Shown in pieces: positions 1 to 64,000 of a stretch of 64,000 bases of DNA (position 1 is its first letter; each line of letters begins with the position of its first letter). The notes below the pieces were generated by a model that was not told where the DNA came from, searched no databases, and saw nothing but the letters and a program-made list of their open reading frames with translations. Origin of the DNA: an uncultured Pseudomonadota bacterium (GTDB taxonomy: Bacteria; Pseudomonadota; Gammaproteobacteria; Methylococcales; Methylomonadaceae); contig CAISXF010000005.1 of assembly GCA_903889445.1 (NCBI GenBank), forward strand, positions 1-64,000, given 5' to 3'. Position numbers and translations under genes: made by a program.

Positions 1-1151
1 GCCACAGCGGGTAATTCTTTGCCTTCTAAGAATTCTAAAAACGCGCCACCGCCCGTGGACATATAAGAAATTTGATCGTTAATGCCATATTTATCAATCG
101 CCGCCAACGTATCGCCGCCGCCTGCAATCGAAAATGCGTCGCTGCCCGCAATCGCATAAGCGATCGTTTGTGTGCCGTGCGCGAATTGTTCAATTTCAAA
201 CACACCGACTGGGCCATTCCAGACAATCGTTTGGGCAGATTTTAATAAGTGGGCGTAATGCGCGGCAGTTTCGGGCCCGATGTCTAAAATTAAATCGTCG
301 GCTTCAATGTGGGCAACGTATTTAATCGTGGCTTCAGCAGTTTCAGAAAATTCTTTCGCACACACCACGTCGGTTGGAATTGGAATTTCCGTTCCAGCGG
401 CTTTGGCATCGGCGATAAGTTGTTTTGCTTCGTCGATTAAATCCGCTTCGTACAACGATTTTCCGACTGAAAAACCTGCCGCAGCGATAAATGTATTCGC
501 AATGCCGCCGCCGACAATCAGTTGATCAACTTTTTCAGAAAGCGATTTTAACACGGTTAATTTTGTCGAAACTTTTGAGCCGCCTACAATTGCAATGACA
601 GGTTTTTCAGGTGTTTCGAGTGCGCGACCTAACGCTTCTAATTCGCTGGCTAGAAGAGGTCCCGCACACGCAATCGGGGCAAATTTTGCGATGGCGTGCG
701 TGGAGGCTTGAGCGCGATGGGCAGTTCCGAACGCATCCATCACAAAAATGTCGCACAATGCCGCCATTTTTTTGCCGAGGTCGTCGTTATTTTTGCCTTC
801 GCCGACGTTGAAACGCACGTTTTCACACAACACGATTTCGCCCGCGTTGATTTCAATGCCTTCGAGCCAGTCTTTTTCTAAACGAACAGACTTATTTAAC
901 AATGTCGCTAAATGTTCCGCGACGGGCTGCAACGAGTATTCGGGATTGTATTCGCCTTCGGTGGGACGACCAATGTGTGACATCAACATCACCGCTGCGC
1001 CTGCGTTTAAGGCAAATTCAATCGTCGGCAAACTCGCTTGAATTCGCGCATCGCTGGTGACTTTGCCATTTTTGACGGGAACATTTAAATCTTCGCGAAT
1101 CAACACACGTTTTCCAGCTAATTCTAAATCGACCATGCGTAAAATCGTCAT
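1..1151 (-). CDS. pgk: phosphoglycerate kinase, 3' end cut by window edge
   Basis: Cytosolic glycolytic enzyme that interconverts 1,3-bisphosphoglycerate + ADP and 3-phosphoglycerate + ATP. Read on the minus strand from ATG at 1151, the protein starts [21 protein letters not shown] and continues with the family landmarks [53 protein letters not shown] and [13 protein letters not shown]. The reading frame is open to base 1 with about 383 codons. Bacterial Pgk is about 387-395 residues, so only the last few residues are missing. The thioredoxin-fold gene stops 3 bases upstream of this ATG, so the two are probably co-transcribed. Identity is certain; only the C-terminus is unseen. Confidence 0.97.
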
Positions 1152-1154
1152 TGC

Positions 1155-1715
1155 TTATGCTCCTTCTTTCCATTTGATTGAACAGCCGATACTGCTTAAT
1201 TGCTCTTTCGGGCCGTGACTGGTTTCAGCCACGAGTTTCATGGCTTCAAACAAATCGCGCGGCGTATTATTGGGTGTAATTTCACGACGACTCGAATCCA
1301 AGCGTCCGCGATATTGCAATTCAAAATCGGCGTTGTAACCAAAAAAGTCCGGCGTACAAATCGCGCCATAATTTTTCGCCACTTCTTGTGTTTCGTCTAA
1401 TAAATACGGAAAACTGAAATTCAATTCGTCAGACCACAGTTTCATATTTTCAAACGAATCATCTGGATAATTTACAAAGTCATTTGGCATAATAGCAACG
1501 CTGTTAATACCAAGGGCTTTGAGTTCATTGGTATCACGGACAATGCGCTCTTTCACAGCTTTAACGTACGGGCAGTGATTGCAAATAAACATCACCAATA
1601 ACCCTTTTTCACCCATGCAATCTTTCAGTGTCCACGTTTTACCATCAACACCTAATAACTGAAAATCCACTGCAGGTTTACCAAAATCACAAATTGGCGT
1701 TTCTAACGTCACCAT
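1155..1715 (-). CDS. thioredoxin-family protein
   Basis: Predicted 186-residue cytosolic protein with a thioredoxin/AhpC-TSA-like fold. After an N-terminal segment typical of peroxiredoxin-like proteins (FGKPAVDFQLLGVDGKTW) comes LLVMFICNHCPYVKAVKERI, which carries a CxxC (CNHC) redox motif at the usual place after the first beta-strand. No signal peptide or membrane segment is visible. Proteins of this type are usually annotated thioredoxin family or redoxin; the natural partner is unknown. It ends 3 bases before the pgk start, so it is likely the first gene of a two-gene unit. The fold call is firm, the specific function is not. Confidence 0.85.
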   Translation of the reverse strand: MVTLETPICDFGKPAVDFQLLGVDGKTWTLKDCMGEKGLLVMFICNHCPYVKAVKERIVRDTNELKALGINSVAIMPNDFVNYPDDSFENMKLWSDELNFSFPYLLDETQEVAKNYGAICTPDFFGYNADFELQYRGRLDSSRREITPNNTPRDLFEAMKLVAETSHGPKEQLSSIGCSIKWKEGA

Positions 1716-2005
1716 TTTTTAAACCTCATTAATCTTTAGAATTAGTTTTAGAAAAGGAATGGTGTGATTATATCGCAAATCGCATTTCAAAGGATTGCAA
1801 TCACAGGTTTAACCAGTCTAAATATTTTCACTTTATTCATGTAAGCGACTGACAAACGCATTTAGGAAACCGAGGCAGCAAGAAATGAAGATAGTGCTTT
1901 GCTTATAGTTGAATTCGCCTATTCCTTTTACACATTTCTTACGCAATGTTAGACTTATCCACATAATTTACGCCATTTTTTCACTTTATTTTTAATCAAA
2001 CCTGC

Positions 2006-2887
2006 ATGGATAATTTCGATTCCACTAAAAATAGTTTAGTTAGTGTTCACAACTTAACGTTTTCGCGTGGCGAAAAGAAAATTTTTGATGATATTTCGCT
2101 CGAATTTGAACGGGGCAAAATCACCGCAATTATGGGACCTAGCGGCACTGGTAAAACTACGCTGTTAAAATTGATTGGCGGACAACTTTTCCCCGAACAC
2201 GGTAATGTTATGGTGAATGGACGCAACGTACATCATTTGAAACGCGACGAACTTTATACGTTACGAAAAAGAATGGGAATGTTGTTTCAGAGTGGCGCGT
2301 TGCTGACCGATATGACGGTTTACAACAATGTGGCGTTTCCGTTGCGCGAACACACAAAATTGCCCGAATCGATGATTCGTTCGTTGGTGTTAATGAAATT
2401 AGAAGCCGTTGGTTTGCGCGGCGCACGCGATTTAATGCCGAATGAATTATCAGGCGGAATGGCGCGGCGCGTGGCGTTAGCACGGGCGATTGCGCTGGAT
2501 CCGATGATGATTTTGTACGACGAACCTTTTACCGGACAAGATCCGATTTCAATGGGTGCATTGGTCTTGTTAATTAAATCGTTAAATTCCACGTTGGGTT
2601 TGACTAGCATTATTGTTTCTCACGATGTTCACGAAACGTCAGCGATTGCCGATTACATTTATGTGCTGGCTGACGGTAAAATAGTCGGACAAGGCACGCC
2701 GCAAGAAATCCAACAATCGTCATCCGAATGGGTTCAACAATTTATGAAGGGGGCCGCAGATGGTCCCGTCCATTTTCACTATCCGGCAAAAGAATATATG
2801 GATGATTTGTTACACAGCGAAAAACCGTTATTTTCCCGCATTCGGCTTTCCGACGAGCGGTCTGAAAAACGTAAACGGTATTCATAA
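2006..2887 (+). CDS. mlaF: phospholipid ABC transporter ATP-binding protein MlaF
   Basis: ATPase of the Mla system, which moves phospholipids between the inner and outer membranes. The 293-residue protein has Walker [11 protein letters not shown]-loop LFQSGALL, signature [14 protein letters not shown] and Walker [13 protein letters not shown] followed by the switch His in IIVSHDVHE. It is about 20 residues longer than the E. coli protein, with a basic C-terminal tail. The start ATG has no clear Shine-Dalgarno sequence. Its stop overlaps the mlaE start by one base (TAATG). It heads a compact run mlaF-mlaE-mlaD-mlaB-murA. The 290-bp gap upstream separates it from the divergent thioredoxin gene and must hold its promoter; I see no convincing -35/-10 pair. 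Confidence 0.95.
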
Positions 2888-3666
2888 TGGAGTTTTTTCG
2901 TTATTTAGGCGCAAGCACTCGCGCTGGTTTTACAAAATTAGGACGCGCTAGTTATTTTCTGATTGAAATTCTTTCAGGGCTTGGCAGCGTTATCGTGCGT
3001 CCGCGTTTATTGTTGAAACAATTGCATTCCGTTGGCGTGCTGTCATTTTTGATTATCGTTATTTCAGGCTTATTCGTTGGCATGGTTTTGGGCTTGCAAG
3101 GTTTCTATATTTTGTCACGCTTCGGCGCAGAAGAAACATTGGGTGTCATGGTTGCCGCCTCGTTAGTGCGCGAACTCGGTCCCGTGGTTGCCGCGTTATT
3201 ATTTGCTGGGCGTGCCGGTTCGGCGTTAACGGCTGAAATTGGTTTGATGAAAGCGACTGAACAATTGTCCGGCATGGAAATGATGGCGATTGACCCCATC
3301 AAACGCATTATTTCGCCACGCTTTTTAGCCGGTTTTTTATCAATGCCATTACTTGCCGCGTTATTTAGTGCCGTCGGGATTATTGGCGGACAACTGGTCG
3401 GCTCAGGATTATTGGGCGTTGATGACGGCGCGTATTGGTCGCAAATGCAAGCAACGCTCGATTTTAAACATGACATTATCAATGGCGTAGTTAAAAGCGT
3501 GGTATTTGGATTTGTCACCTCGTGGATTGCGTTGTTTGAAGGTTACGACGCGATTCCCACCGCCGAAGGCGTAAGTCGCGCCACCACGCGAACTGTCGTC
3601 AATTCGGCATTTAGTATTTTAGGATTAGATTTTATTTTGACCGCGCTTATGTTTGGAGAACATTGA
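2887..3666 (+). CDS. mlaE: lipid ABC transporter permease MlaE
   Basis: Inner-membrane permease of the Mla phospholipid transporter, 259 residues as is usual for the family. Five to six hydrophobic segments are visible. The family stretch [20 protein letters not shown] is followed by [20 protein letters not shown], the conserved MlaE core. The start codon shares a base with the mlaF stop, implying translational coupling. It would pair with MlaF (ATPase), MlaD (MCE ring) and MlaB (STAS regulator) from the same operon. Confidence 0.96.
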
Positions 3667-3669
3667 TTT

Positions 3670-4170
3670 ATGCCGCACACCCATACGCAAGACACGTTAG
3701 TCGGGCTATTTGTCGCCACTGGAATTGCCAGTTTATTTTTTCTTGGTTTACAAGTGAGTAATTTAAGTTCGCTTTCGCACGGTGACACTTATGAAATCAC
3801 CGCACGCTTTTCAAATTCGGGCGGCTTAAAAGTGAAATCGTCCGTTTCGGCGGCGGGCGTGAAAATTGGCAGCGTGAAAGCCATTACTTTCGACCCGAAA
3901 ACGTATGAATCCGTTGTCAAAATGGATATTGATGCTCAATATAAAACGTTACCCGACGACAGTTCAGCAAGCGTTTACACTGCTGGATTATTGGGTGAGC
4001 AATATGTAAGTTTAGATGGCGGCGGTTCAAGTGAATTTTTGAAAAACGGCAGCAAAATCGAAATCACAAATTCCGCGTTGGTTTTAGAAAAAGCCTTGGG
4101 GCAATTCTTATTTAAATCCGCCGAAGAAAAGAAAGCTACGCCAGTTGACGATAAAAAAGGTAAAAAATGA
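3670..4170 (+). CDS. mlaD: MCE-domain substrate-binding protein MlaD
   Basis: Periplasmic, inner-membrane-anchored MCE protein that forms the hexameric lipid channel on MlaE. The 166-residue protein has one N-terminal transmembrane helix (about residues 10-30) and one MCE domain with the typical FSNSGGLKVKSSVSAAGVKI stretch, then the AGLLGEQYVSLDGG signature. The C-terminus is Lys-rich and low complexity. It begins three bases after mlaE, and its last codons overlap the mlaB start (ATGA). In most gammaproteobacteria mlaC sits directly after mlaD; here there is no room for it. Confidence 0.95.
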   Translation: MPHTHTQDTLVGLFVATGIASLFFLGLQVSNLSSLSHGDTYEITARFSNSGGLKVKSSVSAAGVKIGSVKAITFDPKTYESVVKMDIDAQYKTLPDDSSASVYTAGLLGEQYVSLDGGGSSEFLKNGSKIEITNSALVLEKALGQFLFKSAEEKKATPVDDKKGKK

Positions 4171-4490
4171 GCGGTAAATTAAACATCGTTTTCAAAGACA
4201 ACGGACAATGGCTGCTTCACGGTGAACTTACTTTTGCCAGCATTCACGGTAAATTGGTCGAATCACCGCCCTTTTTGCGGGGCAGTAAAGATATTATTTT
4301 AGATCTCGCACACGTCACCAATACAGACAGCGCGGGACTTGCGTTGATGATTGAGTGGATAAAAATTACGCGCCACCAACGCGCTCAACTGCATTTTAAA
4401 AACGTGCCAAAACAATTGCTCAATTTAGCTAAACTCAGCGGGTTGGATAAAACCCATTATTTTTCACTCAAATTAAATAAAACGACCTAA
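4167..4490 (+). CDS. mlaB: STAS-domain protein MlaB
   Basis: Small cytosolic STAS-domain subunit that binds MlaF and stabilises the Mla complex. At 107 residues it has the right size, and it carries the STAS core DLAHVTNTDSAGLALMIEWI in which the Asp-Ser-Ala-Gly turn is at the expected place. It overlaps mlaD by four bases and lies three bases before murA, as in the common mla-murA arrangement except that mlaC and the BolA-like gene (ibaG) are absent. Assignment rests on the STAS core plus operon position. Confidence 0.88.
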   Translation: MSGKLNIVFKDNGQWLLHGELTFASIHGKLVESPPFLRGSKDIILDLAHVTNTDSAGLALMIEWIKITRHQRAQLHFKNVPKQLLNLAKLSGLDKTHYFSLKLNKTT

Positions 4491-5759
<1,269 letters not shown>

Positions 5760-5769
5760 GGCGGCGACG

Positions 5770-6399
5770 ATGATTACCATTGCAGTTTCAAAAGGGCGAA
5801 TTTACGAAGAAGCCTTGCCGTTGTTGGCAAAAATGGGTATTTCACCGATTGATGACCCCGAAACCAGTCGAAAATTGATTTTGCCGACGACGCGCGACGA
5901 TGTTCAACTCGTGATTATTCGCGCCACCGATGTGCCAACCTTTGTGGAATATGGCGCGGCAGATATGGGTATTGCTGGCAAAGATGTTTTAATCGAACAC
6001 GGAGCCGAAAATTTATATGAACCATTGGATTTAAACATTGCCCGTTGTAAATTGATGACGGCGGCTCACAAAGATGCGCCTGCGATTTCGGGACGGGTTC
6101 GCGTGGCGACAAAATACGTCACGATTGCTCAACAGTATTTTGCGAGTTTGGGCGTTCAAGCCGAAATTATTAAACTTTATGGTTCGATGGAACTTGCGCC
6201 GCTCGTGGGTTTGGCGGATTGCATTGTGGATTTAGTCGATACGGGCAACACGTTACGCGCCAATAATTTAGAGCCTCGCGAGTTAATCATGAATATCAGT
6301 TCGCGTTTGGTCGTGAATAAAGCCTCGATGAAAATGAAAAATGCGGTGATTGCGGATTTGTTGGCACAATTTGAGCAGGTTTTGGCTGAACAAAAATAA
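5770..6399 (+). CDS. hisG: ATP phosphoribosyltransferase, short form
   Basis: First enzyme of histidine biosynthesis: joins ATP and PRPP to give phosphoribosyl-ATP. I start it at ATG 5770 ([19 protein letters not shown]); an upstream in-frame ATG at 5728 would lie inside murA. At 209 residues it is the short HisG form, which in known systems needs the HisZ regulatory subunit; hisZ is not in the window. The PRPP-binding stretch [15 protein letters not shown] is present. It is the last gene before a strong bidirectional hairpin. hisD, normally next to it, lies 40 kb away. Confidence 0.96.
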
Positions 6400-6420
6400 G
6401 ACAACGGCGATAAGTTTTTC

Positions 6421-6462
6421 AAAAAAACCACCGCTGATTTGCAAATCAGCGGTGGTTTTTTT
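6421..6462. terminator. perfect 21-bp inverted repeat, bidirectional terminator
   Basis: Two 21-base arms (6421-6441 and 6442-6462) are exact reverse complements with no spacer. The GC core CCACCGCTGATTTG is flanked by A7 on one side and T7 on the other, so a rho-independent terminator forms on both strands. It lies between hisG (plus) and the DUF1566 gene (minus), which converge here. Confidence 0.93.
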
Positions 6463-6497
6463 ATTGCCAAAAATTTAAAGTCGTGGACTTTAAGCGG

Positions 6498-7187
6498 CTA
6501 TTGATTCGTTTTATCGCTACGCACCAACCGAACACTAAAGTTGCCGTTCTTACCGTAGAAGTTTGAATAGCCGTCGCTGAAATTGACAACCCACGCACCG
6601 CTACGATTGTAATCATAAGGCGAGGACGACCAAAAATAGTCGCTTGGTGTATTTGGAAAATAGGTTGTGTCAATAGCTGGGGTATTCCCGTTTTTCACAA
6701 TACCTAATAATTCATCTATCGTTGGCATCCTCCAGTCATTTGCACCGCATAAACCTTGTGAATTTACATCAATTACAAAACAGTCAGCATTTGTTTCGGC
6801 TCCGTAATCGGCTGAATCGGCACTGTAATTTGTGTAAGTTTTTGCCATGTCACGCAAACCGTAGTCAGTCGTTTTCACTTCCCAAATCAAGCCTGTGTTG
6901 TTGTCTTTAGTACAAGCCCAATCTTTTGCGCCAGAGCCAATTTGTGCGTTATCAGGCAATTCTGAACCGTCGTTAGCGATTTTTGTGTAAGTTGGTTTTT
7001 CAGCCGCTTTTGCTTGATTTTTTTTTGATTCTTGTTTTGGAAAATAAGTTCCGAATATATCTACAAAAAATAAACCCACTAATAATGGGATTGCATATTT
7101 ATCAGGCATACCCCACTCATCCACTGCATAATAAAAAACGATAAAGACGCTCATGATTAGCTCAAAGACTAAACCTAGAAATCTCAT
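6498..7187 (-). CDS. membrane-anchored DUF1566 (Lcl C-terminal domain) protein
   Basis: 229-residue protein of unknown function. Two hydrophobic segments (about residues 3-20 and 33-50) precede a basic linker, then a Lcl_C/DUF1566 domain from about residue 85. Domain landmarks are DNNTGLIWEVKT, CGANDWRMPTIDELLGIV, YFPNTPSDYFWSSSPY and the closing FSVRLVRS. The same domain occurs at the C-terminus of the larger secreted protein at 10958-12856. Such domains are found in surface and secreted proteins of many gammaproteobacteria, without a defined biochemical role. It stands alone, convergent with hisG. Confidence 0.8.
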   Translation of the reverse strand: MRFLGLVFELIMSVFIVFYYAVDEWGMPDKYAIPLLVGLFFVDIFGTYFPKQESKKNQAKAAEKPTYTKIANDGSELPDNAQIGSGAKDWACTKDNNTGLIWEVKTTDYGLRDMAKTYTNYSADSADYGAETNADCFVIDVNSQGLCGANDWRMPTIDELLGIVKNGNTPAIDTTYFPNTPSDYFWSSSPYDYNRSGAWVVNFSDGYSNFYGKNGNFSVRLVRSDKTNQ

Positions 7188-7338
7188 GTTTTAGCTTCTT
7201 TTTCTTTTGCTGTAATTTCTAAATTCTTCGATTTTATTTTTCATGATTTTCTCGTGTTAATTTGCGGCTAATTCTTCGCTGCATCTAATCACAATAACTC
7301 ACTAAAAACAAAGATAAAATTGGCGTATTAAATAAATT

Positions 7339-7366
7339 CATCTTTTAAATCGGCAGCATTAACCGT
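7339..7366 (+). repeat. 28-nt dispersed repeat, copy 1
   Basis: The segment matches 46640-46667 at 24 of 28 positions (shared cores CATCTTT, AAATCG and ATTAACCGT). Read in one frame, both copies give similar peptides (SSFKSAALTVSF here, PSFKSTVLTVEF there), so they may be decayed copies of one coding segment. It lies in the 385-bp gap 7188-7572, which otherwise holds only the hairpin at 7517-7553. Confidence 0.5.
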
Positions 7367-7516
7367 TTCGTTTCTCTTGAATGGTGCGTGATTTACTTTA
7401 TTTTGCTACGCACTGATAGAAAGCGACCTGAATGTTTGGAGTGATTTTAAATCAATTTTTTGGAAAATTGAGACTACCAATTGATACTCAAAACGGTGTA
7501 TTCTTTGTGCAAATAC

Positions 7517-7553
7517 CACTTTAAGTGGCGTGATTTTTAAATCACGCCTTTTT
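7517..7553 (+). terminator. terminator-like hairpin without an upstream plus-strand gene
   Basis: A short palindrome CCACTTTAAGTGG (7517-7529) runs into a 10-bp stem, GGCGTGATTT (7527-7536) and AAATCACGCC (7539-7548), followed by T5. On the plus strand this is a good intrinsic terminator, but no plus-strand gene precedes it. On the minus strand, where the GGDEF-like gene ends at 7573, no T-tract follows. The rest of the 7188-7572 gap shows no ORF. Confidence 0.6.
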
Positions 7554-7572
7554 GTTTACGTTTTCTGAAATC

Positions 7573-7944
7573 TTAACATTCCTGACAGTCGTCTTGCGGA
7601 ACGAAATCTACATGAACATTTACATCCAGTAGCGAATCCTGTTCTTCTGAGTTTAATAATTTCGAGAAATTTTCAACCAGTGAATTCGCGATTTTTTGAG
7701 CGTTATTTAATGTATGAAGATTGTCTAGTAAGACAACAAAACTATGTTCATTTACGTCGTTTATTTGCACTAAGGAATCACTCTCCCGTATTCGTTGCCG
7801 AAAAATTTTGTTAACCTCCATTAACAATTCACGAGTTCTCGCGTGGGTAAGACTATTCTGCAACACTTGGAAATTAAGTGTTAATAGCGCGATACTTTTA
7901 CCTTTTCTCTGCTCTACTTCGAATTTTTGTGTTAATTCAGTCAT
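7573..7944 (-). CDS. degenerate GGDEF-like domain protein
   Basis: Predicted 123-residue protein consisting of one stand-alone GGDEF-type fold. I use ATG at 7944 because AAGGA lies nine bases upstream; the longer frame to 7992 lacks such a site. The order of motifs follows a diguanylate cyclase domain: SIALLTLNFQVLQNSL matches the strand with the metal site, RIRESDSLVQINDVNEHSF matches the region up to the active loop, and VVLLDN follows. The GGDEF signature is replaced by an N-E-H-S-F stretch and the early metal-binding Asp is Asn, so it should not make c-di-GMP. It might bind a nucleotide or partner, or be decaying. Confidence 0.6.
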   Translation of the reverse strand: MTELTQKFEVEQRKGKSIALLTLNFQVLQNSLTHARTRELLMEVNKIFRQRIRESDSLVQINDVNEHSFVVLLDNLHTLNNAQKIANSLVENFSKLLNSEEQDSLLDVNVHVDFVPQDDCQEC

Positions 7945-8059
7945 CGTAATTGTCCTTCTTAAATTTTTAGTAAATATAGTAATAACCACCACAGATAGCA
8001 GAGGTAACGGTTCATTTTATCATTTTGGTAAGAAATATCAGCATTGATTCGTTAGTTAT

Positions 8060-10330
8060 TCAAAAATTCCAATACTTCCCCGCTGTGTTACGCAAACTTT
8101 CGATTTTTACGCCGTCCGAATTTAATTTTACCGTCAACGCGCCATCGTTCGCACTCGTTAAAATCTGCGCGTTAATGGCTTGATAACGCGCCAAAATCTC
8201 TTTGCTCGGATGATGAAATTGATTGCGATAACCTGCGGGAATTAACACGGTTTCAGGTTTGACCGCGTCTAAAAATGCCTGTGTCGAAGACGTTTTACTA
8301 CCATGATGCGGTGCAATTAAAACCGTGGCGCGTAATCGCTGACCCACATTTTCAACCAACCCATTCTCCGCCGTTGCTTCAATATCGCCCGTCAATAAAA
8401 CGCTATTTTTCGCCGTTTCGATTTTCAACACACACGAATTATTATTATTCGCTTCAAAAATTTTCGCGGGCGACAAAATAGTGAACGTCACTTCATCCCA
8501 CGTCCAGGTTTGCCCTGCGTGACAAATTGTCGTTTGATACGGAATAAATTTTTCGGGAACGCTGGTTAGAATTTGTTGCACCGGTAACGTTTGCAAAATC
8601 GATTCCGCGCCACCAATGTGATCATTGTCGCCGTGACTAATCAACAACGTGTCCAGCTGCTTCACGCCTTCATAACGAAAAAACGGCAACACCACATTTT
8701 TACCCATGTCGCCGCCATCTGGAAATTTTGTGCCTGCGTCGTAAAGCAATTGATGATGTTGCGTTTGGACGCTGACCGCCAAACCTTGCCCGACATCTAA
8801 AAGCGTAATGATTGCGTCGCCCTGATTCAACTTCGCTACAACGGGAAACAGCAACGGTAAATTTAAAATCAAACCGAGCCAACGGGCGGGAATTCCACGC
8901 GGCGCAAATAACCACAACAATCCCACGCACGACAAAATTAAGCTAAAAATCGACGGCTGTGGATAATCCATCGACGCATTCGGCAACGTCGCGGCGAATT
9001 CCAGCCCCATCATCAACCACTGTAAAACGTGATTCAACGCGAAAAATAATTTGTCCGCCAACCACGGTGCGACAAAAATCAGTGGAATCAACAACAACGC
9101 AAACGGCACGAGTAATAATTCCACTATCGGCACGGCGACGAAATTCACCAACGGCGAAATCAACGACGCTTGTTGAAAAAAGAACAGCAATAACGGCGAC
9201 AAACCGAGCGACACGGTGAGTTGAATATCCACGCCACTCCAGGCATTCGGCGGCGATTGTAACCGTCCCGCCACGCGATATAAAATCAGCGCAACCGCTA
9301 AAAATGACAACCAAAAACCAATCGACAATAATATCGTCGGGTTGAAAATTAACATTGCCAACAACGCCACGGCAAAACTTTGTAAATGGCTGAGTTGTCG
9401 CTGATAAAAACTCGCTATCGCCACCATGCTCAACATAATCACCGCCCGTTTTGTCGGCACAACGTAACCCGCCAAACTCGCGTAACCAATCGCCGTCAAC
9501 AAACTCGCCAACGCAGCGGCGCGGGGCGGTGAAAAGCGTAAAATGTTCAAGCGTGTCCACAATTTCAACGTCAACCAATAAATCAACCCCGCAACTAACG
9601 CAATGTGTGAACCTGAAATCACGATTAAATGCGTCGTGCCAGTAATCCGAAAAACGTCCCAATTTTCAGGTGTTAAACCGTTGTCGTCGCCAATCGTTAA
9701 CGCCTTCAATAAAGCAACGCTGCTGTTTTCGCCGTAATGTTTTGTTAAATTATCGCCGATGATTTGCCGCCAATGGTCGATATTCAAAAACGAAGCCGAC
9801 GTGATAAAAACGGGCGGAATTTTCGCGTAAACGGTACCCGTTGCGCCGATGTTTTGCGTGAATAACCAACGTTCAAAATCTTGGCTGCCCAGATTAAACG
9901 TGGCGTGCGGACGTTTTAATTTCACTGTGAATGTCCACGTTTCACCCGCGTGTAAAATGGCGGTGGGTTCGTACCACGACAATTTCAGTTTCAGTTTATC
10001 GGGCAATTTTTCAGCCGCTTGCGTGACGGTTGTAACGGTGAATTCAAAATGGGCGCGTTGGGCGTTTTGGTCGGGTAAATTAGAAATTTTTCCCGTTATA
10101 GTCAGCGGAACGCCTTCAAATTTGGGCGATAATCGATCATTTAATTGATAATAACCAAACGCACTCGCCCATAAAAATCCGATTACAAAAAAGAGCGAAT
10201 GCCAATAACGCAACCGTGCCATAATTGCCGCTAACGCGCCTAAAATAAGCAATGCAGAAACGGGTGGCAAGTGGGAAAATTGCTGCAAAACTAAATCGCC
10301 GCCCACAAAGGCTAATGCGCGACCAATCAT
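8060..10330 (-). CDS. comEC: ComEC/Rec2 DNA-uptake channel protein
   Basis: Inner-membrane protein that carries transforming DNA across the cytoplasmic membrane. At 756 residues it has the complete family architecture: two or three N-terminal membrane helices, an N-terminal OB-like (DUF4131) segment, the polytopic competence domain starting around LTKHYGENSSVALLKALTIG and TGTTHLIVISGSHIALVAGL, and a C-terminal metallo-beta-lactamase domain with LLDVGQGLAVSVQTQ and ISHGDNDHIGG plus APHHGSKTSST. It is divergent from the DUF2062 gene that commonly accompanies it. No other competence gene is in the window. Confidence 0.95.
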   Translation of the reverse strand: MIGRALAFVGGDLVLQQFSHLPPVSALLILGALAAIMARLRYWHSLFFVIGFLWASAFGYYQLNDRLSPKFEGVPLTITGKISNLPDQNAQRAHFEFTVTTVTQAAEKLPDKLKLKLSWYEPTAILHAGETWTFTVKLKRPHATFNLGSQDFERWLFTQNIGATGTVYAKIPPVFITSASFLNIDHWRQIIGDNLTKHYGENSSVALLKALTIGDDNGLTPENWDVFRITGTTHLIVISGSHIALVAGLIYWLTLKLWTRLNILRFSPPRAAALASLLTAIGYASLAGYVVPTKRAVIMLSMVAIASFYQRQLSHLQSFAVALLAMLIFNPTILLSIGFWLSFLAVALILYRVAGRLQSPPNAWSGVDIQLTVSLGLSPLLLFFFQQASLISPLVNFVAVPIVELLLVPFALLLIPLIFVAPWLADKLFFALNHVLQWLMMGLEFAATLPNASMDYPQPSIFSLILSCVGLLWLFAPRGIPARWLGLILNLPLLFPVVAKLNQGDAIITLLDVGQGLAVSVQTQHHQLLYDAGTKFPDGGDMGKNVVLPFFRYEGVKQLDTLLISHGDNDHIGGAESILQTLPVQQILTSVPEKFIPYQTTICHAGQTWTWDEVTFTILSPAKIFEANNNNSCVLKIETAKNSVLLTGDIEATAENGLVENVGQRLRATVLIAPHHGSKTSSTQAFLDAVKPETVLIPAGYRNQFHHPSKEILARYQAINAQILTSANDGALTVKLNSDGVKIESLRNTAGKYWNF

Positions 10331-10368
10331 AAAAGAAAAATAATAATAATTATTGAGGAGACAAGAAA

Positions 10369-10935
10369 ATGGCTAAAGAATTGATTGAAAAAATGATGCA
10401 CAGATTTATTCCCGACCCTGAGGTGATTAAACGTCACAAAAGTTTACAGTTTTTAGGCGAAAAGTTACACGACCCCAATTTGTGGCATTTAAATCGGCGG
10501 TCGATTTCGCTGGCATTTGCGGTGGGATTATTTTGCGCGTGGATTCCAACGCCGACGCAAATGGCGATTGCAGCGGCTGGTGCGATTTATTTTCGAGCGA
10601 ATTTACCCGTTTCGGTCGCGCTGGTGTGGGTGACAAATCCGTTGACGATGCCGCCGTTATTTTATTTTGCGTATCAAGTTGGCTTAGATGTGATGAATCA
10701 ACCTGCCGCTGAAGGGAATTTTTCGTTAACGAGCGTATTATCGGGATTGGGTGACGTGTGGCAACCGTTTTTACTGGGTTGTTTGATTATGGGTGTGATT
10801 TCTGCAACCGTTGGTTATTTTGGTATGAAAACTTTTTGGGCGTATCACGTCAAGAAAAAATGGACGCATCGCCACGAAAAAAGTCATAAAAAACAAACTC
10901 ACTCTTTCTTTCATGCGATAGAATGGCGACGTTAA
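10369..10935 (+). CDS. DUF2062 membrane protein
   Basis: 188-residue inner-membrane protein of the DUF2062 family, function unknown. The family pattern HKSLQFLGEKLHDPNLWHLN, then RRSISLAFAVGLFCAWIPTP and LPVSVALVWVTNPLTMPPLF, is fully present, with three hydrophobic segments and a basic, His/Lys-rich C-terminal tail. A GAGGAGAC ribosome site precedes the ATG. In many gammaproteobacteria this gene lies beside comEC, as here, but a shared role is unproven. Confidence 0.9.
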   Translation: MAKELIEKMMHRFIPDPEVIKRHKSLQFLGEKLHDPNLWHLNRRSISLAFAVGLFCAWIPTPTQMAIAAAGAIYFRANLPVSVALVWVTNPLTMPPLFYFAYQVGLDVMNQPAAEGNFSLTSVLSGLGDVWQPFLLGCLIMGVISATVGYFGMKTFWAYHVKKKWTHRHEKSHKKQTHSFFHAIEWRR

Positions 10936-10957
10936 ATTGGTTACACAGGTTTTTGAA

Positions 10958-12856
10958 ATGAAAAAAAGAATTTCTCTGTTTTTGGTTTTTATGACGTTGA
11001 TGAGTGCGGTGCAAACAAGTCACGCGCTTCAACCTGAACAAGCGTCGTTAACGCTACCACCCAGCACACCGCCGCTTCCGACCGATGCTGCGGTGTTATT
11101 TACTTGGGAAAACACTCCCACTGCACAAATTATAAGTTATCGTCTCGTGGTTTCAACCACTCCGAATTTCAGCGGTTACAACACTAAAACAAAAACGTGT
11201 AATAACACTTGTTTTACGACGACGGTGCAAAAAACCTATTATTCATTGCCCATTTCAAACGCGATTTTGAAAGCGGATAACAATTATTATTGGCGAATTG
11301 AAGCCACAAACACCGGTGGCACCAGTTTATCGGATATTCACGCTTTTTCATTTGGAGCTTCTGCGCCTGCACTCGACCCTAAATTTTTGGCGGCAATTCC
11401 TAACGTGACCGCCGTGAGCGTTTTGCCGACTTCGGTTATTCAAGGTACGCCGTTGACGATTTCCGCGACATTCGATATTGCTTTGCCAGCGGGTTTTGTT
11501 GCTAAAGTTGATTATGGCACCGGCAATGGTTTACTTTCAATGACGGGGTCGGGAACGAGTTATAGCCTTGCCCAAACGCCGACAAAATTAGGCACGCAAT
11601 CCTTTAACGTAGGGATTTACGATAATAAAGGTGTTTTAAAAAGTAAAAAATTCACGAGCAGTTTTAAAGTCACCGCTCCCATTGTATTACCTGAGCCGCC
11701 TATTTTAAGTTTGGTCAGTAAAGTGAGCATGATTTTAAAAGTAGGCATGAACAACGTTTATGCGATTCAACTTTCAGCCACAGACAAAAACAGAGATTTA
11801 CGCTTAATCAGCATTGATTGGCTGGATGGTTCAAGTGATTCAATTAACGTTGCTGATGGTGCAATGGCTTTATTGACACACACTTACACCGCTGCCGGTT
11901 CGTACACTTGGAGCGCAACTGCTTACGATTATACCGACGCGGCAAGCAACATTATTTCTCAAGCTGTCACGGTTTCAGTCCCGATTATTCCAGTTGTTCC
12001 ACCGGTTGTGACTCCGCCCGTTGTTGTGCCACCTGTTTCAACAACGCCTGCCGTTGTGACTCCGCCGCGCTATTTCGAAATTGCTGCTGATGGAACAGAT
12101 TTACCCGATCAAGCCATTCTTTTGGGTGCGGGAAAAACGAGCGCATTAGTTGGTGCAGGTGAAAATGGCTGGGCGTGTACTCGTGACGATAAAACGAAAC
12201 TCGTTTGGGAATTGAAAACCAATAACGGTGATTTGCACGACAAACGCTGGACTTACAGCTGGTACGAACCCGATGCCGCAAAAAATGGCGGTTATGCGGG
12301 AGCGCAAAATGGCGGTTCATGTCGAGGAAGTGATTGCGACACGGCAGCGTATATTAAAGCCGTGAATGCCGAAAAATTGTGTGGAAAAAGTGATTGGCGA
12401 TTACCAACAAATGCAGAATTAAAAGGCTTGGTTTATTGTGCAGACGGTGAATCTAAAGGATTTGACGCGGTAAAAGGCGGTTATATTTGCACGACGGCTT
12501 CATCGCCCACAATTGATTCGATTTATTTCCCGAATACACCGAGCGATTGGTTTTGGTCATCGACAACGTATGTTGCACCCGCTTATGTGCCTCCGCCATC
12601 TAAAACGAAAGTCAGCACCACTGCCGCGCCGAAACAATTGCCCATACCGAAAATTTATGCGGATTTGGCGTGGGATACGTCGTTTTACTACGGTTATAAT
12701 TATCCGCACAGTAAAGGTAATCGCGCGGGTGTTCGTTTAGTTCGTAGCGCAGTAGCGGCTACGATTGGAACGACGGCAACAACTACACCAATAACGACGA
12801 CTGGAACGACCGCCACACCAATAACGACAACACCACCAACAACAACTACACCATAG
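10958..12856 (+). CDS. secreted protein with Ig/PKD-like modules and C-terminal DUF1566 domain
   Basis: I start at ATG 10958 because it gives a proper signal peptide (MKKRISLFLVFMTLMSAVQ, cleavage after SHA); the frame is open from 10937. The 632-residue protein is predicted to be exported. It has a fibronectin-III-like segment (about residues 20-125), PKD-like beta domains (about 125-340, with a VDYGTGNG and a WLDGSSD turn), a Pro/Val-rich linker, a Lcl_C/DUF1566 domain (CGKSDWRLPTNAELKGLV, YFPNTPSDWFWSS, closing RAGVRLVRS), and a low-complexity Thr/Pro tail. It likely acts at the cell surface. The next gene starts 8 bases later. Confidence 0.8.
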   Translation: MKKRISLFLVFMTLMSAVQTSHALQPEQASLTLPPSTPPLPTDAAVLFTWENTPTAQIISYRLVVSTTPNFSGYNTKTKTCNNTCFTTTVQKTYYSLPISNAILKADNNYYWRIEATNTGGTSLSDIHAFSFGASAPALDPKFLAAIPNVTAVSVLPTSVIQGTPLTISATFDIALPAGFVAKVDYGTGNGLLSMTGSGTSYSLAQTPTKLGTQSFNVGIYDNKGVLKSKKFTSSFKVTAPIVLPEPPILSLVSKVSMILKVGMNNVYAIQLSATDKNRDLRLISIDWLDGSSDSINVADGAMALLTHTYTAAGSYTWSATAYDYTDAASNIISQAVTVSVPIIPVVPPVVTPPVVVPPVSTTPAVVTPPRYFEIAADGTDLPDQAILLGAGKTSALVGAGENGWACTRDDKTKLVWELKTNNGDLHDKRWTYSWYEPDAAKNGGYAGAQNGGSCRGSDCDTAAYIKAVNAEKLCGKSDWRLPTNAELKGLVYCADGESKGFDAVKGGYICTTASSPTIDSIYFPNTPSDWFWSSTTYVAPAYVPPPSKTKVSTTAAPKQLPIPKIYADLAWDTSFYYGYNYPHSKGNRAGVRLVRSAVAATIGTTATTTPITTTGTTATPITTTPPTTTTP

Positions 12857-12863
12857 GAAAACA

Positions 12864-13817
12864 GTGAACAAAAGACAACCAAATCCATTTGCTTCAGGCG
12901 ATAAAACGAAACTTAATAAAACCCATAAACCGCAATCGCGCAACGATAAAGTACGTCCAGCTGTGACGAAAAAACCCATTCAAAAACACGCCGGAAAAAC
13001 AGAACTTGTTGGCGACGGTGAGCGCGTGCAAAAAGTATTGGCGCGAGGTGGCGTGGCTTCGCGGCGTGAAATTGAACGTTGGATTACCGAAGGGCGTTTT
13101 AAAATTAACGGCGTTTTAGTCACGCAAGGCGCACATCTCAAAACGGGCGATTATTTGCAATTGAACGAGCGCGTGGTGCATTGGGAAAAATTTGCGATTC
13201 AACCGACGCGCGTCTTGATTTATCACAAACCGACCGGCGAAATTGTCACGCGCCACGATCCGCAAGGTCGTCCGACAATTTTTGCGTCGTTGCCAAAATT
13301 GGACACATCGCGCTGGATTGCGGTCGGACGGTTGGACGTGAACACGTCGGGCTTGTTGTTGATTACGAATAACGGCGAATTAGCCAACAAATTGATGCAC
13401 CCGTCTACCGAAGTTGAACGCGAATATGCGGTGCGGATTTTGGGCGACGTGCCGGCTGAAAAAATAGAATTACTCAAAAAAGGCGTGCCACTCGAAGACG
13501 GCGAAGCGAAATTTGACCAAATTTATTTCATGGGCGGCGAAGGCGCAAATAAGTGGTATCACGTCATCGTCAGCGAAGGTCGAAATCGGTTAGTGCGCCG
13601 TTTGTGGGAATCGCAAAACGTGGTGGTGAGTCGGTTAATGCGTGTTCGTTATGGACCTGTGGTGTTGTCGGATGGTTTACGCACCGGCAAATGTCAGGAA
13701 TTGAACGCCAAAGAATTGGATTTATTATTTGAATTTGCGGGCTTGCCTGCGGAAACATCACACGTTGTGAAAGAGGAGAAAAAAGATGTCAAAACCAAGC
13801 GTCCTACAAGTCGCTAA
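12864..13817 (+). CDS. rluB: 23S rRNA pseudouridine synthase, RluB type
   Basis: Modifies a uridine of 23S rRNA in the cytosol. The start is GTG 12864 with AGGAAAACA directly upstream, partly inside the previous stop region. A basic, disordered N-terminal extension (about 50 residues) leads to an S4 RNA-binding domain (VLARGGVASRREIERWI) and the RsuA/RluB/E/F catalytic domain with the nucleophile Asp in AVGRLDVNTSGLLLITNNGE. The family choice (RluB rather than RluE/F/RsuA) rests on general similarity and the S4 domain. The gene overlaps the DUF2970 gene. Confidence 0.88.
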   Translation: MNKRQPNPFASGDKTKLNKTHKPQSRNDKVRPAVTKKPIQKHAGKTELVGDGERVQKVLARGGVASRREIERWITEGRFKINGVLVTQGAHLKTGDYLQLNERVVHWEKFAIQPTRVLIYHKPTGEIVTRHDPQGRPTIFASLPKLDTSRWIAVGRLDVNTSGLLLITNNGELANKLMHPSTEVEREYAVRILGDVPAEKIELLKKGVPLEDGEAKFDQIYFMGGEGANKWYHVIVSEGRNRLVRRLWESQNVVVSRLMRVRYGPVVLSDGLRTGKCQELNAKELDLLFEFAGLPAETSHVVKEEKKDVKTKRPTSR

Positions 13818-13971
13818 AAGTGTGTTTGCCGCCGCGACTGGCATTCAAAGCAATAAAAATCGTGAGCAAGATTTTGAACACGGTTCGCTGTCAAGTTACG
13901 TTATCGGCGGCATTCTTTTTACGTTGGCGTTTATTGGCGTGATTGTGTTGGTGGTGTCGATGGTGTTGTGA
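13786..13971 (+). CDS. DUF2970 small membrane protein
   Basis: 61-residue protein of unknown function. It has the DUF2970 pattern: an amphipathic N-terminus (VLQVAKSVFAAATGIQSNKN), a charged stretch REQDFEHGS and one C-terminal transmembrane helix (residues 37-61). It overlaps the end of rluB by 32 bases in another frame and has a GAGGAGAAAAAAG ribosome site, so it is probably translated from the same mRNA. Confidence 0.8.
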   Translation: MSKPSVLQVAKSVFAAATGIQSNKNREQDFEHGSLSSYVIGGILFTLAFIGVIVLVVSMVL

Positions 13972-13987
13972 TTCGCCAATTTTAAAT

Positions 13988-14018
13988 AAAAAACGCGACT
14001 TTTTAGGGTCGCGTTTTT
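13988..14018. terminator. intrinsic terminator
   Basis: Stem AAAAACGCGAC / GTCGCGTTTTT with an eight-base loop, A-rich before and T-rich after, between the DUF2970 gene (plus) and the convergent LonB-like gene (minus). It can serve both. Confidence 0.85.
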
Positions 14019-14042
14019 ACGTTCAGCAGCTGCGGCTAACGA

Positions 14043-16439
14043 CTACGCTGCTTCACTTTCAGTTTCTTTATCGTCGTCACTCAATTCAGAAATTTCTTTC
14101 AATCGACAAATCGCTTTGAAATTCAAACTATTTTCTAAATAATTGCCTTCCGCGTCCATCATGCCAACGACTTCGCCCGTCAATAATTCCAATGCGTCAT
14201 CCACGGTATTCACGCCATAAATCGTAAATAATCCCGCTTCCACCGCATCCAACACGTTTTGTTTTAGCATCAAATTACGTTTGTTTGCCGCTGGAATAAT
14301 CACCGCGTGCGAACCGTTCAAACCGCGAGCTTGGCAAAGTCTAAAAAAGCCCTCGATTTTTTCATTCGCGCCGCCAATGGCTTGCACTTCACCGTATTGG
14401 TTAATCGAACCGGTGACGGCAAAACTTTGTTTAATCGGCACGCGCGTCAACGCTGAAATCAAACTACACAATTCCGCCAACGACGCGCTGTCGCCATCGA
14501 TATGACCGTAAGATTGTTCAATCGCAATGCTCGCCGAAATCGCCAACGGAAATTGTTGCGCGTAACAATGTCCCAAATAACCCGTCAAAATCATTACGCC
14601 TTTGGAATGCAACGATTGCCCCAATTCGGCTTCGCGTTCCACATCGACAATGCCGCGCGAACCCGGATAAACGGTGGTGGTAATGCGTGCCGGCGAACCA
14701 AAACTGCTGCCGCCCATATCCATTACGGTCAAGCCGTTGATTTTGCCAATCGCGCCACCGTCAGTATCAATCAAAATCGTGCCGTCGAGCATTTCTTCCA
14801 AAATGGTTTGCGACACGCGCCCGTTTCGATATTCACGCGCTGCCAACGCTTGCTCAATTTGAATGCGGTCAATAGTTTCACTTTTTGTTTTGGTGGAAAA
14901 TAATTGCGCCTCCCCAATAATTTCCAGCGCGTCGTTAATGCACGCCGAAAAATACTGCTGACTTTCCGCCAAGCGACAACTGTGTTCGATTAAACTTTCA
15001 ATTGCGGCTTGCGTTAACGGCGATGTTTTCGCGTCCGTCGCTTGTTTAATCATCAATTGCGCGAAATGTTGCATCGTGGCGGGGGTGCGTAAAATGCGAT
15101 AATCAAAATCCGCCAACACCCGAAACGACTCGTTAAATTCATCGTCCATCGCTTCAAGCAAATAGAAAATATCGCTATTTCCCACCAAAATCATTTTGAC
15201 ATTTAACGGAATAACTTCAGGTTTAAGCGTAATCGTGTTGGCACTTTGTTCGGTGTACGGCGATTCGATTTCGATATAACCCGATTTCAACGCGCGTTTC
15301 AGCCCTTCCCAAACAAACGGATAATGCAGCACTTTTTCCGCATCCAAAATCAAATAACCGCCATTCGCTTTGTGCAATGCACCCGCGCAAATGCGGCGAT
15401 AATGCGGCACGAGCGTTCCTTGGTCGTTGGTATATTCAACTCGTCCAAACAGATTTTGATACGTTGGATGCGTTTCGTAAATCACTGGCGCACCGCTATC
15501 TTGCTTATAATCAATCAAAATGTTGGGCGCGTATTGTTCCAAAATCATGCGCTTCAACATGTAATCGCGTTCAATCGGTTCATTCGTTGAAACAGGCATT
15601 AAAAAATCGTTAATCGTTAAACGCAGATTTTTTTTCACTTCGGCTAAATACGTCACGACATCGTCAATTTCGGAATATCTTGCATTTAATTCTTCAAATA
15701 ACGGCTCAATCGCGGCATCAATCGTTTCATTGTTGAGTTGCGTCATCGAGGCAGCCAATTCTCTGCGCCATTGCGGCAATTCCAATAAAACGTCGCTCAA
15801 GCAATCTTCCAATTCCTCAATTTGCTCTTTAAACATTTCGCGATCTTCGGTCGATAATGCTGCCAATTCCTCGTCGCGAATCGGTTTGTTATCGCACAAC
15901 GGCAAAAAGTTAAACGTGTCATTTTCAGAAAATAAACCAATGTTAATTTCACGCGCTTGAGCATCAACGTATTCGGTCGCGTCGCGGTAAGTGTGAACAA
16001 ATTGGCGTTCAACAGCGGTTTTTTTCTGTTGATAACTGGGGTTTTCAAACGCAGCAGGAAATGTGGCGAGAACATTGGTGATTAAATTTTCAATCGCTTT
16101 GCAAAAATCTTGTCCGTGTTCAGCGGGTAATTGAACGGCAATCGGTTCACGCGAATTGTCGAAATTATCCACATACGCATAAGACGACGGCGCAGTATGA
16201 TTGGGTGCGAGGGCGTTCAAATACTGCATAATCATCGACAACCGTCCTGAGCCAGTTTCGCCCATAACAAAAATGTTGTAGCCCGAATTAGTCATGGAAA
16301 TGCCGAATTCAAGCGCAGATTGAGCGCGTTCCTGCCCCAAAATGCTGGTTGCTGAATTCAACGGAATGGTGAAATCGATACCGCTTAAATCGATGCGGGC
16401 TTTTAAGTTTTCGAGGCTGATTTTTAAAGAATCGGTCAT
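14043..16439 (-). CDS. Lon-related ATP-dependent protease (LonB/YcbZ type)
   Basis: Predicted cytosolic AAA+ protease, 798 residues. The N-terminal half has an ATPase core: the P-loop reads MGETGSGRLSM, with Arg in place of the usual Lys, as I recall is common in this subfamily; the Walker B region is GGYLILDAEKVL. The C-terminal third is a Lon (S16) protease domain, with catalytic Ser651 in IDGDSASLAELCSLISAL and Lys694 in GGANEKIEGFF. The 43-residue spacing equals that of Lon. A long helical insertion separates the halves of the ATPase. It is not the housekeeping Lon, which carries a LAN domain. The BON lipoprotein gene ends five bases upstream of its start. Confidence 0.92.
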   Translation of the reverse strand: MTDSLKISLENLKARIDLSGIDFTIPLNSATSILGQERAQSALEFGISMTNSGYNIFVMGETGSGRLSMIMQYLNALAPNHTAPSSYAYVDNFDNSREPIAVQLPAEHGQDFCKAIENLITNVLATFPAAFENPSYQQKKTAVERQFVHTYRDATEYVDAQAREINIGLFSENDTFNFLPLCDNKPIRDEELAALSTEDREMFKEQIEELEDCLSDVLLELPQWRRELAASMTQLNNETIDAAIEPLFEELNARYSEIDDVVTYLAEVKKNLRLTINDFLMPVSTNEPIERDYMLKRMILEQYAPNILIDYKQDSGAPVIYETHPTYQNLFGRVEYTNDQGTLVPHYRRICAGALHKANGGYLILDAEKVLHYPFVWEGLKRALKSGYIEIESPYTEQSANTITLKPEVIPLNVKMILVGNSDIFYLLEAMDDEFNESFRVLADFDYRILRTPATMQHFAQLMIKQATDAKTSPLTQAAIESLIEHSCRLAESQQYFSACINDALEIIGEAQLFSTKTKSETIDRIQIEQALAAREYRNGRVSQTILEEMLDGTILIDTDGGAIGKINGLTVMDMGGSSFGSPARITTTVYPGSRGIVDVEREAELGQSLHSKGVMILTGYLGHCYAQQFPLAISASIAIEQSYGHIDGDSASLAELCSLISALTRVPIKQSFAVTGSINQYGEVQAIGGANEKIEGFFRLCQARGLNGSHAVIIPAANKRNLMLKQNVLDAVEAGLFTIYGVNTVDDALELLTGEVVGMMDAEGNYLENSLNFKAICRLKEISELSDDDKETESEAA

Positions 16440-16443
16440 ATTT

Positions 16444-16758
16444 TTATTTGATGATTAAACTGTTGTTGACGGCTTTGACACCTTTGACGGTGCGAGCTAA
16501 TTGAACGGCGCGATCGGCTTCTTTTTGCGTATCAATAAAGCCGCTAAGTTGCACCTGACCTTTATAACTTTTGACGTTAATATCTAGCATTTTCAAACGT
16601 GAATCGCCTAAAAATGTCGATTTTATTTTGGTCGTGAGAACGGTGTCGTCGAAGTATTCACCAGTGCTTTCGTGCTTGGTATTTTCCGTGCAGCCGCTGA
16701 TTGCGCTGAGTAAAAATAGACTGAGCAACAAACGAGTGAGAAACTTTAGTATGTTCAT
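16444..16758 (-). CDS. BON-domain lipoprotein
   Basis: 104-residue predicted lipoprotein. The N-terminal hydrophobic segment ends in a lipobox (LLSAISGC), and the mature protein is a single BON domain (about residues 38-104) with the family glycine in GQVQLSGFIDTQKEADRAVQ and ending AVNNSLIIK. Relatives such as OsmY and DolP bind phospholipid membranes and act in envelope maintenance. It is upstream of, and close to, the LonB-like protease gene on the same strand. Confidence 0.88.
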   Translation of the reverse strand: MNILKFLTRLLLSLFLLSAISGCTENTKHESTGEYFDDTVLTTKIKSTFLGDSRLKMLDINVKSYKGQVQLSGFIDTQKEADRAVQLARTVKGVKAVNNSLIIK

Positions 16759-16858
16759 TTTTTGATGGCAGGTTCGAGGTAAAAGTAGCGCATATCATAA
16801 CGGTTTCAACGCATACAGGCTATAAACGCGGGACAGTCGAAAATAATAAGATTTTACG

Positions 16859-16893
16859 AAGCGTCCAAGTTTGCCGCTTTAATCCTTTACACC
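16859..16893 (+). promoter_or_regulatory. WYL/RtcB operator-promoter motif, copy C
   Basis: 25-base block (16859-16883) with the pattern AAGCGTCC, then TTTG, CGC, TT and AAT at the same positions as copies at 17954 and 20299. It is followed after four bases by the -10-like hexamer TACACC (16888-16893). Unlike the others it points into the 3' end of the WYL gene, so a transcript from it would be antisense to the regulator. Confidence 0.55.
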
Positions 16894-16894
16894 T

Positions 16895-17887
16895 TTAGCA
16901 ATACATTTTGCTTAATGCTTTGACTTCCAACGCAAAGGCTTGGCGTAATTCCAATGGTTCAAGCACTTCAATTCCCGTTCCGAAACTGCGAAGCCACCAA
17001 TTCAATTGTTTTGTATTCGTAACAATGGCTTCCAATAAATAGTGTTTCTCGTCAATATCACTAATTTTCTGCTTCGCGCAAAGCGGCGTTTCCAGCAACA
17101 TTTGTTTCAAAAAAACATTAACTTTTAGTTTTAGCGTAATTTCTTCCAAATGATTATCGACAGGATAACTAAAACTACCTTGGGCAATGTAATCGTTCAA
17201 CACAAAATCGGTTGGCACTAACACGATTCGGTCGCTTAATTCAGCGTCTTTAAAACGATGCAACGCTAATTGTTTAACGTCGGTGTAATCAAAAATCGTA
17301 GCAACCAAATAAATGCTATTGTGGCGAAACACTAAACCCAACGGATTGATTTCGTAAGTTTTTGGCGATTTGTTCACGGCTTGATAAGTCGCTTTGAAAC
17401 GCAGACTTTTGAGCAACGCTTCATAAACAACTGCCAAAACAGAAGGCTCAATTTCGGCTGGTAACAAAGGCAAATTATTCGGAACAACACCGACTTTCTC
17501 AATCCAATGCTCAAATTTCGATTCTTTCAAACGCTTGTCCGCCAAATCAAAATAACCCGTTAAACGTCCTCGAACCGAAGGTGGTAATAACGGTTCAAGA
17601 AACATTTCAGCCAATTTAAAGGTCAAAGCTTCATCCGTTGACATCATCGGCAATTGCATAGGGCTGGAATTATCAATCCAAAACCAACGCAATGGTTTGG
17701 TATTTTCAGTGTTTGCAATCGGAAATAACGGCGACGCTGAAAGTTTCACCAAGTCGCGTTGTACCGTTCGCAAATCGACGGCGTATCTCATATTTTGCAA
17801 CTTTTCTAAAATTTCGGGTGTTGAAATCGAATTCGGTGCTTTCGGAATCAAGCACAGCATATCGAAATAACGTAACAAGCTCTCCAT
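16895..17887 (-). CDS. WYL-domain transcriptional regulator
   Basis: 330-residue DNA-binding regulator. I start at ATG 17887 because AAAGGAAAACCG lies directly upstream; the longer frame begins with TTG. A winged-helix DNA-binding region (about residues 1-75, with STPEILEKLQNM and RTVQRDLVKL) is followed by a WYL domain (about 135-210: YQAVNKSPKTYEINPLGLVF, RHNSIYLVATIFDYTDVKQL) and a C-terminal WCX-like extension. WYL regulators often sense nucleic-acid or nucleotide ligands and control defence or DNA/RNA-stress genes. It diverges from the 176-aa gene and its likely sites are the three copies of the motif at 16859, 17954 and 20299. Confidence 0.9.
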   Translation of the reverse strand: MESLLRYFDMLCLIPKAPNSISTPEILEKLQNMRYAVDLRTVQRDLVKLSASPLFPIANTENTKPLRWFWIDNSSPMQLPMMSTDEALTFKLAEMFLEPLLPPSVRGRLTGYFDLADKRLKESKFEHWIEKVGVVPNNLPLLPAEIEPSVLAVVYEALLKSLRFKATYQAVNKSPKTYEINPLGLVFRHNSIYLVATIFDYTDVKQLALHRFKDAELSDRIVLVPTDFVLNDYIAQGSFSYPVDNHLEEITLKLKVNVFLKQMLLETPLCAKQKISDIDEKHYLLEAIVTNTKQLNWWLRSFGTGIEVLEPLELRQAFALEVKALSKMYC

Positions 17888-17953
17888 CGGTTTTCCTTTC
17901 AAGTCTATTTATATTTTCAAAAACTATAGCATCAATTGTTAAATTTTTTATAA

Positions 17954-17988
17954 AAACGTCCAATTTTGTCGCATTGATGTTTTACACT
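17954..17988 (+). promoter_or_regulatory. WYL/RtcB operator-promoter motif, copy A
   Basis: 25-base block (17954-17978) beginning AAACGTCC and containing TTTTGTCGC and ATTGAT, followed after four bases by TACACT (17983-17988), a possible -10 box. It sits 32 bases before the 176-aa gene, in the region shared with the divergent WYL regulator. No good -35 hexamer is present, which would fit an activator-dependent promoter. Confidence 0.65.
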
Positions 17989-18019
17989 GTCACCCAATTA
18001 ACTAAAACTAAAATCAATT

Positions 18020-18550
18020 ATGAAAAAACGTCGCTACATCAAACGCAAAAAAGTTTATCTCCGAACAAAATACCGTTTCAGAGAATCCAAAACGCATCCT
18101 GTGTTTAAACAGTTTTTGGCATGGTACGAATTGTATCAATCTGAATTCAACTATCCATTACGGCGTTTTACAGAAAATTCGATGTTGATTGATGGCGTGA
18201 ATGACAAAATTCGCGTTCGTTACGATGGTTGCGAATTAGTCGTTTGTGTTTGTTGGCAAGGTTGGTACGAAGAATTTTTTTATTACGGCGCATCGCCAGA
18301 ACCCACCGCACAAGGCTTTATAAATGAATTACTACTGCCTGAATGGCAAACCGTGTATTTTTCAGAAGCCGCGCTGTATGAATTTGATGTTTTTGAAAAA
18401 CTAAAAGAGTGGCTGAACGAAAAATTACCGTTAGCAAAATGGGTCGCGTTTTATAAAGTTAAGCATTTTTCGTTTGCAAAATTAGTGAGTGAGCGTGATC
18501 CTGAAGCTGCTGAACATTTGCCTGTATTTAAAATTGCAAATCTGTTGTAA
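18020..18550 (+). CDS. hypothetical protein next to WYL regulator
   Basis: 176-residue protein I do not recognise. It begins with a very basic stretch (MKKRRYIKRKKVYLRTKYRF), then an acidic/aromatic globular part rich in Trp and Tyr (CWQGWYEEFFYYGASPEP). No signal peptide or membrane helix is visible. The N-terminal Arg/Lys cluster could bind nucleic acid. It is the first gene behind motif copy A and is followed closely by the TPR and HNH genes, so it probably belongs to the WYL regulon. Confidence 0.65.
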   Translation: MKKRRYIKRKKVYLRTKYRFRESKTHPVFKQFLAWYELYQSEFNYPLRRFTENSMLIDGVNDKIRVRYDGCELVVCVCWQGWYEEFFYYGASPEPTAQGFINELLLPEWQTVYFSEAALYEFDVFEKLKEWLNEKLPLAKWVAFYKVKHFSFAKLVSERDPEAAEHLPVFKIANLL

Positions 18551-18591
18551 TGGCGCGTGTCTTTAAACTTTTAAAATTAGAGGAAAAATAG

Positions 18592-19305
18592 ATGTCTCAT
18601 ACATGGTTACTAGAGTTTTATCTTGATGACGAAGAAACCGACGTTGTTTCTGACTTGATTGATTCGGATGATTTTACAAATGCCATTTCAATTCTGGAGA
18701 AAAAAATTCATGAAATGGAAGCCGATGGCGTTTCTGAACCCGAAATCCTAGCTGATATTGCTTATTTGTATTATCTGAACGGTGACGGTGATAACGCTTC
18801 TGTATTTTATGAAAAAGCGATTGCCTCATTTGAGGAAAGTGAGTTTAGTGGCTCTGTTGGATTCGGTGGGCTTTTACAAGAATATGCGGTGTTGTTAAAG
18901 GCAAAAAATAAACATGAGTTAGCACTAAATTATTTTTTACGCACAGAAGAAATTTTTAATAACCATTGGGTTGAAGATAGTGACCCTGTTTGTTTTGCAG
19001 AGCTTCTGGGCGAAATTGCAGACACGCATCACAATTTAAAACAAGATGGTTTGGCAATAGAATTCTATGCCCGCGCTAAAAAAATTCTTGAGGATTCAGA
19101 AGAAGCGGAACAGTTTTTATATGCGGCAATTTTGAATAATTTAGGTGAAATTTTTCTTGATTTAAAACGGAGTGACGAAGCATTGCCACTTTTTACGACG
19201 GCTCTAACTTTGTTGGAAAATGCGTTTTCAGATGAAAATGGTGTTATTGACGTAATCAAAGGCAATTTGGTGAAACTGGATAGTCTTATTCAAAAACAAC
19301 ATTAA
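18592..19305 (+). CDS. TPR-repeat protein
   Basis: 237-residue acidic protein made of tetratricopeptide-like helical pairs. Examples are ILADIAYLYYLNGDGDNASV followed by FYEKAI, ELLGEIADTHHNLKQDGLAI followed by EFYARAKKIL, and ILNNLGEIFLDLKRSDEALP followed by LFTTALTLLE. It is likely cytosolic and a protein-binding scaffold. An AGAGGAAAAATAG ribosome site precedes the ATG. It lies 41 bases after the 176-aa gene and 18 bases before the HNH gene on the same strand. Its base composition is visibly more AT-rich than the housekeeping genes. Confidence 0.8.
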   Translation: MSHTWLLEFYLDDEETDVVSDLIDSDDFTNAISILEKKIHEMEADGVSEPEILADIAYLYYLNGDGDNASVFYEKAIASFEESEFSGSVGFGGLLQEYAVLLKAKNKHELALNYFLRTEEIFNNHWVEDSDPVCFAELLGEIADTHHNLKQDGLAIEFYARAKKILEDSEEAEQFLYAAILNNLGEIFLDLKRSDEALPLFTTALTLLENAFSDENGVIDVIKGNLVKLDSLIQKQH

Positions 19306-19323
19306 ATTTACGAGGAAAACAAA

Positions 19324-20250
19324 ATGCTAAAACTTGTTACGAAGGAATCTGAAATTGCTAAATGTCAAAAACGATTAGAGAAAACGTTAAAGGCTGCACT
19401 TTCCTTAAAAAAAGAAATTCGTATAGGTTATCCTTCAGGAAGTTGGATGAGTAAAGTTGGCTATAATTCTGACATTTGGTATGCGAACTTTTTTATAGAT
19501 GAAGAGAATAAGACCCGTCGTTTTTGGAATGGATTCGGGTTATCGAGCGAATCAGAATTCAATACGGGGCAAAACAATAACATTGCCGTAGAAATAAACA
19601 TTACAGAAAAAGGAATAAACAGAAGCATTCGAGGTGCTTTTGTAATAGATGACAGGACTAAAGAAGTAATACTAATTCACCGAGGTAGGGTGAATGGCTT
19701 TACGATAAAAGAATTTAAGGCTTGGTATCCAGAACAATTCATATCCATTCATGACGACAAAGGGAATCATGAAGAAAGAGTCCTTGTTATTGGTGCCATT
19801 GAATCTAGTGATTTCATTGAACGATTGACTGATTTTGTCAAAAATGTCGTCCGTTTTAAAAATGGATTAGAGCCTGTGAAACATCCTCCAAAAAAACCAA
19901 CTAAACCGCACAATGCCGAGATACACCGATTATTTCAAGAGCATGAAAATGTAGAACTCGAACGAATTGAACAAGTTGTGCTTGTTTATAAAAGAGACCC
20001 AAAGGTTGTAGCGGAGGCAAACGAGCTAGCAAAAGGTAAATGTCGATTGTGCAAATGCGATGCACCGTTTGAAAATGAAAATGGTGTGCCTTATTTAGAG
20101 GTTCATCATGTCAAATGGTTATCTCAAGGCGGTGCGGATTGTATTGAAAACGCTATTGCGCTTTGTCCGAATTGTCATCGAAAAATGCACAGTTTGAATT
20201 TAGCAGAGGATGTTGCTGCGCTTACAAAAATAGCCGAATCACAGTGGTGA
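19324..20250 (+). CDS. HNH endonuclease
   Basis: 308-residue protein with a C-terminal HNH nuclease domain (about residues 235-295). It shows a zinc pair CRLCKC, the catalytic LEVHHVKWLSQGG, then NAIALCPNCHRKMH with the second Cys pair. The first 200 residues form an unrecognised domain (EIRIGYPSGSWMSK, HRGRVNGFTIKEFKAWYPEQ) that may recognise the substrate. HNH proteins of this build occur in McrA-like restriction systems and in standalone defence genes. It is AT-rich compared with neighbours, has a GAGGAAAACAAA ribosome site, and is the last gene of the run behind motif copy A. Confidence 0.85.
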   Translation: MLKLVTKESEIAKCQKRLEKTLKAALSLKKEIRIGYPSGSWMSKVGYNSDIWYANFFIDEENKTRRFWNGFGLSSESEFNTGQNNNIAVEINITEKGINRSIRGAFVIDDRTKEVILIHRGRVNGFTIKEFKAWYPEQFISIHDDKGNHEERVLVIGAIESSDFIERLTDFVKNVVRFKNGLEPVKHPPKKPTKPHNAEIHRLFQEHENVELERIEQVVLVYKRDPKVVAEANELAKGKCRLCKCDAPFENENGVPYLEVHHVKWLSQGGADCIENAIALCPNCHRKMHSLNLAEDVAALTKIAESQW

Positions 20251-20298
20251 TATTTCGGTGTGAGAATTAACGACACATTTTTCTAAATTTATTTCACA

Positions 20299-20333
20299 AA
20301 ACGTCCCGTTATGTCGCGTTAATAAATTATGAT
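20299..20333 (+). promoter_or_regulatory. WYL/RtcB operator-promoter motif, copy B
   Basis: 25-base block (20299-20323) beginning AAACGTCC and containing TTATGTCGC and GTTAAT, followed after four bases by TATGAT (20328-20333), a good -10 hexamer. It lies 38 bases before the Sir2 remnant and so drives the Sir2-remnant/rtcB unit. It matches copy A at 19 of 25 positions. Confidence 0.65.
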
Positions 20334-20370
20334 TCACTCGCCCTAAAAAATAACGACGAGGAAATTCAAC

Positions 20371-20511
20371 ATGAACACATTTAACGCGCCAACCATTCCA
20401 ACCGCCTTAATCGAAAAAATCAAAACCGCTAAACATTTGGTTGTGCTAATGCACGGTAAAGCAGGTGATATTTTGCCAAAATTGTATGATGAAACTTTTT
20501 TAGGAGCCTAA
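20371..20511 (+). pseudogene. Sir2-family deacylase remnant with internal in-frame deletion
   Basis: A 46-residue ORF with a good ribosome site (GAGGAAATTCAAC). Residues 12-26 (ALIEKIKTAKHLVVL) look like the N-terminus of a Sir2 NAD-dependent deacylase, just before the missing GAGxS nucleotide-binding loop. Residues 28-38 (HGKAGDILPKL) look like the typical Sir2 C-terminus (GKAGEVLPxL). The intervening catalytic core of some 200 residues is gone without loss of frame. It cannot be an active sirtuin. Its last codons contain the TTAGGAG ribosome site of rtcB, so it may survive as a leader for coupled translation. Confidence 0.6.
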
Positions 20512-20514
20512 ACC

Positions 20515-21711
20515 ATGACGATTAAAACGGTGCTGACCGAAGGCAATGTGCCTGTCAAAATTTGGACTGATGAAATTGAAGACCGTGCAAAACAACAACT
20601 CAGTAACATTGCGAATTTGCCCTTTATTCACAAACACGTTGCCGCAATGCCTGATGTTCATACAGGAATTGGCGCGACGATTGGCAGTGTGATTGCTTGC
20701 CATAAAGCCATTATTCCTGCGGCAGTTGGCGTAGATATTGGCTGTGGGATGATTGCGTGCCGATTGTCTTTGACGGCGAATGACATTGACGAAAAATTGT
20801 TAAAAACGCTTTTTGACCAAATCAGCCGTGATATTCCTGTCGGACGCGACCAACACAAAGAAGACCGTGCGCTGGTTGAACGGGCGTTGCCGTTTGAAAC
20901 GCAACTGATGTTGATGACTGAAAAACATCCGCAATTGCTCAAAGCCTTTAAAAAATTTCCAACGTGGATTTGCCAAATGGGAACGCTCGGCAGCGGTAAT
21001 CATTTTATCGAGTTGTGTTTGGACGAACAGCAACGGCTTTGGATTATGCTGCATTCGGGCAGTCGTGGGATTGGCAACGCCATCGGCAATTATTTTATCG
21101 AGTTGGCGCGAAAAGATATGGAACAGTGGTTCATTCAATTGCCCGACCGTGATTTGGCGTATTTCCCCGAAGGTTGCGACCATTTCAACGATTACACGCA
21201 CGCCGTTGATTGGGCGCAACGTTACGCTTTTGAAAATCGCCAAGCGATGTTGGATTTAGTGTTGGCGGCATTGAAACGGCATCTGCCTCCGTTTGAAATC
21301 ACCACCGAAGCCGTGAATTGTCATCACAATTACGTCGCGCATGAACATCATTTTGATGCGAATGTTTGGGTGACGCGAAAAGGCGCAATTCGAGCGCGAG
21401 CAGGTGATTTGGGGATTATTCCTGGCAGCATGGGTGCGAAATCTTACATTGTGCGTGGCAAAGGAAATCCTGAAAGTTTTCATTCTTGCGCTCACGGGGC
21501 TGGTCGAAAAATGAGCCGCACCGCTGCTGAAAAAGAATTTACGATTGCTGATTTAATCGCACAAACCGAAGGTGTGATTTGTCGCAAAGACAAAGGCGTG
21601 CTGGATGAAATTCCGTCAGCATACAAAGATATTGATGTTGTGATGGCAAATCAAAGTGATTTGGTTGAAGTGGTGCATACGTTGAAGCAGATTTTGTGTG
21701 TGAAAGGTTAA
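20515..21711 (+). CDS. rtcB: RNA-splicing ligase RtcB
   Basis: Joins RNA 2',3'-cyclic phosphate or 3'-phosphate ends to 5'-OH ends using GTP and manganese. The 398-residue length matches the short bacterial form. Family landmarks are AAVGVDIGCGMIACRL with the metal-binding Cys, QMGTLGSGNHFIELC, HSGSRGIGN, HHNYVAHEHH and SCAHGAGRKMSR, in which His327 should be the guanylylated residue. In E. coli rtcBA is controlled by RtcR and sigma-54; here no RtcR or RtcA is present and the upstream motif shared with the WYL operon suggests different control. ATG 20515 lies three bases after the Sir2 remnant. Confidence 0.96.
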   Translation: MTIKTVLTEGNVPVKIWTDEIEDRAKQQLSNIANLPFIHKHVAAMPDVHTGIGATIGSVIACHKAIIPAAVGVDIGCGMIACRLSLTANDIDEKLLKTLFDQISRDIPVGRDQHKEDRALVERALPFETQLMLMTEKHPQLLKAFKKFPTWICQMGTLGSGNHFIELCLDEQQRLWIMLHSGSRGIGNAIGNYFIELARKDMEQWFIQLPDRDLAYFPEGCDHFNDYTHAVDWAQRYAFENRQAMLDLVLAALKRHLPPFEITTEAVNCHHNYVAHEHHFDANVWVTRKGAIRARAGDLGIIPGSMGAKSYIVRGKGNPESFHSCAHGAGRKMSRTAAEKEFTIADLIAQTEGVICRKDKGVLDEIPSAYKDIDVVMANQSDLVEVVHTLKQILCVKG

Positions 21712-21816
21712 ACATACAACGCGCTCAACACCTTCGTTTCCCGCGCAAACTTTTGGATGATTATTGGCAATGCTATACTTGCCGCTATTATTGATTCCAA
21801 TTTTTAGAGTGTTTAA

Positions 21817-22566
21817 ATGTTTCGTTATTTTCCCCCGCAACACAATCTCCACCCGCACAATTACCGTGATTATTACATTTCCGCGTTTACTTTTTTTTGC
21901 GTCGCCGTGTGTTTAATTACCGATGCCGATGCCAGTTTAGAAAAACAAAACGCTTTGGGCGTGAGCGGTTGGGTTTTTTTAATCGGTTGGTTGTTGGGTG
22001 AAAACAAAGAAATTCGCGTCCAAGTTTTAATTGCGGTGTTATTTGCCACGGTCGGCGAACATTTCGCGTCACCGTTTATGGGCGGTTACACTTATCGTTT
22101 TCACAATGTTCCCGCTTATGTTCCCGCAGGTCACGGCATGGTGTATTTAACCGCCGTCGCGCTGGGACGTTCTGGATTATTTGTGCGTTATGCACGGCAA
22201 ATTGCTTATTTTGTCGTCGCGGTGTGTGGCGCGTGGTCGTTGTGGGGAATTACGTTTGCCACGCAAGGCGATTGGGTTGGCGCATTATTATTTGTAATTT
22301 TTCTATTTTATTTATTTAAAGGGCGTTCGCCGTTGGTTTATTTGGCGGCATTTTTTATTACGACGTGGCTGGAGTTAATCGGCACGGCGGTGGGAACGTG
22401 GCAATGGGCGGCGATTGATCCAGTATTAGGTTTGCCACAAGGAAATCCGCCAAGTGGTGTCGCCGCATGGTATTGTTTAGTTGATGCTGTGGCAATGGGC
22501 GGTTCTGCGCCGGTGTTGCGAACGGTTAAAAAATCGCGCGATTTTTTGTTGCGAAAACTTTCTTAA
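21817..22566 (+). CDS. polytopic membrane protein of unknown function
   Basis: 249-residue integral membrane protein that I cannot assign. Six to seven hydrophobic segments are visible. A conserved-looking polar pattern includes GEHFASPFMGGYTYRFHNVPAYVPAGHG and, near the C-terminus, TTWLELIGTAVGTWQWAAID, with acidic/His residues inside membrane segments that recall enzyme-like membrane families. It stands alone, with its own upstream region of 105 bases. The SRPBCC gene follows after the short inverted-repeat element. Confidence 0.75.
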   Translation: MFRYFPPQHNLHPHNYRDYYISAFTFFCVAVCLITDADASLEKQNALGVSGWVFLIGWLLGENKEIRVQVLIAVLFATVGEHFASPFMGGYTYRFHNVPAYVPAGHGMVYLTAVALGRSGLFVRYARQIAYFVVAVCGAWSLWGITFATQGDWVGALLFVIFLFYLFKGRSPLVYLAAFFITTWLELIGTAVGTWQWAAIDPVLGLPQGNPPSGVAAWYCLVDAVAMGGSAPVLRTVKKSRDFLLRKLS

Positions 22567-22567
22567 A

Positions 22568-22698
22568 GGCTCTATATATGCAATGCTCGACTATTTTCAT
22601 TATTTAAGCTTTTTGGAGTTTATTCATAACGTTAGAAAACGCGGTAAGAGCATTACTTTCCACTCTTGTCAAAAAGATCTTAGAATCCATATAGAGCC
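22568..22698. mobile_element. 131-bp element with terminal inverted repeats (MITE-like)
   Basis: The stretch begins GGCTCTATAT and ends ATATAGAGCC, exact 10-bp inverted ends. It starts directly after the stop of the membrane-protein gene. GGCTCT is the usual start of ISL3-family terminal repeats, so this may be a non-autonomous relative. No flanking duplication is clear and no transposase is encoded. Confidence 0.4.
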
Positions 22699-22783
22699 AA
22701 ATTTTAACTAATGCTCAGGCGCGTAAGTTGACTTATAATTGCGCGGTAACTTTTAAAAATTTTCATTTTAGGAAAAAATTAGC

Positions 22784-23347
22784 ATGCAAAAATTAACCCT
22801 TTTGTTGTCGCTTGGCGCATTTATGTTCACTTCAGTTGCTAGCGCACACGGGCCAGTTCGTCAAAAACTCGATGAAGAAATCACCATCAACGCGCCAGCG
22901 GACAAAGTTTGGAACATCATCAAAGAATACAAAGATTTATCTTGGTTGCCTGCGATTAAAAGCGTAGCCGCAACGGGTGGAAACGAAAAAGGCGCAACGC
23001 GCGTGTTGACGTTGAAAAATGGCGGCACCATTACGGAAGAATTGAAAAAATACGACGCAGAAAAAATGTCGTACGCTTACAAAATCACTGACATCAGCAC
23101 CGCCAAAACCATTACGCATTCTGGCGTAGAAGAAAAAGTGCCTGTTTTCCCGGTTGATAATTATGCGGCGAGCATTGACGTTGAAAGCAAAGACGGCGCA
23201 ACGGTTGTGTCGTGGAAAACGGGTTATTACCGCGCTTACATGAACAATAATCCGCCAGCTGAAATGAATGAAGAAGCCGCAAAAACAGCTGTGACAGCGG
23301 TTTTGAAAGAAGGTTTGGCGAATTTAAAAACGTTGGCTGAAAAATAA
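22784..23347 (+). CDS. exported SRPBCC-fold protein, MxaD-like
   Basis: 187-residue protein with a signal peptide (MQKLTLLLSLGAFMFTSVAS, cleavage near SAHG) and an SRPBCC/polyketide-cyclase fold (ITINAPADKVWNIIKEYKDL, then SWLPAIKSV). Periplasmic SRPBCC proteins in methylotrophs include MxaD, which helps methanol dehydrogenase pass electrons to cytochrome cL. A methanotroph background and an adjacent YVTN propeller make this an attractive reading, but no methanol dehydrogenase gene is in the window. A TATAAT at 22734-22739 may be its -10 box. The propeller gene starts at the next base after its stop. Confidence 0.75.
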   Translation: MQKLTLLLSLGAFMFTSVASAHGPVRQKLDEEITINAPADKVWNIIKEYKDLSWLPAIKSVAATGGNEKGATRVLTLKNGGTITEELKKYDAEKMSYAYKITDISTAKTITHSGVEEKVPVFPVDNYAASIDVESKDGATVVSWKTGYYRAYMNNNPPAEMNEEAAKTAVTAVLKEGLANLKTLAEK

Positions 23348-24307
23348 GTGTTAACAATTTCAAAATGGACGGTAGCGATGGGAATCGCTGCCGTTTTTTT
23401 ATATTCTCCCACTTACGCCGCGCCGTTCGCCTACATTACGAATCAATTAGGCGACAGTATTTCGGTCATCAATCCGCAAACTAACGCGGTTGAAAATACC
23501 ATTTCTGTTTCGGGCAAACCTGCGGGCGTAGCAGTTTCGCCGAATGGTGAACGGGTTTATGTTTCAACGCCTGAAGCGCAAGGCGTAGCGGTAATTGATA
23601 CGACAAAAAATGCCGTGATTTCGACGATTAAACTCAGCGAAGGCGCGTTAGGGATTGCGGTTTCGCCTGATAATTCGCGGATTTACGTCGCGGATTGGTA
23701 TCAAAATAGCGTCAGCGTGATTGATGCAAAAACCCTGCAAATTATCGCAACGATTGAAGTTGAAAAATCGCCGTCTGGTTTGATGGTTAGTTCGGATAAT
23801 CGTTTTTTGTATGTGGCGAATCGGATGAGTAATTCAGTTTCACAAATCGATTTAAAAACGCTGCAAATGCGAAACGTGACACCCGTCGACAAACATCCGT
23901 TTGGTTTGACCTTGGATGCTAAAAACGAACGGCTTTATGTGGCGAATGTGCAAAGCGACGATGTGAGCGTTTTGGATACCAAAACGATGCACTTAATTGC
24001 GACCATTCCCGTTCAAAAAATGCCTTACGCGGCGACATTAGCGAAAAACGACGCGCTACTTTTCGTCACGAATCAATCAGAAGATAGTGTTTCAGTTATC
24101 GATACCCAAACCTTAAAAGAAATTAAAATAATCACCGTTGGCGATAAACCCGAAGGCATCGCCACGCAGTCGGATGATATTCATGTTTACGTCGCCAACT
24201 GGTTTGACAACACGGTTTCTGTGATTGACGCGAACACCCTCGCCGTCGTCGAAACCATCAAAACCGGCTCAGGCAGTCGAGCTTTCGGTCAATTTTTCAG
24301 CCGCTAA
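23348..24307 (+). CDS. exported YVTN-family beta-propeller protein
   Basis: 319-residue predicted periplasmic beta-propeller. I use GTG 23348, directly after the SRPBCC stop, because it supplies the basic residue of the signal peptide (cleavage near TYAAP). Seven or so 40-residue repeats follow, each with the YVTN/YVAN strand and a VIDxxT strand (AYITNQLGDSISVINPQTN, IYVADWYQNSVSVIDAKT, LYVANRMSNSVSQIDLKT, VYVANWFDNTVSVIDANT). Such propellers are often found with PQQ-dependent dehydrogenases. The zero-base spacing to the SRPBCC gene implies the two work together. Confidence 0.88.
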   Translation: MLTISKWTVAMGIAAVFLYSPTYAAPFAYITNQLGDSISVINPQTNAVENTISVSGKPAGVAVSPNGERVYVSTPEAQGVAVIDTTKNAVISTIKLSEGALGIAVSPDNSRIYVADWYQNSVSVIDAKTLQIIATIEVEKSPSGLMVSSDNRFLYVANRMSNSVSQIDLKTLQMRNVTPVDKHPFGLTLDAKNERLYVANVQSDDVSVLDTKTMHLIATIPVQKMPYAATLAKNDALLFVTNQSEDSVSVIDTQTLKEIKIITVGDKPEGIATQSDDIHVYVANWFDNTVSVIDANTLAVVETIKTGSGSRAFGQFFSR

Positions 24308-24313
24308 AAACTT

Positions 24314-25693
24314 ATGCAATTAAACGCGGTACTTCATTCTCTTCCTTATTTTTCAGACAGTGCGGCTTTATTTGCACCCTTTTCGGCACAATCGTGGGCG
24401 GTCTTTTTAGACAGCGGTCATCCCCGCAGCACGCAAGGGCGTTACGATATTATTGCCGCGAATCCTGTTTGTACTTTAGTCACGCACGGCGACCACACAA
24501 CCATTACTTGCGCTAACGAAGTTATCGTTTCAAACGAAAATCCGTTTGATTTGCTCCAAAGTGAATTGACGCGCCACGGCGAAATTTTTAATTCCAGCCA
24601 TTTGGTAGAATTTGATTTGCCGTTTGTCGGCGGCGCAATCGGTTATTTTTCGTACGATTTGGCGCGACGCTTGGAAGCGTTGCCGAATCTCGCCGAAGAT
24701 GCCGAAGCGATTCCTGAAATGATGGTCGGAATTTATGATTGGGCGTTAATTGTAGATCATGAAACCAAGCAAACTTTTTTGATTTGTTATGACGATGCAC
24801 GAATTGAAAACTTTAAAGCACAGCCAGCCCGCCATTCTTCAAAGGGAGGAGAAAAAGAATTTTCTGTCACTAGCGAAATAAACGCCAATTTTTCACAACA
24901 CGGTTACGCGCAAGCCTTTCAAAAAATTAAACATTACCTGAAAGAAGGCGATTGCTACCAAGTGAATTTAACGCAACGTTTTTCAGCAACGTGCGAGGGC
25001 GATACTTGGCAAGCGTATCAAGCGTTGCGTGAAATCAACGCCGCGCCATTTAGTGCGTATTTGAATTTGCCCGACGTGAAAATTTTGAGTTCATCGCCCG
25101 AACGTTTTTTAAAACTCACGGGGCGGCACGTCGAAACGAAACCGATTAAAGGCACGCGCCCCCGCAAAATTAACGAAATTGAAAATGACGCGCAAATTAC
25201 CGATTTAAAAACCAGTCCTAAAGACCGCGCGGAAAACGTGATGATTGTCGATTTGTTGCGAAACGACATCAGCAAAGTGTGTCAAAAAGTGCGCGTGCCG
25301 AAATTGTTTGAAATCGAAAGTTATAGCACCGTTCATCATTTGGTTAGCACCGTGACGGGCGAATTAAACGCCAATCAACACGCACTGGATTTGTTACAAC
25401 ATTGTTTTCCAGGCGGTTCGATTACCGGCGCACCGAAAATCCGCGCCATGCAAGTGATTGAAGAACTCGAACCAAATCGGCGCGGTGTTTATTGTGGCGC
25501 GATGGGTTACATCGATTTCAATGGCAACATGGACACCAATATCGCCATTCGCACCTTGGTTCAATCGCACGATACGATTCGGTTTTGGGCGGGCGGCGGC
25601 ATTGTGAATGATTCAAAAGTCGAAGACGAATACCAAGAAAGTTTCGACAAAGCAGCGGCAATGTTTCAAGTTTTAAAGCGGTTTCAGAAGTAA
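24314..25693 (+). CDS. pabB: aminodeoxychorismate synthase component I
   Basis: Makes 4-amino-4-deoxychorismate from chorismate and ammonia for folate synthesis. The 459-residue protein has the chorismate-binding domain landmarks LKEGDCYQVNLTQRF, ILSSSPERFLKL, TKPIKGTRPRK, DRAENVMIVDLLRND and CFPGGSITGAPKIRAMQVIE. The Lys in PIKGT distinguishes PabB from anthranilate synthase TrpE (PIAGT). The glutaminase partner PabA is not in the window. It starts 6 bases after the propeller gene. Confidence 0.95.
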   Translation: MQLNAVLHSLPYFSDSAALFAPFSAQSWAVFLDSGHPRSTQGRYDIIAANPVCTLVTHGDHTTITCANEVIVSNENPFDLLQSELTRHGEIFNSSHLVEFDLPFVGGAIGYFSYDLARRLEALPNLAEDAEAIPEMMVGIYDWALIVDHETKQTFLICYDDARIENFKAQPARHSSKGGEKEFSVTSEINANFSQHGYAQAFQKIKHYLKEGDCYQVNLTQRFSATCEGDTWQAYQALREINAAPFSAYLNLPDVKILSSSPERFLKLTGRHVETKPIKGTRPRKINEIENDAQITDLKTSPKDRAENVMIVDLLRNDISKVCQKVRVPKLFEIESYSTVHHLVSTVTGELNANQHALDLLQHCFPGGSITGAPKIRAMQVIEELEPNRRGVYCGAMGYIDFNGNMDTNIAIRTLVQSHDTIRFWAGGGIVNDSKVEDEYQESFDKAAAMFQVLKRFQK

Positions 25694-25861
25694 ATTTTTT
25701 AACGAACGGCAAGGACAACAATGTTTGAAAATCTACCTAACATATTTAAAACGTTTCACGATTCTGTACTTTTCCATTTCGTACAGGCTATTAAATAAAT
25801 CAATACTTCGATAATTTTGATGCTGTGCGATTCAATTATGAGGGACGCATGCGTTTTATTT

Positions 25862-26009
25862 TGATTCATTGTTTAACAATGAATCATCGAAAAGGCTTTA
25901 AAACCCCGCCATTTAGGTGGCGGAAAGGTAGTCACCCGCAATGAGTAAAGCGAAGTTACATTCCCCATGACTACCGATTTGGACGGAGTGCGAGCATCCT
26001 CGTCCAAAT
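25862..26009 (+). ncRNA. structured intergenic region, possibly IS200/IS605-type end or omega-RNA remnant
   Basis: The 351-bp gap 25694-26044 contains no gene but four consecutive pairings: a 12-bp palindrome (25862-25886, one-base loop), a CCGCCA/TGGCGG hairpin (25906-25923), GGTAGTCA paired with TGACTACC across 33 bases (25927-25975), and ATTTGGAC paired with GTCCAAAT (25977-26009). A GC hairpin after AAACCCC followed by AAAGGTAGTCAC resembles the 3' part of TnpB-associated RNAs as I remember them. No transposase is nearby. The strand is uncertain. Confidence 0.4.
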
Positions 26010-26044
26010 CATCAAACCAACGGGAGAACTCCTTATGCAAAATT

Positions 26045-26299
26045 TTATTTGAAACTGATTTGCAACGCATCTAACGCATGGACACAATCAGGAGTTGCTT
26101 GTAATTCAGCGTTACCTAACTCACCACGACATTCGTTATTTTTAGCTTGAGCCGCTTTTATATTTGCCGTGTACCAGCCGACGCTTTTCGGTTCGCTAGA
26201 CTTTGAATCTGCAACGCTCACTTGTTGAAACGCAACAATCGCTGTCAACGCAGAAACAGCCGCCGCAATAATAATTTGGTTTTTGCTTAATTTTTTCAT
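26045..26299 (-). CDS. EexN-like small exported protein
   Basis: 84-residue protein with an N-terminal hydrophobic segment (signal peptide or anchor, about residues 8-25) and a C-terminal motif NNECRGELGNAELQATPDCV that resembles the two-cysteine EexN (entry-exclusion lipoprotein) family. Unlike typical EexN it lacks a lipobox cysteine. EexN proteins are best known from conjugative elements, but stand-alone chromosomal members are common. No conjugation genes are nearby. Confidence 0.55.
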   Translation of the reverse strand: MKKLSKNQIIIAAAVSALTAIVAFQQVSVADSKSSEPKSVGWYTANIKAAQAKNNECRGELGNAELQATPDCVHALDALQISFK

Positions 26300-26408
26300 T
26301 CTTTTATCTCACGGTTAGAAAATTGGAATTGATTTACGCAACACTTATGAGTGACACCTCATAAGTTGCATTTAGTTTAATTGCAAATTCACCGTTTGAA
26401 AATGTGGC

Positions 26409-26450
26409 AAATTGTCGCGCGACATATTGTCACGCGGCAATTTGTCGCAG
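26409..26450. repeat. three degenerate 15-bp tandem repeats
   Basis: Units at 26409-26423, 26424-26438 and 26439-26450 share the core TTGTCGC or TTGTCAC. They lie just after the stop of the minus-strand formylglycine-enzyme-fold gene and upstream of the EexN-like gene. A looser inverted repeat around 26339-26370 (ACTTATGAG/CTCATAAGT) lies next to it. Confidence 0.45.
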
Positions 26451-26459
26451 TTTGAGTGA

Positions 26460-27245
26460 TTATTTAATGTCACGCACCAACCGAAAACCAATATCGCCAG
26501 AGCGTATGCCAGGCAAACCACTGTAACGAGTTGCCGAACGTAAAAGTGGGGCTTTCGCTACCCAACTTCCACCGCGATAAATTTTATATTGTCCAGATTC
26601 TGCGCCTTGGGGATTAGTTTCAAGACTATTTTTGTAATAATTGGAATCGTACCAATCTTGTACCCATTCCCACACATTACCGTGCATATCAACTAAACCC
26701 CAAGCATTCGCTTTCTTCTGCCCGACTTCGTGTGTATCGCCACCGTAACCTTCATTGCCAAACCACGCATAATCCCGAATGGTTTTAGAATCATCACCAA
26801 ACGAATAAATCGTCGTTGTCCCAGCTCTCGCCGCGTATTCCCATTCGGCTTCAGTTGGCAAACGATAGAAATTACCTTTTGCACGGTCATTTAACTTTTG
26901 AATAAACAATTGCGTGTCGTTCCAAGTCACTTTTTCAACAGGGCGATACATTCCTTTGAATTTACTTGGATTACTCCCCATCACATCTTCCCATTGTTTT
27001 TGGGTAATTTCAGATTCGCCCAAATAAAATGGTTTATCGATGCACACTTTATGCTGCGGCAACTCATTTCCAGTCGTTTGCTTGTCTTTTTCTTTCAAAT
27101 CCGTTTGTTTATCTTGTCCCATTTGAAAACAACCAGCTTCGATTTTAACAAACCTAATGCCGTCAAAATTTTTCATTTCAACCGCTGATACGGTTTGCAC
27201 CATTAAAAATGCAGAAATTAACGCGATTTTATTTTTATTATTCAT
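26460..27245 (-). CDS. formylglycine-generating-enzyme-fold (SUMF1) protein
   Basis: 261-residue protein with a signal peptide (MNNKNKIALISAFLMVQTVS, cleavage near AVE) and a complete FGE-sulfatase domain: FVKIEAGCFQMGQ, PFYLGESEITQKQWEDVMG, RLPTEAEWEYAARAGTT, WGLVDMHGNVWEWVQDW and a closing GDIGFRLVRD. In true FGE the segment after RGGSW carries catalytic cysteines; here it is RGGSWVAKAPLLRSATR with none. It is therefore probably a binding or structural member rather than a sulfatase activator. No sulfatase gene is in the window. Confidence 0.85.
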   Translation of the reverse strand: MNNKNKIALISAFLMVQTVSAVEMKNFDGIRFVKIEAGCFQMGQDKQTDLKEKDKQTTGNELPQHKVCIDKPFYLGESEITQKQWEDVMGSNPSKFKGMYRPVEKVTWNDTQLFIQKLNDRAKGNFYRLPTEAEWEYAARAGTTTIYSFGDDSKTIRDYAWFGNEGYGGDTHEVGQKKANAWGLVDMHGNVWEWVQDWYDSNYYKNSLETNPQGAESGQYKIYRGGSWVAKAPLLRSATRYSGLPGIRSGDIGFRLVRDIK

Positions 27246-27331
27246 AATTCGACCTCTAAATGTTCACGGTAAATTGACCCACAACTATTATAATGAACCT
27301 TACGAAATTCACTATTTTTGTTTATGAGCTT

Positions 27332-28507
27332 ATGATGAAAACGATTTTTTCTGCGGGTGCGTTAATTTTATTACAAAGTTGTTCGGCAATTATTGCGCCA
27401 CCTACTTTGACGACAACTTTTTATCCAAAAACGTCGGTGGGTTTGCTAGAAATCAGTAGTTTCGATGTTTATAAAGATGGCGAAACCTTGCACGCGCTGG
27501 TTTCTGGTTTGAAAAATGAAAAAGATAAAGCGCAAACTGTGCGTTATTTACAATCGAACGATAATGGCAAACATTGGTCGTCACCCGTTGATGTTCAAAA
27601 TACGTTTTCGGCTGCCCTTGCGGCTCGTGGAAATGATGTTCAGCTTGCCGCGAACGGACAAAATATCGTCGCAATTTGGCAAACGCAAGGCGAAATTCCA
27701 AACAGTGGCGCGTTAATCAGCATGTATTCACACGATGCTGGCAAAACGTGGCAAGCGGGTAAAAATCCCGCTGTTGATAATGCTGGCGATCAATCGCACG
27801 CGGATTTAATTGCTGATAAAAAAGGCAACTTTCACACAGTTTGGCTGGCTGATCCTGAAGAAAATGGTTATCAGAGTTTACGTTATTCACGTTCGATGGA
27901 TAACGGTGAAAACTGGCAAACGCCTTCCAAACTCGATGAATCAAGTTGTTCGTGTTGTTGGAATACGCTGGCTGTGTCACCGAATAACGAGCTTCATGTG
28001 CTTTATCGTGATATGAATCCGCGAGATATGACATTGCTCAGTTCAAGTGATAATGGTCAAAATTGGCAAAGCAAAAAAACGGTAGGCGAATTTAATTGGC
28101 ATTTTGATGGATGTCCGCATGTTGGTGGTGGCATTGCATTCGACGAAAATAACGCTTTTTACACCAGTGTTTGGACGGGCGAAGCATCGAAATTGGGTTT
28201 ATACACGGTGAATTCAATTACGAATTTCCCCGTCAAAATCCGTCAAAATGCCACACATAGCGACATTGCCGTTTTAAAAAATCGCGTTATTGTCGTTTGG
28301 GACGAAATGAGTAAAGACGGAACAGGAATTTTTTCCTCTGAAGCGACCGATAAAGGCACATCATGGTCAACGCCGCGTCGTTTATCGGCAAATAGCACAA
28401 ATTCAACGCATCCACGCATTGTTACTAATGAAAATAATGCCTTAATTTTTTGGACAGAAAAACAACCTAAACAGGCAAATCAATGGGCGATGACGTGGTT
28501 GGAATAA
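27332..28507 (+). CDS. BNR/Asp-box repeat lipoprotein, sialidase-like fold
   Basis: Predicted envelope-attached beta-propeller. I choose the ATG pair at 27332/27335 over 27293 because it begins a signal sequence ending in a lipobox-like LLQSC. Five Asp-box motifs are visible: SNDNGKHWSSP, SHDAGKTWQAG, SMDNGENWQTP, SSDNGQNWQSK and ATDKGTSWSTP. It also carries SSCSCCWNTLAVS and FDGCPHVGGGIAF, a Cys/His cluster that sialidases lack. Annotation pipelines would call it exo-alpha-sialidase, but the Cys motif and location beside copC, a TlpA thioredoxin and pmo genes suggest a metal-linked role. This is inference. Confidence 0.75.
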   Translation: MMKTIFSAGALILLQSCSAIIAPPTLTTTFYPKTSVGLLEISSFDVYKDGETLHALVSGLKNEKDKAQTVRYLQSNDNGKHWSSPVDVQNTFSAALAARGNDVQLAANGQNIVAIWQTQGEIPNSGALISMYSHDAGKTWQAGKNPAVDNAGDQSHADLIADKKGNFHTVWLADPEENGYQSLRYSRSMDNGENWQTPSKLDESSCSCCWNTLAVSPNNELHVLYRDMNPRDMTLLSSSDNGQNWQSKKTVGEFNWHFDGCPHVGGGIAFDENNAFYTSVWTGEASKLGLYTVNSITNFPVKIRQNATHSDIAVLKNRVIVVWDEMSKDGTGIFSSEATDKGTSWSTPRRLSANSTNSTHPRIVTNENNALIFWTEKQPKQANQWAMTWLE

Positions 28508-28508
28508 G

Positions 28509-28985
28509 CTATTTTGCAATCACGGCAACTAAATCTTCTTTTTTAACCGCACCGGCGTGACGATAAATAATTTGCCCAGCCAGATCCACCACCACCGTAT
28601 AAGGCACAGTATTCGAGCTATTACCGAGTTGTTGCGCCAAATTAAACCCGCCCCATTCGCTGCTAATTAACACGGGATAATTCATATTTACCGTGTTTTT
28701 GTAGCGCGTCACAACTGCTAATTCGTCAATCGCAATACCGATAAACTGCACATTTTGTTTGGAAAATTGCGTTTGTAATTGCATGAATTCGGGAATTTCT
28801 TTTAAACATGGCTGACACCATGTCGCCCAAAAGTTAATGACTAACATTTTGCCCTTCCATTTGGAAATACTCTGCGTTTTTTCGTCGCTATCTGGAAAAC
28901 TAAAATCGGGCAAAGTGTCGTCTGCCCGCACAGAAATGTTATTCAATAAGATAAAAAAGAGAATGATTATTTTTAAATTTTTCAT
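28509..28985 (-). CDS. exported TlpA-family thioredoxin
   Basis: 158-residue periplasmic disulfide oxidoreductase. A signal peptide (MKNLKIIILFFILLNNIS, cleavage near VRADD) precedes a TlpA/ResA-like domain with the active site NFWATWCQPCLKEIPEF (CxxC as CQPC) and the cis-Pro strand NTVPYTVVVDLAGQI. TlpA proteins reduce cysteines in copper-binding or cytochrome-maturation partners. It converges with the BNR lipoprotein (two-base gap) and diverges from copC, which supports a role in copper-protein maintenance. Confidence 0.9.
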   Translation of the reverse strand: MKNLKIIILFFILLNNISVRADDTLPDFSFPDSDEKTQSISKWKGKMLVINFWATWCQPCLKEIPEFMQLQTQFSKQNVQFIGIAIDELAVVTRYKNTVNMNYPVLISSEWGGFNLAQQLGNSSNTVPYTVVVDLAGQIIYRHAGAVKKEDLVAVIAK

Positions 28986-29060
28986 AAAGATTAGGTTAGA
29001 AATTTTGAAGTTTAGTTGGGTTATAATGAACCCTTTTTCTACTTCAAGTAATAATTTTTT

Positions 29061-29438
29061 ATGAAATCTTATTCTGCAAAAGCGCTTTTACAATCATTGT
29101 TTTTTATTACCACTGTTATCTCACCGTTGTCCGCATTTTCTCACGCAATTATGGTTAAATCGCAACCTGAACAAAATGCGACTCTTACCGTTTCACCGAA
29201 ACAAATTGATGTGTGGTTTAACGACAAAGTGGGCGGTGAATACAAAGCAGTTGCAGTCATAGATAGCAAAGGTAATCGGGTTGATAACAAAGACGTGCAA
29301 CAAGAAATGCTCGACGGCTCGCATTTATACTGCACCATTCCAAAATTGTCCGCCGATACCTATACAGTACGCTATCGCGTTGTTTCGATTGATACACACA
29401 TTGTTACCGGCAAATTTCAATTCACCATCAAACCATAA
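29061..29438 (+). CDS. copC: periplasmic copper-binding protein CopC
   Basis: 125-residue CopC-fold protein that binds Cu(II) in the periplasm. The signal peptide ends at ISPLSAFS, so mature His1 (HAIMVKSQPEQNATL) can form the Cu(II)-binding amino-terminal brace; the other ligands expected are Asp and His in VVSIDTHIVTGKFQF, which are present. CopC genes are recurrent neighbours of pmo and amo operons. A TATAAT (29022-29027) lies 34 bases upstream of the ATG. The 204-aa gene follows after three bases. No copD is present. Confidence 0.93.
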   Translation: MKSYSAKALLQSLFFITTVISPLSAFSHAIMVKSQPEQNATLTVSPKQIDVWFNDKVGGEYKAVAVIDSKGNRVDNKDVQQEMLDGSHLYCTIPKLSADTYTVRYRVVSIDTHIVTGKFQFTIKP

Positions 29439-29441
29439 TTT

Positions 29442-30056
29442 ATGAAAAAAAAAATTATCTTAGGCACGTTAATTGTAGGCACATTGACAGGTTGTGATAT
29501 GTCAGAAAAATTGGGTACACCACCTCAAATTTCTGACGTTAATAGCGTCGGTTGTTTGGTTGCGAATGATTTTTATGCTGTGCATTTTAGCGCGTATTTA
29601 AAACCCACAATGCCACAACAAGGCGATGATCGTAATGCGTTATTAAAACCGTATTGTCAAGAATTGCCTGACATAGGCAAAGCATTTTTTGCTGCGGATT
29701 TAATCGACCGTGATATTCGCAAAACGCCGATTGGTATTAGAGTAATTGAAATAGAAAAAACAGGCTCTAAACTGAGTGACTTCAAAGAAATTCGAGAATT
29801 AACCCATGTTGAACCCAAAATATATTCAACTGGCGTAGTTGAAGCACAAGTTGATTTAGATAAAAAAGGGGATTACACATTTATTTTACTTATTGGTGGA
29901 GAAGAAGCTATTTCTGACGAGGATAAATTAAAAATTTTATTTCATGTCGGCGAAAATCCGTTTGCATGGCTGAAAGAAAAGAAAATACTGATTTCTGGTG
30001 GTATGGCTGGATTATTTGCATTTTTTTGTGGTGTTTATTTTTATCGCAAAAAATAA
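29442..30056 (+). CDS. unrecognised lipoprotein with C-terminal membrane helix, copC-linked
   Basis: 204-residue protein I cannot assign. It has a lipoprotein signal (LIVGTLTGC), a periplasmic part with two further Cys (VGCLVAND, PYCQEL) and conserved-looking segments AADLIDRDIRKTPIGIRVIE and GDYTFILLIGGEEAISDEDK, then a C-terminal transmembrane helix (ISGGMAGLFAFFCGVYFY) and a short basic tail. The build recalls accessory proteins encoded next to copC and pmo/amo operons. It starts 3 bases after copC, so the two are co-translated. Confidence 0.7.
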   Translation: MKKKIILGTLIVGTLTGCDMSEKLGTPPQISDVNSVGCLVANDFYAVHFSAYLKPTMPQQGDDRNALLKPYCQELPDIGKAFFAADLIDRDIRKTPIGIRVIEIEKTGSKLSDFKEIRELTHVEPKIYSTGVVEAQVDLDKKGDYTFILLIGGEEAISDEDKLKILFHVGENPFAWLKEKKILISGGMAGLFAFFCGVYFYRKK

Positions 30057-30066
30057 ATTTGGCAAT

Positions 30067-30104
30067 AAAAACCCCCCGTTGTGTACACAACGGGGGGTTT
30101 TTTT
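30067..30104. terminator. bidirectional terminator between copC unit and pmoB
   Basis: Perfect 18-bp-arm palindrome centred on 30084/30085 (core CCCCCCGTTGTG) with A-tract before and T7 after. It sits between the convergent 204-aa gene and pmoB and would stop transcription from both sides. Confidence 0.93.
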
Positions 30105-30125
30105 CAGATAGCTTACGCTAAACGA

Positions 30126-31370
30126 CTAGATGAATACAGGAATTAAAGGAGCATCCACTGTAATCATTTGACGTTTACCAGCAGCATCAAAGAAGAATAA
30201 CAAACCAGCGAAACGACTATCTGGATCGTAAATCAAATCAGCTAAACGATAAACTTCCCAAGCCGCGTCAGACGCAGTAACTTGAACAGTTCTTGTTTGA
30301 CCTGGTGCTAATGGGCTATTATCGCTAACAGTTAAACCATCTTCAGCCAATAAGTCATCTGGGTAGCCAGTTGTATCTTCTAATACTGCTGAGTCTAAGA
30401 AACGAACAGAAGCTGTGTTAAATTCACCTAAACGAACAGCTGAATCGCCGTTGTTAGTGATTTTTAAGGTCATTTGCATTGCACGACCTGGTACACGATA
30501 AGTTGCGTCTTCAACTTTAACAGTAATAGTTTTAGCAGGCATTTCAAATGTTTTCATACCGCGTAACAAACCAGCTTGTAGTGGTGTTGTTATAGGATAT
30601 TTAGCATTTGTTGAAGTCATACCAAACGCAACAAGTGCGATAGTACCAGCTGTGAATGCCATGCCAACTTTTTTATCAGTAGATGTAATCAATGTGTTTG
30701 ATTTACCAGATTCAATCGCAATTGAACGTGGAATAAACATTGGTTTACGAACCCAATAAGCTAACCAAGCTAAACCAATGGCATACCATAAAGCGTGCCA
30801 GAAATAGGTATTATCTAAGTTGTAAGTTTCAAGATCAATGGTTTCGCCTGTTAAAGTAGTAACAGGGTTTACGAAATCTTTCATGGAGCCGGTAATGGTT
30901 GTCCATTTGCCAGGTCCGATGATTGGACCACCACCTTGAACGTTCATCATAGAGTGAACGTGCCAATCACCTGGGCGACGAGCTTTCAACAATACTTTGA
31001 ATTCATAAGTTTCGCCTAGTTCCAAAGATACTGAACGTGGTACTAATTGACCACCAATCCAAGATCCTTGACGAATGAAAACAGGACCAGGAATACCTAC
31101 GTTCAAGAACGAGACTTCTGGTTTGTCAACAGTTTCTGGCCAGCCTGCGAAAACGTAGAATTTACCAGTAACAGTCATAGTATCGTTTACTTTCACTTCT
31201 TCTTTTGACCAATTCAAGTCAAACCAGTGAATAGTACGCATACGCATAAACGCTGCTTGTGATTTTTCACCGTGAGCGGCTGCTGTCGGTGTGTAAAGCA
31301 TTGCAGCAGAAGAAGCAGCTAACAATGCGACAAAGGACAACTTAGCAACTTTGTCTTTTAATAATTTCAT
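30126..31370 (-). CDS. pmoB: particulate methane monooxygenase subunit B
   Basis: Large, mainly periplasmic subunit of the copper enzyme that oxidises methane to methanol. At 414 residues it matches the Methylococcus protein in length. A signal peptide ending TAAAHGEK places the copper-ligand His at the mature N-terminus; the other two dicopper ligands are in RRPGDWHVHSMM. Two cupredoxin-like domains flank two transmembrane helices. At the monocopper site His of RTIHWFDLNW is present, but the second His I recall in Methylococcus (GKFHVFEGWP) reads Tyr here (GKFYVFAGWP). Last gene of pmoCAB; ribosome site GGGGGATAT. Confidence 0.98.
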   Translation of the reverse strand: MKLLKDKVAKLSFVALLAASSAAMLYTPTAAAHGEKSQAAFMRMRTIHWFDLNWSKEEVKVNDTMTVTGKFYVFAGWPETVDKPEVSFLNVGIPGPVFIRQGSWIGGQLVPRSVSLELGETYEFKVLLKARRPGDWHVHSMMNVQGGGPIIGPGKWTTITGSMKDFVNPVTTLTGETIDLETYNLDNTYFWHALWYAIGLAWLAYWVRKPMFIPRSIAIESGKSNTLITSTDKKVGMAFTAGTIALVAFGMTSTNAKYPITTPLQAGLLRGMKTFEMPAKTITVKVEDATYRVPGRAMQMTLKITNNGDSAVRLGEFNTASVRFLDSAVLEDTTGYPDDLLAEDGLTVSDNSPLAPGQTRTVQVTASDAAWEVYRLADLIYDPDSRFAGLLFFFDAAGKRQMITVDAPLIPVFI

Positions 31371-31403
31371 ATATCCCCCAATGTGGTAATGTAATTCTTC
31401 AGA

Positions 31404-32153
31404 TTAAACGTTTTCGCCACTGACGAAATCAGTTGAAGCGAACCATCTACCAAAGAAGTGCCACAAGAAGTAAATGATGATGCTTACGAAACCAGAAAAG
31501 AACGCTGATACTGGAGCAACGTCTTTACCGAAAGTTCTTAAAGTACCTTTTTCAACCATACGGATGTATTCAGGTGTACCAGTTCTAACATAGTTATAAC
31601 CTTGCAAGTCAGCTAAAGTCATCATCATGCCGTTGTACTCAACAGGAACATGTAATGGTGCAATAACTGGCCAGTTACCTGGATAAAACAATAAACCCCA
31701 CGCCAAACCGCCTACTACAGCAGTTACTGTCATGCTACCTGACAACATTAAGATAGCATCTAATACTACTGCGCCTGGCATCAAGTTTGATGGGAAGCAG
31801 AAGTTAACTGGGAAGTACGTCCAACCCCAGAAGTTCAAGTAACGGTTAACCCATTCACCCAACAACAAACCTAATACACAAACTACTGCGCCAAATGGCA
31901 AACGGTAGCGATACCACAAACATGCTTGAACAGCAGCAGGGAACGTAATTGACACGATTGGTGCAACAGTCACCCATAAACGTCTATCTTTCCAATCAGT
32001 CCAGAAATCCCAATCGCCACCAGTTAACATGTAGTGAATGTGATAACCGCCAAGTACAACGAAAAACAACGTAAACAAAATCATCCAGTCAAATGTGCGT
32101 GAAACTTTTACTGCTTCAGCACGTGACCGTACAGCTGATTGAGATGCGCTCAT
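31404..32153 (-). CDS. pmoA: particulate methane monooxygenase subunit A
   Basis: 249-residue integral membrane subunit of pMMO and the standard methanotroph marker. Conserved stretches include GDWDFWTDWKDRRLW, GLLLGEWVNRYLNFWGWTYF and YPGNWPVIAPLHVPVEYNGM followed by YNYVRTGTPEYIRMVEKGTL. These residues fit pmoA rather than the divergent pxmA. It follows pmoC after 112 bases and precedes pmoB by 33. The ribosome site is TTTAGGAGGTAAGCTA. Several positions (ITFPAAVQACLWYRYRLPFG) differ from Methylococcus, so the lineage within Methylococcales is left open. Confidence 0.98.
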   Translation of the reverse strand: MSASQSAVRSRAEAVKVSRTFDWMILFTLFFVVLGGYHIHYMLTGGDWDFWTDWKDRRLWVTVAPIVSITFPAAVQACLWYRYRLPFGAVVCVLGLLLGEWVNRYLNFWGWTYFPVNFCFPSNLMPGAVVLDAILMLSGSMTVTAVVGGLAWGLLFYPGNWPVIAPLHVPVEYNGMMMTLADLQGYNYVRTGTPEYIRMVEKGTLRTFGKDVAPVSAFFSGFVSIIIYFLWHFFGRWFASTDFVSGENV

Positions 32154-32206
32154 TAGCTTACCTCCTAAAGGATTTAAATTATTTTTATTATTACAATCAA
32201 CCTCTT

Positions 32207-32234
32207 GCAGCCTTACCTAAAGTGGTAAGGCTGC
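32207..32234 (-). promoter_or_regulatory. hairpin between pmoC and pmoA
   Basis: Perfect 11-bp stem, GCAGCCTTACC and GGTAAGGCTGC, with a six-base loop in the 112-bp pmoC-pmoA gap. On the coding strand no T-run follows, so it is more likely an mRNA-stabilising or processing hairpin, or a leaky attenuator, than a full terminator. Confidence 0.7.
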
Positions 32235-32265
32235 GGGAGATAGTAATTACAACGGAAGACTCAAA

Positions 32266-33018
32266 TTATGCTAAGTCTTTTTTCAAAAGTTTAGAAATTG
32301 CTTGAACTTCTATGTTTACAACACCCATTACACCTAAAGCAGCCCATCCGAAGAATACGAAACCGTAGTGTAAAGGAGCAACAAACAATTCTTCCATAAA
32401 CCAGAAAGTGTGACCCCATTCATTCAAACCTACATTTGGAAGAATCATGAAAGGTCCAATAACTGATACCATATACTGTAAAGGCAAACCTTCTTGATAA
32501 GTAGGTAGTCTTGTTTTTGCATATAGGAACGAAGATACACCAGTAATGATGTAGATTGGGTAGCTCAAATAGAATTCGATGATGTGACTTGGTGTGAAGT
32601 CAGTATCACGAACGATTGTTTGATGCCATGTACCATCTTGTTCTGTAAAGTAGCTTGCACCGTAATAGATAGCGATAGCATACATTACCAACCAAATCCA
32701 ATGTGTGAAATGTCTTCTCAATTCTTCACGTGGTGTGATAGACATCACTTTACGATCACGAGATTTCCAAATGTAACCCCACAATACAGATGCGGTGATA
32801 ACTTCAAGAACCATTTCGATGTACAAGAAATTCATCCAATACGTTTCAAATTCAGGTGCGAATGAATCTAGACCAGCCGACCAGCCGTAAACCCCTTCAT
32901 ACCAACGAACCCAGCCGTAGAACACAATATAAAGTGCTGCGCCTGCGAACATATTTTTTTTGTTTAAAAGCGGTGCTTCCGCAACATCAGCTTTCACTGA
33001 TTCAGTTGTAGCTGCCAT
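32266..33018 (-). CDS. pmoC: particulate methane monooxygenase subunit C
   Basis: 250-residue membrane subunit of pMMO, first gene of the operon. Conserved landmarks are WVRWYEGVYGWSAGLDSFAP, GTWHQTIVRDTDFTPSHII, which contains part of the variable copper/zinc site (Asp and His), and PNVGLNEWGHTFWFMEELFV. The C-terminal 30 residues differ from Methylococcus. The ribosome site AGGAGGTAGAA lies directly upstream of ATG. Only one pmoC is in the window; many methanotrophs carry extra copies elsewhere. Confidence 0.98.
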   Translation of the reverse strand: MAATTESVKADVAEAPLLNKKNMFAGAALYIVFYGWVRWYEGVYGWSAGLDSFAPEFETYWMNFLYIEMVLEVITASVLWGYIWKSRDRKVMSITPREELRRHFTHWIWLVMYAIAIYYGASYFTEQDGTWHQTIVRDTDFTPSHIIEFYLSYPIYIITGVSSFLYAKTRLPTYQEGLPLQYMVSVIGPFMILPNVGLNEWGHTFWFMEELFVAPLHYGFVFFGWAALGVMGVVNIEVQAISKLLKKDLA

Positions 33019-33138
33019 TTCTACCTCCTAAAATTACTAAATCCCCGATTTTTCGGGAGTCGTCTTTCGCACATCCCTTTCCCGCATTTATAACCCAATA
33101 ACTGCGTCAAAATGTCGCAACTCCATCTGTCGAATGCA

Positions 33139-33166
33139 AGTCTACCAGTTCATTTTTTGTTGTCAA
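33139..33166 (-). promoter_or_regulatory. sigma-70 promoter of pmoCAB
   Basis: On the minus strand a perfect -35 TTGACA (33166-33161) is followed after 16 bases by TAGACT (33144-33139). This predicts a leader of about 110 bases before pmoC, which carries a small hairpin CCCGA/TCGGG (about 33044-33057). It makes pmoCAB independent of the upstream multicopper oxidase/cupredoxin genes. Confidence 0.75.
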
Positions 33167-33251
33167 CAGCAATGCTCTAAATAATTTTCTAAATGACACA
33201 CAATCTTTTTAGTTGTTGAATCCAACTTCAAAATCCCAATCATTTACGCTG

Positions 33252-33887
33252 CTAAAAATAACGCAATAATAGCCGGCGACCACCTATAAACGCCAGCATA
33301 ACCACTACTAAAATCACAATAATGCCCGACTTTAATACCGTCATCAAATCGAATGAATAATTGTCTGTTTTTATTGGCGCACTGATTGCCGGAATACTAG
33401 GTAAATCGCCATCCCCTCTCCCCACTTTTAATTGCGCCTTCATTCCTTTTTCTGCATGTTGTGCCAATTCGCAATGCACTAAATACGTCTTTTTTTGGCT
33501 CGGCATAATCAAGCTCGCTTGCAATTTACCTTCACCATAAAGTTCTAAATGCAGCATTCCATCGGGGTACAAATAACCTGGCAAGCCGTGAATCATAAAT
33601 TGATGGCGAATTTGGTCATCGTTAATAAAGGTAATGTTAATTTTTGCGCATGGTTTCACATTCCATTCTTGTTGATCAAATGCGAACATTTTACCGTTAA
33701 ATTTAGCGGCATATTTGTGTCCAGCGTGAATCGTCAAATCTACAGTTTCAGAAATTTGCGGACAATCTTTTGGCAAATTATCCGAATTAGCATTCATCAC
33801 CATGCCCTTTTCGTCCATTTGCATACTCGCTAAACTTACGGTTGACATAAAAAATAGTAATGCGAGTAAAAATTTAGTCTTTTTCAT
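33252..33887 (-). CDS. membrane-anchored cupredoxin
   Basis: 211-residue protein with a signal peptide (MKKTKFLLALLFFMSTVSLA), a cupredoxin domain and a C-terminal transmembrane helix (about 183-203) with a basic end. Copper-ligand candidates form the type 1 pattern: His in RHQFMIHGLPGYLYP and Cys/His/Met in TYLVHCELAQHAEKGMKAQL. It should sit on the periplasmic face of the inner membrane and pass electrons or hold copper. Its start overlaps the end of the multicopper oxidase gene by 14 bases, so both come from one transcript; the pmoC promoter lies just downstream. Confidence 0.85.
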   Translation of the reverse strand: MKKTKFLLALLFFMSTVSLASMQMDEKGMVMNANSDNLPKDCPQISETVDLTIHAGHKYAAKFNGKMFAFDQQEWNVKPCAKINITFINDDQIRHQFMIHGLPGYLYPDGMLHLELYGEGKLQASLIMPSQKKTYLVHCELAQHAEKGMKAQLKVGRGDGDLPSIPAISAPIKTDNYSFDLMTVLKSGIIVILVVVMLAFIGGRRLLLRYF

Positions 33888-35544
33888 GATTTTTATTTTG
33901 TAGGTAAATACGCAGCGTCAAAATAAATGCGCCAATTAACAATCCAATCACTGTGCAAAATGCAATCAATTCAGTGTAATTTGGAATTACTTTTCCCGCA
34001 TCACCAAAAAAGTTAGCAAAATCACCATTTGCCCAAATTGGACGTTGTTTTGCATAGTATTCTTTGTTGAAAACATCGTTAAATAACTCGTCGTGCATTT
34101 TGGGCATTCCTTGTTCATCAAGCAGATTTTTGTACGCCAAAATTGCCATATTTCCACCAGGTTCCATACCATCGGTTGTTGTCCCCGTTGGGACGTGATC
34201 ATGAAACATCCACAAGCCCGCGCCGTAACTGTGTAATCCATCATTTTGCGTTGTGAGCGATAAATCCAATCGCTGCGCTGGTGAAATATCAAAAACATCC
34301 CGCGTCAGTTGCAAACCCAACGGCGCATCTACGCCGTCATAAGCCATAATCGTGGCTTTGTGACCGTGAAAATGCACCGCAATTGGCGAACGCTGTAGAT
34401 TTGCAATGTGTAACTTAATGCGCTCATTTTCACCTGCAATAATCATGGCATCGCGCAATGTGTAAGGGAATGAATGCCCATTGAGTAAAAAATAATTTTC
34501 ATGAGATTCACTCATATTGTAATCACGGCTCATGCGCTGACTGATTAAACGTGGATCGTTAGCTTCTTGCGGAATTTTGGTTAATTGTTTATCCAGCGAC
34601 TGATAATGCAAATCGTATTCTTGGTCGTAATTTTTCTTAACATTGACAGCCGAATGACGTACCTGTCCTGCCCCGACATTAAAGGTTTGAACCCAATTAT
34701 TTGGCGCATTTTCCTCGACGATAATCATGCCATTCAAACCCATCATAAAATGTTGAGCCGTTTGAACGTGACAGTGATAAAGCATCGTACCAGCGTGGCG
34801 CGGTTGAATTTCGTAAGTGTGTTGTTTGCCAGGGAAAACTGCGTGTTCTTCCATTCCATCATTATCATGACCCGCCGCCGTCAGCCACGGATGATCAACA
34901 CCGTGCAAATGTATTGTATGGGGTAAATAATGTGTATTTTCTAGGGTGATAAAAACTTTATCGCCTTGTTCGACACGAATAACGGGCGACGGCGCACGCA
35001 ATAACGGATGTGCGACGCGAGAATTAAAATTTTTCACCGCCATGCCCTGCATTTTTGGCGCAAAAACCCACAATGACGGTTGTAAACCTGGGGCGATATT
35101 ATAAGTATTCATCAAATAATCACCGTCAGGACTAAAACCATTCAATTCAACCACTTCTAATTTAATATGAATTTCATCGGGGTCGCCATCACCATCTAAA
35201 TCTTTGCCCATAACCACAGCATCTTGCGCTAAATGACTTTCCATCAATGTCATCATCGACACGTTATTTGTCCCTTTAACCACCGTCGCAATTGTGTAAG
35301 GATTATCTGGTTCACAAGCAGGTGCGGCAGCAATTTCCACACCCTCAATCGTTTGTGCATCTCGCCATTCAACATGATCATTCGTACATGGTTTTTCGAC
35401 ATTCGCATTATCGGCATTACTGAAAACAGTTGCAGGTGGTTTTTCACGCGCGTGTTTTTCAATAATCGGGAACCACTGCGTAATCACAACAACTAATGCT
35501 GTGATAATTACTAACAAACTCAAAACAAAGTATTTTTTTAACAT
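33874..35544 (-). CDS. membrane-anchored two-domain multicopper oxidase
   Basis: I start at ATG 35544 (GTTGAGGCT upstream) rather than 35844, giving 556 residues with an N-terminal membrane helix (about 5-23) and a second helix near the C-terminus (about 525-545). Copper motifs: HYLPHTIHLHGVDHPW and LYHCHVQTAQHFMMGLNGM in domain 1, and IAVHFHGHKATIM with MFHDHVPTGTTTDGMEPGG in domain 2. The type 1 Cys is thus in domain 1, while the corresponding site of domain 2 reads HDH. A calcium-loop-like DLDGDGDPDE is near residue 115. It could oxidise Cu(I) or another donor at the membrane; it is coupled to the cupredoxin. Confidence 0.9.
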   Translation of the reverse strand: MLKKYFVLSLLVIITALVVVITQWFPIIEKHAREKPPATVFSNADNANVEKPCTNDHVEWRDAQTIEGVEIAAAPACEPDNPYTIATVVKGTNNVSMMTLMESHLAQDAVVMGKDLDGDGDPDEIHIKLEVVELNGFSPDGDYLMNTYNIAPGLQPSLWVFAPKMQGMAVKNFNSRVAHPLLRAPSPVIRVEQGDKVFITLENTHYLPHTIHLHGVDHPWLTAAGHDNDGMEEHAVFPGKQHTYEIQPRHAGTMLYHCHVQTAQHFMMGLNGMIIVEENAPNNWVQTFNVGAGQVRHSAVNVKKNYDQEYDLHYQSLDKQLTKIPQEANDPRLISQRMSRDYNMSESHENYFLLNGHSFPYTLRDAMIIAGENERIKLHIANLQRSPIAVHFHGHKATIMAYDGVDAPLGLQLTRDVFDISPAQRLDLSLTTQNDGLHSYGAGLWMFHDHVPTGTTTDGMEPGGNMAILAYKNLLDEQGMPKMHDELFNDVFNKEYYAKQRPIWANGDFANFFGDAGKVIPNYTELIAFCTVIGLLIGAFILTLRIYLQNKNHEKD

Positions 35545-35682
35545 AGCCTCAACAAATTTTAATTTTGCATAATGGACGCGATTGTACACGTCAGATTCAA
35601 GTAGCAAGTGCAATTTATCTTCACCACTATTTTCAAAATTACATGACCTGTCATCGGTGCATTTTATTATTTGGAATTTCGT

Positions 35683-36018
35683 ATGGCATACCCTGCTCAA
35701 TTCAGAAAAAAACTTCTTTCGGTAATGAAAAAAGAAAGGCCGACAATAGAAGAAGGCGTAAAACGTTTCGCAGTAGGAAAAGTAAGTGTTTCGCGTTGGA
35801 AAAAGATGAAGGAAACCGATTCGCGTGAATGTCGAAATTGTCACGATGAAGACGCGATGGACTTTTTAGAACAACGTCGTCGTTCGGTGAAGCAGCATAT
35901 CAAAGGCTTTGACGAAAACAAAACGTGTATCGATTGTCACAAAGGCATCGCGCATTCGTTGCCCACGATGTACGAAGACGATCCGCAAGCCGCGTTGTTG
36001 GATAAACGCGAAAAGTAG
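35683..36018 (+). pseudogene. chimera: IS630-type transposase N-terminus fused to NapC/NirT cytochrome C-terminus
   Basis: One open frame of 111 codons with two unrelated halves. Residues 1-41 (MAYPAQFRKKLLSVMKKERP, VKRFAVGKVSVSRWKK) match the N-terminal helix-turn-helix of IS630-like transposases. Residues from about 42 on (KETDSRECRNCHDEDAMDF, KTCIDCHKGIAHSLP) match the end of NapC/NirT/NrfH tetraheme c-type cytochromes, with two CxxCH sites. The cytochrome part lacks its membrane anchor and signal, so heme attachment is impossible. It is most likely a decayed napC-type gene into which a transposase end was fused. Confidence 0.7.
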
Positions 36019-36034
36019 TTTTTTTGATTTTGAG

Positions 36035-36062
36035 CGATAACGTTTTGTGAAAAATGTTATCG
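36035..36062. promoter_or_regulatory. hairpin upstream of the type IIG gene
   Basis: A 12-bp stem with one G-T pair, CGATAACGTTTT and AAAATGTTATCG, with loop GTGA. It ends 39 bases before the restriction-modification ATG. It could be a terminator for the chimera, an operator, or an mRNA hairpin; there is no T-run after it. Confidence 0.5.
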
Positions 36063-36100
36063 TTCATAGAATAGCTGGTACATAAAAAAATAAGGAAAAC

Positions 36101-39100
36101 ATGCCCCTTTTCATCAAAAAAATTATCGAACAAAATTTAGACATTCAAGAAATCCCCGCCGCACATTTAGAGATTTTGCGCGATTGGCAAGCAATGATTG
36201 TCAGCAAAGAGCTGGTCAAACACAAAGAAACCGCTGTTTCCATTTCGTTTGTGAGCAAATTTTTGGAAACGATTTTAGGTTATCAAACGATTGGCAGCGG
36301 CAAAAATTACAGCCTCGCGCAAGAATATCCCATTTCAACAGGTTCTGTTGATACGGCGTTGGGCGAATTTTTCAACGATAAACAAGGCGATAAAGTTCAC
36401 GCGGTTTTTGAATTGAAAGGCGCGAAAGCCAAAAATATCGACAATTTAATCAGCGGTCGAACGGAAACACCGATTCAACAAGGTTGGCGTTATGCGCGGG
36501 ACGCAAAAGGTTGTCAGTGGATTTTAGTCACCAATTATTTAGAAATTCGTTTGTACGCCTACAACGAAACCACGCTAGTTTATGAAACGTTCGATTTAGC
36601 TAAACTGACCGACCCAACCGAATACGCAAAATTCGTTTTGTGTTTGCACGCCGATAATTTGCTTACAGGTAAAACAAAAGCCTTACTCGCACAAAGCAAA
36701 CAAGTTGAAAAAGACATCACCGAAAAACTTTACGATGATTATAAAAATCTGCGCGAATTGTTAATCACACGCTTTATTGAAGACAATCCCGACATTGAAC
36801 CACTCGATTTAATTTCACCCGCACAAAAATTACTCGACCGCATTTTGTTTATCGCTTTCTGCGAAGACAAAGGGCTTTTGCCACCTAAAACGATTGAACA
36901 AGCCTGCAAACACGTCGATATTTACAACCCAAATCACCCCATTTACCAAAATTTTCGCGGGCTATTTCAAGCGATTAACAAAGGTAATGCGTTCTTAAAC
37001 GTCAACGCTTACAACGGCGGATTATTTGCGTCTGACAAACTTTTAGACAAATTGATTGTTGCCGACGAATTGTGCAAAGGCTTTTTAAAAATCGCCGACT
37101 ACGACTTTGCGTCAGAAATTTCCGTTACCGTTTTAGGGCATATTTTTGAACAATCGCTTGCCGATTTAGAAGAAATCACCGCGCAAATTAAAAACGGTGA
37201 ACGCTTCCAAAAGTCAGCCAAAACCACCGCCGTTTCGGGCAAACGCAAACAACACGGCGTGGTTTATACGCCCGACCACATCACCGCTTTCATCGTGGAA
37301 CACACGCTCGGCGAACATTTAAAACAGCGTTTTGCCGACTGTTTAACGCCGTTCGGTTCGGTCAAAGACGACGGCGAAATTCAATGGAATAAGGCAAAAG
37401 ATTCGGAATTAAAATTTTGGTACGAATGGCAAAACGTGTTGAAAACTATCAAAATCGTAGACCCTGCGTGTGGTTCAGGCGCGTTTTTAGTGGCGGCATT
37501 TGACGTGCTGCATTTTGAATATCAAAAAGCCAATAATCGCGTCGCCGAAATCACCGAACACGGCGATATTTTCGATTTGAATAAAGAAATTCTCAATTCC
37601 AACTTATTCGGCGTGGATTTGAATTCGGAATCGGTCGAAATCACCAAATTGTCGCTCTGGCTCAAAACCGCTGAACGTGGCAAAAAACTCACCACGATTG
37701 ATAAATACATTCAGGTCGGCAACAGTTTAGGCTTCGATGCGCCCACGTTTGAAGGCGGTTTTTGTTGGCAAAACAACTTTTCTAAAATTCTCAAATCAGG
37801 CGGGTTCGATGTCGTTTTGGGCAATCCACCGTATGTTCGACAAGAATTGTTGGGCGACGTTAAACCCTATTTGCAAAAAAATTACGCGGTTTATCACGGT
37901 GTCGCCGATTTGTACGCTTACTTTTTCGAGTTGGGTTTGAAACTCTTGAAACCCAACGGATTACTCGGTTTTATCAGTTCGGCGACGTTTTTTAAAACAG
38001 GTTCCGGCGAACCGTTGCGCCGTTATTTGAAAGACAATGCGACGTTGCAAAAAGTCGTCGATTTTGGCGATTTACAAGTTTTTGAAGGCGTGACGACGTA
38101 TCCCGCCATTTTGATTTTTCAAAATGCCAAACCCGTTGACGATTCGCAAATTCAAATGCTGGCTTTAACAACCGAATTGCCCGAAAAATTAAGTGAATAC
38201 TTCGCGCTAAATCACGGCGTGATGGTGCATTCGCAATTGAAAAATGACAGTTGGCAATTTGAAGATGCGCGGCTTTCACAGTTGCGCGACAAACTCACAA
38301 ACGGTTTTTTGACGTTGAAAGATGTTTATGGTTCGCCTTATCGCGGCGTTTTGACGGGTTTGAATGAAGCGTTTGTGATTGATGGCGAAACGAAAAAACG
38401 TTTAATTCAACAAGACCCGAATTCTGCCGAATTGCTCAAACCGTTTTTGGAAGGCAAAGATTTGAAAAAATGGCATTCTCAACCGCGTGATTTGTGGCTG
38501 ATTTTGATGCCGAAAGGTTGGACGCAAACAAAAATGGGCGGTTTGTTTGATAAATCGAAAAGCTGGGAATGGTTGAAATCAAATTATTCTGCGATTGCGA
38601 AACAGCTTGAACCATTTGAAATAGCGGCGCAAAAACGTGGCGATAAAGGTGATTTTTGGTGGGAATTGCGAGCGTGTGCGTATTACGGCGAATTTGAAAA
38701 ATCGAAAATTGTTTATAACCGATTTATGGCGGAATCAACTTTTTGGTTAGATACTAAAAACTATTATTTTAATAATGCGTTAAATCTAATTCCAGAAACC
38801 ACTAATTACGAACTTGGGATTTTGATTAGTTCTTTAAGTTGGTATCTTTTGACCGCAAACGCTTCAACAATGAGCGGCGGTTTTTATCAAATACACGGAC
38901 ACGTTTTAGAAAAACTCCCAATTCCACCCGCCACGCCTGAACAAAAAACGAAAATCGGTGAGTTGGCGCAACGTTGTCAAACGTTGACCGAAGCGCGTTA
39001 CGTTTTAGAAAACAAAATCCGTCGGCGTTTGCCCGATTTGGGCGTGGTGAAAGTGAATCAGAAACTGGAACGTTGGTGGCGGTTGGATTTCAAAGCGTTT

Positions 39101-39304
39101 CAAGACGAATTGAAAAAGTCGTATAAAAGTGAAATTCCCGTTAAAGAACGTGGCGATTGGCAAGAAATGCTGGAAGACGCAACATCGGAACGTGAAAATC
39201 TGGATTTGCAGATTCGGTTGCTGGAGAAGGAATTGAATGTTGAGGTTTATGGGTTGTTTGGGTTGGATGATGAAGAGATTGGAATGATTGAAGGGGAAAA
39301 ATGA
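36101..39304 (+). CDS. type IIG restriction-modification enzyme (Eco57I-like, fused nuclease-methyltransferase)
   Basis: 1067-residue single-chain enzyme. The N-terminus has a PD-(D/E)xK-like nuclease core (VDTALGEFF, then HAVFELKGAK with E-x-K near residue 105). A helical linker leads to the gamma-type N6-adenine methyltransferase with motif I DPACGSGAFLVAA (Asp454), GVDLNSESVEITKLSLWLKT and motif IV VVLGNPPYVRQ (Asn575). The last 350 residues are the target-recognition domain (TaqI/Eco57I C-terminal type) and a coiled-coil end. No separate methylase, nuclease or specificity gene is nearby, as expected for type IIG. The following 76-aa gene overlaps its stop by four bases. Confidence 0.92.
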   Translation: MPLFIKKIIEQNLDIQEIPAAHLEILRDWQAMIVSKELVKHKETAVSISFVSKFLETILGYQTIGSGKNYSLAQEYPISTGSVDTALGEFFNDKQGDKVHAVFELKGAKAKNIDNLISGRTETPIQQGWRYARDAKGCQWILVTNYLEIRLYAYNETTLVYETFDLAKLTDPTEYAKFVLCLHADNLLTGKTKALLAQSKQVEKDITEKLYDDYKNLRELLITRFIEDNPDIEPLDLISPAQKLLDRILFIAFCEDKGLLPPKTIEQACKHVDIYNPNHPIYQNFRGLFQAINKGNAFLNVNAYNGGLFASDKLLDKLIVADELCKGFLKIADYDFASEISVTVLGHIFEQSLADLEEITAQIKNGERFQKSAKTTAVSGKRKQHGVVYTPDHITAFIVEHTLGEHLKQRFADCLTPFGSVKDDGEIQWNKAKDSELKFWYEWQNVLKTIKIVDPACGSGAFLVAAFDVLHFEYQKANNRVAEITEHGDIFDLNKEILNSNLFGVDLNSESVEITKLSLWLKTAERGKKLTTIDKYIQVGNSLGFDAPTFEGGFCWQNNFSKILKSGGFDVVLGNPPYVRQELLGDVKPYLQKNYAVYHGVADLYAYFFELGLKLLKPNGLLGFISSATFFKTGSGEPLRRYLKDNATLQKVVDFGDLQVFEGVTTYPAILIFQNAKPVDDSQIQMLALTTELPEKLSEYFALNHGVMVHSQLKNDSWQFEDARLSQLRDKLTNGFLTLKDVYGSPYRGVLTGLNEAFVIDGETKKRLIQQDPNSAELLKPFLEGKDLKKWHSQPRDLWLILMPKGWTQTKMGGLFDKSKSWEWLKSNYSAIAKQLEPFEIAAQKRGDKGDFWWELRACAYYGEFEKSKIVYNRFMAESTFWLDTKNYYFNNALNLIPETTNYELGILISSLSWYLLTANASTMSGGFYQIHGHVLEKLPIPPATPEQKTKIGELAQRCQTLTEARYVLENKIRRRLPDLGVVKVNQKLERWWRLDFKAFQDELKKSYKSEIPVKERGDWQEMLEDATSERENLDLQIRLLEKELNVEVYGLFGLDDEEIGMIEGEK

Positions 39305-39531
39305 TGTTAAACACACAAGAATTAAAAGCGACAGTTTCAAAACTTTCAGCAGGTGATTTAAACGAATTTACGGAATGGTTTGAAGAATTTATCGAGGGGC
39401 AACTCAATAACCAAATTGATGCAGAAAAATTATCGATAATAGACGTGCCTTATACGGCAGATATAATAGAAGAACGTATTTGTTATATTGATGAAAAAGG
39501 ACACATTAGAGAGAAAACAATAATATCTTGA
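39301..39531 (+). CDS. antitoxin-like small protein
   Basis: 76-residue acidic protein. The first half (LKATVSKLSAGDLNEFTEWFEEFIEGQLN) resembles antitoxins that precede RelE/ParE-like toxins and carry a WFxxF helix; the second half (IIDVPYTADIIEERICYIDE) does not and may be a replacement. It overlaps the restriction enzyme stop by four bases and its own stop overlaps the start of the toxin remnant. Antitoxin function is a guess from the N-terminal pattern. Confidence 0.5.
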   Translation: MMLNTQELKATVSKLSAGDLNEFTEWFEEFIEGQLNNQIDAEKLSIIDVPYTADIIEERICYIDEKGHIREKTIIS

Positions 39532-39614
39532 TGGCAAAAGAACGCGCTGAAGGGCTGGTGTGGTTTTGGATTGGTTCACATGATGATTACGATAGACTGA
39601 TTGAAAATGGTTAA
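39531..39614 (+). pseudogene. C-terminal remnant of a RelE/ParE-like toxin
   Basis: A 27-codon frame, MAKERAEGLVWFWIGSHDDY followed by DRLIENG, matches the closing strand of a RelE/ParE/HigB-like toxin family (GLVWFWIGTHAEYDxLI) and nothing else. The N-terminal 60 or so residues with the RNase core are absent. It starts within the stop of the antitoxin-like gene. Together with the altered 76-aa antitoxin it looks like a broken toxin-antitoxin pair. Confidence 0.5.
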
Positions 39615-39625
39615 GAGGAAAAATG

Positions 39626-39835
39626 ATGCAAAGACAAGAAATAGAACAAACGATTTACAAAATGGCACAACAATTACCAGAGGAATCGTTGGAAGACGTG
39701 TTGCGATTTATGCAATTCAAAACGCGAAACAAGTCGAATAAGCAAAATTGGCAGCACGATTTTTTGGCTGTTTCACAATGGGATATTAACGAAAATGACA
39801 ACGCGATTTCATCATGGCACATCGAAGAATTTTAA
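39626..39835 (+). CDS. antitoxin of VapBC-like pair (DUF2281-type)
   Basis: 69-residue protein upstream of and overlapping the PIN toxin. MQRQEIEQTIYKMAQQLPEE, then SLEDVLRFMQF, has the DUF2281-like antitoxin pattern, and the acidic, flexible C-terminal part (NENDNAISSWHIEEF) fits toxin wrapping. Either of two adjacent ATGs (39623 or 39626) may start it; AAGAGGAAAA precedes. Overlap of 22 bases with the toxin gene supports a two-gene module. Confidence 0.7.
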   Translation: MQRQEIEQTIYKMAQQLPEESLEDVLRFMQFKTRNKSNKQNWQHDFLAVSQWDINENDNAISSWHIEEF

Positions 39836-40215
39836 TTGATACATCTGTTTTCATTGATTTTTTACGCAAAGAAAACAAAGAACGAACCATTTTGTGGGAC
39901 TTGCAAACGCATTACCGTTGTTCAATGTCTGCGGTGACTTTGTTTGAATTATTATGTGGCGCAAAAACGGAAAAACATTTAGCAGACGTTAAGATTTTAG
40001 AAAAATGGATAGAAAGTTTGCCATTTGATGACCACGTTGCTGAAAAAGCGGCGACAATTTTTCGAGAATTGAAAACGAAAAATAAGCTGATTGAATTTCG
40101 GGATATTTTCATTGCGGCGACTGCTTATGAACATAATTTGCCAATTGCGACGTTGAACAGGAAACATTTTGAAAATATCGAACAAATTACGCTGATTGAA
40201 TTGAAAATAAGTTAA
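39814..40215 (+). CDS. vapC: VapC-like PIN-domain toxin
   Basis: 133-residue PIN-fold ribonuclease toxin. The four acidic landmarks are seen: Asp in ILIDTSVFIDFLR, Glu in SAVTLFELLCGAKTEKH, Asp in EFRDIFIAATAYEHNLPIAT, and the following ATLNRKHFENI strand. VapC toxins cleave tRNA or rRNA when free of antitoxin. It follows its antitoxin with overlap, in the defence region behind the type IIG enzyme. Confidence 0.88.
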   Translation: MAHRRILIDTSVFIDFLRKENKERTILWDLQTHYRCSMSAVTLFELLCGAKTEKHLADVKILEKWIESLPFDDHVAEKAATIFRELKTKNKLIEFRDIFIAATAYEHNLPIATLNRKHFENIEQITLIELKIS

Positions 40216-40267
40216 ATGCAACGAAGTTGGCGACCTCCGTTAGCTCATCAATGCAAAATGCAAAGGT

Positions 40268-40319
40268 GTTGAAGCTAACTCACGTCACAGGTTTATGCCC
40301 GTCGTGAATTAGCTTCAAC
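40268..40319. terminator. imperfect 17-bp inverted repeat between vapC and pntB
   Basis: GTTGAAGCTAACTCACG pairs with CGTGAATTAGCTTCAAC (one mismatch) across an 18-base loop. It lies in the convergent vapC-pntB gap and is probably a terminator or a repetitive palindromic unit; there is no T-run. Confidence 0.5.
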
Positions 40320-40330
40320 GTTGCGAACAA

Positions 40331-41722
40331 CTACGCATTCAACGCTTTCAAAACCGCCTGCAACATCGCATTGGCATCACCAAAAAGCATCCGCGTGTTT
40401 TCTTGCACAAACAACGGATTGCCCACACCAGCATAACCCGATGCCATCGACCGTTTCATCACAATTGTGGTTTCACTTTTCCAACATTCCAACACGGGCA
40501 TTCCCGCAATCGGACTATTCGGATCCGTCAACGCCGATGGATTCACAATGTCATTGGCACCAATCACAATCGACACATCGACATTACCCCAATCTTCATT
40601 GATTTCGTCCATTTCATAAACAATGTCATACGGCACTTTCGCTTCGGCAAGCAAAACGTTCATGTGTCCAGGCATCCGACCTGCGACGGGATGAATCCCG
40701 AAACCGACTTTTTTACCTTTGCCGCGCAACAACTTGGTCATTTCATAAACCGTATGTTGCGCTTGTGCGACCGCCATTCCATAACCTGGAATAATCATGA
40801 TAGATTTCGCGGCAAGTAATAATTGTGCGGTTTCTTCTGCGCCAATCGGTTGAACGTCTCCGACAATTTCAGCGGCTTCACCACCTGAAGCCGTACCAAA
40901 ACCACCTGCAATCACACTTAAAAAATGACGATTCATGGCTCGGCACATGATGTAGCTCAAAATCGCGCCGCTACTTCCGACTAACGCGCCTGTGACAATC
41001 AACAAATCATTGCTCAACATAAAACCTGTTGCCGCTGCTGCCCAACCTGAATAACTGTTCAACATCGACACCACGACAGGCATATCTGCGCCACCAATTG
41101 CCATCACCATGTGAACGCCAAACGCCAACGCCACAATCGTCATCAACAATAACGGAATGGTGCCGCCACCCATTTCGGCTGAATTCAAGAACCAATTGCC
41201 CAACAAAATCGCGGAAATCAACAAGCCTAAATTCAAAAAATGGCGATTCGGTAATAACAACGGTTTGCCGCTGATGCGTTCGCTCAATTTTCCAAACGCA
41301 ATCACTGAACCCGCAAACGTCACCGCACCGATTAAAATGCCGATGTAAATTTCGACTTCGTGAATGGTTTTTTCAACGCCGTTCAAGCTCGCTGAATCAT
41401 CCAGAAAATTTGCGTAACCGACCAACACCGCAGCCATCCCAACCAAACTGTGCATAATCGCGACGAGTTCAGGCATTTGCGTCATTTCAACTTTTAACGC
41501 CGCTTTGGTGCCGATAAATCCGCCGATTAACAACGCAATAATCAAAATCACATACGACGAAACGGTTGCGCTGAATGCGGTGGCGACAATCGCAATTGCC
41601 ATTCCCAACATGCCGTAATAATTCCCTTTGCGGGCGGTTTCTTGATTGCTTAAACCACTCAAACTCAAAATGAAAAGAATCGTGGCGACGATGTACGACA
41701 TCGTAACTAAACTGTGTGACAT
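40331..41722 (-). CDS. pntB: NAD(P) transhydrogenase subunit beta
   Basis: Membrane subunit of the proton-translocating transhydrogenase, which makes NADPH from NADH using the proton gradient. The 463-residue protein has eight or so membrane helices in its first half (with NEMs such as [20 protein letters not shown]) and a C-terminal NADP(H)-binding domain III ([20 protein letters not shown] and [20 protein letters not shown]). It follows pntA by 10 bases. In methanotrophs it supports anabolic NADPH supply. Confidence 0.97.
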
Positions 41723-41732
41723 AATTTTCTCC

Positions 41733-43271
41733 TTATTTTCTGAACATTTCGAGCATACGGCGCGTGACTAAAAAGCCGCCAGATATGTTGATGGTGGCAA
41801 TTAAAATCGCTAAACCCGCGAGCAAACTAATTCCGATGCTGGGCGACGAAACTTGCACCAACGCGCCAATCACGATGATGCCGCTAATCGCATTGGTGAC
41901 GCTCATCAACGGCGTGTGCAACGACGGTTTCACGTTCCAAATGACTTGATAACCAATGAAACACGCCAACACAAACACGGTGAAATGCGACATAAAGGAA
42001 GTCGGCGCAACCGAATCGACGCTGAATAAAGCGAAAACGCCCACCAGCAGCGGTAAAAATTCTCGGATTTTAGGCGGAATTAACGACGGTTTTTTTGCAA
42101 TAACAGCCGCTTCCACTTTCGCTGCGGGTGCTGCTGATAAAGTGGGAGGAGGTGGCGGCCAAGTGATTTTGCCTTCTTTAATCACCGTTGCACCACGCAA
42201 CACTTCATCTTCAAAATTGACGTTAATCACACCATCTTTGGCAGGTGTTAATTCGGTGAGCAAATGCCGTAAATTCGTGGCATAAAGTTGGCTCGATTGA
42301 TTCGCCAAACGGCTCGGCAAATTCGTGTAGCCGATAATTGTCACGCCGTGCTTGACCACGACTTTGTCTTTTTCGGTTAATTCACAATTGCCGCCTTGTT
42401 CCGCCGCTAAATCCACAATCACGCTGCCTGCACGCATCGATTGCACCATTTCTGCGGTAATCAATTTGGGCGCGGGACGACCTGGAATTAACGCCGTCGT
42501 AATGACAATATCGACTTCTTTGGCTTGTTGCGCGAACAACGCCATTTCTGCCGCGATAAATTCGGCAGACATCGTTTTGGCATAACCGCCCGTGCCGCTG
42601 CCGCCTTCTTCGTCTTTGAAATCGAGCATCAAAAATTCAGCGTCCATGCTTTCGATTTGCTCTTTCACTTCGGGGCGCGTGTCGAAAGCACGAACGATTG
42701 CGCCCATACTTTTTGCCGCGCCAATTGCTGCCAAACCTGCCACACCTGCGCCAATCACCAACACTTTCGCGGGTGGAATTTTCCCCGCAGCGGTAATTTG
42801 TCCGGTGAAAAAACGTCCAAAATGTTGCGCCGCTTCGACAATCGCGCGATAACCGGCGATGTTTGCCATTGAACTGAGCGCGTCCAATTTCTGAGCGCGA
42901 GACATTCGCGGCACGCTGTCCATGCCCAAAACCGTGACATTTTTTGCCGCCAATTTTTCTAACAATTCAGGGTTTTGACCCGCCCAAATAAAGCTGATTA
43001 ACGTTTTTCCGCTCGACAATAAATCCACTTCGTTGCCTTCAGGCGCACGAACTTTGAGAATAATATCGGCGTTTTTCCATAACGTTTTGGCAGTTTTAAC
43101 AATCTCAACGCCAGCGGCTTTGTACGCTTCGTCCGAAATGTCGGCAGCGACACCTGCGCCACTTTCAATGCTAATTTTAAAACCGAGTTTTTGAATATGA
43201 GCGGCAGAATCGGGCGTTAGTGCAACCCGTTTTTCGCCGTCGTGAATCTCTTTGGGGATACCAATCTTCAT
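41733..43271 (-). CDS. pntA: NAD(P) transhydrogenase subunit alpha
   Basis: 512-residue subunit with the NAD(H)-binding domain I ([20 protein letters not shown], ending with the Rossmann motif [20 protein letters not shown]), a Pro-rich hinge ([12 protein letters not shown]) and four C-terminal membrane helices. I start at ATG 43271; the frame to 43376 adds a segment unlike PntA. The length matches the E. coli protein. Directly upstream lies the large 43299-43361 inverted repeat, which could overlap or replace the promoter. Confidence 0.97.
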
Positions 43272-43298
43272 AATGCACCTCGTAGTAAGTTTGTGGGT

Positions 43299-43361
43299 GG
43301 TACAAACCAAGGTTTGTACTCCAAAATAAATTGAACTGGAGTACAAACCTTGGTTTGTACC
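43299..43361. repeat. 25-bp perfect inverted repeat made of two self-palindromic arms
   Basis: Arms 43299-43323 and 43337-43361 are exact reverse complements, 13 bases apart. Each arm contains the near-palindrome GTACAAACC, two bases, GGTTTGTAC, so the unit can form either one long hairpin or two short ones. It lies 28 bases upstream of pntA and looks like a REP-type dispersed palindrome. Confidence 0.8.
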
Positions 43362-43476
43362 CGCAGAAAAAGCCACGAATCTTGGGTAATTAGCGGTGTA
43401 GACGTGTTTTTGAGCTATAAATCTGCTACGCTAATCCGCTGTCATTATGCCACTAACTTCTTATAAGAAAACCATC

Positions 43477-44877
43477 ATGAATATGAATCAAAATAAACAA
43501 ACGGTGACTTGCCCAAAATGCGCCCATCAATTCAATGCGGATGAAGTGCTTTCGCGTCAAATCGAAGACAAATTACGCCAGTCTTTTGAAGCGCAATCTG
43601 CACAAAATCAAGCGCAATTCGAGCATCAATTAAAAGCTGAAAAATCACAATACGAGCAACTTTCCACAAGAATCCACGCCGAAAAATTACAAATCGATTT
43701 TGAAAGACAGTCGATGCAAACACAAATCGCGGAAGCCGTGCAGCAACAAGTTAAAAGCGAAAAATTGAGATTAGAACAATCTCTCAGAGTGAACATCAAA
43801 GCAGATTTAGATGCAGAAACCGCCGAGCAAATTGAAAGATTGAATGCTGACTTACAGAATCAATCAGAAAAAATTAAAGAAGCCAATAAAGTTACTTTTG
43901 AGTTAGCCCGTACCCTTCGTGAAAAAGATGAAGAAATAGAAGCGAAAAAAGTCGAGGAAGAATTAAAACTTAACCAACTTTTGCGTGAAGAGCGGCAAAA
44001 AATTGAAAGCCAGTCAGAAATCAGATTGCGCGAAGAAAGAAGTCAAGCAGACATGAAATTGCGCGATAGAGAGTACGAAATTGACAAATTAAAGCATCAA
44101 ATCCAAGAAGCGCAACGGGTCTCTGAACAAGGTTCAACACAAGCACAAGGCGAAGTTCAAGAATTAGCGATTGAAGAATGGTTGCGTAAATCCTTTCCAA
44201 TTGATGACATCAAAGAAATCCCTAAAGGTCAACGTGGTGCAGATTGTATTCAAATAGTGAACTCACTGACTCGCAGAAATTGCGGAAAAATTTGTTACGA
44301 AAGCAAACGGACAGAAAATTTTAACAAAGAATGGATTGAAAAATTCAAAGCCGATTCACGTTCTGAAAACGCAATTATCAGTGTGCTTGTCACAAAGACG
44401 ATGCCAAAAGATATGGAGCGCATGGGTTTAAGAGACGGTATTTTAATTTGCACATTTGAAGAATTTAAAGGAGTAAGCGCGGTTTTGCGCCAATCAGTTA
44501 TTGATATTAGTAACATTGAAATTGCTCAAGAATTTAAAGGTGAAAAAAAAGAGATGTTGTATAACTTTGTAACAAGTCATGCTTTTATATCGCGAATCAA
44601 AGATATTAACGAAACAATTGCTCAAATGCAGGAAGACTTGCACAAAGAGCGTGCCACAATGCAGAGATCATGGGCGCGGCGGGGTCAGCAAATTGAAAGG
44701 TTATTATCAAATTCAAATGAAAATTTTGGTGCAATTGATGAAATGGTTGGAAGTACCATTCAAGGCGAAGGACACCTAGAATCGAGTACGCCAGCGATTG
44801 AATCTACAAAACCCGTGTTAGCGTCGCCCGTTGTGAAACCGATTTTGGCTGGTGTTAAGCAAGATAGTTTGTTTTAA
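43477..44877 (+). CDS. DUF2130 protein with long coiled coil
   Basis: I start at ATG 43477 (MNMNQNKQTVTCPKCAHQFN); 43447 is possible. The 466-residue protein opens with a zinc-ribbon-like CPKC motif, has a long charged coiled coil (about 30-225), then the DUF2130 domain with EEWLRKSFPIDDIKEIPKGQ and CGKICYESKRTENFNKEWIE, which resembles a nuclease-like E-x-K core. Proteins of this family are uncharacterised cytosolic RmuC-like or topoisomerase-annotated proteins. The C-terminus is Ser/Pro-rich. Confidence 0.82.
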   Translation: MNMNQNKQTVTCPKCAHQFNADEVLSRQIEDKLRQSFEAQSAQNQAQFEHQLKAEKSQYEQLSTRIHAEKLQIDFERQSMQTQIAEAVQQQVKSEKLRLEQSLRVNIKADLDAETAEQIERLNADLQNQSEKIKEANKVTFELARTLREKDEEIEAKKVEEELKLNQLLREERQKIESQSEIRLREERSQADMKLRDREYEIDKLKHQIQEAQRVSEQGSTQAQGEVQELAIEEWLRKSFPIDDIKEIPKGQRGADCIQIVNSLTRRNCGKICYESKRTENFNKEWIEKFKADSRSENAIISVLVTKTMPKDMERMGLRDGILICTFEEFKGVSAVLRQSVIDISNIEIAQEFKGEKKEMLYNFVTSHAFISRIKDINETIAQMQEDLHKERATMQRSWARRGQQIERLLSNSNENFGAIDEMVGSTIQGEGHLESSTPAIESTKPVLASPVVKPILAGVKQDSLF

Positions 44878-44924
44878 ACTCGTTACAATTCGTCTTTTAA
44901 TTTTTATTTTTTTAGAGTTTATCA

Positions 44925-46505
44925 ATGTCAGAAAACCTGAGTGAATTACAACGCCGTCGCACGTTTGCGATTATTTCCCACCCCGATGCGGGTAAAACCA
45001 CCGTCACCGAAAAATTATTATTATTCGGTGGCGCGATTCAATTAGCGGGTTCGGTCAAAGGTCGCAAAGCCGCACGACACGCGACTTCGGATTGGATGGC
45101 GATGGAAAAAGAACGCGGAATTTCCGTCACCACGTCCGTGATGCAATTTGAACACAAAGAATGCGTGATTAACTTGCTCGACACGCCTGGACACGAAGAT
45201 TTTTCCGAAGATACTTATCGCACGCTAACCGCCGTCGATTCGGCGTTGATGATTATCGACGTGGCGAAAGGCGTGGAAGAACGCACGATTAACTTGATGG
45301 AAGTTTGCCGTCTGCGAACCACACCAATTTTAACGTTCATCAATAAATTAGACCGCGAAGGACGCGAGCCGATTGAATTGTTGGACGAAGTGGAAGACGT
45401 TTTAAAAATCCAATGTGCGCCGATGACGTGGCCGATTGGAATGGGGAAACGATTCAAAGGCGTTTACCATTTGTACAAAGACGAAATTCATTTATTCAGC
45501 GCACAACACGGCGGCAAAATCGCGGAAGCTGAAATTGTCAAAGGGTTAAATAATCCAAAATTAGACGAATTACTTGGCGACCAAGCGCAAGAATTACGCG
45601 ACGAAATTGATTTGGTAAAAGGTGCGAGCCATGAATTTAATTTGCCTGATTATTTGGCGGGAACGTTAACGCCCGTTTTCTTTGGTTCGGCGGTGAATAA
45701 TTTTGGTATTTTAGAGTTGCTCGATGCCTTTGTGGAATACGCGCCGTCACCGTTGCCACGAAAAGCGGTGCAGCGTGAAGTGTTACCCAACGAAGATAAA
45801 TTCACCGGTTTTGTGTTCAAAGTTCAGGCAAATATGGATCCGTCGCACCGTGACCGCGTGGCATTTTTGCGGGTTTGTTCGGGGAAATTCGACAAAGGCA
45901 TGAAAATTCACCACGTTCGTTTAGGCAAAACGATTCAAATTGCGAATGCGATTACCTTTCAAGCGGCGACACGAAACGCGGTTGAAGAGGCTTACGCGGG
46001 CGACATTATTGGCTTGCACAATCATGGCACAATTCAAGTTGGCGATACGTTCACGCAAGGCGAAACCTTGAAATACGGCGGCATTCCGTATTTCGCGCCC
46101 GAATTATTCCGTCGGGTGGTGTTGAAAGATCCGCTTCGTGCCAAAGCGTTGCAAAAAGGCTTGATTCAATTGACCGAAGAAGGCGCGACGCAGTTGTTTC
46201 GTCCGTTGAAAAACAACGATTTGATTTTAGGCGCGGTCGGGGTGTTGCAATTTGACGTGACGGCGTATCGTTTGAAAGGCGAATACAACGTGGAATGTGT
46301 TTATGATGCGATTCCGATTTCAGCAGTGCGTTGGGTAAGTTCAGAAAATCCCGCAAAAATGGACGAATTCAAAAAGAAAGCCTTTGATAATTTAGCCGAA
46401 GATGGTGGCGGTTATTTGGTTTATGTGGCGAATAGTCGGGTGAATTTACAACTGGCGCAAGAGCGTTATCCCGATATTAAATTTAGTTCGACACGCGAGC
46501 TATAA
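44925..46505 (+). CDS. prfC: peptide chain release factor 3
   Basis: GTPase that recycles RF1/RF2 from the ribosome after termination. The 526-residue protein has all translational-GTPase motifs: [15 protein letters not shown], the switch region [34 protein letters not shown] and FINKLDREG. The ending KFSSTREL is typical of PrfC. It is monocistronic, followed by a terminator hairpin at 46536-46558. Confidence 0.98.
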
Positions 46506-46535
46506 GTTAAAAACATTCAAACAAGTAAAATGTGG

Positions 46536-46558
46536 GCGCGAATTTATTCGCGCTTTTT
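46536..46558 (+). terminator. prfC intrinsic terminator
   Basis: Seven-bp stem GCGCGAA/TTCGCGC, four-base loop, followed by T5, 30 bases after the prfC stop. The remaining gap to hisD holds a 17-codon frame (46580-46633, MSNKRVMMNSFCAWEED) with a GAGGAAAAT site but no histidines, so it is not an evident his leader. Confidence 0.85.
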
Positions 46559-46639
46559 AATGTTCAAGCTGAGGAAAATATGAGCAATAAACGAGTAATG
46601 ATGAATTCTTTTTGTGCATGGGAAGAGGATTAAAAAATC

Positions 46640-46667
46640 CATCTTTCAAATCGACTGTATTAACCGT
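46640..46667 (+). repeat. 28-nt dispersed repeat, copy 2
   Basis: Matches 7339-7366 at 24 of 28 positions. It lies 41 bases before the hisD start. Nothing else in this gap shows a clear promoter. Confidence 0.5.
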
Positions 46668-46707
46668 AGAATTTGCACATTAAATACACTTTTAAACTCA
46701 AAAAATT

Positions 46708-48012
46708 ATGACAAATATCACCATTAAAAAACTGAATGCCAGCGATGCCAATTTCACCAAGCAATTACACGATTTATTGGCGTGGAACGAAACGGACGAT
46801 TTAGCGATTCATCAACGTGTTTTGGACATTATTTCTGATGTGCGAAAAAACGGTGATGCGGCGGTGATTGAATACACGAATCGCTTTGACCATTGCCACG
46901 TTTCTGAAGCCAGCGAATTAGAAATTCCCAAAGAAAAATTAAAAGCGGCTTGGGATAATTTACCGACTGAGCAAGCGCACGCATTGGAACAAGCAGCACA
47001 ACGAGTTCGGGCGTATGCCGAAAAACAGAAAATGGAATCGTGGCAATATACCGAAGCGGACGGAACCGTTTTGGGTCAAAAAGTCACACCGTTAGATCGC
47101 GTGGGATTGTATGTACCAGGTGGAAAAGCGGCTTATCCATCGTCTGTTTTAATGAACGCGATTCCGGCAAAAGTTGCAGGCGTGCCAGAGTTAATTATGG
47201 TTGTACCAACGCCAAACGGTGAAACAAATGAATTGGTTTTGGCGGCGGCGTATTTAGCGGGCGTGGACAGAGTTTTTGCAATTGGTGGCGCACAAGCGGT
47301 TGCGGCATTAGCTTATGGAACGGAAAGTATTCCAGCTGTGGCAAAAATTGTTGGGCCAGGAAATATCTACGTTGCGACAGCAAAAAAAATGGTTTTTGGT
47401 CAAGTCGGCATTGATATGATTGCAGGGCCTTCTGAGATTTTGATTATTTGTGATGGCAAAACGAATCCCGATTGGATTGCGATGGATTTATTTTCACAAG
47501 CGGAACACGATGAAGACGCGCAAGCGATTTTGATTAGTGACGATGCGGCGTATTTGGAAGCGGTTGAAGCCAGTATTAACGCGCTTTTACCGACAATAGA
47601 ACGCGCTGAAATTATTCGTACGTCGCTAACAAATCGTGGCGCGTTAATTTTGGTTAAAGATTTGGAACAAGCCGCCGAAGTTGCCAATATAATCGCACCT
47701 GAGCATTTGGAATTATCGGTCGAAAATCCAGAAAGTTTGTGTGAACACATTCGTCACGCGGGCGCAATTTTTATGGGACGTTATACCGCCGAAGCCTTGG
47801 GCGATTATTGCGCGGGACCGAATCATGTTTTGCCCACCTCAAGCACCGCCCGTTTTTCGTCGCCGTTGGGTGTTTATGATTTTCAAAAACGCTCAAGTTT
47901 AATCAATTGTTCAGCCGATGGCGCGAATATGTTGGGTAAAATCGCTTCGACGTTAGCGCGCGGTGAAAGTCTGACCGCTCACGCACGTTCCGCAGAATAT
48001 CGCCTTAAATAA
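46708..48012 (+). CDS. hisD: histidinol dehydrogenase
   Basis: Zinc enzyme for the last two steps of histidine synthesis. The 434-residue protein contains [20 protein letters not shown], the NAD-site [15 protein letters not shown], the signature [24 protein letters not shown] with zinc-ligand His, IAPEHLEL and the closing [13 protein letters not shown]. In related genomes it directly follows hisG; here it is 40 kb away on the same strand and apparently monocistronic. Confidence 0.97.
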
Positions 48013-48127
48013 CATCAAAATGCGTTCATTTGTCGTGAAAATGTTCAGTTTGAACCGTAAAAACACTCAAAATGTAAATTTAAACTGGACATTAAACTCA
48101 AAACCTGTAGAATTGGCGTCTCAATAC

Positions 48128-48203
48128 GGGGCTATAGCTCAATTGGTAGAGCGCAACACTGGCAGTGTTGAGGTCAGCGGTTCGATTCCGCTTAGCTCCA
48201 CCA
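48128..48203 (+). tRNA. tRNA-Ala (GGC anticodon)
   Basis: 76 nt including encoded CCA. Acceptor GGGGCTA pairs with TAGCTCC (one G-T), D-arm GCTC/GAGC, anticodon stem CAACA/TGTTG with loop CTGGCAG (anticodon GGC), T-arm AGCGG/CCGCT with loop TTCGATT. First of three tandem tRNAs. Confidence 0.95.
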
Positions 48204-48214
48204 AGTATTATCTA

Positions 48215-48290
48215 GTCCCCATCGTCTAGTGGTCTAGGACACCGCCCTTTCACGGCGGTAACAGGGGTTCGAACCCCCTTGGGGACGCCA
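48215..48290 (+). tRNA. tRNA-Glu (TTC anticodon), copy 1
   Basis: 76 nt including CCA. Acceptor GTCCCCA/TGGGGAC, anticodon stem CCGCC/GGCGG with loop CTTTCAC (anticodon TTC), T-arm AGGGG/CCCCC-type with TTCGAAC. It lies 11 bases after tRNA-Ala and is nearly identical to the next tRNA. Confidence 0.95.
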
Positions 48291-48327
48291 TTTTTAGATT
48301 TAAATTTCAAAATTTTCACAATATCTA

Positions 48328-48403
48328 GTCCCCATCGTCTAGTGGCCTAGGACACCGCCCTTTCACGGCGGTAACAGGGGTTCGAACCCCCTTGGGGACG
48401 CCA
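48328..48403 (+). tRNA. tRNA-Glu (TTC anticodon), copy 2
   Basis: 76 nt including CCA, identical to the tRNA-Glu at 48215-48290 except for one D-loop base (GGCC for GGTC). The spacer between the copies is 37 bases. A recent tandem duplication is the simplest origin. Confidence 0.95.
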
Positions 48404-48478
48404 TTATCTTCGCTATACATTCTCGCTTTTGTTAAATAAATTCCACAAATTCTACTTTTACCACGCAGGAATTCTGTC

Positions 48479-48862
48479 ATGGGTCTTTTGCCTGAACACT
48501 TAAAATACGCTTTATCCCACGAATGGGCGCAAGTCGAAGACGATAGCGTCGTACGCGTTGGCATTACTGATTTCGCACAAGAAGAATTGGGTGATTTAGT
48601 ATGCGTCACTTTACCTGAAATTGGTCAACACGTTACAGCAAACGAAAGTTGTGCCACTATTGAATCCGTCAAAACCGCTTCCGATATTTCGAGTCCCGTT
48701 TCTGGTGAGATTATCTCCATCAATCAAGCTGTGATAGATGACCCAGAGAAAATTAACGATTCCGCTTACGAAGCATGGTTATTTTGCGTCAAAGCCGACG
48801 ATTTACTTGAAATCGAAAAACTTCTTTCATTCGCCGCATACGAAACCATGATTGCCGCATAG
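48479..48862 (+). CDS. gcvH: glycine cleavage system H protein
   Basis: Lipoyl carrier that shuttles the aminomethyl group between the P, T and L proteins. The 127-residue protein has YALSHEWAQVEDDSVVRVGI, the lipoyl-lysine motif ATIESVKTASDISSPVSGE (Lys65) and NDSAYEAWLFCVK. gcvT and gcvP are not nearby. dgkA follows two bases after its stop, an unusual pairing that suggests a read-through mRNA. Confidence 0.96.
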   Translation: MGLLPEHLKYALSHEWAQVEDDSVVRVGITDFAQEELGDLVCVTLPEIGQHVTANESCATIESVKTASDISSPVSGEIISINQAVIDDPEKINDSAYEAWLFCVKADDLLEIEKLLSFAAYETMIAA

Positions 48863-48864
48863 TT

Positions 48865-49227
48865 ATGGCAAATCAAAATGCAAAAGGTTTAAAACGGATT
48901 TACAACGCCGCATTTTTTTCAGCAGCAGGTTTCAAAGCCACTTGGCAACATGAAGAAGCCTTTCGGCAAGAAGTTTTGCTGCTAATCATTTCCGTCCCTG
49001 CTGCAATTTATTTAGCTAAAACATCGATTGAAATATTGTTGTTAATTGGCAGCGTGATTTTAGTGTTGCTCGTTGAGCTATTGAATTCTGCCGTTGAAGC
49101 TGCAATTGATAGAATTGGTTTGGAGCATCATGAACTTTCTGGACGCGCTAAAGACATTGGGTCAGCCGCTGTTATGCTGTCCCTGATTTGGGCGTCAATT
49201 ACTTGGTCTGTTATTTTAATTTTTTAA
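48865..49227 (+). CDS. dgkA: diacylglycerol kinase
   Basis: Small inner-membrane kinase that recycles diacylglycerol to phosphatidic acid. The 120-residue length, three membrane helices and the signature ELLNSAVEAAIDRIGLEHHE with LSGRAKDIGSAAV are diagnostic. It is two bases after gcvH and nine before the PfkB-family gene on the same strand. Confidence 0.96.
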   Translation: MANQNAKGLKRIYNAAFFSAAGFKATWQHEEAFRQEVLLLIISVPAAIYLAKTSIEILLLIGSVILVLLVELLNSAVEAAIDRIGLEHHELSGRAKDIGSAAVMLSLIWASITWSVILIF

Positions 49228-49236
49228 GAGGTAATT

Positions 49237-50172
49237 ATGAGTGCGTTAATTTGTGGTTCAATGGCGTATGACACCATTATGGTGTTTCACGATAAATTTA
49301 AACATCACATTTTGCCAGAAAAAGTTCACATGTTGAACGTGTCATTTCTTGTGCCGACAATGCGGCGCGAGTTTGGCGGTTGTGCGGGAAATATCGCTTA
49401 CAATTTGAAATTATTAAACGAAGAACCTTTGATTATGGCGACCGTTGGGCATGATTTTGAACCTTACGCCAAATGGCTACATCAACATAACATCAACAAT
49501 CAATACATTCGTCTTATCGAAAATCAATTTACGGGACAGGCTTATATTACTACCGATGAAGACGATAATCAGATTACGGCGTTTCACCCTGGCGCGATGA
49601 ATTTCTCACACCAAAACTCGATTCCCACCATTGAAAATGCCATCCGAATTGGCATCGTTTCACCGGATGGTAAAGATGGAATGCAGTTGCACGCCAAACA
49701 ATTCGCCGAATTAGAAATTCCGTTTATTTTTGATCCAGGTCAAGGAATGCCCATGTTTGATGGGGCAGAATTATTGACCCTTATCGACCAAGCGACATGG
49801 CTAACATTGAACGATTACGAAGCCGAATTGATGCAAGAACGCACCGGTTTATCGTTGGCGCAACTGGCTGAAAAAGTGGAAGCGTTAATCATCACGCAGG
49901 GTGGCGAAGGTTCGACGATTTACACCGATGGCAAACAAATTAAAATCCCCGCTGCGCCTGTTGCCAAACTTTCTGATCCAACAGGTTGCGGCGATGCCTA
50001 TCGCGCGGGTTTGTTGTACGGTTTATTGAATGATTTAGATTGGGAAATCACGGGGCGCATTGCATCGTTAATGGGCGCAATCAAAATCGAACAGCACGGT
50101 ACACAAAATCATTCGTTTAATTCTGAAACGTTCAAACAACGTTATCAAGACAGTTTTGGCAGCAGCTTCTAA
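49237..50172 (+). CDS. PfkB-family carbohydrate/nucleoside kinase
   Basis: 311-residue cytosolic sugar or nucleoside kinase. PfkB signatures are present: REFGGCAGNIAYNLKLL (substrate side, N-terminal) and DPTGCGDAYRAGLLYGL with the catalytic Asp in GCGDAYRAG. The substrate is not clear; adenosine-kinase-like or ribokinase-like are the candidates. Ribosome site AAGAGGTAATT. It lies between dgkA and mazG on the same strand. Confidence 0.9.
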   Translation: MSALICGSMAYDTIMVFHDKFKHHILPEKVHMLNVSFLVPTMRREFGGCAGNIAYNLKLLNEEPLIMATVGHDFEPYAKWLHQHNINNQYIRLIENQFTGQAYITTDEDDNQITAFHPGAMNFSHQNSIPTIENAIRIGIVSPDGKDGMQLHAKQFAELEIPFIFDPGQGMPMFDGAELLTLIDQATWLTLNDYEAELMQERTGLSLAQLAEKVEALIITQGGEGSTIYTDGKQIKIPAAPVAKLSDPTGCGDAYRAGLLYGLLNDLDWEITGRIASLMGAIKIEQHGTQNHSFNSETFKQRYQDSFGSSF

Positions 50173-50179
50173 ATAATTC

Positions 50180-50971
50180 ATGCTTAAAAATACGCAAAAT
50201 TTGCTCGATATTATGGCGCAATTGCGTCATCCCGAAACAGGCTGCGCGTGGGATGTTAAACAAGATTTTGCCAGTTTAATTCCTTACGTTATCGAAGAAG
50301 CCTACGAAGTCGTTGACGCAATTGAACGCGAAGATTTAGACGATTTGCGCTCAGAATTAGGTGATTTATTATTACAAGTCGTGTTTCATTCGCAAATTGC
50401 CAATGAACGCGGCTTGTTTTCGTTTGAGCAAGTTGCCGAATCGATTGCCGACAAATTGATTCGCCGTCATCCGCACGTTTTCGCGGATGCCGTTTTTGAA
50501 ACCGATGCTGAACGTCATGCCGCGTGGGAACAGTCCAAAGCTGATGAACGCAAAGAAAAAAATCCTGAATTGAAAAGTGTTTTATCTGGCGTGGCGCGTT
50601 CACTCCCTGCCCTTTTGGAATGTGAAAAAATTCAAGATCGCGCCGCTCAACATGGTTTTGATTGGAAAACAGTGCCGCCTGTTTTCGACAAAGTGTTGGA
50701 AGAATTAGACGAAGTCAAAGAAGCGTGGGAATCTGGCGACCAAGCGCACATTCAAGAAGAAATCGGTGATTTGTTATTGGTCGTGGTGAATTTGGCGCGA
50801 CATGTAAACGTCAATCCTGAAATTGCTTTAAAACAAAGCACACAAAAATTTTCCAAACGTTTTCATTACATTGAAAAACACGTCGCCGCATCGGGGCGAG
50901 TTTTGAAAGAATGTGAATTAGAAGAATTAGACGCGCTTTGGAATGAGGCGAAACGCGCCAAAACGAGTTAA
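50180..50971 (+). CDS. mazG: nucleoside triphosphate pyrophosphohydrolase MazG
   Basis: Hydrolyses (d)NTPs to NMPs and pyrophosphate, house-cleaning aberrant nucleotides. The 263-residue protein has two MazG domains, with the metal-binding pattern EEAYEVVDAIEREDLDDLRS, then ELGDLLLQVVFH, in the first, and LDEVKEAWESGD and EEIGDLLLVVVNLARH in the second. It follows the PfkB kinase by seven bases. Confidence 0.95.
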   Translation: MLKNTQNLLDIMAQLRHPETGCAWDVKQDFASLIPYVIEEAYEVVDAIEREDLDDLRSELGDLLLQVVFHSQIANERGLFSFEQVAESIADKLIRRHPHVFADAVFETDAERHAAWEQSKADERKEKNPELKSVLSGVARSLPALLECEKIQDRAAQHGFDWKTVPPVFDKVLEELDEVKEAWESGDQAHIQEEIGDLLLVVVNLARHVNVNPEIALKQSTQKFSKRFHYIEKHVAASGRVLKECELEELDALWNEAKRAKTS

Positions 50972-51055
50972 TTTTCAACGTGCGGTTTGTCGTGTGGTAT
51001 AGTTTTTCCCAAGGTTAAAAATGAATTTCATAATTTTTTGATTGGGAGTGTACAA

Positions 51056-53662
51056 ATGAAAACATCAACAAACTGGCACGCATTAACTGTTGAAAAAGCC
51101 CTCGCACAACAACAAACCACGCAAATTGGTTTAACCCAAATCGAAGCAGCTGCCCGATTACAACGTGACGGCGCAAATCAACTCCACGAAAAACCACCTA
51201 AATCTGCATGGTGGTTTTTTTTCGCGCAATTTCAAAGCGTTTTGATTTTAGTGTTAATCGCAGCCGCATTTTTAGCGACATTTATTGGCGATAAAATCGA
51301 TGGCGTAGTGATTATGACGGTGGTTTTTATCAACGCGCTGCTCGGTTTTTATCAAGAATTTCAAGCCGAAAAATCCCTCGCCGCACTGAAAAAAATGTTG
51401 TCGTTACAAGCGAAAGTGCGCCGCGATAATCAAATCAGCGTTTGTGCCGCGAAAAATCTCGTTCAAGGCGATATTGTGTTGCTCGAAGCGGGCAATAAAA
51501 TTCCCGCTGACGGGCGGTTGCTCAAAGCGTTTGGACTAGAAATTGACGAATCCGCCTTAACGGGCGAATCGTTGCCCGTTTCTAAAAATACGGACGAATT
51601 GCCTGAAAATACGCTGCTTGCCGAACGCTCAAATATGCTGTTCATGAACAACGTCGTCACACGCGGACGCGCTGAAATGCTCGTGACCGCGACTGGCATG
51701 AACACCGAAATCGGCAAACTTGCGCAACTTCTCACCGAAACCGAAGAACAACCCACGCCATTACAAAACCAACTCGACCGTTTAGGCAAACGCTTGGCAG
51801 CATTGGCGTTGGTGATTGTGTTGGTGTTATTTGCCAGCGCATTGTGGCGCGGCGAACCGTTGATTGAAACGGCGTTTACCGCGATTGCTTTAGCCGTTGC
51901 CGCAATTCCCGAAGGTTTGCCCGCCGTTGTCACCGTGACATTAGCGTTGGGAATGCACCGAATGGCAACACACAAAGCCATCGTCAAACGGTTGTCAGCC
52001 GTGGAAACGCTTGGTTGCACCACCGTGATTTGTACCGATAAAACGGGTACGCTAACGTTGAATCAAATGGCGGTGCGGCAGTTTTTTTATCGTGGCGAAA
52101 CGCATTTTGTGAACGATAAAATTTTGCCGCAAAACGAATTATTGTTGCCGCTGATATTGTGCAACGATAGCCAATTTCACGATGAAAAAATTATCGGCGA
52201 CCCGATGGAAGGCGCGTTGTTAAAGCTCGCAGAAAAAGGCGGGTTAAATTACGACCACGCGCGAATGAACTTTCCGCGTTTGGCAGAAATTCCGTTCGAT
52301 GCCGAATATAAATTTATGGCGACGTTTCATCGACAAGGTGACGAAATTTTGATTTTCGTCAAAGGCGCACCCGAAATCATTTTAGAACGGTGCAATTTGA
52401 CCACCGAAGAACACGCGGTGTTGTTGGCGCAAAATATTAAAATGGCGCAAACGGGCTTGCGTGTTTTGGGAATGGCGACGGGAAAAATTCCAGCCATAGA
52501 ATGGGCGGATAATGATTTTTTCAGACACATTGAAAAGTTAAATTTCATCAGCTTAATTGGTTTACAAGACCCGCCGCGTGTTGAAGTTCGTGACGCAATT
52601 CGCTTATGTCAACGCGCTGGAATTGCCGTCAAAATGATTACGGGCGACCAATCGACAACCGCTACAGCAATTGCGCGAGAATTGGGTTTGCCCGGTGAAA
52701 CTCTGGAAGGACGGGCTTTGGCGGAATTAACTGACGATGAATTAGCGGCACGCATTGACCAGATTGGCGTATTTGCCCGAACCGCACCCGAACAAAAAAT
52801 GCGCCTCGTGAACGCCCTGAAAAAAGCCGGTCATATTGTGGCAATGACGGGTGACGGAGTGAACGATGCGCCCGCGTTGAAAAGTGCGGACATTGGTATT
52901 GCGATGGGAAAAAGTGGCACCGATGTCGCGCAAGAAGCCGCCACGATGATTTTGACCGACGATAATTTTGCCGCGATTGTGAACGCCGTCCGCGAAGGGC
53001 GTGGCATTTACGACAATATGGTGAAGTTTATTCGCTTTCAACTTTCGACCAATATTGGCGCGATTTTGTGCGTGGCGATTGCGCCATTGTTGAATTTACC
53101 GTTGCCTTTTACGGCGATTCAATTGTTGTGGATAAATATCATTATGGATGGCCCGCCCGCGATGTCGTTAGGCGTTGATCCGGTTCGCGCCAATACCATG
53201 AACGAACCGCCACGTTTGGCGACAGCGCAATTATTATCGTGGCGACGCTTGGCGCAACTGCTTTTTTACGGCGTGATTATGGCGAGCGGCACGTTAGGAA
53301 TTTTGTTTTATGATTTGCAAATTCATGACGCTGAACACGCCAAAACGCTGGCTTTTACCACGTTTGTGTTGTTTCAAGTGTTTAATGTTTTCAACGCACG
53401 CACCGAAAAAGGCACGGTTTTTAATCGCCAATTTTTCAAAAATAGCTGGTTGTGGTTGTCACTCATTTCAGTCGTCGCGCTGCAAATCAGCATGGCGCAA
53501 TGGGAATTCGCGCAAACGATTTTTCGCACGGCGGATTTGGATTTAAATGATGGTTTGTGCGTGATAATGGTGGCGAGCAGTGTGTTGATTTTGGAAGAAG
53601 CGCGAAAACTTTTTTGCTTGATTTCCCCGCTGAAACGCCACGGAGAAATCAACCATTCATAA
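51056..53662 (+). CDS. calcium-type P-type ATPase
   Basis: 868-residue cation pump of the P2A (SERCA/PMA1-like) group. I use ATG 51056 (GGGAG upstream); the frame to 50987 adds a non-conserved part. Landmarks: TGES in the actuator domain, PEGLP in membrane helix 4 (AAIPEGLPAVVTVTLALGMH), phosphorylated Asp328 in CTDKTGTLTLNQM, KGAPE, GDGVNDAPALKSADIGIAMG, and LLWINIIMDGPPAMSLGVDP in helix 6, where Asn and Asp match calcium ligands. It probably exports calcium or manganese. It converges with the alcohol dehydrogenase gene, one base apart. Confidence 0.92.
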   Translation: MKTSTNWHALTVEKALAQQQTTQIGLTQIEAAARLQRDGANQLHEKPPKSAWWFFFAQFQSVLILVLIAAAFLATFIGDKIDGVVIMTVVFINALLGFYQEFQAEKSLAALKKMLSLQAKVRRDNQISVCAAKNLVQGDIVLLEAGNKIPADGRLLKAFGLEIDESALTGESLPVSKNTDELPENTLLAERSNMLFMNNVVTRGRAEMLVTATGMNTEIGKLAQLLTETEEQPTPLQNQLDRLGKRLAALALVIVLVLFASALWRGEPLIETAFTAIALAVAAIPEGLPAVVTVTLALGMHRMATHKAIVKRLSAVETLGCTTVICTDKTGTLTLNQMAVRQFFYRGETHFVNDKILPQNELLLPLILCNDSQFHDEKIIGDPMEGALLKLAEKGGLNYDHARMNFPRLAEIPFDAEYKFMATFHRQGDEILIFVKGAPEIILERCNLTTEEHAVLLAQNIKMAQTGLRVLGMATGKIPAIEWADNDFFRHIEKLNFISLIGLQDPPRVEVRDAIRLCQRAGIAVKMITGDQSTTATAIARELGLPGETLEGRALAELTDDELAARIDQIGVFARTAPEQKMRLVNALKKAGHIVAMTGDGVNDAPALKSADIGIAMGKSGTDVAQEAATMILTDDNFAAIVNAVREGRGIYDNMVKFIRFQLSTNIGAILCVAIAPLLNLPLPFTAIQLLWINIIMDGPPAMSLGVDPVRANTMNEPPRLATAQLLSWRRLAQLLFYGVIMASGTLGILFYDLQIHDAEHAKTLAFTTFVLFQVFNVFNARTEKGTVFNRQFFKNSWLWLSLISVVALQISMAQWEFAQTIFRTADLDLNDGLCVIMVASSVLILEEARKLFCLISPLKRHGEINHS

Positions 53663-53663
53663 T

Positions 53664-54680
53664 CTAAAAATCTGCATCCAAAACAATGCGATAACGCGCA
53701 TTACCTGCGACTAAATGCGCCAATGCGTCATTCACGCGACTCATTGGAAAATGTTCAACTTGTGGCGCGATGTGATGTCGCGCCGCAAATTCCAACATCG
53801 TTGCAATTGCCGCCGGTGAACCCGTGGGCGAACCCGAAACGCTTTTTTGCCCAAAAATCAATCCCATCGCAGGAATTGGCATCGGTTCCAGTACCGCGCC
53901 CACAACGTGCATGCGTCCGTTTGGTTTTAGCGTTTTTAACAACGTCGCCCAATCGAGCGGCGCGTTGACCGTTACCAACAACAAATCCAACGAATTCGCG
54001 GCAGTCAAAATCGACGCGCTGTCATAACTAGAAATCACGTTGTGTGCGCCCAACGTTTTCGCTTCTTCAATTTTCGATGGTGAACTGGTAAACGCCGTCA
54101 CTTCGCAGCCCCACGCCTTCGCAAACTTCAAGCCTAAATGCCCTAAACCGCCAATTCCCACCACGCCAACGTGGTCAGTCGGTTTGATATTGAAATTCAA
54201 AAACGGCGCGAACACGGTAATTCCGCCACACAACAACGGTCCCGCAGAACGCAAATCGAGTTTTTCAGGCAGCGGAATCACCCACACCCAATGCGCTCGC
54301 ATTTTATCGGCAAAACCGCCGTAATGTCCGCCCGCAATCGTCGGCAACGCTTGGCTGCAAAGATTATGTTGTCCCGTCACACATTCGTGGCAGTGCATAC
54401 AACTTCCCGAATTCCAACCCACGCCAACCGCTTGCCCAATTTTCAAACCTTTCACATCTTTGCCGATTGCGCTAATTTTGCCAATAACTTCGTGTCCCGC
54501 GATGAGCGGATAATTGGAAAATCCCCAATCGTTGTTCAACATCGATAAATCAGAGTGACAAACGCCACAATGTTCTACAATGATTTCAACCTCTTCCGCG
54601 CCTAATTTGGGCAGTTCAACCGAAATCAGTTCGAGTTTTTCTTTAGAACCGTGCGCCGCCCAACCTTGAATAGATGTCAT
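53664..54680 (-). CDS. zinc-dependent alcohol dehydrogenase, YahK/CAD type
   Basis: 338-residue NAD(P)-dependent medium-chain dehydrogenase. I use ATG 54680 (AAGGGGAAAAAG upstream). Catalytic zinc ligands lie in VEHCGVCHSDLSMLNNDWG and LIAGHEVIGKISA; four structural-zinc cysteines are in CMHCHECVTGQHNLC; the Rossmann motif is VGVVGIGGLGHLGLKFAKAW. The group reduces aldehydes with NADPH and often serves in detoxification. It stands alone, with 140 bases to the divergent sensor gene. Confidence 0.93.
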   Translation of the reverse strand: MTSIQGWAAHGSKEKLELISVELPKLGAEEVEIIVEHCGVCHSDLSMLNNDWGFSNYPLIAGHEVIGKISAIGKDVKGLKIGQAVGVGWNSGSCMHCHECVTGQHNLCSQALPTIAGGHYGGFADKMRAHWVWVIPLPEKLDLRSAGPLLCGGITVFAPFLNFNIKPTDHVGVVGIGGLGHLGLKFAKAWGCEVTAFTSSPSKIEEAKTLGAHNVISSYDSASILTAANSLDLLLVTVNAPLDWATLLKTLKPNGRMHVVGAVLEPMPIPAMGLIFGQKSVSGSPTGSPAAIATMLEFAARHHIAPQVEHFPMSRVNDALAHLVAGNARYRIVLDADF

Positions 54681-54823
54681 CTTTTTCCCCTTGTGCAAAT
54701 AAAAACTGTTTTGTAGCCCACAAAGTCGTGTAATTCAAGCGTTTCCTTTGTTACACTTCAACTTGTTTAAATTTAATGATTATTCAAATAAAGCCCTTAT
54801 ATGAAATTACCAGCTGATTTATC

Positions 54824-57800
54824 ATGAAAATGAGCGACATCACGGCACAAATTCCACATTATCGCTTACTTGAACAGTTGGGCGAAAGTTTAGAATCAAT
54901 CGTGTTTAAAGCCGTTTCTAAACAACACGCAACGGATTATTACATTCTCAAACTTTTTAAGCATCCCTTACTTCAAGAAAGTCAGAAGCGTTATCTACGC
55001 CAAAAAATTGAACGTTTGAAAATTATCCACGATGTGCGTGTGATTACGCCGGATGCGTTTGAATGTTTTGGTCAGGTGCAATTTATTGTGAAACCTTACT
55101 TTTCAGGTTACGTTTCACTCAGTCGATGGTGCATGAAATCACCGATTTCGCTGCCTGATTTTTTTCATTGTGCCAGTGCGTTGGCGCAAATTATCAACGT
55201 GATTCACCAAGCCGGTATTATTCACGGCGGCATTAAACCGCACAACATTTTAATTCAACCTGACACGCTCGACATTAAAGTGACGGATTTCATTACGCCG
55301 ATTGATATTCATGAAATTAGTCATTTTATTTACGACCCAGACTTTATTGAAGGCACGCTCGCTTACACGTCGCCAGAACAAACGGGGCGTATCAATCATC
55401 GTGTCGATTTTTCAACCGATATGTATTCGCTGGGCATTGTATTTTATCAATTATTGACGGGCGAATTGCCATTCAAAAGTACCGATCCGCTCGAGTTAAT
55501 CCATTCTCACCTCGCCGAAGAAGTTCCGCTCATTCATCACGTTAATAGAAATATCCCGCCCATTTTGAATGATATTATTACCAAAATGTGTTTGAAAGAA
55601 CCCGAAAAACGCTATCAAAGTGGTTTGGGACTTTACGCAGATTTACATCGTTGCGCGGAAGAATATGCCACTTCAGGGCAGATAATCCCATTTAAAGTCG
55701 GCTTACAAGACCATCAACGGCGCGTGGTGTTTATTTCTAAAATGGTCGGGCGATTGGCAGAAGCTAAAATTGTTTTACAGCAATACGATTTAGTGACGCG
55801 CGGCGCATTTGCATCGGTGTTTATTTCGGGTTTACCCGGCATTGGCAAAACCCGTTTAATTCAAGAATTGCAACGCCCGTTGGTTGAACATCGCGGTTAT
55901 TTTACCTCCGGAAAATTTGACCAATATCAAAAAAACATTCCGTACAGTTCGTTGTTACAAGCGTTACGAAATCTAATTCGGACGCTGTTAACGGAAAGTG
56001 ACATGCAAGTTTCCTATTGGCACACTCGAATTTTGGAAACGCTCGCGTCGCAAGGGCGCATTATTACAGATGTTATTCCAGAGCTAACGATTCTCATCGG
56101 TGAACAACCTGACGTGCCGAATTTGCCACCCGTTGAAGCGAGACATCGTTTTAATAACGTGTTGGGGCAATTTTTAGCGTGTTTAGCGCAACGGAATTAT
56201 CCGTTAGTTTTATTTATCGATGATTTGCAGTGGTGCGACAGTGCCACGTTTGATTTTTTGGATTATTTATTTGCGAATGTGGCGGATTATCCGTATTTAT
56301 TTTTTATTGGCGCGTATCGAAATAACGAAGTGGATGAACATCATCCATTAAGTCAGCTTATGCGAGCGATGCAGAAAAAAGGTTTGCCGCTGCATGATTT
56401 GCGTTTAACACAACTCAATGCCAGTGATTGCCATGAAATGGTCGCGTATATTTTAGATTTGCCGCTTAGTCAATGCGTCGAATTATCTCGTTTTTTAGGT
56501 GATTTGACCGAAGGCAATCCGTTATTTGTCAGCGAAAGTTTGTCGTGGTTGCACAATGAAAACTTGTTGCTGCTCAATAAAAACGGGCAATGGGGCTGGG
56601 ATATGATGAAAATCAGCCAATCCAATATGCCCACCAACGTGGTGGACTTATTCAGTTCAAAAGTCTCTCAATTGCCCCCCGAAACGATTGATATTTTGAT
56701 GCTGGGCGCGTGTGTCGGCAATCGATTTTCAGCGGAAGAAATATCACGGATTAAAAAAATATCGTATCAAACCTTGTTTGAACTGTTGAAACCGGTGTTA
56801 AGTTTGGGTTTATTGATTGAACGTAAAACCAAATTACAATTTGTTCACGACCGCGTGCAGGAAGCGGTGTTACGTTTTTTGAATTCCGAACAACGCCGCG
56901 CGATTCATTGGCGTATCGGGCAACATTTGTTAGGCGACACACCGATTGGCGTTGAATTGGAACGCCAAGACAATTTATTTACTGTTGCCGCGCATTTGAA
57001 TTTAGGTCGTCCCGACACGTTGACGGAAAACGAAACGTTGAATTTAATCACGCTGAATTTTCACGCCGGAAATAAAGCCTTAAATACGTTGGCAACCAAC
57101 GCCGCGAATGAATACTACCGTTACGGTCTGGAGTTATTACCTGCCGATGCGTGGGAAAGCCAGTACGCGCTGACGTTTCGGTTGCATCAACGATTGGCGA
57201 AAACCGAATTGATGGTGGGGCGTTCTGATTTATCGGAAAAATTATTGGATACGCTGTTGTTTCGTGCCGTGGATGATTTAGATTGCGCCGAAGCGTTAGC
57301 GGAACAAACGACTTCGTTGTCGTCGATTGGCAATTTTATCAAAGCGATTGAAACCGCCAATCGAGGTTTGAATTATTTCAATCAATCACTTCTTGAGGAT
57401 TCAAGGAAAGCAGAATTAAAAGCCGCTGAACTCATCGCCAAAATTCATAAAAACAACACCGACGTGTGGCAAAAAATTCTGGAAATGCCTTTTACCACCG
57501 AGCGGCGCAACAAAATTGAATTGGCGTTTTATAGCGAATTAATTCCAGATTTATACATGACGGGGCAAGTTTCGCAGCTGTATTTAGCCTCTGCCCAATC
57601 GACCACGCTTTGTTTGCAAGGCGGCATGGATGAATCCGTGATTTATTCATTTTCGATTATGGGTTTAAATTTAGGCGAAAAAGGGCTGTTTGAATTAGCA
57701 TTTCGTTACGAAGATTTGGCACGCGAATTATGCACGCGCTACCCCGATACGTTTGGCGCGACGCGCGGTATGAATGGTATTGCCTGGTGTAATATGCACT

Positions 57801-60031
57801 CACGCAGTCATCCCGCAGACATTGTCGCCTATTGCGAAAAAGGCATTCAAAGCGGCAAAAATTGTGGGGATTTGTACAACGCCGGTTTAATTTACGCGCC
57901 ATTGATGTGGAATTTACAAGTTCAAGGCGCGAATTTTCAGGCGATTGAAAAAGCCGCATCGGCGTGTTTGGAATTTTCACAAAAAAATCAATTGAGTTTT
58001 TCAGTCGCTATCGCTCAAGCGATGCAAGCCGGTTGGATTGAACCGATGAAAAGCGCGTCGGCTCCGTTAATTCCAATGGCGGAAACGCTGAAATTATGGG
58101 AAAGTTGCAATTACGTTGCGGCAGCGGGCAGTTATTTTGTCCATTTAGCAATAAGCAATTATTATTACGGGCGTTATGAGGCGGCAAATGCGAGTTTTGA
58201 AAAAGTGCATTGTTATTTGACCGGTTTAACCGATAACGTGTTGAAACGGCAATGGTATGTATTTCAAGCTTTAAATTTATTGCGGTTACATCGACAAGAT
58301 GGCGGCGATAAAAACGTATTGCGTGTAAAACTTGCTCCTTTAATTCTGCTCGTTGAGGAATGGGCAAGTTTGGGCGTTTTGTTGCAGCCGTATTTGCAAC
58401 TTTATCGAGCGGAATACGCCGTGGTTTTTTCGCGTTTTGAAGACGTTTGCGGTGCTTATTTAAACGCCATCGAATCCGCGCACCGATTAGGCTATACATT
58501 TTTGGAAGGTTTTGCGAAAGAAAATTTTGGTATCTGGTTACACGAATCGGGCTTTCAAAGTAGCGGACATTATTTTTGTGCCGCACGGCATTTGTACCGA
58601 CAATGTGGCGCACAAGGCAAAGAAATACAGTTATTGGAAAGTTATCCCGACCATTTTAAAGATCCAGAGGATGCTAAAAATAGCTACGCCGCCAATAGCG
58701 AAAATTTAGTGTTGCCGAATTTGGATGTCGATTATTTGGTGCAATCTTCGTTGGCGTTATCGGCTGAAATCAATGAAGACAAATTGCTCGAGAAAATTAT
58801 GGATATGGTGCTGCTATCAAGCGGCGCACAACACGGTTATTTGTTAATTCAACAAGATGGCATTTGGTCTATTCTTGCCGCCAGTCATGTGAGTGAAAAA
58901 ACACATTTAGAGGTTGAACTCTTACACACCATGACGGAATTGTGCCAAGGCATTGTGCATTATGCGTGTCGCATGATGAAAACCATTGTTGTGAACGATG
59001 CTGAAACTTCGGAGGAATTTAAACATTTACCCGAAGTTTCCCAACTCGGTTTACGTTCGTTGCTTTGCGTGCCGTTGCACCGAAAGGGAATACTCATCGG
59101 GTTACTGTATTTAGAAAACCGCCTTGCGCCCAATGTATTTACGACAAACCGCGTGCGAACCATTGAATCATTAAGTCAACAAGCCGCGATTTCATTGGAA
59201 AATGCGCGACTGATAACCAAAATGGAACAGTTTAACGCCGCTTTGGAACAGCGCGTGGAAGAGGAAGTGGCGCGTAACCGTGAAAAAGATCATTTGTTGA
59301 TTCAACAATCGCGTTTGGCGGTGATGGGTGAAATGATTAACAATATCGCGCATCAATGGCGACAACCGTTGAATGCACTCGGGTTGGTGTTGGGGAATTT
59401 GAAAGATGCCGCCCGATTTAATGAATTAACGGACAGCTATTTAGACAGTCAAATTGCCGATGGTTGGCTGTGCATTGAAAAAATGTCGAGTACGATTAAC
59501 GATTTTCGGAACTTCTTTCGTCCCGACAAAGAAAAAGAACGGTTCAGTTTGAAAAAAGTTATTCTCGACGCGATTGCATTGGTGGCAGCCGGTTTTGAAA
59601 GTCATAATATCGCGTTAATAATTGACGCGCCGGATGATATAGAAATGATAGGATTTCCTAATGAATATTCTCAAGTGTTACTCAACTTGATAACAAATGC
59701 CAAAGAAGCCATTTTGGAGCACAATGGTAACAGTAAGAACGGACAAATTACGGTGCGGTTGCACCATGTCGATAATTTCACACAAACCATTGTCTCGGAT
59801 AATGGCGGTGGGATTAACGAGAACATTTTAGCACGTCTGTTTGAGCCGTATTTTTCCACCAAAGAAGGCGGCAGCGGGATTGGACTTTATATGTCGAAAA
59901 TGATTATTGAAAATAGCATGGACGGAAAAATCAGTGTGCGGAATTTACCGCAAGGGGCAGAATTTACGATTTTTACACCCAACAACGCAATACTTAACAC
60001 AATTATTGAAAAGGAAAATCAGAGTGAATGA
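54824..60031 (+). CDS. giant hybrid sensor: kinase-like domain + AAA ATPase + GAF + histidine kinase
   Basis: 1735-residue cytosolic signalling protein. Order: Ser/Thr-kinase-like domain (1-280), AAA/Orc-like ATPase (about 310-560; Walker A GLPGIGKTRLIQEL near 336, Walker B VLFIDDLQWCDSATFDF), a TPR-like helical region (about 700-1270), a GAF domain (about 1295-1430), a coiled coil, and a histidine kinase with the phospho-acceptor His1510 in NNIAHQWRQPLNALGLVL, N-box LLNLITNAKEAIL and G-box GGSGIGLYMSKMI. The kinase-like domain reads HGGIKPHNI where HRDxKxxN is expected and DFI for DFG, so it is probably a pseudokinase. The next gene (receiver-PAS-GGDEF) overlaps its stop, making it the likely phosphate acceptor. 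Confidence 0.93.
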   Translation: MKMSDITAQIPHYRLLEQLGESLESIVFKAVSKQHATDYYILKLFKHPLLQESQKRYLRQKIERLKIIHDVRVITPDAFECFGQVQFIVKPYFSGYVSLSRWCMKSPISLPDFFHCASALAQIINVIHQAGIIHGGIKPHNILIQPDTLDIKVTDFITPIDIHEISHFIYDPDFIEGTLAYTSPEQTGRINHRVDFSTDMYSLGIVFYQLLTGELPFKSTDPLELIHSHLAEEVPLIHHVNRNIPPILNDIITKMCLKEPEKRYQSGLGLYADLHRCAEEYATSGQIIPFKVGLQDHQRRVVFISKMVGRLAEAKIVLQQYDLVTRGAFASVFISGLPGIGKTRLIQELQRPLVEHRGYFTSGKFDQYQKNIPYSSLLQALRNLIRTLLTESDMQVSYWHTRILETLASQGRIITDVIPELTILIGEQPDVPNLPPVEARHRFNNVLGQFLACLAQRNYPLVLFIDDLQWCDSATFDFLDYLFANVADYPYLFFIGAYRNNEVDEHHPLSQLMRAMQKKGLPLHDLRLTQLNASDCHEMVAYILDLPLSQCVELSRFLGDLTEGNPLFVSESLSWLHNENLLLLNKNGQWGWDMMKISQSNMPTNVVDLFSSKVSQLPPETIDILMLGACVGNRFSAEEISRIKKISYQTLFELLKPVLSLGLLIERKTKLQFVHDRVQEAVLRFLNSEQRRAIHWRIGQHLLGDTPIGVELERQDNLFTVAAHLNLGRPDTLTENETLNLITLNFHAGNKALNTLATNAANEYYRYGLELLPADAWESQYALTFRLHQRLAKTELMVGRSDLSEKLLDTLLFRAVDDLDCAEALAEQTTSLSSIGNFIKAIETANRGLNYFNQSLLEDSRKAELKAAELIAKIHKNNTDVWQKILEMPFTTERRNKIELAFYSELIPDLYMTGQVSQLYLASAQSTTLCLQGGMDESVIYSFSIMGLNLGEKGLFELAFRYEDLARELCTRYPDTFGATRGMNGIAWCNMHSRSHPADIVAYCEKGIQSGKNCGDLYNAGLIYAPLMWNLQVQGANFQAIEKAASACLEFSQKNQLSFSVAIAQAMQAGWIEPMKSASAPLIPMAETLKLWESCNYVAAAGSYFVHLAISNYYYGRYEAANASFEKVHCYLTGLTDNVLKRQWYVFQALNLLRLHRQDGGDKNVLRVKLAPLILLVEEWASLGVLLQPYLQLYRAEYAVVFSRFEDVCGAYLNAIESAHRLGYTFLEGFAKENFGIWLHESGFQSSGHYFCAARHLYRQCGAQGKEIQLLESYPDHFKDPEDAKNSYAANSENLVLPNLDVDYLVQSSLALSAEINEDKLLEKIMDMVLLSSGAQHGYLLIQQDGIWSILAASHVSEKTHLEVELLHTMTELCQGIVHYACRMMKTIVVNDAETSEEFKHLPEVSQLGLRSLLCVPLHRKGILIGLLYLENRLAPNVFTTNRVRTIESLSQQAAISLENARLITKMEQFNAALEQRVEEEVARNREKDHLLIQQSRLAVMGEMINNIAHQWRQPLNALGLVLGNLKDAARFNELTDSYLDSQIADGWLCIEKMSSTINDFRNFFRPDKEKERFSLKKVILDAIALVAAGFESHNIALIIDAPDDIEMIGFPNEYSQVLLNLITNAKEAILEHNGNSKNGQITVRLHHVDNFTQTIVSDNGGGINENILARLFEPYFSTKEGGSGIGLYMSKMIIENSMDGKISVRNLPQGAEFTIFTPNNAILNTIIEKENQSE

Positions 60032-61364
60032 TGACAACGGTGATTTAGCGTTTCTCAAAACCTTAAACATTCTTTATGTCGAAGATGAAATGATTATTCG
60101 TAAGCAATTAGCGCAATTTCTTAACCGCCGGTGTGCGAATTTATATTTAGCGGCGAATGGGCAAGAAGGTTTGAGCCTTTTTCAACAATGTCAGCCCGAT
60201 ATAGTTATTACCGATGTGTTAATGCCTGAAATGGACGGCTTGAAAATGGGTGCCGCCATGCGGGCTATCAATCCCAAAATACCGATTATTCTCACCACCG
60301 CTTTTGAAGAACCGCGCTATTTTCACCTCGCCATTGATTTAGGTGTCGATAAATATGTGGTGAAACCGGTTGATTTAGGGATATTAGAGAGCGCATTATT
60401 GAAATGCACTCACACGCTTCGTGGCGAATTGGCGTTACACCAAGCACAACAACGTGCCGATGAATTGGTGGAAATACAACGCATTGCAGCGGTGGTTTTT
60501 GAATCGCAAGAAGGGATGTTTGTCGCGGCGGCGAACGGAACGATTCTTCGCGTCAATAAGGCTTTTAGTGAAATTACCGGTTATTCCGCCGAAGAAATAA
60601 TCGGGAAAAATCCCCGCATACTACAGTCACATCGCCATGATGCTAATTTTTATGCTGAAATGTGGGAAGCTATCAGTCAGCTCGGTTATTGGAAAGGTGA
60701 AATCTGGAATAGACGAAAAGATGGTGAGATTTATCCCGAAAATCTCTGTATTACTGCCGTAAAAGATAGCGAGGGCAACATCACGAATTATGTTGCCACA
60801 TTTATGGATATTACGACAAACAAAGCCATCACCGACGAAATTGAACGTTTAGCGTTCTATGATCCCTTGACCAATTTACCAAATCGACGGTTACTTTTTG
60901 ATAGATTAACAATCGCTTTTGCGAAGAATAAACGCAATGGAACAAAAGGCGCGGTATTGTTTATTGATATGGATAACTTCAAAACGCTTAATGATACGTT
61001 AGGGCATGACATGGGCGATTTACTCTTGAAAGAAGTCGCGCAACGTTTGCATGATTGCTTGCGTGATTCCGACACGGTGGCGCGTTTTGGCGGCGATGAG
61101 TTCGTGGTAATGCTGACGGATTTAAACAAAGAAGACGAGGTCGCGGCAAAGCAAGCTGACAGTATTGGTCAAAAAATTCTCGCGACGTTGAACAAAAATT
61201 ATCAGCTTGGCACGCACGATTATCACAGCACGCCTAGCATTGGGGTGGCGATTTTTACGGGTCATGAAAAATCCACGGATGAACCGCTCAAACACGCGGA
61301 TATTGCCATGTATCAAGCCAAAATATCGGGACGAAACGCGCTTCGTTTCTTTCAAAACGCCTAA
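60024..61364 (+). CDS. receiver-PAS-GGDEF response regulator (diguanylate cyclase)
   Basis: 446-residue c-di-GMP synthase under receiver control. I use GTG 60024, which overlaps the sensor stop and has AAGGA nine bases upstream; an earlier in-frame start at 59907 would lie inside the sensor. Receiver (about 10-125, acceptor Asp64 in DIVITDVLMPEMDG, Lys in YVVKPVDLG), PAS domain (about 155-275), GGDEF domain (about 285-446) with DMDNFKTLNDTLGHDMGDLL and intact GGDEF at 356-360 preceded by the RxxD inhibitory site (RDSD). There is no EAL domain. Translation is coupled to the sensor, implying one pathway. Confidence 0.95.
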   Translation: MNDDNGDLAFLKTLNILYVEDEMIIRKQLAQFLNRRCANLYLAANGQEGLSLFQQCQPDIVITDVLMPEMDGLKMGAAMRAINPKIPIILTTAFEEPRYFHLAIDLGVDKYVVKPVDLGILESALLKCTHTLRGELALHQAQQRADELVEIQRIAAVVFESQEGMFVAAANGTILRVNKAFSEITGYSAEEIIGKNPRILQSHRHDANFYAEMWEAISQLGYWKGEIWNRRKDGEIYPENLCITAVKDSEGNITNYVATFMDITTNKAITDEIERLAFYDPLTNLPNRRLLFDRLTIAFAKNKRNGTKGAVLFIDMDNFKTLNDTLGHDMGDLLLKEVAQRLHDCLRDSDTVARFGGDEFVVMLTDLNKEDEVAAKQADSIGQKILATLNKNYQLGTHDYHSTPSIGVAIFTGHEKSTDEPLKHADIAMYQAKISGRNALRFFQNA

Positions 61365-61381
61365 ACAGGAAAAAATATTTC

Positions 61382-61410
61382 CTTGAATTAGCGGTCAATT
61401 TGCCCCATTG
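61382..61410 (+). promoter_or_regulatory. sigma-32 heat-shock promoter of clpB
   Basis: CTTGAA (61382-61387), 15 bases, then CCCCATTG (61403-61410), which matches the sigma-32 consensus CTTGAA-N13-17-CCCCATnT. It lies 42 bases before the clpB ATG, just after the GGDEF gene stop. Confidence 0.88.
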
Positions 61411-61451
61411 TTAAACTGAGTTAAATCACTTACTTTCTAGGAGTCACCGCG

Positions 61452-64000
61452 ATGAGAATGGACAAATTAACCAGTAAATTTCAGGAAGCGTTAGCCAACG
61501 CGCAAAGTTTGGCGTTGGGCAAAGATCATCAATTTATTGAAGCCACACATTTATTGCTGGCGTTACTCGATCAAGAAAGCGGCAGCATCAAACCGTTACT
61601 CGCACAAAGTAATATCAACGTGCCGAATTTGCGGGTTGAATTGGTCGCAACACTCAATCGTTTAGCCAGCGTCAGTGGCACGGGCGGCGACGTGCGTTTA
61701 TCGAATGAACTCGACCGTTTATTAAATATCACCGACAAACTCGCACAAAAACGTAACGACACCTTTATTTCGAGCGAATTATTTTTGTTAGCCGTTGCCG
61801 ATGAAAAAGGTTCATTAACGGAAATTTTCAAAAAGTTTTGCATTTCAAAAGCATTACTCGAACCCGCGATTGAAAAATTACGCGGCGGCGAAGCGGTCAA
61901 CGAGCAAAATGCCGAAGATCAGCGTGGCGCGTTAAATAAATACACGATGAATTTAACCGAACGCGCGGAACAGGGAAAATTGGATCCAGTGATTGGACGC
62001 GATGACGAAATTCGCCGCACGATTCAAGTGTTACAACGTCGCACCAAAAATAATCCGGTGTTAATCGGTCAACCTGGCGTGGGTAAATCCGCGATTGTCG
62101 AAGGTTTGGCGCAACGCATTGTCAACGGCGAAGTGCCAGAAGGCATGAAAGGCAAACAAGTTTTGTCACTCGATATGGCGGCGTTGATTGCCGGCGCAAA
62201 ATTTCGTGGCGAATTTGAAGAGCGTTTGAAAGCCGTTTTGAATGATTTAGCGAAACAAGAAGGACAAGTGATTTTGTTCATCGACGAATTGCACACCATG
62301 GTTGGCGCGGGAAAAGCTGAGGGCGCAATGGACGCGGGCAATATGCTCAAACCCGCATTGGCGCGGGGTGAATTGCATTGTGTCGGCGCGACCACGTTGG
62401 ACGAATACCGCAAATACATCGAAAAAGACGCGGCGTTAGAGCGACGTTTTCAAAAAGTGCTGGTCGATGAACCGAGCGTGGAAGACACGATTGCAATTTT
62501 GCGTGGCTTGAAAGAAAAATACGAAGTCCATCATGGCGTGGATATTACCGATCCCGCGATTGTCGCGGCAGCAACGTTGTCGTACCGTTATATTTCTGAT
62601 CGCCAATTGCCCGACAAAGCGATTGATTTAATCGACGAAGCGGGCAGCCGAATTCGGATGGAAATCGATTCCAAACCCGAAGTGATGGACAAATTGTATC
62701 GCCGGTTGATTCAACTAAAAATCGAACAAGTTGCGCTGAAAAAAGAAAAAGATGCCGCCTCAAAAAAACGTCTGCAAGTTTTAGAACAAGAAATTGGCGA
62801 ACTCGAAAAAGAATATTCGGATTTAGAAGAGATTTGGAAAGCCGAAAAATCCGCGTTGCAAGGTTCAGCTGCGATTAAAGAAAAGTTGGAACAAGCGCGT
62901 TTGGATTTAGAAACTGCGCGACGTAGCAATGATTTAGCGAAAATGTCTGAATTGCAATACGGCATTATTCCAGAATTTGAAAAACAAATTGCCGCGTCCG
63001 CAACGGTTGATATGTCGAAAATGACGTTGTTACGGAATAAAGTCACCGAAGACGAAATCGCCGAAGTCGTGTCGAAATGGACGGGGATTCCAGTTTCAAA
63101 AATGTTGGAAGGCGAACGCGAAAAATTGCTCGAAATGGAAACGCATTTGAAACAGCGCGTTATCGGACAAGAAGAAGCATTGAAAGCCGTGAGCAACGCC
63201 ATTCGTCGTTCACGCGCGGGACTTTCTGACCCGAATCGTCCGAATGGTTCGTTTTTATTTTTAGGGCCAACGGGTGTGGGTAAAACGGAATTGTGCAAAG
63301 CATTAGCCGAATTTATGTTCGATACGCCCGACGCAATGGTGCGAATCGATATGTCGGAATTCATGGAAAAACATTCGGTGGCGCGTTTAATCGGTGCGCC
63401 TCCAGGCTATGTCGGTTATGAAGAAGGCGGTTATTTAACGGAATTAGTGCGTCGCAAACCGTATTCGGTGATTTTGCTCGACGAAATTGAAAAAGCGCAT
63501 CCTGATGTGTTTAACATTTTGTTGCAAGTGTTGGACGACGGGCGTTTGACGGACGGTCAAGGTCGCACGGTGAACTTTAAAAATACCATTATCGTGATGA
63601 CTTCCAACATCGGCTCGGAAGTCATTCAAGCCTTGTCGGGCGAGGCAATGTATGACGTAATGAAATCGGCGGTGATGGATATTGTGGTCACGAAATTCCG
63701 CCCCGAATTTATCAATCGAATCGATGAAGCCGTGGTGTTTCATTCGTTGGGACGTGAGCAAGTTCGCGCGATTTCGACCATTCAAATTGATTATTTACGC
63801 GGACGTTTGCAAGAACGAGAAATTGGGTTTGAGATTTCTGACGCAGCGTTGGATTTATTGGGCGAGGCAGGATTTGATCCGATTTATGGTGCGAGACCCA
63901 TGAAACGCGCCATTCAACAACAGCTTGAAAATCCACTCGCGCAAATGATTTTGGCAGGACAATTTGTAGCAGGTGACGTGATAAAAGTCAGTGAAGATGC
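61452..64000 (+). CDS. clpB: chaperone ClpB, 3' end cut by window edge
   Basis: Hsp100 disaggregase working with DnaK. About 849 codons are inside the window; ClpB is usually 857-865, so only the last residues are missing. An N-terminal Clp repeat domain ([20 protein letters not shown]), first AAA domain ([29 protein letters not shown]), long middle coiled coil (about 400-520), second AAA domain ([34 protein letters not shown]) and arginine finger region [13 protein letters not shown] are visible. ATG 61452 is preceded by AGGAGTCACCGCG; MDKLTSK six bases later is an alternative start. The sigma-32-type promoter upstream fits heat induction. Confidence 0.97.

Follow-up and report, generated by a model that had tools for sequence, protein, structure and literature searches.

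Putative DriD-type operator-promoters beside a WYL regulator gene and rtcB in a small island of an uncultured Methylomonadaceae bacterium

Many defence islands encode WYL regulators, yet few of the operators of these proteins are known. CapW is a WYL repressor of an immune system. DriD of Caulobacter crescentus is a WYL activator of the stress-response family that is itself activated by ssDNA; the homodimer contacts polymerase beta and alpha-CTD, and its consensus operator, ATACGAC-N7-GTCGTAT, overlaps the -35 region at a constant distance to the -10 hexamer. The WYL activator PafBC of mycobacteria serves a RecA-independent promoter by sigma adaptation, in which a -26 element replaces -35 recognition, while SiwR of Mycobacterium smegmatis is a homodimeric WYL activator of adjacent genes. 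The BrxR operator consists of two 10-11 bp inverted repeats with a 5-bp spacer, lies downstream of the predicted -10 and serves repression.

The window, which is the whole stretch of 64,000 nucleotides analysed here, contains an island of about 4.9 kb (16831 to 21766) that carries a WYL regulator gene and its presumed targets and is missing from four sister genomes, in which its flanks are adjacent. The DriD-like WYL regulator (330 aa) is encoded on the minus strand at 16895 to 17887, with the ATG at 17887 chosen by eye as the start. It is the only WYL gene of the island and the one match genome-wide at E ≤ 1e-10, a cut-off that may miss a remote second. All other genes lie on the plus strand. 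A 176-aa protein with no Pfam, NCBIfam or PADLOC match (18020 to 18550) is followed by a TPR protein of 237 aa (18592 to 19305) and an HNH endonuclease of 308 aa (19324 to 20250), whose residues 209-296 have a type IV (modification-directed) restriction enzyme as their best PADLOC match. Then come a Sir2 remnant of 46 aa (20371 to 20511), which compared with the full Sir2 of locus L045 keeps the N- and C-terminal ends in frame and misses the middle, and the RNA ligase gene rtcB (398 aa, 20515 to 21711). A comparable Sir2 remnant is also present in the relatives G155 and G193, and an ADP-ribosylglycohydrolase gene occurs in related islands.

An earlier note on this DNA had described one 25-base block in three copies, followed by -10-like hexamers and serving as promoters around the regulator gene and rtcB. 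The block is indeed repeated on the plus strand at 16859, 17954 and 20299 (copies 1, 2 and 3); all copies match AANCGTCCNNNTNTGNCGCNTTNAT with 0 mismatches, 17 of the 25 bases are invariant, and the hexamers TACACC, TACACT and TATGAT each stand exactly four bases 3' of it. With up to 3 mismatches allowed, 4 matches were counted in the window where 0.24 would be expected, a number that none of 100 shuffles reached. The genome-wide search proposed in that note, run on an assembly of 2.49 Mb in 121 contigs (95% complete), showed no random scatter: exact matches were confined to the three window copies, and the next best match had 2 mismatches. At ≤3 mismatches, all matches came to 9 + 3 for the motif versus 5 + 8 for the backwards control; the motif total is no higher than that of the control, so just the exact copies stand out across the genome. 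Two candidate sites elsewhere in the genome, C96:50265 (1 mismatch) and C46:942 (2 mismatches), both fall within open frames longer than 100 codons, and therefore no further regulon member is claimed.

The three copies differ in quality. Copy 2 (17954 to 17988, plus strand) is a putative DriD-type operator-promoter with the dyad CGTC-N7-GTCGC at 17957-17972 and TACACT at 17983-17988, and copy 3 (20299 to 20333, plus strand) is a putative operator-promoter of the same type, with TATGAT at 20328-20333. Both share the core ACGTC-N7-GTCGC and have equivalent sites in G155, G193 and CAIVBX. Judged from the sequence, these two copies look functional; copy 2 is placed as the predicted promoter of the 176-aa/TPR/HNH run, and copy 3 as that of the Sir2 remnant/rtcB unit. 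Copy 1 (16859 to 16893, plus strand; TGCCGC core, TACACC at 16888-16893) is the weakest of the three. It ends next to the WYL stop codon and is directed into the 3' end of the regulator gene. It was seen in the own genome and G155 only; the departures from the pattern differ between both, and a 1-base insertion in the G155 version gives a half-site gap of 8. Copy 1 sits at the edge of the island and is probably a relic.

The motif is conserved in relatives, a point on which the earlier note had made its reading depend, and it tracks WYL genes in many of them. Sequence lying no more than 1.5 kb from 80 related WYL genes, 302,115 bases in all, was searched for the full pattern with up to 2 mismatches, which gave 60 matches, against 4 for the reversed control; at 0, 1 and 2 mismatches, the motif scored 9, 22 and 29 and the reversed pattern 0, 1 and 3. 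The total of 60 counts identical sites, and one site (L055) twice for two WYL genes; the non-identical sites number 8, 22 and 26. Sites that come from kindred genomes do not count as independent, and some of them helped to shape the pattern itself. The 80 genes are those in the loci examined, with six duplicate loci skipped and short or split WYL matches mostly left out. A site was present within 1.5 kb of 46/80 WYL genes (control, 4/80), while the other 34, including all nine of one inspected divergent group, have no site at these limits. Most sites are intergenic (41/46, in loci that are 86% coding by our ORF rule). Among the 39 target proteins listed behind sites, family searches were made for 12. 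Upstream of WYL genes, at a distance of no more than 300 bp, six sites (≤2 mismatches) are directed into the gene, suggesting WYL autoregulation in some relatives; none of the three window copies points into the WYL gene from upstream.

The sites in relatives share the half-sites CGWC-N7-GTCGY and then TAnnnT at a fixed distance, with the dyad in the place of the -35 box. A half-site gap of 7 occurs in 32 exact sites, and gaps of 3-6 and 8-12 in 0 to 2 each; TAnnnT stands exactly 8 bases downstream in 39 of 86 core sites, where the mean of other distances is 2.3. The meaningful unit of the block is the dyad with its 7-base gap plus the spaced -10. No proper -35 had been recognized in the window copies, and this holds: when TTGACA is matched at spacers of 16-18 in 39 aligned sites from relatives and the window, the best agreement averages 2.03/6, below the 2.47 of shuffled sequence. 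The absent -35 and the constant -10 distance fit an activator of the DriD type. That the blocks are a dispersed repeat or a chance similarity with no regulatory role is extremely improbable; three copies do lie inside 3.5 kb and copy 1 is weak, but the window shuffles and the reversed-pattern control at WYL genes exclude chance, and a dispersed repeat is rejected because it is chiefly the dyad, the -10 and their spacings that are conserved, and the downstream genes vary.

Outside the order, the dyad was confirmed (gap 7 in 15 sites, other gaps in 0-2) and the TAnnnT spacing was not, with N8 in 1 of 41 core sites; 12 of 25 loci had a match, and at exactly 3 mismatches the motif was about equal to the control (19 vs 15). 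A strict mismatch-free scan of the class found the pattern in 0/369 genomes and a looser scan of the phylum, blind to WYL, in 3/398 including the own genome, both scans being too strict to gauge the wider use of the motif. Of the two other phylum sites, one adjoins a remote WYL gene (22-25% identity) and one, L194, has no WYL gene within 1.5 kb.

Published DriD promoters were also compared with the block, namely didA, CCNA_03891/CCNA_01149 and bapE. The didA promoter, with the operator core ACGTC-N7-GGCGC, matches 14/17 fixed bases and has its -10-like hexamer in register with those of the window copies (1 of 5000 shuffles did equally well); the CCNA_03891 promoter is a weaker match with 5 mismatches (58/5000), and bapE is no better than chance (308/5000). 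The regulator itself is built of a wHTH, a helical linker, WYL (PF13280) and WCX (PF25583), and all 31 aligned sequences have R41, T42 and R45 in the predicted recognition helix. DriD is its nearest solved relative. Profile search gave 6e-16 for DriD, in a match that spans the WYL-WCX part (147-326) and does not cover the DNA-binding domain, and 1.9e-9 for PafBC. Foldseek ranked DriD first (8tpk/8tp8, 1.4e-15 to 2.4e-15, about 345 columns); full-length TM values of 0.44-0.46 and an rmsd of about 16 Å indicate that domain placement relative to DriD differs or is uncertain. The locus thus shares with DriD-type activators the domain build, an operator with a gap of 7, the overlap with the -35 region and the distance to the -10.

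The same sites might instead be operators at which the WYL protein, as a BrxR/CapW-type repressor, covers the -35 region until ligand release. BrxR represses via inverted repeats near promoters in defence islands, the literature cites WYL proteins that repress immune systems, and for systems with ADP-ribosylglycohydrolase, the gene also found in related islands, a survey of 2022 takes the WYL regulators to be negative. VIA-align moreover places the fold almost as near the BrxR/CapW regulators (Z of 12.4 and 11.9) as DriD (13.6 and 12.6), with PafBC also nearly as close. We regard this repressor model as unlikely, since the -10 distance is fixed, the -35 agreement is worse than shuffled, the layout equals that of DriD activator promoters, and both the sequence profile and the Foldseek E-value put DriD nearer than BrxR or CapW. 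The repeats of BrxR, 11 bp long and 5 bp apart, lie downstream of the predicted -10, and the sites here do not have an operator of that type (10-11 bp repeats, 5-bp spacer).

The surroundings of rtcB were compared at 30 loci, a count that leaves out further rtcB matches, among them G193:C24. Where a WYL gene is near (same contig, within 10 kb), a site lies within 1.5 kb of rtcB in 4/6 loci, against 0/24 of the remaining loci, so that among these loci the motif lies within that distance of rtcB just where a WYL gene is close. In the other two WYL-near loci, G113 and G100, the site stands before a gene for an AAA ATPase, of which G100 has a fragment, at 2.0-2.5 kb upstream of rtcB. RtcR (PF06956) was found in 0/8 genomes, that is, the own genome (95% complete) and seven relatives, with a positive E. 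coli control, which makes RtcR/sigma-54 control of rtcB unlikely; the proposed link of rtcB to a WYL regulon is supported at this level. Another regulator of the genome might bind the sites, with the WYL gene a mere neighbour, as no WYL gene occurs in the 8.5 kb examined at an exact site in G248 and L194 also stands apart from one. This is very unlikely, however, because the motif co-occurs in many loci with WYL genes of 27-100% identity, is absent from the rtcB loci without a nearby WYL gene, is confined to this locus as exact copies in the own genome, and matches a known WYL operator.

We therefore consider it likely that the WYL protein encoded next to the blocks uses them as operator-promoters and acts as a DriD-like activator. 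A WYL dimer would bind CGWC-N7-GTCGY, which would stand in for the -35 box, and would bring housekeeping RNA polymerase to the -10 hexamer at its fixed distance. The ligand would most likely be single-stranded DNA that arises through damage or an attack by phage, as it is for DriD, PafBC and SiwR, and the liganded protein may turn on a small, exchangeable island for defence/repair in both its arms, namely the 176-aa/TPR/HNH genes via copy 2 and the Sir2-remnant/rtcB unit via copy 3. For this protein we infer direct binding, dimer formation, activation, ssDNA as the ligand and its physiological role. The methane-eating bacterium harbors a small, mobile island with RtcB and a nuclease, which the WYL regulator probably switches on.

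There is about an even chance that DriD-like WYL activators well beyond Caulobacter share CGWC-N7-GTCGY-N8-(-10) as a portable promoter code, which places exchangeable defence/repair genes under positive control by DNA damage, with a DNA signal (ssDNA) triggering RNA repair. If true, the genes under this code would include the rtcB RNA ligase, Sir2, ADP-ribosylglycohydrolase, AAA ATPases, restriction HNH and recC. A readable operator-promoter code would make the targets and the probable sign of many WYL regulators predictable from sequence, and it offers a testable connection from DNA damage signalling to RtcB RNA repair without RtcR.

Compared with known systems, the RtcR-sigma54 control of rtcBA also has a sensor regulator governing rtcB, but RtcR was not found in the own genome or the seven relatives. 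The BrxR/CapW systems (BREX/CBASS) resemble this locus in a WYL regulator of similar fold encoded in a defence island, whereas BrxR is a repressor with a repeat architecture unlike the short half-sites seen here, which are separated by 7 bases. With the hexamer set at -12 to -7, the downstream half-site lies at about -27 to -23, as in PafBC; PafBC differs in being a heterodimer with a non-palindromic site and is more distant in sequence. A PafBC-like -26 promoter, judged by its consensus, fits in position; the dyad and the sequence match to DriD are the better fit. SiwR likewise has an imperfect palindrome between -35 and -10, but one of 19 bp with a conserved GGA at -26, and other targets. 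DriD shares the wHTH-linker-WYL-WCX build, a CGAC-N7-GTCG operator over a poor -35 and the constant -10 distance; its identity to the regulator here is about 18%, and its targets are didA, bapE, recJ and dnaG, whereas the targets presumed here belong to a mobile island and include rtcB, HNH and a Sir2 remnant.

The pattern of the three 25-base blocks was matched without mismatch at 16859, 17954 and 20299 on the plus strand of the window (copies 1, 2 and 3), as the earlier note had reported, and the −10-like hexamer stands exactly four bases 3′ of each block. The genome-wide search revealed that exact copies in the 2.49 Mb source genome (G000) are confined to these three, and with up to three mismatches 12 matches were obtained versus 13 for the reversed control.

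The WYL gene (16895–17887, minus strand) carries PF13280 and PF25583. Copy 2 is oriented towards the genes of a 176-aa protein (18020–18550), a TPR protein and an HNH nuclease, the C-terminal part of which has a type IV restriction enzyme as its best PADLOC match. Searches of Pfam, NCBIfam and PADLOC gave no match for the 176-aa protein, and a 128-aa relative was observed at the same place in genome G155. Copy 3 lies upstream of rtcB and of a 46-aa reading frame (20371–20511) which, compared with the full Sir2 of locus L045, retains both Sir2 ends in frame with the middle gone, and which still stands between promoter and rtcB. Since this remnant is found here, and a similar one is followed by a 68-aa frame, a Fic/Doc gene and rtcB in G155 and G193 (compare loci L049 and L050), the copy 3 promoter has been retained despite loss or exchange of the cargo that follows it. 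The 68-aa frame reads as antitoxin-like, and the Fic/Doc assignment comes from Pfam in G155 and from the same cluster in G193. A methane/ammonia monooxygenase A family gene within the window (31422–32132) agrees with a methanotroph.

In four genomes (G208, G181, G224 and G147), homology to the left flank of the island runs up to about 16830, and no more than about 60 bases separate it from the right flank (from about 21767–21801). G224 contains a related WYL gene elsewhere in its genome, and no WYL relatives were detected in the other three by the search of 251 genomes of the order. In G193, 1.6 kb of other DNA separates the flanks, and a different contig carries a related island, whose homology is patchy and confined to 16893–21712. 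In the stretch read of G221 and G204, the left flank alone was detected. Copy 1 lies outside the core shared with the G193 island and was observed only in G000 and G155; its core in G000 is TGCCGC, while T occupies that position in 38 of 39 aligned sites chosen at ≤1 mismatch, and in G155 a 1-base insertion widens the half-site gap to 8. For these reasons copy 1, whose position and pattern stand as first described, is read from its sequence as a probable decaying relic; a working antisense promoter is the less likely reading.

Relatives of the WYL protein were found in 61 of 251 genomes of the order. Within 1.5 kb around each of 80 WYL genes (302,115 bases), the pattern CGWC-N6-TGTCGC-N-T-N8-TANNNT was matched 9, 22 and 29 times at 0, 1 and 2 mismatches, versus 0, 1 and 3 for the reversed control (8, 22 and 26 when identical sites are counted once), and 46 of the 80 genes had at least one match at ≤2 mismatches, versus four for the control. 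Without the −10 requirement, 86 non-identical core sites (≤1 mismatch) were obtained versus 11; TAnnnT stands at spacing 8 in 39 of the 86, followed by spacing 3 with 11, all others averaging 2.3. A half-site gap of 7 was found in 32 exact sites and other gaps in 0 to 2. Of 46 sites, 41 are mostly intergenic; by our own ORF rule, coding sequence makes up 86% of the loci. The closest of these loci contributed to the design of the pattern, so other sets test it more fairly. In the surroundings of 25 WYL genes elsewhere in the class, 17 matches at ≤2 mismatches were obtained versus one for the control, and gap 7 occurs in 15 sites versus 0–2 for other gaps; the −10 spacing is unconfirmed there, with TAnnnT at 8 in just one of 41 core sites. 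When 398 genomes of the phylum were scanned blind to WYL, two besides the source were matched: in G784, a distant genome of the class (L196, 500–1501), the strict-pattern site adjoins a remote WYL gene of 22–25% identity, and the other site (L194) has no WYL gene within 1.5 kb.

A total of 39 proteins behind sites were listed, and the families identified by a search on 12 of them include Sir2, ADP-ribosylglycohydrolase, AAA ATPase, YfbR 5′-deoxynucleotidase, calcineurin-like phosphoesterase and recC; the AAA protein encoded behind the G113 site is similar to the anti-phage ATPase IetA. In three related loci (L149, 2–2323; also L150 and L152), recC follows the same DriD-type site, which lies 24 bases before it with a WYL gene near. 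This fits a DNA-damage signal and suggests that RecBCD may be under SOS-independent control in some relatives. In related islands at L051, L046 and L053, Sir2 is accompanied by a divergent ADP-ribosylglycohydrolase and by an HD hydrolase, with one site per direction between the divergent genes; those of L051 and L046 also contain rtcB.

The earlier note had linked rtcB to a WYL regulon instead of RtcR and sigma-54. A comparison of the surroundings of rtcB in 30 loci supports this: a site within 1.5 kb was found only where a WYL gene is near (within 10 kb), in four of six such loci versus none of the other 24 (Fisher 0.0005), the reversed control giving 0 and 4, respectively. At the two remaining WYL-linked loci (G113 and G100), the site precedes a gene for an AAA ATPase (fragmentary in G100), 2.0–2.5 kb upstream of rtcB. 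Among the 24 loci with no WYL gene near, G248 contains an exact site at 2.3 kb past rtcB (L190, 7119–7150, minus strand). It lies in the gap between the Sir2/rtcB group and a gene that shares 65% identity with the L149 recC, and the 8.5 kb read there contain no WYL gene. RtcR was found in none of eight genomes including the source, the E. coli control being positive.

Beside the dyad, spacing, conservation and DriD similarity observed, we infer binding, activation and a ligand: most likely, a ligand-loaded WYL dimer activates promoters 2 and 3, where it would bind either side of the −35 position and recruit the housekeeping polymerase. If so, a restriction-like nuclease together with RNA ligation would form the island's response to DNA damage or phage attack. 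The accessible part of Makarova 2014 treats RtcB through RtcR, and no WYL regulator tied to an rtcB promoter was found in the accessible literature, which includes only a minority of subscription papers.

Among known WYL regulators, a profile of 31 WYL sequences matched DriD best (6e-16), followed by PafBC (1.9e-9), BrxR (0.018) and CapW (0.28), with the match in the WYL-WCX part. With the AlphaFold2 model (mean pLDDT 87), Foldseek placed DriD first, at a low TM-score (0.44–0.46), and in VIA-align DriD chains lead, with CapW, BrxR and PafBC within 2 Z. R41, T42 and R45, invariant among the aligned WYL sequences, are located in the predicted recognition helix and may contact guanines as the DriD arginines do according to the available text of a preprint (PMC12340889). 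In the same text, the DriD site reads ATACGAC-N7-GTCGTAT, overlaps the −35 and keeps a constant distance to the −10; the −35 elements are poor, and three promoters are printed. The didA promoter agrees with the window pattern at 14 of its 17 fixed positions, with a CAAGGT hexamer in the same register, a fit equalled in 1 of 5000 shuffles. The CCNA_03891 promoter is a weaker match (5 mismatches, equalled in 58 of 5000 shuffles), and the bapE promoter has 7 mismatches in that register and 6 on the other strand, which is not above chance (308 of 5000). DriD, PafBC and SiwR are reported, in the accessible portions of their sources, to bind ssDNA.
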